Shown one piece after another: positions 1 to 20,547 of a stretch of DNA of 20,547 bases; the stretch's first letter is position 1, and every line of letters begins with the position of its first letter. Source of the stretch: a virus. Below the pieces are notes generated by a model, which saw only the letters and a program-made list of their open reading frames with translations, was not told the DNA's origin and ran no database searches. The position numbers were made by a program, and so were the translations under genes. The stretch is taken from IMG/VR virus record IMGVR_UViG_3300043436_003428, positions 1 to 20,547 of that record. One strand, written 5' to 3'.

Positions 1-51
1 GTATGCCGAGGAAATAGCGGAATAGTTCGGCGCGGTTCGGCGCGGTTGCAT
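1..51 (-). CDS. N-terminus of a truncated unknown protein (runs off the left edge)
   Basis: An ATG lies two bases beyond the primase stop on the minus strand and opens 17 codons that reach the window edge without a stop, beginning MQPRRTAPNYSAI. The placement directly downstream of the primase, in the same direction, fits the tight operon style of this block. The ribosome-binding site is weak (TTGAGA only). Part of the coding sequence is a 10-bp tandem duplication. Too little is visible to assign a function; the reading frame could also be fortuitous. Confidence 0.35.
   Translation of the reverse strand, partial: MQPRRTAPNYSAISSAY
25..47. repeat. 10-bp tandem duplication
   Basis: The unit GTTCGGCGCG occurs at 25-34 and again at 35-44, followed by a further GTT. 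It lies inside the partial ORF at the left edge and is clearly more GC-rich than the surrounding sequence. Function unknown; it may be a simple slippage duplication. Confidence 0.6.
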
Positions 52-87
52 TCTCAAGAGTTATCCACAGGCAAAGTCTCAAGAGTT
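52..87. repeat. 11-bp direct repeats flanking a DnaA box
   Basis: TCTCAAGAGTT occurs at 52-62 and again at 77-87, a 25-bp period. The DnaA-box consensus TTATCCACA (61-69) lies between the two copies. All of this falls in the last codons of the primase gene. Repeats next to a DnaA box in a replication gene resemble an origin or initiator-binding site, but only one box is present here. Confidence 0.5.
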
Positions 88-2135
88 CGGACATCATTGA
101 CCACAAAAACTTTTTTATTCTTGAACAATTTCTTCTGTCCTTCCTCTTTCAGAGTTATATGACCACTCATGACAAGTGATGTCAGGGCCGTTGAAATCTC
201 ATTGTTGCCAATCTTATTGCCCTCTTTGCGAATCTTTTCTCTGATCTCATTCAATCCCATCTCATAGCCATGTGCTTCCATAAACTGCGAAACTAATTCA
301 AGGCGAGAATCGGCAGATGCAATTGCAATGGTGCCACCTGAGATTGACACAGAGATTGATTCATCCTTGCCGTTTCGGATATTGGCAACGCCAAGTGTCT
401 TTGCATCAGGGCAGATGGCACGGACAAAGCCAGGGCGATCCTTAGTCACTTTCAGCTCAAGGCAGCCGTCAATGCCTCTGCCAAATGGCATTGACACATC
501 ACAGGCAATCGCCACTCCATCAATATCGGCACGCTTTGCTTGAGCGCCGATTGCATAATTGCCTCGATTGTCTTTGCTCTTAGTCACATGGTCAATGGTC
601 AGGATGCCTGCGCCGAATATCTTTAGCGGCTTCAATACCTTCTGTGAAAAGGTCGTGGCATCCTTGTTCTTTTCCAGGTCAAGTCCGAGCAGGTTCATCG
701 CAGCGTTGACACCATCCACGACAATCAAAGTCGGCAGATACTTGCCAATCTCGGTTTTCATGATCTCACCGATGCCATCACCGAGAGGTTCATCAGGGTT
801 GGCATACTTGAACGACTTGAGTTTTTCCGTGTCGCATTTGAGGGTTTTAAGGCGGTTGAAAATGCCACGAGCAGAGTCTTCAAAGTCTATGTAAAAGACA
901 CAGTTGCCTTTTTCTAACTCCTGCCTAACCGCCTCAAGTGCCACCCAAGTCTTACCTGATTCAGATTCACCGAAGAGTGCGTTGACCTTGCCTGCATACA
1001 AGAGGTGATTGCCGTCCTCACGGCGAAGCATTGAGGGTGGCAATTCCTTCTCAAAGTCCTCATTCCAAATCTCACGCGGAATCCAAGAACTTGTGGTGAC
1101 TTCCTCATTCTCATCATGTAACTGCACCATTGAAGGTGCGTGAACATCTAACCCTGCCCAATCGGTTTTTAGCTCGTTGGATACTCCGTAGCCCTTCTCG
1201 CGCAAGGTTTTGGCTGCTAGTTTGAAATCTCCATTGTGTTCGATCTTGGCATAGGCAGCAAACTTTGAGTATGAAGATTCTGCATCAAAAATGGTTGATG
1301 TTGAAAATACAAACAATTTGTCATTGCCGTTGAAGTTTGTGGTGGCAGATACGCCTTCATTCTTTCCTGGTCGTCTCCATGCAATGGAATCTGCCTTTGA
1401 ATACACCTTTGTCCACCCTAAAGGCTCAAGGATTGATTCCCAGGTAACTTTGGCGTTGTAATCATCACCTGCCGACAAGAATGAATCATCACGCTTGACC
1501 ACCTCTGCTTGAATAGATTCAACTCTTGGCATCTGATCAAACATTGCGAAAATGGCATGAAGAGCATTGCGTTGCTTCATTGTGATTGTTGGAATGGTTT
1601 CAATTGAGCCACCAATGAGTGTCCAATTGCCACCTGATGGGTGCGTTGAACCCCCTGAAGGTGCTGTGATGGTGAAACCGCCTGTGCCTCGTGTCTCGGC
1701 AAGCACCTCAATGCCGCCGTTTTCACCTGGTTTGCGAGCCAACTTTGTGTTGCGAGGAACTTCGCCATCTGAAATCTTGTAGAGCCAATGAAGTCCACCT
1801 GAAGGTGTCATTTCGACATACCCTGAGTTCAACATTTCCCAGACTTCTTTCAGACCTGAGTTGTTGGCGATCTCTGTAATCTCAAGATGTATCTTTTGGG
1901 CTACGGCTCTCCCTTCCAACTCAAGCATCTCAAGATTGCCCGACACGGCACCGGTGACAACGCCAATGCCATTGACACCATCTTTGAACCACATCAACAG
2001 TTCATCTGCAATTGGCAACTCTTTTTGAAAGCGTTCCCAAGCAAATTTTGGTCGCTTGGAGCCGTCATTGGCTACAGGAACAACAGAGATGCCTTGAGCT
2101 AAAAGGCGCAGGGCGATTGGCATGAGATGACCCAT
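54..2135 (-). CDS. Primase-polymerase (prim-pol) / RepA-like AAA ATPase replication protein
   Basis: A 693-aa fusion that probably primes and unwinds phage DNA. The N-terminal third resembles the bifunctional primase/polymerase fold: GVVTG, an acidic motif MLELEG (E72, E74), GGLHWLY with H115, then GGIEVLAETRGTGG and TAPSGG. The second half is a RecA/RepA-like ATPase with Walker A GESESGKT (about 389-396) and Walker B LIVVDG (about 470-475), followed by TIDHVTKS. The ORF extends 12 codons upstream to 2171. I chose the internal ATG at 2135 because it has a strong Shine-Dalgarno (CCAGGGAG) 7 bases upstream and its A is shared with the TGA stop of the preceding mini-gene (TGATG coupling). The catalytic acids read E-x-E rather than the usual D-x-D, unlike the stand-alone prim-pol at 8929. 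The C-terminus probably carries a winged-helix domain (ELVSQFMEAHGYEMGLNEI onward). Confidence 0.85.
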   Translation of the reverse strand: MGHLMPIALRLLAQGISVVPVANDGSKRPKFAWERFQKELPIADELLMWFKDGVNGIGVVTGAVSGNLEMLELEGRAVAQKIHLEITEIANNSGLKEVWEMLNSGYVEMTPSGGLHWLYKISDGEVPRNTKLARKPGENGGIEVLAETRGTGGFTITAPSGGSTHPSGGNWTLIGGSIETIPTITMKQRNALHAIFAMFDQMPRVESIQAEVVKRDDSFLSAGDDYNAKVTWESILEPLGWTKVYSKADSIAWRRPGKNEGVSATTNFNGNDKLFVFSTSTIFDAESSYSKFAAYAKIEHNGDFKLAAKTLREKGYGVSNELKTDWAGLDVHAPSMVQLHDENEEVTTSSWIPREIWNEDFEKELPPSMLRREDGNHLLYAGKVNALFGESESGKTWVALEAVRQELEKGNCVFYIDFEDSARGIFNRLKTLKCDTEKLKSFKYANPDEPLGDGIGEIMKTEIGKYLPTLIVVDGVNAAMNLLGLDLEKNKDATTFSQKVLKPLKIFGAGILTIDHVTKSKDNRGNYAIGAQAKRADIDGVAIACDVSMPFGRGIDGCLELKVTKDRPGFVRAICPDAKTLGVANIRNGKDESISVSISGGTIAIASADSRLELVSQFMEAHGYEMGLNEIREKIRKEGNKIGNNEISTALTSLVMSGHITLKEEGQKKLFKNKKVFVVNDVRTLETLPVDNS
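61..69 (+). promoter_or_regulatory. DnaA box (perfect consensus TTATCCACA)
   Basis: This is an exact match to the bacterial DnaA 9-mer. The surrounding 13 bases (AGTTATCCACAGG) are identical to a second site at 7545-7557. It sits in the 3' end of the primase gene. Host DnaA binding is an inference from the motif alone. Confidence 0.5.
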
Positions 2136-2251
2136 CAGATATCTCCCTGGCAGATTTCGCACAGTTCCCAATTGCCATAAGAAACCAATGTTGTTGCATC
2201 AACTTCTTTTTCACATCGCGTGCAAGATGCCAACTCTATTTCTTCACTCAT
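2135..2251 (-). CDS. 38-aa zinc-ribbon mini-protein
   Basis: A 38-codon ORF starting MSEEIELASCTRCEKEVD and ending ELCEICQGDI. Two CxxC knuckles (C10/C13 and C31/C34), about 18 residues apart, are the signature of a minimal treble-clef or zinc ribbon. The start has the GGGGGAAC ribosome-binding motif 4 bases upstream. The ATG overlaps the stop of the gene before it, and the stop shares a base with the primase ATG, so the three are translationally coupled. Its role is unknown; an accessory of the replication protein or a host-directed zinc-finger peptide are both possible. Confidence 0.75.
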   Translation of the reverse strand: MSEEIELASCTRCEKEVDATTLVSYGNWELCEICQGDI

Positions 2252-2351
2252 TATGTTCCCCCGAACAGTTGCATTGGATAAGTTCTAAACAATCGGTGCA
2301 GATGGCGTGTGGCCCATCATCATTTCCACAATTGACGCATGAATCAGTCAC
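2244..2351 (-). CDS. 35-aa cysteine-rich mini-protein (GTG start)
   Basis: A 35-codon ORF beginning with GTG (MTDSCVNCGNDDGPH) and continuing with ICTDCLELIQCNCSGEH. Six cysteines sit in CxxC-CxxC plus CxC arrangement, so zinc binding is likely. The GTG overlaps the TGA stop of the methyltransferase second half, and its own TGA overlaps the start of the next zinc-ribbon gene. No strong Shine-Dalgarno is seen (only GGTGG about 12 bases upstream), so expression would depend on coupling. The dense cysteine spacing and seamless overlaps on both sides are the arguments for reality. Function unknown. Confidence 0.55.
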   Translation of the reverse strand: MTDSCVNCGNDDGPHAICTDCLELIQCNCSGEHNE

Positions 2352-3114
2352 CGATCTGCGCCACCATTCGGCTGATAATCCATTCAACAACCGGCACGGC
2401 TACCGCGTTGCCCATTTGCTTGTATCGGTTTGAATCTGCCTGTCCATCTGTCCAACCATCAGGAAACCCTTGAAGGCGCTCGCATTCTGTTGGTGTGAGA
2501 CGGCGAACAACGGCTTCATTTGCAACGGCTCCAATATGATCAACATCTGATGCTGAAGCGCGAATTGCCTGAGTTGTTTTGTCATTGACTGTTTGATTGT
2601 AGGTGTCAAGAGCAACTGCCTCTGATACCTGGGCAATAAATAATTGAGCGTGATGTGATTGAGGCGAAGGTTGAAGGGCTTGAACTGCCAATGCAGTATC
2701 CGTCTCGGTGGCACTAAAATTGTTCGCCTTTGCATCTTCTCTGACCGAATAAGCAATCGGTTGTTCTTCAAAAATCATTGGCACATTTCCCCCACCTGTT
2801 CCATATCGTGAAATTACTGTTGGCACAATGCCATCTTCATACACTCGTACATCGTCAACACGAGTGCCGTCAATGATCAAATGTGAAGATTTGCTTGCAT
2901 TTGCTCTCAAAGCGTTCTTCACTTTTGATTCACTCCAATTTTCTTCAAATAATGATTTTGGTTCAAATAGAATCAAAACTGTTGCGTAAGCCTCGCCATT
3001 GTTATCCATTGCGTTCAATGTTGGTGTCACTCCGCCTTCATTCCAAGATTCATAATCATTTATGTTTTGTGCGCGTTTAGCTTTAGTCCACCAATAAAGT
3101 TTCACTTCCACCAC
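2344..3114 (-). CDS. C5 cytosine DNA methyltransferase, C-terminal half (target recognition and motifs IX-X)
   Basis: This ORF carries the end of a Dcm-type enzyme. RRLTPTECERLQGFPDGWT is motif IX, the target-recognition boundary, and YKQMGNAVAVPV is motif X, which completes the AdoMet pocket. The catalytic Cys and motifs I-VIII are in the overlapping upstream ORF in another frame. The two overlap by 32 bases. A GTG at 3112-3114 has AGGTGGAG six bases upstream, so it could be an independent second subunit as in known split enzymes such as M.AquI. Alternatively a +1 shift near 3083-3090 would join the frames, or a natural or sequencing frameshift has broken one gene. The central 150 residues are unusually long and polar for the family and hold the presumed target-recognition domain. 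Confidence 0.8.
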   Translation of the reverse strand: MVEVKLYWWTKAKRAQNINDYESWNEGGVTPTLNAMDNNGEAYATVLILFEPKSLFEENWSESKVKNALRANASKSSHLIIDGTRVDDVRVYEDGIVPTVISRYGTGGGNVPMIFEEQPIAYSVREDAKANNFSATETDTALAVQALQPSPQSHHAQLFIAQVSEAVALDTYNQTVNDKTTQAIRASASDVDHIGAVANEAVVRRLTPTECERLQGFPDGWTDGQADSNRYKQMGNAVAVPVVEWIISRMVAQIGD

Positions 3115-3811
3115 CTAAAACTCCACCTGATGCTTTCAAAGTTGCACTTGCATTTGTATCTACGAAGGCTCCGAAGCCACCTTCTCTAAAGCCATTTGAA
3201 GTTGGGGTGGGAGTGTCTTTTCTCGCCTGTTTGCTCGCCTCAAGATACCCTGCGCGGCTTTGGCCGATAGCGAGTATTTCTTCAGGTGATCCCCCTGTGT
3301 CTCCAAGACATCCGACAATGAACACTCTACGGCGGCGTTGGGGTACTCCAAAATATTGAGCATCACACACCCTCCAGGCGATGCGATACCCCCGTTCGAC
3401 CAACGCTTCAATGACAACGGCCATGTCTTTTCCCCCATTTGAGGAAAGTAAGCCAGGAACATTTTCGAGGATAAAATTTTGCGCTCTTGTTTCGTCAAGG
3501 AGTCGGCAGATTTGCCAGAAAAGTCCACTCCGTTCTCCGCCCAATCCTGCTCGCTTACCTGCGACTGATAAATCTTGACAGGGGAATCCACCTGTGATGA
3601 TTCCTGATTCTGGAATAAAGCCTGCTGCAATGAGTTGTTCACCTGTGACCCCCGATATATCGCCAAAGATAGTTGACTCAGGAAAATGTCGGCGAAGCAC
3701 ATCCTGGGCTTTTTTATCAATTTCAACTGATGCAACTACTTTCACACCATTTCGTTCTAAAGCTAAATCAAAACCACCTACACCTGCAAATAAAGAAACC
3801 GCAGTAATCAT
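3083..3811 (-). CDS. C5 cytosine DNA methyltransferase, N-terminal catalytic half
   Basis: This 242-aa ORF contains the catalytic motifs of a cytosine-5 DNA methyltransferase. The AdoMet-binding SLFAGVGGFDLALE is at the N-terminus, the catalytic GGFPCQDLS has Cys78, ENVPGLL is motif VI and GVPQRRRRVF is motif VIII. It then runs into a Gly-rich linker and stops before any target-recognition domain, which lies in the next ORF. I chose the ATG at 3811 (MITAVSLFAG) because it overlaps the FmdB-like stop as ATGA; an ATG four codons upstream (3823) is an alternative. Phage methyltransferases of this type usually protect the genome from host restriction. No restriction endonuclease is visible nearby, so it is probably solitary. 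Confidence 0.87.
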   Translation of the reverse strand: MITAVSLFAGVGGFDLALERNGVKVVASVEIDKKAQDVLRRHFPESTIFGDISGVTGEQLIAAGFIPESGIITGGFPCQDLSVAGKRAGLGGERSGLFWQICRLLDETRAQNFILENVPGLLSSNGGKDMAVVIEALVERGYRIAWRVCDAQYFGVPQRRRRVFIVGCLGDTGGSPEEILAIGQSRAGYLEASKQARKDTPTPTSNGFREGGFGAFVDTNASATLKASGGVLGGGSETLLVD

Positions 3812-3975
3812 TTGCCACCCCATCCTTCACCCTTGAAGATAGTTCCCCCAAGTGAGTATTTGCGTTGCATCAACTTCTTCTTGCAACCTTCACAGATGAT
3901 GCGCTTTTGATCATCCATCTCAAAAAAGACTTCAGCGATATGTCCACAATCGCAAGTGAATTCATAAAATGGCAT
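3808..3975 (-). CDS. FmdB-like zinc-ribbon protein
   Basis: A 55-aa protein starting MPFYEFTCDCGHIAEVFFEM, with ICEGCKKK and a tail ending FKGEGWGGK. The MP-x-YEF-x-C start, two Cys pairs (C8/C10 and C28/C31) and the aromatic Gly-rich end match the FmdB regulatory-protein zinc ribbon, commonly seen in actinobacteria and their phages. The start follows GGGGGAACA, the recurrent ribosome-binding motif of this genome. The stop overlaps the methyltransferase ATG. The biochemical role of FmdB ribbons is unsettled; nucleic-acid or protein binding is assumed. Confidence 0.8.
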   Translation of the reverse strand: MPFYEFTCDCGHIAEVFFEMDDQKRIICEGCKKKLMQRKYSLGGTIFKGEGWGGK

Positions 3976-4004
3976 TGTTCCCCCTTAAAAAGTTTGTACC
4001 TTGT

Positions 4005-4063
4005 GAGGTGGTAGGAGTCGAACCTACCTGCGCAATTCCCCAAGAACGCAAATCCCATACCTC
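4005..4063 (-). ncRNA. tRNA-like structured element (non-canonical)
   Basis: On the minus strand the 59 bases open with GAGGT and close with ACCTC, giving a 5-bp outer helix. Inside is a perfect T-arm: a 6-bp stem with the loop TTCGACT (4010-4028), matching the conserved TTCGA of tRNAs. A second hairpin is closed by TGCG/CGCA and carries TTGGGGA, which looks like an anticodon loop with GGG (proline). However there is no D-arm, the acceptor is short and no CCA follows. It could be a mini-tRNA, a tRNA remnant, a tRNA-like processing signal, or the phage copy of an attachment site. The 132-base gap between neighbouring genes is itself exceptional in this packed block. Confidence 0.4.
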
Positions 4064-4064
4064 G

Positions 4065-4103
4065 TTTCCTGTGGCGAAAGGAAAGGATTAAGACCACAGG
4101 AAA
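4065..4103. repeat. 10-bp inverted repeat (stem-loop) between two genes
   Basis: TTTCCTGTGG at 4065-4074 is perfectly complementary to CCACAGGAAA at 4094-4103, with a 19-base loop. It begins just after the stop of the ssDNA-binding-like gene. Read on the plus strand it is followed by GTTTTTA, like an intrinsic terminator, which would stop antisense transcription. Read on the minus strand it is preceded by the A-run and leads directly into the tRNA-like element, so it may also be a 5' processing or stability hairpin. Confidence 0.65.
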
Positions 4104-4107
4104 GTTT

Positions 4108-4572
4108 TTATAGCGGCTTTGCTCCTAATTGTGCAAGCAATGCTTGAACTTCAGGTGGCAAATTATTTGTATCAATTGGCGCGGCAGGTGCAGCGGCAGG
4201 GGCAGGTGCTTTCGCATTGCCACCGCCGATGAATGCATTTGCCTTTGCTAGATCATCAGGATTGCCTGTGGCATCAATCAGAATCCAGGGTGCTGACTTT
4301 CCTGGCTTAGCCGAACCTTGTCCGATTCGTGCCAATACCTTTTGACCGATCTTGTCCTTGAGTGCATTCTTCAATGCGATGTTGAAGAACAAGATATTGT
4401 CATATGTCTCATCTGCATCTAAATCAACAATGTTGACCTCGACTGCATCTGTGACTCCGTGAACTGTTGTGATTTCTCGCTTGTGTTCAATCGGTGTGAT
4501 GATAAGCAGTCTTCCTGCCAAGTCTGCGACCTTGACTGAATCACCGCCACCTTGCGTTGGTGCTGTGAACAT
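4108..4572 (-). CDS. Probable single-stranded-DNA-binding (OB-fold-like) protein
   Basis: A 154-aa protein with an N-terminal globular part rich in beta-strand patterns (DLAGRLLIITPIEHKREI, AVEVNIVDLD, YDNILFFNIALKNALKD, VLARIGQG) followed by a low-complexity Ala/Pro linker (about 120-135) and a short tail PPEVQALLAQLGAKPL. An OB-like core, flexible linker and short tail is the usual plan of phage SSBs. The location directly after the Cas4-like nuclease supports a recombination or replication role. No family signature is decisive and the tail lacks the acidic DDIPF-type ending. The start is ATG after GGGGGAACAGTA, overlapping the upstream stop as TAATG. I infer SSB; 'hypothetical' remains possible. 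Confidence 0.55.
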   Translation of the reverse strand: MFTAPTQGGGDSVKVADLAGRLLIITPIEHKREITTVHGVTDAVEVNIVDLDADETYDNILFFNIALKNALKDKIGQKVLARIGQGSAKPGKSAPWILIDATGNPDDLAKANAFIGGGNAKAPAPAAAPAAPIDTNNLPPEVQALLAQLGAKPL

Positions 4573-4703
4573 TACTGTTCCCCCTCTTCGTTGTTGTTGT
4601 TGTCTAACTCTTCAGGTGGATTATTTTCCCACCATTCTTTGACACCATCTGAGAGTGTCTTTGTCGGTATGAGACCACACTTGCATGAATTACATTCACA
4701 CAT
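4572..4703 (-). CDS. 43-aa Cys-rich N-terminus mini-protein with acidic Asn-rich tail
   Basis: A 43-codon ORF beginning MCECNSCKCGLIPTKTLSDG. Four cysteines (C2, C4, C7, C9) are packed into the first nine residues, then WW and an acidic tail with NNNN. GGAG sits six bases upstream of the ATG. The start lies inside the last codons of the nuclease gene, and the stop overlaps the next ATG (TAATG). The CxCxxCxC head could hold a metal ion. No function is recognised; coupling suggests it is made with the nuclease and the SSB-like protein. Confidence 0.7.
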   Translation of the reverse strand: MCECNSCKCGLIPTKTLSDGVKEWWENNPPEELDNNNNEEGEQ

Positions 4704-5433
4704 CGGTATCTCCGTTGCACGCCTTACTCAAATCTTTACTGTAAGGCAAAAAATATGGGCAATAGTTACAGAGGCGATCACTCTTTGCCGGAATAAGTGA
4801 CCACATTGCAGGATTTGCTTCTACATCAACTGTTGAAAGCAATCCATAAAGAGAGTCAATGCGCGAGAGTGCATCTATTGCAACCTGCTCATCGTACTCG
4901 TACATCTCAAGGTGCATCTCATCGAGTGAACCTGATGTCGGTAGGTACACAAGTGCAACATGATTGACTTGGACGCCCTGTTGGGCTTTTCCGTAACCAT
5001 AAAGCTGCGTCTGAATGATTTGTTGCGTGGTCGCGCCTTCTTTCTTGCGCGTTTCAATTTGCTTTGCAGAAGTTGTTTTCCAATCCATCACAATGCCTCG
5101 GTTGACATCAAATAAGTCAATCGTGCCTGATAGACCTGAACGAATCGTGACTCGTTGCTCCACTTCATAGCCATCAATCTTGCCAAAGACCTCTGCCAAG
5201 TAAGCATGGATTGCAGTTCCCACCTGGGCTGCCCAACTGCCATTGCCACCCTCGTTGATCTTTTCCCAATCAAGGAGTTTGTAAGCAAGACGGCGTGAGC
5301 ATTCATGCCCGATTTCAGATGGGCCGATGGCAATTTGCTTTGAGCGTGGAGACCATTGACCTGCCTTGACGATAATGCCGGCAAGTTCATCGGCAATCAC
5401 CTTTGAAGGCTTATGCGGAGCAACAAATGTCAT
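4696..5433 (-). CDS. Cas4/RecB-like PD-(D/E)XK exonuclease with Fe-S cysteines
   Basis: A 245-aa nuclease of the Cas4/AddB-like class used by phages for recombination-linked DNA end processing. Cys45 (IGHECSRRLAY) and a C-terminal trio C222, C225, C239 (LCNYCPYF and SKAC) give the four-cysteine arrangement that holds a 4Fe-4S cluster. The active site is seen as SGTIDLFD followed by GIVMDWKTT (D...D-x-K), then the QxxxY motif QTQLYGYGKA. Length is typical for stand-alone phage Cas4-like proteins. It lies between a YqaJ-C-like protein and an SSB-like protein, fitting a recombination cassette. Its ATG follows directly after the stop of the 27-aa gene. There is no CRISPR array in the window, so a role in spacer acquisition is not suggested. 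Confidence 0.85.
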   Translation of the reverse strand: MTFVAPHKPSKVIADELAGIIVKAGQWSPRSKQIAIGPSEIGHECSRRLAYKLLDWEKINEGGNGSWAAQVGTAIHAYLAEVFGKIDGYEVEQRVTIRSGLSGTIDLFDVNRGIVMDWKTTSAKQIETRKKEGATTQQIIQTQLYGYGKAQQGVQVNHVALVYLPTSGSLDEMHLEMYEYDEQVAIDALSRIDSLYGLLSTVDVEANPAMWSLIPAKSDRLCNYCPYFLPYSKDLSKACNGDTDV

Positions 5434-5517
5434 TTATTCATCATCCTCTTCGTCATCTTCATAAGGCGTGAAAGGTGGTTCATCGAGAAGTGGTGCGATG
5501 GGCGTAATGATGCTCAT
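5434..5517 (-). CDS. 27-aa acidic mini-protein
   Basis: A 27-codon ORF starting MSIITPIAPLLDEPPFTPYE and ending in a run of Asp and Glu. The ATG overlaps the TGA of the YqaJ-C-like gene (ATGA), and the TAA is followed at once by the nuclease ATG, so it fills its gap exactly. The acidic tail could mimic DNA or simply be a translational bridge that couples the two flanking genes. No homologue is recognised. Small size limits confidence. Confidence 0.5.
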   Translation of the reverse strand: MSIITPIAPLLDEPPFTPYEDDEEDDE

Positions 5518-5834
5518 CGCTCACCATTCTCAACAATTGTGAAGCGGCGCGACATTGTTGGAACTTCAAGCAACTGAATGACTTGATCAGGCAGGATTTC
5601 TCGTGCCTTCTTCACATCAAGTCGCTTTGTTTCAACAAATGACCATCGAACAACCTCGTTGCCCTGATACATACCGACTTCAGCATCGCCCAATGCACTT
5701 TCAAGGTGCGAACGAGCTATATCGGCAACTTCTTGCCATTCTTTGATTCGACTCAAAGCATCTTTGTATTGCTTGAGCCAAGAAGCGATGTCATCATCTA
5801 AAACAACACGCTTGTGTTCAATTTCAATTGTCAC
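5514..5834 (-). CDS. YqaJ-recombinase C-terminus-like protein
   Basis: A 106-aa protein. The N-terminal half is helical and charged (DDDIASWLKQYKDALSRIKEW). The C-terminal half follows the pattern ALGDAEVGMYQGNEVVRWSF, KRLDVKKAREILPDQVIQLL, RRFTI. This LGDAE-x-G...K-x-LD...P...R-x-F signature is the C-terminal extension of YqaJ/lambda-type viral exonucleases, here encoded as its own gene. It probably partners the Cas4-like nuclease 80 bases downstream, from which it is separated only by a 27-aa gene. The start is GTG, preceded by the genome's GGGGGAA motif at good spacing. No catalytic nuclease residues are evident, so it is likely structural or DNA-binding. Confidence 0.6.
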   Translation of the reverse strand: MTIEIEHKRVVLDDDIASWLKQYKDALSRIKEWQEVADIARSHLESALGDAEVGMYQGNEVVRWSFVETKRLDVKKAREILPDQVIQLLEVPTMSRRFTIVENGER

Positions 5835-5854
5835 TTAAATTCCCCCGAATCTTT

Positions 5855-6241
5855 TCAATACCAATTGAACTTTTGAAAGTGCGACCATGCATTGCATGGA
5901 GACACATGGCGCCTGTGGATATAGGCGAGAGATGCCACAAGTTGTGACACCTTAGACTCAGAATGTTCCATTCCAAGATTGCGATAGGTAGAGTCAAGCA
6001 GTTGGCCGATGCCTCGCGCAGAACTCGTTGGGTTTTTTGCGTCTTTCCAGGCTGATTCTTTACCAATCAACGCGGAATAACATTTGTATTGCTTAGTTGT
6101 AAGCAAATCACGAGCCACTTCCTTCGGATCAACCTGATCAAGAGGTGGTCGGTCTAAATAAACGATGGATGCAGGAACGGCAACTTGTGGTGCGAAGGCG
6201 GCATTGACAACCATTGATGTCAAACCACTCACGCTGATCAT
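5855..6241 (-). CDS. Lysozyme/transglycosylase-like (APF C-terminal-type) protein
   Basis: A 128-aa protein with a hydrophobic, perhaps signal-like N-terminus (MISVSGLTSMVVNAAFAPQV) followed by a peptidoglycan-lytic domain. It shows ALIGKESAWKDAKNPTSSA with a likely catalytic Glu, RGIGQLLDSTY, ASLAYIHRRH and the ending SPCNAWSHFQKFNWY. The ES-x-W...GIGQ...YI-x-x-R(H)...SPC-x-AW pattern matches the aggregation-promoting-factor/SLT-like lysozyme fold frequent in actinobacteria. It lies among DNA-metabolism genes rather than in the lysis block, where a separate CHAP endolysin occurs. The start overlaps the WhiB stop as ATGA. A role in entry or superinfection, or gene capture, is possible. Confidence 0.7.
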   Translation of the reverse strand: MISVSGLTSMVVNAAFAPQVAVPASIVYLDRPPLDQVDPKEVARDLLTTKQYKCYSALIGKESAWKDAKNPTSSARGIGQLLDSTYRNLGMEHSESKVSQLVASLAYIHRRHVSPCNAWSHFQKFNWY

Positions 6242-6690
6242 AATTGCGATTCCCCTGATAAGTTTTTTGTTTTGAGTTGTGATTGGAGTTCTCCTTTTGA
6301 TTTCACCCCTGCTTTGCGAAGAACTTGCGTTACATACGAAAGGTCTAAATTCAAAGCAATTGAGATTTCTTTTGGTGTTCTTCCTTGCAGATGAAGCCTG
6401 CGAATTGTCTCGGCGTTATTGATGCCGAACTTTTTGCGCCTTCTTTGAGCAACTACTCCACGCTCCTTTGGTGTCGTGCCTGCCCAAATCCCATGAGGGA
6501 TGTTTTCTGCAAGTGCGTATTCCAAGCACTCCTTTCGTTCTATACAACCGCTGCAAATACTGCGAGCAATTGGGAGACTGTTTGCCTCTTCGACTTTTCC
6601 TTCAGGAAAGAAAATGTCTGGGTTTTCGATGTCACGGCATTTTGCCTGCAACAACAAAGGTAATGTGGGGAAGAAGTATGTGAAGTTCAC
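6238..6690 (-). CDS. WhiB-like Fe-S regulator fused to a helix-turn-helix domain
   Basis: A 150-aa WhiB-family protein. The four cluster cysteines are C18 (AKCRDIENPDIFFP), C46, C49 and C55 (ICSGCIERKECLEYAL), followed by the signature turn GIWAGTTPKER and a basic stretch RRRKKFG. About residues 90-130 add a second domain, ETIRRLHLQGRTPKEISIAL then YVTQVLRKAG, which reads as a helix-turn-helix. Classical WhiB proteins end near the basic stretch, so this is longer than usual. The start is GTG overlapping the previous stop (GTGA). WhiB proteins bind sigma factor region 4 and tune host transcription; phage copies can also interfere with septation. This gene is the clearest evidence for an actinobacterial host. 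Confidence 0.88.
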   Translation of the reverse strand: MNFTYFFPTLPLLLQAKCRDIENPDIFFPEGKVEEANSLPIARSICSGCIERKECLEYALAENIPHGIWAGTTPKERGVVAQRRRKKFGINNAETIRRLHLQGRTPKEISIALNLDLSYVTQVLRKAGVKSKGELQSQLKTKNLSGESQL

Positions 6691-7037
6691 TCCCTAGTTC
6701 CAAGCCATTGTTCTAAATCCTGAACGACCCATGACTTTTCAATGCCGGCGTTTCGGCGTTTAATTATGACATAAGCAGGTGGAGTTTGTTCAAGACCACG
6801 AGCTACAGCGTAATTGTTTGCTTCTGTGATTGCTTCATCCCAAAAGGCAGGAAGTGTGATCGCCTTGCGGTTTTTCAACTCAAAGATGTAAGTCTTGTTT
6901 GCAACGACACAAACAATGTCACCTTCATCTTTACTTCCTGCCTTCGTTAGTCGCTCGGCGCTGACCCCTCGTTCTCTAAGCCACTTCATTACTGAAGTTT
7001 CAAAGAGAGCGCCTTTGCGACCATTGGGATTTGCCAC
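6687..7037 (-). CDS. Holliday-junction resolvase-like PD-(D/E)XK nuclease
   Basis: A 116-aa protein with the layout of small Hjc-type resolvases. N-terminal RKGALFETSVMKWL contains E13, then RLTKAGSKDEGDIV with D40, and YIFELKNRKA with E53 and K55, giving the E...D...E-x-K catalytic set. A C-terminal AYVIIKRRNAG strand and SWVVQDLEQWL helix complete the fold. Such enzymes resolve branched DNA before packaging or after recombination. The start is a GTG placed directly after the TAA of the upstream gene. The neighbouring nuclease, YqaJ-like and SSB-like genes support a recombination cassette. Confidence 0.8.
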   Translation of the reverse strand: MANPNGRKGALFETSVMKWLRERGVSAERLTKAGSKDEGDIVCVVANKTYIFELKNRKAITLPAFWDEAITEANNYAVARGLEQTPPAYVIIKRRNAGIEKSWVVQDLEQWLGTRE

Positions 7038-7385
7038 TTACTTCACCAACTCCAATTTTGTCGTGAGAGGTTGCGAGCGCATTGCTCGTGCAACTTTTAC
7101 GGCGGTGATGAGTTGTTCAGCCAAAGTAAGTGCTTCGCTTTCGCTGATGCTTGCAAGTTTGATAGTGAGATCAGGAACGGCTGATCTAGCTTTATCCATC
7201 AATCTTGCACCTTCAATTGATTTCAAGTCATGCAAAATGAGACTTTGTATGCCTTCCAATGATTTGATTGGAACTTCTCCTACAACATCTTCAAGCAAAT
7301 CCAGGGCTGCATCTCGTTCTTCTAGCCAAATGACGAAATCGCCATTGATCGAGTTGTGAACTGAAAATAAAGGCTCGCGGTTCAT
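7038..7385 (-). CDS. Unknown 115-aa protein
   Basis: No family is recognised. The protein begins MNREPLFSVHNSINGDFVIW, is then largely helical with many acidic residues, and ends in a basic tail (RAMRSQPLTTKLELVK). I place the start at 7385, where the ATG overlaps the TGA of the 40-aa membrane gene (ATGA). An ATG at 7397 with AGAGGG five bases upstream is the alternative and would add MGLP. It sits at the head of the DNA-metabolism block, just before the resolvase. Confidence 0.7.
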   Translation of the reverse strand: MNREPLFSVHNSINGDFVIWLEERDAALDLLEDVVGEVPIKSLEGIQSLILHDLKSIEGARLMDKARSAVPDLTIKLASISESEALTLAEQLITAVKVARAMRSQPLTTKLELVK

Positions 7386-7504
7386 AGGTAGCCCCATTCG
7401 CCCTCTGAGTGGGTAATCTGAGAGGTGAACCTCTCTTCAAGGGCTAGAAGCCCCCACACAAGCCCTGTGAGGGCAATTGCGCCCCCCAAAACGACCAAAA
7501 CCAT
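7382..7504 (-). CDS. 40-aa single-pass membrane peptide
   Basis: A 40-codon ORF starting MVLVVLGGAIALTGLVWGLL and ending GEWGYL. Nearly the whole N-terminal half is a transmembrane helix and the rest is a short polar tail. A strong Shine-Dalgarno (GGAAGGGG) lies about seven bases upstream. The stop overlaps the ATG of the next gene. It is the first gene of the leftward operon. Small phage membrane peptides early in an operon often act on the host envelope or in superinfection exclusion; that is inference only. Confidence 0.75.
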   Translation of the reverse strand: MVLVVLGGAIALTGLVWGLLALEERFTSQITHSEGEWGYL

Positions 7505-7546
7505 CCTTGATCCCCTTCCTTTGAGATGCCCAATGGTGACACAAAG

Positions 7547-7555
7547 TTATCCACA
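7547..7555 (+). promoter_or_regulatory. DnaA box (perfect consensus TTATCCACA)
   Basis: Exact DnaA 9-mer in the non-coding divergent region. Flanking bases extend the identity with the site at 61-69 to AGTTATCCACAGG (13 bases). It overlaps the possible -10 of a leftward promoter, so DnaA could either help start replication or repress the leftward operon. Only one box is visible in this gap. Confidence 0.55.
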
Positions 7556-7593
7556 GGGCATTCCGACTCGCCAAAACTTCTTTTTGTCATGTA

Positions 7594-7622
7594 TGGACAT
7601 TCGTATGGATATCGCCTATAGT
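7594..7622 (+). promoter_or_regulatory. Sigma70-type promoter for the rightward early operon
   Basis: A -35 element TGGACA (7594-7599; 5 of 6 consensus) and a -10 element TATAGT (7617-7622; 5 of 6 consensus) are separated by exactly 17 bases. Transcription should start near 7629, about 37 bases before the first ATG. It is the only strong promoter match in the divergent gap. Confidence 0.7.
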
Positions 7623-7632
7623 TCTACTCATA

Positions 7633-7647
7633 GGGGGAACGGCCCCC
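7633..7647 (+). promoter_or_regulatory. 5' leader stem-loop of the early transcript
   Basis: GGGGG at 7633-7637 pairs with CCCCC at 7643-7647 around a five-base loop. Given the promoter position, it would lie within about five bases of the mRNA 5' end. Such 5' hairpins are known to protect mRNAs from 5'-end-dependent decay. The GGGGGAAC strand is also identical to the ribosome-binding motif used elsewhere in this genome, here hidden in a hairpin and not followed by a start codon. Confidence 0.5.
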
Positions 7648-7665
7648 AAAGAAAAGGAAAGAAAA

Positions 7666-7884
7666 ATGAACGCAACAACAAAGAGCAAGAAGGTCGGAGA
7701 TGTCATCGTGACACTTTGTCTCACAGAAGATGAAGGTCTTTGTGTTGAAGATGGTGGCAAGTGGTTACTAATGTGCGAAACACACGGCGGAATTTTGCAA
7801 GATACAAATAAATCTCGTTTGTGGTCAGATGCAAATGAAGTTGCTGATTGGTGCGATGGATGCAAAGAAAAGGTAGGTGCATAA
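7666..7884 (+). CDS. 72-aa Cys/His-containing unknown protein
   Basis: First gene of the early operon, 72 aa, starting MNATTKSKKVGDVIVTLCLT. It contains MCETHGG and ADWCDGCKEKV, so a C-x-x-H and a C-x-x-C pair could bind zinc. The Shine-Dalgarno AAGGAAAG lies a few bases upstream. The TAA overlaps the next ATG (TAATG). No family is recognised; phage genes in this position are often host-takeover or anti-defence proteins. Confidence 0.75.
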   Translation: MNATTKSKKVGDVIVTLCLTEDEGLCVEDGGKWLLMCETHGGILQDTNKSRLWSDANEVADWCDGCKEKVGA

Positions 7885-8129
7885 TGACACGCAAAAAAAT
7901 ACAAGTTGCAAAAGTAACAATGTTCATTGTTGGCAAAACTGCAACGGACGATCAAAAAGTGAATAAGTGGTTGGAAATTTCAGGAAAAACTGCTGAAGAG
8001 TTGAGACTTGATGGCGTGAATGCAATTGGGTTTTATCCAACAAAAATAATTGCTTACTACAATTTTTCATATAGAGATGCTTCAGTTGATAAAAGCGAAG
8101 TCCTATACTCAGGAAAGGCAAACTCATAA
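7884..8129 (+). CDS. Unknown 81-aa protein
   Basis: An 81-aa protein beginning MTRKKIQVAKVTMFIVGKTA. The ORF could be extended to 7848, but the ATG at 7884 overlaps the upstream TAA and has AAAGGTAGGTG in front, so I use it. The sequence alternates beta-strand-like (KVTMFIVG, IIAYYNFSYRD) and helical segments, suggesting a small alpha/beta fold. No motif is recognised. The stop overlaps the next start (TAATG). Confidence 0.7.
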   Translation: MTRKKIQVAKVTMFIVGKTATDDQKVNKWLEISGKTAEELRLDGVNAIGFYPTKIIAYYNFSYRDASVDKSEVLYSGKANS

Positions 8130-8299
8130 TGACAACAAGAGAAGAAGCAAGAGAAAAAGCATTAGAACTATTTGATGCAGGAATTCCAAATGAAATTGAA
8201 GATTCATTTTACAAGTCAATGTTGAATGGGCATCGTTGGGGATGGCATCAAATAGCATTTTTGTTATGCCCTGCCTGTGACAGAAAGGCAGGTGCATAA
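8129..8299 (+). CDS. 56-aa unknown protein with C-terminal CPAC knuckle
   Basis: A 56-codon ORF beginning MTTREEAREKALELFDAGIP and ending LLCPACDRKAGA. The N-terminus is a charged helix; NGHRWGWHQIAF follows; one CxxC near the end could take part in metal binding, perhaps with the two His residues. Start and stop both overlap the neighbours (TAATG at each end). The end, RKAGA, resembles the EKVGA ending of the first gene in the operon. Function unknown. Confidence 0.7.
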   Translation: MTTREEAREKALELFDAGIPNEIEDSFYKSMLNGHRWGWHQIAFLLCPACDRKAGA

Positions 8300-8499
8300 T
8301 GACAAAGAAATGTTGTGATGTTGTTTATTGGAAGCACAACGAAGGTTGGGATGCTTACAGAAAAGATGATTGCCAATTTTTCAATAATGAATGGGTTCCA
8401 AATTGGTTTGATTGTTTCATTGTTGAAGATGCACCAACAAAGAAGGATGCAATGAAATCAATCAACGAATTGCATTTTTTGGGGGTGTGCTTAGTATGA
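8299..8499 (+). CDS. Unknown 66-aa Cys- and Trp-rich protein
   Basis: A 66-aa protein starting MTKKCCDVVYWKHNEGWDAY, with DDCQFF, NWFDCFIVED and LGVCLV. Five cysteines and several tryptophans in a small acidic protein suggest a compact fold, though the spacing fits no zinc motif I know. The start overlaps the upstream TAA and the stop overlaps the next ATG (ATGA). Not recognised. Confidence 0.7.
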   Translation: MTKKCCDVVYWKHNEGWDAYRKDDCQFFNNEWVPNWFDCFIVEDAPTKKDAMKSINELHFLGVCLV

Positions 8500-8639
8500 C
8501 ACTTCAAGAAATCACAACCTGGCATCTAGCTCAAGTTGCCGAACTCCGCCGTGATGGTGATGAGAATGAACGCAATTTCCATTTGGAGATTGTTGCCGAA
8601 TTAGTCCGTATTCAAAATCAATTGGGGGAATCTAAATGA
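8496..8639 (+). CDS. 47-aa helical unknown protein
   Basis: A 47-codon ORF beginning MTLQEITTWHLAQVAELRRD and ending QNQLGESK. It is almost wholly amphipathic helix and could form a helical hairpin or coiled coil. Its ATG overlaps the previous TGA, and its TGA overlaps the next ATG. A GGGGGTGTG tract about nine bases upstream may act as the ribosome-binding site. Function unknown. Confidence 0.65.
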   Translation: MTLQEITTWHLAQVAELRRDGDENERNFHLEIVAELVRIQNQLGESK

Positions 8640-8800
8640 TCACAAAGCGTGGCAAGCGTGTACGAGCAGTTGCAATTGCAATTGGCATAATCTTTGCCTG
8701 GCAAATTGCAAACAATCTGTGGTGGGTTGGCATTGACGCACCCAACGCAGAGTTTCTTGGTTGGTGTTGGGGTTCAATGAGCGAATGTGTGGTGTTGTAA
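8636..8800 (+). CDS. 54-aa single-pass membrane protein
   Basis: A 54-codon ORF starting MITKRGKRVRAVAIAIGIIF. A basic N-terminus is followed by a transmembrane helix (about residues 11-31, ending NNLWWVGI) and a short C-terminal tail with two cysteines. By the positive-inside rule the N-terminus should be cytoplasmic. GGGGGAA precedes the start, which overlaps the upstream stop (ATGA). The next gene starts directly after the TAA. A role at the host membrane during takeover is plausible but unproven. Confidence 0.7.
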   Translation: MITKRGKRVRAVAIAIGIIFAWQIANNLWWVGIDAPNAEFLGWCWGSMSECVVL

Positions 8801-8932
8801 ATGGCAGGCAAAAAAGTCAGATCAGTAAGAGTCAGCGACCAACTATGGGCAAGGGCGATGGCAAAGGCAAAGTCAGAAGGCAAATCTGTCTCTGAAGTGA
8901 TTGTTGATTTCTTGAAGGGATATATCAAATGA
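8801..8932 (+). CDS. Ribbon-helix-helix DNA-binding protein
   Basis: A 43-codon ORF: MAGKKVRSVRVSDQLWARAM, then AKAKSEGKSVSEVIVDFLKG. A short basic beta strand (VRSVRVS), a first helix (DQLWARAMAKAKSEG) and a second helix opened by SVSEVIVDFL give a textbook ribbon-helix-helix of the CopG/Arc type. These dimerise and bind DNA through the paired strands. It is the only regulator-like gene in the early operon, so it may control the divergent promoter region. The ATG follows the upstream TAA directly, and the TGA overlaps the next ATG. Confidence 0.75.
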   Translation: MAGKKVRSVRVSDQLWARAMAKAKSEGKSVSEVIVDFLKGYIK

Positions 8933-9387
8933 CAAAAGCTACAACCGCCATCGCCTTTGCCGAAAAGGGTTGGCACATTCTTCCTGTCACTCCTTATCAA
9001 AAGACACCTTTCTTCCCCATCGCAAAGAATGGCTATAAGTCAGCCACAACTGACATTGCAGAGATTGAGAAGTGGTTCACTCGCGCACCGATGCTCAACA
9101 TTGGCATCGCTTGCGCCCCTTCAAACTTAGTTGTCTTTGACATTGACTTCCGTAATGGCGGAACAACTGAAGGTCTGAACCTCGACACATTCACAGTCGC
9201 AACAGGCGATGGCTTGCATCTGTATTACTCCGCCCCTGCCGATGCGAAGTTCAAAGGGAAACTGCGTGAAGGCGTTGACATCAAGCACAATGGATATGTC
9301 GTGGGCGCAGGATCATTGCACGAATCAGGCAAGTTCTATGAGGTCGTCAAAGACATCCAACCTGCACCAATGATGGAATACATCTAG
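8929..9387 (+). CDS. Stand-alone prim-pol domain (primase/polymerase N-terminal type)
   Basis: A 152-aa protein consisting of little more than the bifunctional prim-pol domain. It shows AFAEKGWHILPVTP at the start, NIGIACAPSNLVVFDIDFRN with the metal-binding D71 and D73, ATGDGLHLYY with H97, and GVDIKHNGYVVGAGS. All key motifs of the archaeo-eukaryotic-like primase core are intact, unlike the E-x-E version in the large replication protein. No helicase domain follows; the gene stops near a terminator hairpin. It may prime DNA synthesis, or be a diverged regulator. The start overlaps the ribbon-helix-helix stop as ATGA. Confidence 0.85.
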   Translation: MTKATTAIAFAEKGWHILPVTPYQKTPFFPIAKNGYKSATTDIAEIEKWFTRAPMLNIGIACAPSNLVVFDIDFRNGGTTEGLNLDTFTVATGDGLHLYYSAPADAKFKGKLREGVDIKHNGYVVGAGSLHESGKFYEVVKDIQPAPMMEYI

Positions 9388-9400
9388 TCATAAAAAGACA

Positions 9401-9447
9401 AAGAAATCCCCCTCACCATGACCGACTGATGGTGAGGGGGATTTCTT
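9401..9447. terminator. Bidirectional intrinsic terminator
   Basis: A perfect 19-bp inverted repeat (9401-9419 and 9429-9447) with a nine-base loop. The GC core CCCCCTCACCAT pairs with ATGGTGAGGGGG and is flanked by A-rich sequence on the left and T-rich on the right. It lies between converging genes: the prim-pol stops at 9387, and the epimerase stop codon is inside the right edge of the stem. It should end transcription from both sides. Confidence 0.85.
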
Positions 9448-10309
9448 ATTCGGCAAGTGCCAGGGCAATGCCTTCTTCAAGGGAAATCTTTGGTTCATAT
9501 ACCTGGAACATTCGAGTTGTATCGCCTACGCGGTATTCAACACCTATCGGCGCATCAAGATTGTTTTTGATCGGAGCAAGGTAGTTTGCTTGCAACATGA
9601 CCATTTCTGCCAACTCAATGAAAGAGGTTGGGCGACCTGAGCAGATGTTCATGACAGCGACATCATTGATCACGGCTGCAAAAGTAGCCCCAACAACATC
9701 GTCAATATGTACGAAATCTCGTACCTGTGTTCCTCTGCCCCACACTTCAAATGGGTCTGCCTTGCGCTTTGCTCGTTCAATAAAAGATGGGAATGGGTAA
9801 TCAAGTGCTTGATCTGCGCCGTATCCGCTAAATGGCCGCAAGACAGTTACTTTCAGACCTTCAGCTCGTGCATAAGAGGCAAGCATTTCGCCGGATAACT
9901 TTGCCCAACCATAGGTGAAATCAGGAGTGCGAATGTGTTCTAGGTTGATGTCAATTTCACGCAGTTTTTGTTGATAGGCGAGTTTTTGCAAGAAAATTGG
10001 ATATGCAGCACTTGATGAGAAATAGACAATGTGCTTTGGGCGAGTTCTCAATGCCCATTGGAACATATCTGCATCAATGGCAAGGTCAGAGGCAACTGAC
10101 AATGGGTTTCCCTCAATGGTCATTCGCCCACCGACAATCGCCGCTAGATGAATAACGATGTCAAATTGTGTGTCATCTGTGGCGAAGAAATGTCGAACCT
10201 CTTTGCCATTTACCAGGTCAATTCCTGTGATGTCGTGGCGTTGTTTTGCAAGCGCACGATGAAATGCACGCCCAACAAAACCGGCATCACCTGTGATCAG
10301 AATCTTCAT
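9446..10309 (-). CDS. NAD-dependent sugar epimerase/dehydratase (extended SDR)
   Basis: A 287-aa extended short-chain dehydrogenase acting on nucleotide sugars. MKILITGDAGFVGRAF holds the GxxGxxG dinucleotide site, IVIHLAAIVGG follows, SSSAAYP gives the catalytic Ser, and YGWAK has Tyr133 and Lys137. GADQALDYPFPSF and RDFVHIDDVVGA are the substrate-side motifs of GDP-fucose synthase/UDP-sugar epimerase relatives. I start at 10309 because that ATG overlaps the glycosyltransferase stop (ATGA); the ORF could extend four codons. As last gene of the late block, next to two glycosyltransferases, it likely supplies or modifies a sugar for virion, DNA or host-surface glycosylation. The exact substrate cannot be told. 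Confidence 0.87.
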   Translation of the reverse strand: MKILITGDAGFVGRAFHRALAKQRHDITGIDLVNGKEVRHFFATDDTQFDIVIHLAAIVGGRMTIEGNPLSVASDLAIDADMFQWALRTRPKHIVYFSSSAAYPIFLQKLAYQQKLREIDINLEHIRTPDFTYGWAKLSGEMLASYARAEGLKVTVLRPFSGYGADQALDYPFPSFIERAKRKADPFEVWGRGTQVRDFVHIDDVVGATFAAVINDVAVMNICSGRPTSFIELAEMVMLQANYLAPIKNNLDAPIGVEYRVGDTTRMFQVYEPKISLEEGIALALAE

Positions 10310-11031
10310 TCCATCCCCCATTCATATTGATATTTGTCATCACCTGTCAGGGCAATGGATTTTTGTTGATCAATAGCAAAGATGAACCTATCATTCTCAT
10401 CAAGGGCTGCGCCAATGTGACTGATGGCGTTGGCAGGCTCAATCAGATAATCCTTGCGAACTGATTTGCCCTCAACCTGGGTGTCATAGAACTCGTCATG
10501 GACAAAGCAGGAAAATTGGATTCTTGGGTAAATCAGATTCCGCAGGAAGTCTTGGTCTTGGGTGTAGTAATCCGAAATTTCTGCCGACTCAATCAAGGCG
10601 CGGATGTCTTTGAAGAGCGCAGATCGAACTGTGAACATACCTGCATTGATGGGGTAATTGTGACCTATTGGGTGATCTTTCATGATGTGAGCATCAAGGC
10701 CCGATTCAAGAAACTGCTCGTGGGCGTGTAACTCACGCAAAGAAATGCGAGCATCGGCATCACGGAAGGCAACAAAGTCATAATCTAGTTCACAAGCAAG
10801 AAATCGCCACAACTTGGCGGTGTGATCTTCAGGTGCATCTGTCTGAATAATTTGAACATTGCTAAATAGGCGCAAGGTTGAGATTACCCAGGAAGGCACC
10901 GATTGACCTACGAAAAAGATCAATTCGTATTCATCATCCAAAATCTGTTCAGCGATGATGGCGTTTTTGATTGCTCCTACCGAATACCGCAAATCTGACC
11001 CATAAAGTGAGAATGCAATTGCCTGTTTCAT
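10306..11031 (-). CDS. Glycosyltransferase-like protein (GT-A, DxD)
   Basis: A 241-aa protein with features of GT-A glycosyltransferases: an N-terminal Rossmann-like part (MKQAIAFSLYGSDLRYSVGA), ELIFFVGQSVPSWV, AKLWRFLA, then DYDFVAFRDADAR containing the metal-binding D-x-D. HPIGHNYPINAGMF and YTQDQDFLRNLIYPRI resemble the acceptor and catalytic regions of family 8-like or phage-type transferases. ATG at 11031 overlaps the previous stop (ATGA). No membrane segment is seen, so it should be cytoplasmic. The donor sugar and acceptor are unknown. Confidence 0.72.
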   Translation of the reverse strand: MKQAIAFSLYGSDLRYSVGAIKNAIIAEQILDDEYELIFFVGQSVPSWVISTLRLFSNVQIIQTDAPEDHTAKLWRFLACELDYDFVAFRDADARISLRELHAHEQFLESGLDAHIMKDHPIGHNYPINAGMFTVRSALFKDIRALIESAEISDYYTQDQDFLRNLIYPRIQFSCFVHDEFYDTQVEGKSVRKDYLIEPANAISHIGAALDENDRFIFAIDQQKSIALTGDDKYQYEWGME

Positions 11032-11690
11032 CGGCGCAGTTTCTTGAGCAAGACCTCGTAGGCTTCTGATTCAATGTAGTTTTTGTAAGCAAGAGCATCG
11101 GCGGAATAAACTTCTTGTGCATTGACTGCAACATATCCTTCATCCCATGCAGCTTTTCCTGCAACCGGATGCATATGCTCAACAATGACATCTTCAAGGT
11201 AATGCAAAGAGCCTAAATCCTCGCCCAATTTCTTCCAAAAGTTGTCAAGATAAAGGTGCTTCATATTTGGTGGCACCATTCCGCCAAGTGCTTTGACAAT
11301 ATCTGATGTCATTGCAACCATCGTTGGAAGACGCTTGCCTTGAAGTAGATCATTGCCGTAGGCAACTGACGGCGCCTGTTGCAATGCCTGGATGAGTTTT
11401 GCATCCCAATCGGCGGTGCGTGGGCGGTGGTCATCGCCTAAGAAAGCGAAATACTTGTATTTGTCATCGTATTTGTGTGCCACATAATTGAGTGGCTTTG
11501 CCATGCCTCGTGAATCATTGTTGCAAGTGATTACATAGTCATCGCCTAATTCAAAGACATATTCATCAGCCTTTGGGTCGTCATAATCAACAATAAAGAG
11601 CAAGCGTGATGCAGATGAAAGTTCATCGTGAGCAGCAAGAAGTTCAACTGCATTTTGTGGTCGCCCACGAGTTGGAACAAGTGTAATCAT
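11028..11690 (-). CDS. Glycosyltransferase-like protein (family 2-type)
   Basis: A 220-aa protein starting MITLVPTRGRPQNAVELLAA, the typical opening of family-2-like transferases, followed by RLLFIVDYDDPKADEY, MAKPLNYVAHKY and FAFLGDDHRPRTADWD with a likely D-D-H metal motif. The C-terminus HYLEDVIVEHMHPVAGKAAW is also seen in phage glycosyltransferase-like proteins. The ATG at 11690 overlaps the upstream TGA; an ATG two codons upstream is possible. It is translationally linked to the next glycosyltransferase and the epimerase, forming a three-gene sugar cassette. Confidence 0.75.
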   Translation of the reverse strand: MITLVPTRGRPQNAVELLAAHDELSSASRLLFIVDYDDPKADEYVFELGDDYVITCNNDSRGMAKPLNYVAHKYDDKYKYFAFLGDDHRPRTADWDAKLIQALQQAPSVAYGNDLLQGKRLPTMVAMTSDIVKALGGMVPPNMKHLYLDNFWKKLGEDLGSLHYLEDVIVEHMHPVAGKAAWDEGYVAVNAQEVYSADALAYKNYIESEAYEVLLKKLRR

Positions 11691-11956
11691 TTCCATTGTG
11701 ATTCAATCTCCCCGGCTATTGAGGCATAGGCTGCCAAATCTACGAAGGAATCTTCATGATCAGGTGTCTCAATCAAACGAGCTATTTTGACAAGGCATAA
11801 ACACAAAGCGACCTGTGAAGGTGTTATCTCAGTTTCAAGATACACGCTCCACAGGTCGGCGATGCGTTTGTGATTTACATACGGTGATCCATAGTTTTTT
11901 TGACGATCAGTATGCGTGAGGCGTTTTGCCTCATCTAAGATTTCCCCCCGGTTCAT
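11687..11956 (-). CDS. DUF6378-like phage protein
   Basis: An 89-aa all-helical protein: NRGEILDEAKRLTHTDRQKN, then YGSPYVNHKRIADLWSVYL, ITPSQVALCLCLVKIARL and HEDSFVDLAAYASIAGEI. The pattern DRQ-x-x-YG...N...IA-x-LW...LVK-x-AR...D-x-x-VD-x-AGYA matches a domain of unknown function common in phages (DUF6378 from memory). The helical, acidic pattern recalls MazG-like nucleotide pyrophosphatases, but that is a guess. It sits between the lysis block and the sugar cassette. Confidence 0.65.
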   Translation of the reverse strand: MNRGEILDEAKRLTHTDRQKNYGSPYVNHKRIADLWSVYLETEITPSQVALCLCLVKIARLIETPDHEDSFVDLAAYASIAGEIESQWK

Positions 11957-11959
11957 GGC

Positions 11960-12157
11960 TTACTTGCTTCCGCGTCCGAACTCAGTTGCCTTTGGATCAA
12001 TAGCCTTAAAGATTGGGCCAACGACTGCTGCAATTCCTGCTGCAAGGTATTCCTTGATTGGGCGATTTGGGTCTGTCATGTATAACGCTGCAACGGCTGC
12101 TGCTGCTGCTCGCAGATAAGTCTTTGCAACTGCTTCAATTTTTACTTTGTCAAACAT
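11960..12157 (-). CDS. Small membrane-associated phage protein
   Basis: A 65-aa protein beginning MFDKVKIEAVAKTYLRAAAA. Two Ala-rich hydrophobic stretches (about 16-27 and 39-52) are separated by the polar turn TDPNRPIKEY, and the end is DPKATEFGRGSK. Similar small proteins follow the endolysin in many actinophage-like genomes and are sometimes called holin-like. The hydrophobicity is modest, so a peripheral or two-pass membrane protein is likelier than a classical holin. Shine-Dalgarno AAGGAG precedes the ATG. Confidence 0.65.
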   Translation of the reverse strand: MFDKVKIEAVAKTYLRAAAAAVAALYMTDPNRPIKEYLAAGIAAVVGPIFKAIDPKATEFGRGSK

Positions 12158-12159
12158 GA

Positions 12160-12660
12160 TTACTCCTTAAAAGTAGGCTTGCCGAATCCAACGATGAACA
12201 CAGGCAAGGATGGTTGTAGTTTCCCACGATTTTTCTTCTTATAGGCGCGAACCTTACGGCATACTTGACCGCCGTTGCGCTGATCGCCCTTCTTATCAGG
12301 TGCCGTGTTGCCCTCAATTGTCACGACAGTTCCATCATCTCGAACCTGCAAGACGATGCCGACATGAGAAATCCGGTCAACGCCATCTGATGGGAAATCA
12401 AAGAACACGATGTCACCTGGCATTGGCGTGGCAACCTCGGCATCTTGCCATTTGCCCTTTTCCTGAAACGCCTGCGCCCCTGACGGGGTGAAGGTGCAGT
12501 TAGGAATTTTTACGCCGGCAGATTTTGCCACAAAGTTGACGAAGGCACCGCACCAGGGTTGGTTTGCCTTTTGATAGTGAGTTTGATTCTCGGCAGGGCC
12601 TTCTATGAAGCCTTCTTCGGCTCGTGCCGCATCAAGAAACTTGTTGAGTTGAGCTGACAT
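12160..12660 (-). CDS. CHAP-domain endolysin
   Basis: A 166-aa peptidoglycan hydrolase. QPWCGAFVNF has the catalytic Cys37, DRISHVGIV has His99, and TIEGNT supplies the third polar residue, the Cys-His-(Glu/Asn) set of CHAP amidases/endopeptidases. TPMPGDIVFFDFP precedes the His as usual. No signal peptide or separate wall-binding domain is evident, although the basic C-terminus (VRAYKKKNRGK) may aid binding. The ORF extends to 12696, but the ATG at 12660 has the strong AAGGGGAGAAC site and starts at the domain. It overlaps the holin-like gene by 29 bases, a classic holin-endolysin pair. Confidence 0.87.
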   Translation of the reverse strand: MSAQLNKFLDAARAEEGFIEGPAENQTHYQKANQPWCGAFVNFVAKSAGVKIPNCTFTPSGAQAFQEKGKWQDAEVATPMPGDIVFFDFPSDGVDRISHVGIVLQVRDDGTVVTIEGNTAPDKKGDQRNGGQVCRKVRAYKKKNRGKLQPSLPVFIVGFGKPTFKE

Positions 12661-12925
12661 TGTTCTCCCCTTGTTTTGGTTTTGATTTGAGTCCATTTGC
12701 AGAGACTATCCCTGACAAAGTTCCTGTGAGAAAGACTGTCAATGTTGCAACTAGATCAATAAAGGCTGCGTCATTGGGTGCTTGTTTCATAGGTTGGGTG
12801 ACAAATACTAATGCCCAAAGGAGTGCAAATACCGATCCTGCAAAGACGATTGCCAAGATGATTCCGATACTGACAACAAGTCGAGCGTGTAATTCTTCAG
12901 GTGTATATCGGCTAGGGCGTTTCAT
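12632..12925 (-). CDS. Holin (two transmembrane segments)
   Basis: A 97-aa protein starting MKRPSRYTPEELHARLVVSI. Two hydrophobic helices (about 16-45, GIILAIVFAGSVFALLWALV; and about 56-78, DLVATLTVFLTGTLSGIV) are followed by a charged tail (LKSKPKQGENN). This is class II holin topology and the gene overlaps the endolysin start. The ORF continues upstream to 13051, but the ATG at 12925 has GGAG eight bases before it and overlaps the end of the lipoprotein gene by 14 bases. Holins permeabilise the membrane to release endolysin. Confidence 0.72.
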   Translation of the reverse strand: MKRPSRYTPEELHARLVVSIGIILAIVFAGSVFALLWALVFVTQPMKQAPNDAAFIDLVATLTVFLTGTLSGIVSANGLKSKPKQGENNVSSTQQVS

Positions 12926-13100
12926 CAAATATCTCCGGAAGTAGGTCAGAGGTGCAGGTTCCTGTTGTTTCGCATTGCGGTTTGTTGCATTCGGGTTTTT
13001 CCCAATTTTCAAACTCTTGGCATGGGTATCTGACCCAACCTTGATACCCACAACCGCTAAGAGTCAGAGCGAGTAAGCAGGATGCGATAAATCTCTTCAA
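12912..13100 (-). CDS. Small lipoprotein nested in the upstream coiled-coil gene
   Basis: A 62-aa protein starting from TTG: MKRFIASCLLALTLSGCGYQ, a signal peptide ending in lipobox LSGC (Cys17). The mature part is Cys-rich: VRYPCQEFENWEKPECNKPQ then CETTGTCTSDLLPE. Similar YPCQ...W...C...C proteins occur in aquatic phages. The start is not certain; a TTG at 13098-13100 with GGAA upstream fits, and the ORF itself is open to 13229. It overlaps the preceding membrane/coiled-coil gene by 44 bases in another frame, the layout of Rz/Rz1 spanin pairs. In a monoderm host a spanin would not be expected, so its function is open. Confidence 0.68.
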   Translation of the reverse strand: MKRFIASCLLALTLSGCGYQGWVRYPCQEFENWEKPECNKPQCETTGTCTSDLLPEIFDETP

Positions 13101-13260
13101 CTTGTCGTTCCAATCTTTGAACGGAATCTTTGAGACTTGAGCCAGAATTGGGCTTGAGTTCATTGAGGTAATGCTTAACAAGCCATCGAACGGCTGTTGC
13201 AAAAGCACCAATGATGGTGATGAGTGCAACTGCCAACGCTGCCCAATCCTGCGCGGTCAT
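13057..13260 (-). CDS. Membrane-anchored coiled-coil protein (Rz-like position)
   Basis: A 67-aa protein: a short N-terminus MTAQDWAALAVALITIIGAF with one transmembrane helix (about 6-27), then a polar linker and the helix SLKDSVQRLERQVEEIYRIL, which has a heptad coiled-coil pattern. Such N-anchored, coiled-coil-tailed proteins are common in phage lysis regions and resemble i-spanins or holin partners. It starts where the preceding stop ends (ATGA) and contains the start of the lipoprotein gene in another frame. Confidence 0.75.
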   Translation of the reverse strand: MTAQDWAALAVALITIIGAFATAVRWLVKHYLNELKPNSGSSLKDSVQRLERQVEEIYRILLTRSDS

Positions 13261-13514
13261 AATCCGATTGCCATGACCTGCACTAATGTGCTGCCTGAGT
13301 TTGTCACTCCATAGATTGGATTATTCTTGTTTTGAATAACTATCTTTTCACCATTGTCTAATTCATAGCCTGTTGAAATTGTGACATCGGAACCGCCAAG
13401 ATGAATTTTCTGACCACCTGCTGCGTGCAGATGAACCTCTTCTGCTTCTTGGGTCGCATCAACGAGCAGGGTTGCTTCTGTGGTTACTGTGACTTGCCGA
13501 GTGCTGATTCCCAT
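13257..13514 (-). CDS. Small beta-rich virion-type protein
   Basis: An 85-aa protein beginning MGISTRQVTVTTEATLLVDA and continuing with repeated strand-like segments (VHLHAAGGQKIHLGG, DVTISTGYEL, KIVIQNKNNPIYGV). It looks like a small phage head or tail decoration protein of the kind placed between tail fibres and lysis genes. No family name can be given with certainty. AGGAG lies seven bases before the ATG; the stop overlaps the next start. Confidence 0.65.
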   Translation of the reverse strand: MGISTRQVTVTTEATLLVDATQEAEEVHLHAAGGQKIHLGGSDVTISTGYELDNGEKIVIQNKNNPIYGVTNSGSTLVQVMAIGL

Positions 13515-13549
13515 TGTTTTCTCCTGGTTTGTTTAGATCGGCGATGCTT

Positions 13550-13849
13550 CTACTTTGTTAATTCCCACCTGCAAGTGTCTTCATTGAAATGATTAGCCCA
13601 CTCAGGTTTTGGCGGTATAAATGCATCTTTATTTGGATCATAAATAAAAGAAATTCCTGCGAAGTTTTTACGGAAATTGTGATTATAGGAAGTTTGAACC
13701 CACTTCGTATCTTCTCCAAAGAGAGATTTACAAAATGCAACGCCAAGTGACTCTTGTTCAATACCATTTTCATCTGTAATAATTTCATTGTTCACAACAA
13801 TTACATTTTTTACAATGTTGTTATCGTCTAACTCTGCAAAATGCGCCAT
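13550..13849 (-). CDS. Conserved aquatic-phage virion-associated protein
   Basis: A 99-aa protein: MAHFAELDDNNIVKNVIVVN, then GVAFCKSLFGEDTKWVQTSY, NHNFRKNFAGISFIYD, DAFIPPKPEWANHF and NEDTCRWEL. The order MAHFA-x-x-D-x-NNIV...FC...LFG...W-x-QTSYN-x-NFRKN-x-AG...DAFIPPKP...NE-x-TC-x-W is one I know from cyanophage and other marine or freshwater phage genomes, where it lies among tail-fibre genes with no defined role. Codon use here is more AT-rich than in neighbours, which hints at lateral movement. Confidence 0.78.
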   Translation of the reverse strand: MAHFAELDDNNIVKNVIVVNNEIITDENGIEQESLGVAFCKSLFGEDTKWVQTSYNHNFRKNFAGISFIYDPNKDAFIPPKPEWANHFNEDTCRWELTK

Positions 13850-13853
13850 TTAA

Positions 13854-14633
13854 TTATCCAATCACTATTACTACGAAACCTGAGCCGCCTGTTGGTGTGC
13901 CGCCACTTCCGCCGCCGCCGTCACCTGTGTTTGCTCCGCCACTAGTGCTGCTGTCACCCACACGACCTGCCGCATAAGTAACTGAAGATCCAGTTATTGA
14001 ATTAGCCGTTCCTGCTCCAGCCGTTCCAGAAACACCTGATGAAGCATTTCCACCTGCACTAGTTGAACCGCCGCCGCCGCCGGCCCTATTACTTGAATTG
14101 CCACTTCCTACAAAGAAACCGCTGCCGCCATTATTACCAGCGCCACCGCCGTTTGCAAAACCACCGGGTGCGTTAGATGTTGAACCATTTCCACCACCGC
14201 CGCTTGCACCGTCACCTGCTTGCGTTACTTTGCCATGACCACCACCTGAAGTGTAATAAACTGTTCCGATTTTGCTACCGCCACCGCTATTACCGCCCGA
14301 TGCACCACCTGCGCCAACTGTTACAGTTTGTGAACCTGCCGATAAATATCCATTAACTGTATAAAGATAACCACCGGCACCGCCACCGCCTGCTGTGCTT
14401 CCTGGAACAGGGCCAGAGTAAACACCCGATCCGCCGCCACCGACTACCAAAACTTCGCAAGTGCCAGCAACGCCGATCGTGATCGTTCCTGATCCTGTGA
14501 ATTTGTAGATTGTTTTTCCGGGGCGTGATGATGTGTCAACCGTTGGCGAACCTGTGGTTCCTGTAACAGTTGCCTTTGGTGTACCGCCACCGCCGCCTTG
14601 TACGAATGGAAAACTTGTAAGTAATGGACTCAT
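13854..14633 (-). CDS. Glycine-rich tail adhesin/fibre-tip protein
   Basis: A 259-aa protein dominated by Gly and Ser, with many GGGG and GGAGG stretches between about residue 60 and 250. The ordered N-terminal half-domain reads KTIYKFTGSGTITIGVAGTC then EVLVVGGGGSG, the hallmark of the phage glycine-rich domain, and the end is GGSGFVVIVIG. Poly-glycine sandwiches form receptor-binding tips in T-even gp38-type adhesins, so host recognition is likely. Repetitive Gly codons produce a plus-strand sequence full of GCC and CCG repeats, prone to slippage and variation. AAGGGG precedes the start. Confidence 0.75.
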   Translation of the reverse strand: MSPLLTSFPFVQGGGGGTPKATVTGTTGSPTVDTSSRPGKTIYKFTGSGTITIGVAGTCEVLVVGGGGSGVYSGPVPGSTAGGGGAGGYLYTVNGYLSAGSQTVTVGAGGASGGNSGGGSKIGTVYYTSGGGHGKVTQAGDGASGGGGNGSTSNAPGGFANGGGAGNNGGSGFFVGSGNSSNRAGGGGGSTSAGGNASSGVSGTAGAGTANSITGSSVTYAAGRVGDSSTSGGANTGDGGGGSGGTPTGGSGFVVIVIG

Positions 14634-14642
14634 TTTTTCCCC

Positions 14643-15431
14643 TTATGCAAACTTAGTCGCGCCGCCTGCAAGGACGGTATATGTTGGAGTTGCTGCTGTC
14701 TTGATGATCGTGAAAGAGTAAGCGTCAATTGCACTTGCATTTCCTGCTGCTGGCGCTGTTCCGCCAGACCACTTTGGAGTTACTGCGCTGCCATCAATTT
14801 GAAATGCGGTTGGATAGTAAGCCGTTGATCCATTTGTGTTAAGAAATACAACAGAGATTGCATCGCCAACTGCAAGGATTGAACTTAGTGTTGCTGCTCC
14901 GCTTCCTCTGAAGTTAAGAGTGAAGTTTGCACTTGCGTTGCTTGTGTAATAAAGCACGCCCTGAGTTAAAGCGTCATAGTTGACTGTTCCTGTCGCGGCT
15001 GTTGCCGTAACTGTGGTGCGCTCTTCTGGCGAGATGAATAGGCTGTTTGTTTCTGTAGCATTGTTGATCGCTGGCGATGTCAGCGTCTTGTTTGTAAATG
15101 TCTGACTTCCTGTCAAAGTTGCAACGGTTGAGTCAATTGAAAGCGTGACCGATCCTGAAGTGCCGCCACCTGACAAACCTGTGCCTGCTGTTACTCCTGT
15201 GATGTCGCCAGGGTTGCTCACATCTTGCCATGCTGAGCCATCGTAGTATTGCAAAGCGTTTGTATCGGTGAGATAGGAGAGCATTCCTTCTGCAACAACT
15301 CCACTCAATGCTGAAGTTCGAGCCGCTGAAGATGCAAATACCATCGTGGTCTGTTGCATCAGGTAAGTGTTGACCTGCGCTGCTGTCAGCACATCTCCTG
15401 TTGCAAATAACTTGTACCCTGCTCCTGCCAT
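14643..15431 (-). CDS. Tail fibre/structural protein
   Basis: A 262-aa protein. N-terminus MAGAGYKLFATGDVLTAAQV leads into a part with LSYLTDTNALQYYDGSAWQD and the fibre-type segment TLTGSQTFTNKTLTSPAINN, then ISPEERTTVTATAATGTVNY and a beta-rich C-terminus (VLYYTSNASANFTLNFRG). The QTFTNKTLTSPxIN motif is a frequent shaft segment of phage tail fibres and side tails. AAGGAG stands six bases before the ATG. Its position between the tail-tip protein and the glycine-rich adhesin supports a fibre role. Confidence 0.8.
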   Translation of the reverse strand: MAGAGYKLFATGDVLTAAQVNTYLMQQTTMVFASSAARTSALSGVVAEGMLSYLTDTNALQYYDGSAWQDVSNPGDITGVTAGTGLSGGGTSGSVTLSIDSTVATLTGSQTFTNKTLTSPAINNATETNSLFISPEERTTVTATAATGTVNYDALTQGVLYYTSNASANFTLNFRGSGAATLSSILAVGDAISVVFLNTNGSTAYYPTAFQIDGSAVTPKWSGGTAPAAGNASAIDAYSFTIIKTAATPTYTVLAGGATKFA

Positions 15432-15444
15432 GATTTCTCCTTGT

Positions 15445-16701
15445 TTAGTAGCTTAAAACGCCTGCAACGCCCAAAACTCCTTGCGTTTGACTGTCAAGAA
15501 TAAACGCTTGGATGATTGGTTCGCTGGTTAGTATCTTAGTGGTGAATGTTGTTCTTGTTATGTCGTGTTGTAGTCCTTGAACGAATAATTCGCTTGTGAT
15601 TGATGTTGATCCTGGCATGGTCTTTGTAACGGTTACAAGGTCAAATATCTCTAGGTCAACGCCTGCAATATTTCTCGCCTCTTGCCCATCATCAACAAGG
15701 TTGAGCGTCATGGAGTCAATGCGAAGGGCTGCGTCTTTGCGTGATTCCAAGATCATCGTTGCCTGATCTAGTGCTTCCTGATCTGTTTGAACAAGGATGC
15801 CTGTTCTTGCGCCTGAGTGGATGAAGTAACTGTCAATTGATGTCTGATCGCTGACTGTCTGATTGGTTCCGTTTAGGCGTTGAACCGAGACATTATTGAC
15901 GATCAAGGTGTCATCAAATGCTAGGTCAATTTGAGCGTATCCGATCCCTGTTCCATTATCATTGAAAACCACAGGGGTCGAGTCTGCATATTGGCTTACT
16001 GTAGTTCTTGAGTAAAAGGTTGCGTTTCCTTCTGCATCTACAAAGAATCCACCAAATTCGCTATTTTCAACTGTCTGAATGGCTTCAAGTACGGTTCTAT
16101 CTGCCGTTCCTGGGTCTGCCTGCATCGTGCTATCGCCTGCATTGATGTCTCTTTGCGATTGCGGCCAATCAACAACATCAAGAAGTTTATTGATTCGGGT
16201 TCCGCTAAGTTGACCTGCTCCTGTGTCGGGAACTGTGCTAATTGCCGCGTTATTCAGAAGTCTGAAACCATCAACGCATTGCAGGATCACCTTTGAAACT
16301 TCATCGGCCCCAAGTGCAAAGGTGGTGTCGTAGCTCGTGATAAATCCTGAAAATAAGTAGTAACGGATTCCTTCATAATCTGCAAAGATTCTAATTTTGC
16401 GCAATGGAACAAGTTTGCCGTAATAAGGCCCTGCGGTATTGGCAGGGTTCCAATCGCCATTGTCATCCTTGATTTCAACGACTGCCGTTCCTGCTTCAAA
16501 TTTATTGAGAATGCGGTTGCGTCCTCTGCGAACAGATGCTCGCAAAATGATGCTTGAGATATCTACCGAGTCATCTGCATCTGCTAACTGACCTGTTCCG
16601 AGTAAGCCTTTGATGGCATTATCCAATGTGAAGGCTGTTGAAATAAATGCAGGGCCGTTGACGAAATCAATCTCTGCGCCAAGTTGTGGAATTCCTGCCA
16701 T
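15445..16701 (-). CDS. Minor tail / tail-tip protein
   Basis: A 418-aa protein following the tape-measure gene, the usual place for distal tail or hub proteins. It begins MAGIPQLGAEIDFVNGPAFI, includes SVRRGRNRILNKFEAGTAVV and DDNGDWNPANTAGPYYGKLV, then RKIRIFADYEGIRYYLFSGF, matching the tail-tip pattern in which a hub domain carries RGR-x-x-x-L...AG...L-x-N-x-x-D-x-NP...G-x-L-x-PG. The C-terminal half shows further repeated beta elements. The ATG shares a base with the TGA of the tape-measure gene (TGATG). Confidence 0.82.
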   Translation of the reverse strand: MAGIPQLGAEIDFVNGPAFISTAFTLDNAIKGLLGTGQLADADDSVDISSIILRASVRRGRNRILNKFEAGTAVVEIKDDNGDWNPANTAGPYYGKLVPLRKIRIFADYEGIRYYLFSGFITSYDTTFALGADEVSKVILQCVDGFRLLNNAAISTVPDTGAGQLSGTRINKLLDVVDWPQSQRDINAGDSTMQADPGTADRTVLEAIQTVENSEFGGFFVDAEGNATFYSRTTVSQYADSTPVVFNDNGTGIGYAQIDLAFDDTLIVNNVSVQRLNGTNQTVSDQTSIDSYFIHSGARTGILVQTDQEALDQATMILESRKDAALRIDSMTLNLVDDGQEARNIAGVDLEIFDLVTVTKTMPGSTSITSELFVQGLQHDITRTTFTTKILTSEPIIQAFILDSQTQGVLGVAGVLSY

Positions 16702-19034
16702 CAGAGTTGAATCGCTGTCTTTGTAATTGCCTGCCCATTATTTTGACCTTGAAGAATGGCGTTACGGATCGCGTTGACAAGATCGCCCTCGCTCGTAACG
16801 CTGCCGTTGATGACAACATTGACAGTTGATCCGCCCATTGAACCCATGCGGTTGAGTGGAACAACGGCTTCTGGCCCGGCTTCACCAATCATGGCGATTG
16901 TTGGGCTGTTAACGATGCCGCCTTTTGCCATCTTTGGAATGTTGCCGCCCGATGTCATTCCCAACATATCAGGATTGAAATAAGAGATAGAGCCATCGCT
17001 TGCAACTCTTCCGCCGCCATAAATCACGCGTGGGTCATTCGCCCCTGAGATTGGCGTTCCTGCTCTTGCTGCTTTCAAAGCGTCTATTTCTGCTTGCGTC
17101 TTTGCGGTTATATCTCTTGGCACAACAAGTGTTGATGGCAAAGTTGTGGTGATTGTTGCTTTGGTTGCCGCAATATAGGCATTCAAAGCATCAAGTGCAT
17201 CTTTCCAAGATTTTGCTGCTGCATCTCCTGGCGCAGGCCATAGAGCAGATGGAGCCACGCCTTCTGAAATTTTCTTTGCGTACTCTATTACTTGAGCATT
17301 GGTAAATCCCCACTTTGTCATCAAAGTGTTGACTTCTTCTGTGTCTAGTTTGCCATCATTGATTGCTTTGAAAAAGTCAAGGTACATCTCTGCTTGTTGC
17401 TTTGTGATTCCCCATTGCTTTGCAAGCAGGTCAATTTCAGCGGTGGAAAGTTTAGCGTCATTTGTAGCAAAGATGGCGGTGGTGTAAGCAACAACGGCTT
17501 CTTTTGTAATTCCCCACTTTGCAGATAAAATTGCAACTTCTTCTGCCGAGATTACTTGATCGGCAACAACGCCAAGCAAGTCGTTATATCTTGAAACGGC
17601 TTCATTCAGCTTGACCTGTTGAGCAATGTTTTCAATAATTGCTTGAATGCGTGCTGCTTCTGCAAGGTTTGCTTGTTTGATGAGATTCAAGCGTGCTGCT
17701 TCAAGTTGGGTTGGGTCTGTCTCTGAGATTGGTTTGACCCCAAATTTTGCCAACGCAAGAAGCAGTTTCTTTGTTGCAATAAGTTTCAAATCTGCTGCGA
17801 CTTGTTCTTTTGTCTTGCTTGTTGTTTTTCCAAGATCAACATTGAGACCTTTGAGACTTGCAAGGAAATCGTCAGTCGTTCCGGTCAATCCATCAAATGT
17901 GAATTCAACCTCTTCGCCTGTTCCTTCCATCGCGTCCATTGCATTGTTTGCTTGATTCACGACAAGGTAAAGACCGCCAAGTGTGGCTGCAAATGCGGCA
18001 ACGCCTGCAACGGCTGCTGCTACTGAAACTCCGCCTGTGGCTGCTGCCTGTGCTGTTGCTGCTCCAAGTGCTGCTGTTCTAATTGTTCGGTATGCCTGAA
18101 CTAGTGCTTGCAGCGCTGTCACGAATGCGATCACTTTTGCTGCAACGAATGTCGCTGCCAAGATTGCGCCAAGTGTTGTGAATACTGTTTTATGCTTTGC
18201 CACAAATTGGAAGACTTTGAATACTGCATATCCAAAACCAACAACAGCTTTGAGTGCGCCTGTCATAACACCAACAAGTTTGTCGCCATTTTCTGCAAGG
18301 AATGTCTGCACCGCAGGAATGACTTTTGTTACTAAAATCGCAAATAGTTGTTCAAGTGCAGGCATCAATGCTGCGCCAAGTGATTCTTTGGCTTCATCAA
18401 ATGCAATGCCCAAGCGTTTCATTCTAAATTCAAAGGTGTTTGCCCTGGCTGATGCTGCTCCTGCGAATGTCTTTGCGGTCAGTTGCAACACGGCATTGAG
18501 GTCTTTTGATTTGACCATCGCATCCGTAATTGGAACGCCTAGATTTTTGAGGGCTTTGTAATTTCCTTGTAGGGCCTTTGTGACGGCATTTGTCGCCGCA
18601 CTTAAATCAACACCGCCACCGGCTGAAACATCAATGGCTAAACCTAGAAGTTTTTGCGCATTTGTAACTGAGCCGGTCATTGAGGCGAGTTTCGCTAGAG
18701 CCGGACGAAGTTCGTCATCAACGACTCCGTAGGCTCTCTGAGTCTGATCTATCCAGGCTTCCGTTGCTGCAATGGCTGCATCTGTTGCACCTGTGGTGTT
18801 GCGCAAAGAGTTGGCAAGAAGTGCTTGTGATTTTTCGTCTGCAATTGCTGCCTTGACTGAATCAACTCCGAGTTTAACCGCTAAAGCAGCGGTTGCGACT
18901 GCTGCAGCCCCCATTGCTTTTGCAATCTTTTTTCCTGCATTTGCAAATTTTTTCTCAAGACCTGCAAGGTCTTTGACTGCTTTCTTTGAACCTTTGTCAT
19001 TGTAGACGGTGATTATGCGCTCGACAATTGCCAC
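16701..19034 (-). CDS. Tape-measure protein
   Basis: A 777-aa protein that sets tail length and probably helps DNA pass the membrane. N-terminal charged helices (AGLEKKFANAGKKIAKAM) precede DSVKAAIADEKSQALLANSL, a TMP-type region. Hydrophobic helices occur about residues 255-360 (AILAATFVAAKVIAFVTALQ and AAAVAGVAAFAATLGGLYLV). Three 34-residue repeats lie at about 490-590 with invariant Trp507, Trp541 and Trp575. The C-terminus has GGIVNSPTIAMIGEAGPEAV, common at the end of siphovirus tape measures. The start is GTG with GAGAGGTG upstream. At about 1.5 angstrom per residue the tail would be near 115 nm. Confidence 0.9.
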   Translation of the reverse strand: MAIVERIITVYNDKGSKKAVKDLAGLEKKFANAGKKIAKAMGAAAVATAALAVKLGVDSVKAAIADEKSQALLANSLRNTTGATDAAIAATEAWIDQTQRAYGVVDDELRPALAKLASMTGSVTNAQKLLGLAIDVSAGGGVDLSAATNAVTKALQGNYKALKNLGVPITDAMVKSKDLNAVLQLTAKTFAGAASARANTFEFRMKRLGIAFDEAKESLGAALMPALEQLFAILVTKVIPAVQTFLAENGDKLVGVMTGALKAVVGFGYAVFKVFQFVAKHKTVFTTLGAILAATFVAAKVIAFVTALQALVQAYRTIRTAALGAATAQAAATGGVSVAAAVAGVAAFAATLGGLYLVVNQANNAMDAMEGTGEEVEFTFDGLTGTTDDFLASLKGLNVDLGKTTSKTKEQVAADLKLIATKKLLLALAKFGVKPISETDPTQLEAARLNLIKQANLAEAARIQAIIENIAQQVKLNEAVSRYNDLLGVVADQVISAEEVAILSAKWGITKEAVVAYTTAIFATNDAKLSTAEIDLLAKQWGITKQQAEMYLDFFKAINDGKLDTEEVNTLMTKWGFTNAQVIEYAKKISEGVAPSALWPAPGDAAAKSWKDALDALNAYIAATKATITTTLPSTLVVPRDITAKTQAEIDALKAARAGTPISGANDPRVIYGGGRVASDGSISYFNPDMLGMTSGGNIPKMAKGGIVNSPTIAMIGEAGPEAVVPLNRMGSMGGSTVNVVINGSVTSEGDLVNAIRNAILQGQNNGQAITKTAIQL
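17265..17566 (-). repeat. Three 34-residue (102-bp) tandem repeats in the tape-measure gene
   Basis: Units are aligned by AEEVAILSAKWGIT, TAEIDLLAKQWGIT and TEEVNTLMTKWGFT; the Trp codons are at 17514-17516, 17412-17414 and 17310-17312, exactly 102 bases apart. Each unit is linked to the next by NDAKL or NDGKL. The protein pattern is conserved more strongly than the DNA, so the repeats are old and kept by selection. Confidence 0.85.
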
Positions 19035-19037
19035 GAT

Positions 19038-19691
19038 TTACACCTCTCTTTGACTGATAACGGAATCAACTCGTGCTTGTGCTTTTGCAGATGCTTTATC
19101 AACTGCTTCACGAATTGCATTCAATGCCTTAAATCTATTTCTATCAACTGCGCGAATAAGTGCGCGACCTTTATCTTTACCTTCGCCACGAGCAGTCGGC
19201 AAAACGCCATGTTCTCTTTGAATCACACCGATAAAGTGCTGAGAAGCCTGTGGATTGCGTGAGCGACTTGTTTTGCTTCGTGATCGAGATGCCGAACTTC
19301 CACGACCTGCCGTCTCAAAGATTGCTCCACCTGGGTCGCGTTGAATGACTCCATAAGTATTGCGAAATCCTGTGCCGTCCTTCTTAGTGGTTGCGGCTGT
19401 TTGCTTGATTCCTGATTTAGCTCGTTCAGCATCGTAGGCAATAAATCCGCGAGTTTGATCTTGAGACAATGGGCCGATTCCATTGAATCTTTTGAATCCA
19501 CCCTTTTGCCATCCTGAAGGGTGAATTTCACCATTGCTTGGAAGATAACTTTTTGCCTCAAGCACAATAGGTGCGAGAATGCCACGAATTTCTTTATTTA
19601 GTTGTCTTTTGAGGTCAGGCGCGAAGCGTTCAAGAGCGATGATGTTTTCGGTTAGACCTTGCATCTCAATTCTGTAATTGATTTCCGCCAT
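19038..19691 (-). CDS. HK97 gp10-like tail-completion protein (tentative)
   Basis: A 217-aa protein between the assembly chaperone and the tape measure. The N-terminus EMQGLTENIIALERFAPDLK followed by KEIRGILAPIVLEAKSYLP resembles the helical start of gp10-like tail-completion or neck proteins. GGFKRFNGIGPL and RDPGGAIFETAGRG are further conserved-looking pieces, followed by a Ser/Arg-rich stretch (about 130-145) and a basic helical tail. gp10-like genes usually lie before the major tail gene, so this location is unusual and the assignment is tentative. The start shares bases with the chaperone-extension stop (TAATG). Confidence 0.55.
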   Translation of the reverse strand: MAEINYRIEMQGLTENIIALERFAPDLKRQLNKEIRGILAPIVLEAKSYLPSNGEIHPSGWQKGGFKRFNGIGPLSQDQTRGFIAYDAERAKSGIKQTAATTKKDGTGFRNTYGVIQRDPGGAIFETAGRGSSASRSRSKTSRSRNPQASQHFIGVIQREHGVLPTARGEGKDKGRALIRAVDRNRFKALNAIREAVDKASAKAQARVDSVISQREV

Positions 19692-19849
19692 TACTTGCTT
19701 CGCGCCTTTGCTCGTTCTTTCATGTATATGACTATTGCTTCAAGTATGCCATCGGGAGCATCAAGCAAATCAGTTGGAGATAAGCCTGTCTCCACAGAAA
19801 CCGCTGCTATTGAATAAGTCAGGCTGTCTCTGTGGATTCGGAATTTGGG
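19691..19849 (-). CDS. Tail assembly chaperone C-terminal extension (gpT-like, made by -1 frameshift)
   Basis: No independent start is needed. If ribosomes slip -1 on CCCAAAT, the chaperone is extended by about 50 residues: FRIHRDSLTYSIAAVSVETG then LSPTDLLDAPDGILEAIVIY, ending in a basic helix. The LT-Y...TGLSP-x-DLLDAPDG-x-L pattern is the usual extension in siphovirus G/GT chaperones. The full product would be 135 aa against 92 aa for the unshifted form. It ends at 19691-19693, overlapping the next ATG. Confidence 0.85.
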   Translation of the reverse strand, partial: PKFRIHRDSLTYSIAAVSVETGLSPTDLLDAPDGILEAIVIYMKERAKARSK

Positions 19850-20097
19850 TCTGTGTCCAACGAAACTGCTTCAAGTGTATCCAAGAAGTCAGGGCCGAAA
19901 GGTTTTACAACCTTGCCGTTTGCTCTAAGTGCAAGCCAACCCAAATAATAGATATGCTCTAGCTTTTGTTCCTCGCCGATAAGTTTAGCGAGTCCTTTGC
20001 CATACTTTTGCTCAAAATCAACGATGATTCGTGGACGCAATGAATATGTTGCATCTGTTCCATCGGTTGTTTTTACCTTTATGAATAATCCATCCAT
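19819..20097 (-). CDS. Tail assembly chaperone (gpG-like)
   Basis: A 92-aa protein located between the major tail protein and the tape measure, the position of the lambda G gene. It begins MDGLFIKVKTTDGTDATYSL, has RIIVDFEQKYGKGLAKLIGE, and ends in a polar tail. Chaperones of this class coat the tape measure while the tail tube polymerises. The gene carries a perfect slippery heptamer seven codons before its stop. Its start follows AAGGGGGAAAC. Confidence 0.85.
   Translation of the reverse strand: MDGLFIKVKTTDGTDATYSLRPRIIVDFEQKYGKGLAKLIGEEQKLEHIYYLGWLALRANGKVVKPFGPDFLDTLEAVSLDTDPNSESTETA
19843..19849 (-). promoter_or_regulatory. Programmed -1 frameshift slippery site (C CCA AAT)
   Basis: On the minus strand, codons CCA AAT preceded by C match X XXY YYZ exactly with X=C and Y=A. 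Both tRNAs can re-pair as CCC AAA after a one-base slip. The -1 frame is open from here through the gpT-like extension, whose sequence is family-conserved. Confidence 0.85.
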
Positions 20098-20122
20098 TTT
20101 GTTTCCCCCTTAGTTATGTTAT

Positions 20123-20530
20123 TTATGTTGTTGTTTTTGTAATTGCACCGGAGATCGGCCAAGACACACTTGCAGTTGCTAGTTCGCCCACAGCACCGTT
20201 CAACGGAGTCCATTCTGACACAACCGCAGAAAAACTGTATTGAGGATTGACTGTTGTTGTTGTTCCACTAGCAGGCTTGACTGCAATTGTTACTGCTGTT
20301 CCAAGTGTTGGATAGATTGTCTGCTCCACGCTTGAAGTTGCATAGTCCTGGTGGAATTCAAGACTTACGGAATTGTCTGTCAATCCAGCCACCCGGGTTT
20401 TTGCGGTGCTTCCGAAAGCTGTGGTCTCAACGATGTCATAAGTTGAACTCAATGAGACTGAAGAAATATGATCGCTCAAATCGGTTGATCCGAAAAGAAC
20501 ATAGCAATTTGTGAGAACGATTCTAGCCAT
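20123..20530 (-). CDS. Major tail tube protein
   Basis: A 135-aa protein: MARIVLTNCYVLFGSTDLSD, then SVSLSSTYDIVETTAFGSTA, RVAGLTDNSVSLEFHQDYAT and YPTLGTAVTIAVKP. The D-x-S-x-x...E-x-TAFG...R-x-x-GL-x-D-x-S-x-x-x-x-F-x-QDY pattern is that of the small actinophage/siphovirus tail tube protein. The C-terminal SWPISGAITKTTT is also typical. It lies just before the chaperone. Its ATG overlaps the stop of a preceding gene as TAATG. Confidence 0.88.
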   Translation of the reverse strand: MARIVLTNCYVLFGSTDLSDHISSVSLSSTYDIVETTAFGSTAKTRVAGLTDNSVSLEFHQDYATSSVEQTIYPTLGTAVTIAVKPASGTTTTVNPQYSFSAVVSEWTPLNGAVGELATASVSWPISGAITKTTT

Positions 20531-20547
20531 TATGCAACCGCCTTAGT
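20530..20547 (-). CDS. C-terminal end of an upstream gene (truncated by the right edge)
   Basis: Five sense codons (TKAVA) are followed by a TAA that shares bases with the major tail ATG (TAATG). The overlap style matches that of the other genes in this genome, so this is probably the end of a head-tail connector gene. The frame cannot be tested further. Confidence 0.35.
   Translation of the reverse strand, partial: TKAVA

Follow-up and report, generated by a model that had tools for sequence, protein, structure and literature searches.

The constant partner of a small lipoprotein encoded in a phage lysis region is the hairpin membrane protein encoded downstream of it, and not the coil protein whose gene overlaps its own. 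Together, the lipoprotein and the hairpin may form an accessory module that a lysis cassette either has in full or lacks, in which the lipoprotein probably regulates a holin-like hairpin, and to which the coil gene is a mere neighbour despite the overlap; taken as a whole, this account is given about an even chance of being correct. Phages of bacteria with one membrane and of bacteria with two both have the module, which in some of them lies beside a genuine spanin. The DNA considered here (hereafter the window, i.e., the whole stretch of 20,547 nucleotides) had been described in a sequence-only reading as carrying a spanin-like nested gene pair, in spite of a host predicted to have a single membrane.

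Organisation of the Window and Its Probable Host

The open reading frames on the minus strand of the window comprise tail genes, followed by a compact run of small overlapping genes. The features discussed are as follows:

13057–13260, minus strand: single-transmembrane (TM) coil protein, 67 aa, matching phrog_9869 (1e-15), with a charged, coil-forming C-terminus
12912–13100, minus strand: lipoprotein, 62 aa, with a TTG start, the lipobox LSGC and a 46-aa mature domain
13057–13100, minus strand: stretch shared by the coil and lipoprotein genes, 44 nt, double-coding by substitution analysis
12632–12925, minus strand: two-helix hairpin membrane protein, 97 aa, matching phrog_25359 (4e-37)
12160–12657, minus strand: CHAP-domain endolysin, with a further ATG in the same ORF upstream, at 12696
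11960–12157, minus strand: hydrophobic protein, 65 aa, with the C-terminus EFGRGSK, a candidate 2-TM holin
6238–6690, minus strand: WhiB-family regulator, a host marker for Actinomycetota

The 65-aa protein, possibly a 2-TM holin, is retained in coil loci both with and without the lipoprotein module. After the lysis genes, sugar epimerase-like and glycosyltransferase-like ORFs (9446–11696, minus strand) are perhaps concerned with surface or DNA glycosylation, and a glycine-rich tail-region protein of 259 aa (13854–14633, minus strand) probably represents a fibre or adhesin-like domain. A C5-cytosine methyltransferase is apparently split between two overlapping ORFs in different frames (2344–3114 and 3083–3823, minus strand); the Pfam domain match is confined to the N-terminal part, ORF 3083–3823, and ORF 2344–3114 carries a plausible C-terminal part, LTPTECERLQGFPDGW.

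The host of the window is probably a monoderm actinobacterium, as judged from gene content. WhiB is encoded in the window, in 31 of 41 long IMG/VR records with close lipoprotein relatives, and in the Actinomycetia phage DSL-LC01, and the nearest relatives of the primase/helicase and the endolysin belong to Arthrobacter and Streptomyces phages. These observations leave the earlier suggestion that the host call might be wrong without support.

The Lipoprotein Gene and Its Product

The lipoprotein (12912–13100, minus strand) reads (M)KRFIASCLLALTLSGC followed by GYQGWVRYPCQEFENWEKPECNKPQCETTGTCTSDLLPEIFDETP, with a TTG start and the lipobox LSGC. Across 45 distinct homologous segments, its frame has a pN/pS of 0.23 beyond the overlap and of 1.00 upstream of the TTG, which places the start at this codon, while the synonymous change in the coil frame drops from 0.636 to 0.137 inside the 44-nt overlap. 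Purifying selection acts on the lipoprotein frame beginning at the TTG, and the overlap is double-coding; the possibility of a chance ORF is rejected by the pN/pS of 0.23 and by this double constraint. In the sampled loci, a GGA element located some 8 nt before the TTG is conserved without exception (100%). Thus, the coordinates, start, lipobox and overlap proposed from the sequence were right, as borne out by the substitution pattern and by the retention of the lipobox in 236 of 236 loci of clades A and B. The pair had been described as nested, but the lipoprotein gene overlaps the coil gene rather than being contained in it, with about three quarters of its length lying past the coil stop.

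At least 569 relatives of the lipoprotein were found. Copies of clade A occur mostly in WhiB phages, those of clade B in Rz/Rz1 phages, and those of clade C in phages without either marker. In all 75 clade C loci, a TM anchor takes the place of the lipobox, with the four-Cys domain kept. The mature domain follows the pattern R-Y-x-C-Q...W...C..P.C.....C, its invariant residues being R24, Y25, C27, Q28, W33, C38, P41, C43 and C49, and is modelled by AlphaFold as a small domain with moderate confidence, for which no fold match was found in the PDB. Searches of Pfam, PHROG, PADLOC and the PDB with the lipoprotein returned chance-level matches only; PDB matches to antibody light chains reflect a short YYCQ-like stretch and were dismissed. 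A unimolecular spanin would combine a lipobox with a C-terminal TM helix, and the mature 46 aa are hydrophilic and devoid of such a helix.

The Hairpin and Its Linkage to the Lipoprotein

The start of the hairpin gene overlaps the end of the lipoprotein gene by 14 nt. Its product is a real two-TM protein, for which phrog_25359 is the sole family matched (4e-37), as it is also matched by all 48 scanned hairpin members, drawn from all three clades. This family, to which the hairpin belongs, carries no functional label, and the lipoprotein falls into no significant PHROG. The best match of the hairpin family to Phage_holin_3_6 has an E-value of 0.0023 and concerns 4 of 48 members, and neither the hairpin nor the lipoprotein has a sequence or fold match to a proven holin or antiholin. 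Of the holin and endolysin that had been read downstream of the lipoprotein, the CHAP endolysin and a two-TM protein are indeed present, but the supposed holin matches just this unlabelled family.

AlphaFold (mean pLDDT 70) places helices at residues 9–42 and 50–78 of the hairpin, joined by a VTQP...D turn; V42, T43, Q44, P45 and D52 are invariant in the turn, as are G68 and L70 in helix 2. The charge rule agrees with both ends lying in the cytoplasm in 55 of 60 clade A and B members and in 2 of 14 clade C members, and does not back this topology in the other 12 of the 14.

After de-duplication of the loci, for which short segments were compared at 95% DNA identity, a hairpin adjoins the lipoprotein in 179 of 179 lipoprotein loci, and the lipoprotein is present in 195 of 195 hairpin loci. 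An endolysin of the CHAP, M15 or GH19 type follows the hairpin in 84 of 104 clade A, 53 of 55 clade B and all 57 clade C loci, counts from which only identical segments were dropped. Many of these loci are related metagenomic contigs, which may be fragments and were fetched by searches with one member of the set, and the percentages describe the sampled neighbourhood. In clade A, the endolysin after the hairpin alternates between CHAP and M15 peptidase while the upstream genes remain constant, a modular exchange. In DSL-LC01, a metagenome assembly and not an isolate, the endolysin lies about 10 kb away, and the pair comes straight after a gene of a holin family (phrog_443, 1.5e-5). The small membrane protein at 3651–3953 of DSL-LC01 matches both phrog_26427, which bears a nuclease label, and the holin family phrog_443; the first of these labels seems to be an annotation mistake.

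The Coil Protein

The coil protein (13057–13260, minus strand), MTAQDWAALAVALITIIGAFATAVRWLVKHYLNELKPNSGSSLKDSVQRLERQVEEIYRILLTRSDS, has homologues of 64–79 aa. In all 141 distinct homologues there is no Lys or Arg before the TM helix, and the 15 residues after it hold a mean of about three, by which the positive-inside rule predicts a cytoplasmic coil. Its predicted topology is N-out/C-in, the reverse of that of Rz. On average, 43 residues follow the TM helix in the homologues; in Rz of related phages with diderm hosts, the figure is 135.

Among 106 de-duplicated coil loci, 63 have both the lipoprotein and the hairpin, 43 have neither, and none has just one of them. Planktophila phage F5 (OX376641), an isolate, encodes a coil homologue with 64% identity to that of the window; whole-record searches found no hairpin in F5 or in 16 other coil-only records. 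In F5, a cultivated acI phage, an endolysin and a GRGSK protein of 61 aa come immediately after the coil gene, and genes for the lipoprotein and the hairpin are absent. The coil protein and the lipoprotein are therefore rejected as obligate partners, as 43 of the 106 coil loci, and likewise F5, are without the lipoprotein. Since coil-only phages, including an isolate, do without the module, lysis does not depend on it.

In topology, but not in size, the coil protein matches the single-TM, holin-like LysF1b type, a class that its authors set apart from spanins (PMC13056207). As described there, LysF1b proteins have one TM helix, an N-out-C-in orientation and basic residues following the TM helix, all features shared with the coil protein; they measure 92–150 aa as compared with 67 aa here, and the likeness is drawn from topology and not from sequence (PMC13056207). 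In F1 mycobacteriophages, LysF1b is paired in one cassette with LysF1a, a 2-TM N-in-C-in protein; no lipoprotein partner is mentioned in that description of them, whereas the hairpin of the window is tied to one (PMC13056207).

Relatives in Phages of Diderm Bacteria

None of the 37 clade B records carrying lipoprotein relatives encodes WhiB. Their gene order comprises a TM-coil gene, the lipoprotein, the hairpin, a true Rz in which a proline-rich Rz1 is nested, and the endolysin. It was first met in a contig binned with a betaproteobacterium (L164) and recurs in the complete record MW202462, in which the Rz/Rz1 pair was recognised by ORF inspection. With an iterated profile, Rz is detected in 73 of 80 lipoprotein loci of diderm phages, and a nested Rz1 accompanies 73 of 75 Rz loci overall; PF03245 alone under-detects Rz, giving 15 of 37 clade B records and missing MW202462.

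The mature lipoproteins of diderm phages start with CED, CEE, CQD or CDD, with E, D or Q at +2 plus D or E at +3 in 78 of 80, while Rz1 at the same loci starts with CGF, CGS, CSF, CAF or CAS. For RcsF, an acidic residue (Asp or Glu) at +2 prevents or strongly hampers entry into LolCDE (PMC9595528), on which account the diderm copies are likely retained in the inner membrane, with the caveat that lipoprotein sorting rules differ between species (PMC6469965).

Is the Overlapping Pair a Spanin?

The likeness to Rz/Rz1 (PF03245; phrog_2466, phrog_3198) on which the original proposal was built is genuine as far as it goes, in that both consist of small overlapping genes near the endolysin, one encoding a lipobox and the other a single TM helix with a coil. 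These features are what would speak for a two-component spanin in which the coil protein and the lipoprotein act on an outer layer of the host, an explanation that we consider highly improbable. The coil is predicted to be cytoplasmic in every one of its 141 homologues, opposite to Rz, and some 43 residues past the TM helix, in place of about 135, fall short of an ectodomain long enough for spanning the periplasm. The coil is not tied to the lipoprotein, the two genes being separated in the 43 coil-only loci and in F5, and the lipoprotein has a four-Cys domain where Rz1 is proline-rich. In diderm phages, the lipoprotein family coexists with a true Rz and nested Rz1, which adjoin it, and has acidic residues at +2/+3 where Rz1 has CGF or CGS. 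The survey of homologues by host type, to which the proposal had been referred, thus went against the analogy, the relatives in diderm phages adjoining a separate Rz. Moreover, clade C is without a lipobox, and an anchor in which lipid can be exchanged for a cytoplasmic-membrane helix implies that the lipoprotein does not work from the outer membrane. Finally, the host is probably monoderm, and an outer barrier around it need not be assumed. The further suggestion that the pair might have another job stands for the lipoprotein, but its partner in that job is the downstream hairpin.

Possible Functions of the Module

The linkage of the two genes, their conservation, the anchor swap, the position upstream of the endolysin and the coexistence with true spanins were observed directly. 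In view of the pairing, the position, the swap and the spread across envelope types, the simplest interpretation is that an exported protein regulates a holin-like hairpin. The four-Cys domain would be held outside the cytoplasmic membrane, on its surface; the anchor is a lipid in most phages and a TM helix in clade C. In this position, the domain would face the invariant turn, VTQP...D, of the hairpin, both ends of which are predicted, from the positive-inside rule and the structural model, to be cytoplasmic. The hairpin is most likely a holin-like membrane protein, and the lipoprotein may be its exported regulator, probably stabilised by putative disulfides, acting as an antiholin or as a trigger through a proposed physical contact and thereby tuning the timing of lysis. 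The most specific form of this proposal, namely, a lipid-anchored, disulfide-stabilised antiholin or trigger that acts on the turn of a hairpin holin, and owes its spread among phages of monoderm and of diderm hosts to acting solely at the cytoplasmic membrane they share, is put forward tentatively, as possible rather than probable. A precedent is T4 RI, a secreted antiholin paired with holin T, in which a small extracytoplasmic domain acts on a membrane holin from outside, as proposed for the lipoprotein; the latter differs in its lipid anchor, its sequence and its hairpin partner, and the likeness comes from the proposed role.

The main rival, which we regard as unlikely, is that the lipoprotein–hairpin pair serves late superinfection exclusion by blocking DNA entry at the cytoplasmic membrane. 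Exclusion proteins include the small membrane protein Imm of T4 and phage lipoproteins such as Ltp of TP-J34, and an exported, tethered lipoprotein with a membrane partner, together with the dispensable, accessory distribution of the pair, would suit such a role. Cor lipoproteins (phrog_1119), also an exclusion family, are small phage lipoproteins like that of the window, and 8 of 59 lipoprotein members match them weakly; however, the sole match inspected spans residues 1–37, mostly signal peptide, with an E-value of 0.013, and Cor was rejected as a relative, the similarity not extending over the mature domain. PADLOC gives no match, and in phages unrelated to one another, whose endolysins are of the CHAP, M15 or GH19 type, the module keeps its position relative to the endolysin, which also argues against exclusion. 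That same position, directly upstream of different endolysins, and the class II-like holin shape of the hairpin would equally accord with a lysis factor other than a regulator, i.e., a two-part holin or a membrane device helping the endolysin to reach or act on the wall. We judge this quite unlikely, as phages with the same coil family lack the pair, among them an isolate that lyses its host, and as the separate holin candidate at 11960–12157 is retained.

Conclusions

The apparent paradox of a spanin in a phage of a monoderm host is removed, and its place is taken by a widespread, unannotated two-gene module of lysis cassettes. A TM-coil gene that overlaps a lipobox gene beside an endolysin provides insufficient grounds for calling a spanin. 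If the lipoprotein does regulate the hairpin, the module would offer a candidate that could be tested in one framework on both envelope types.
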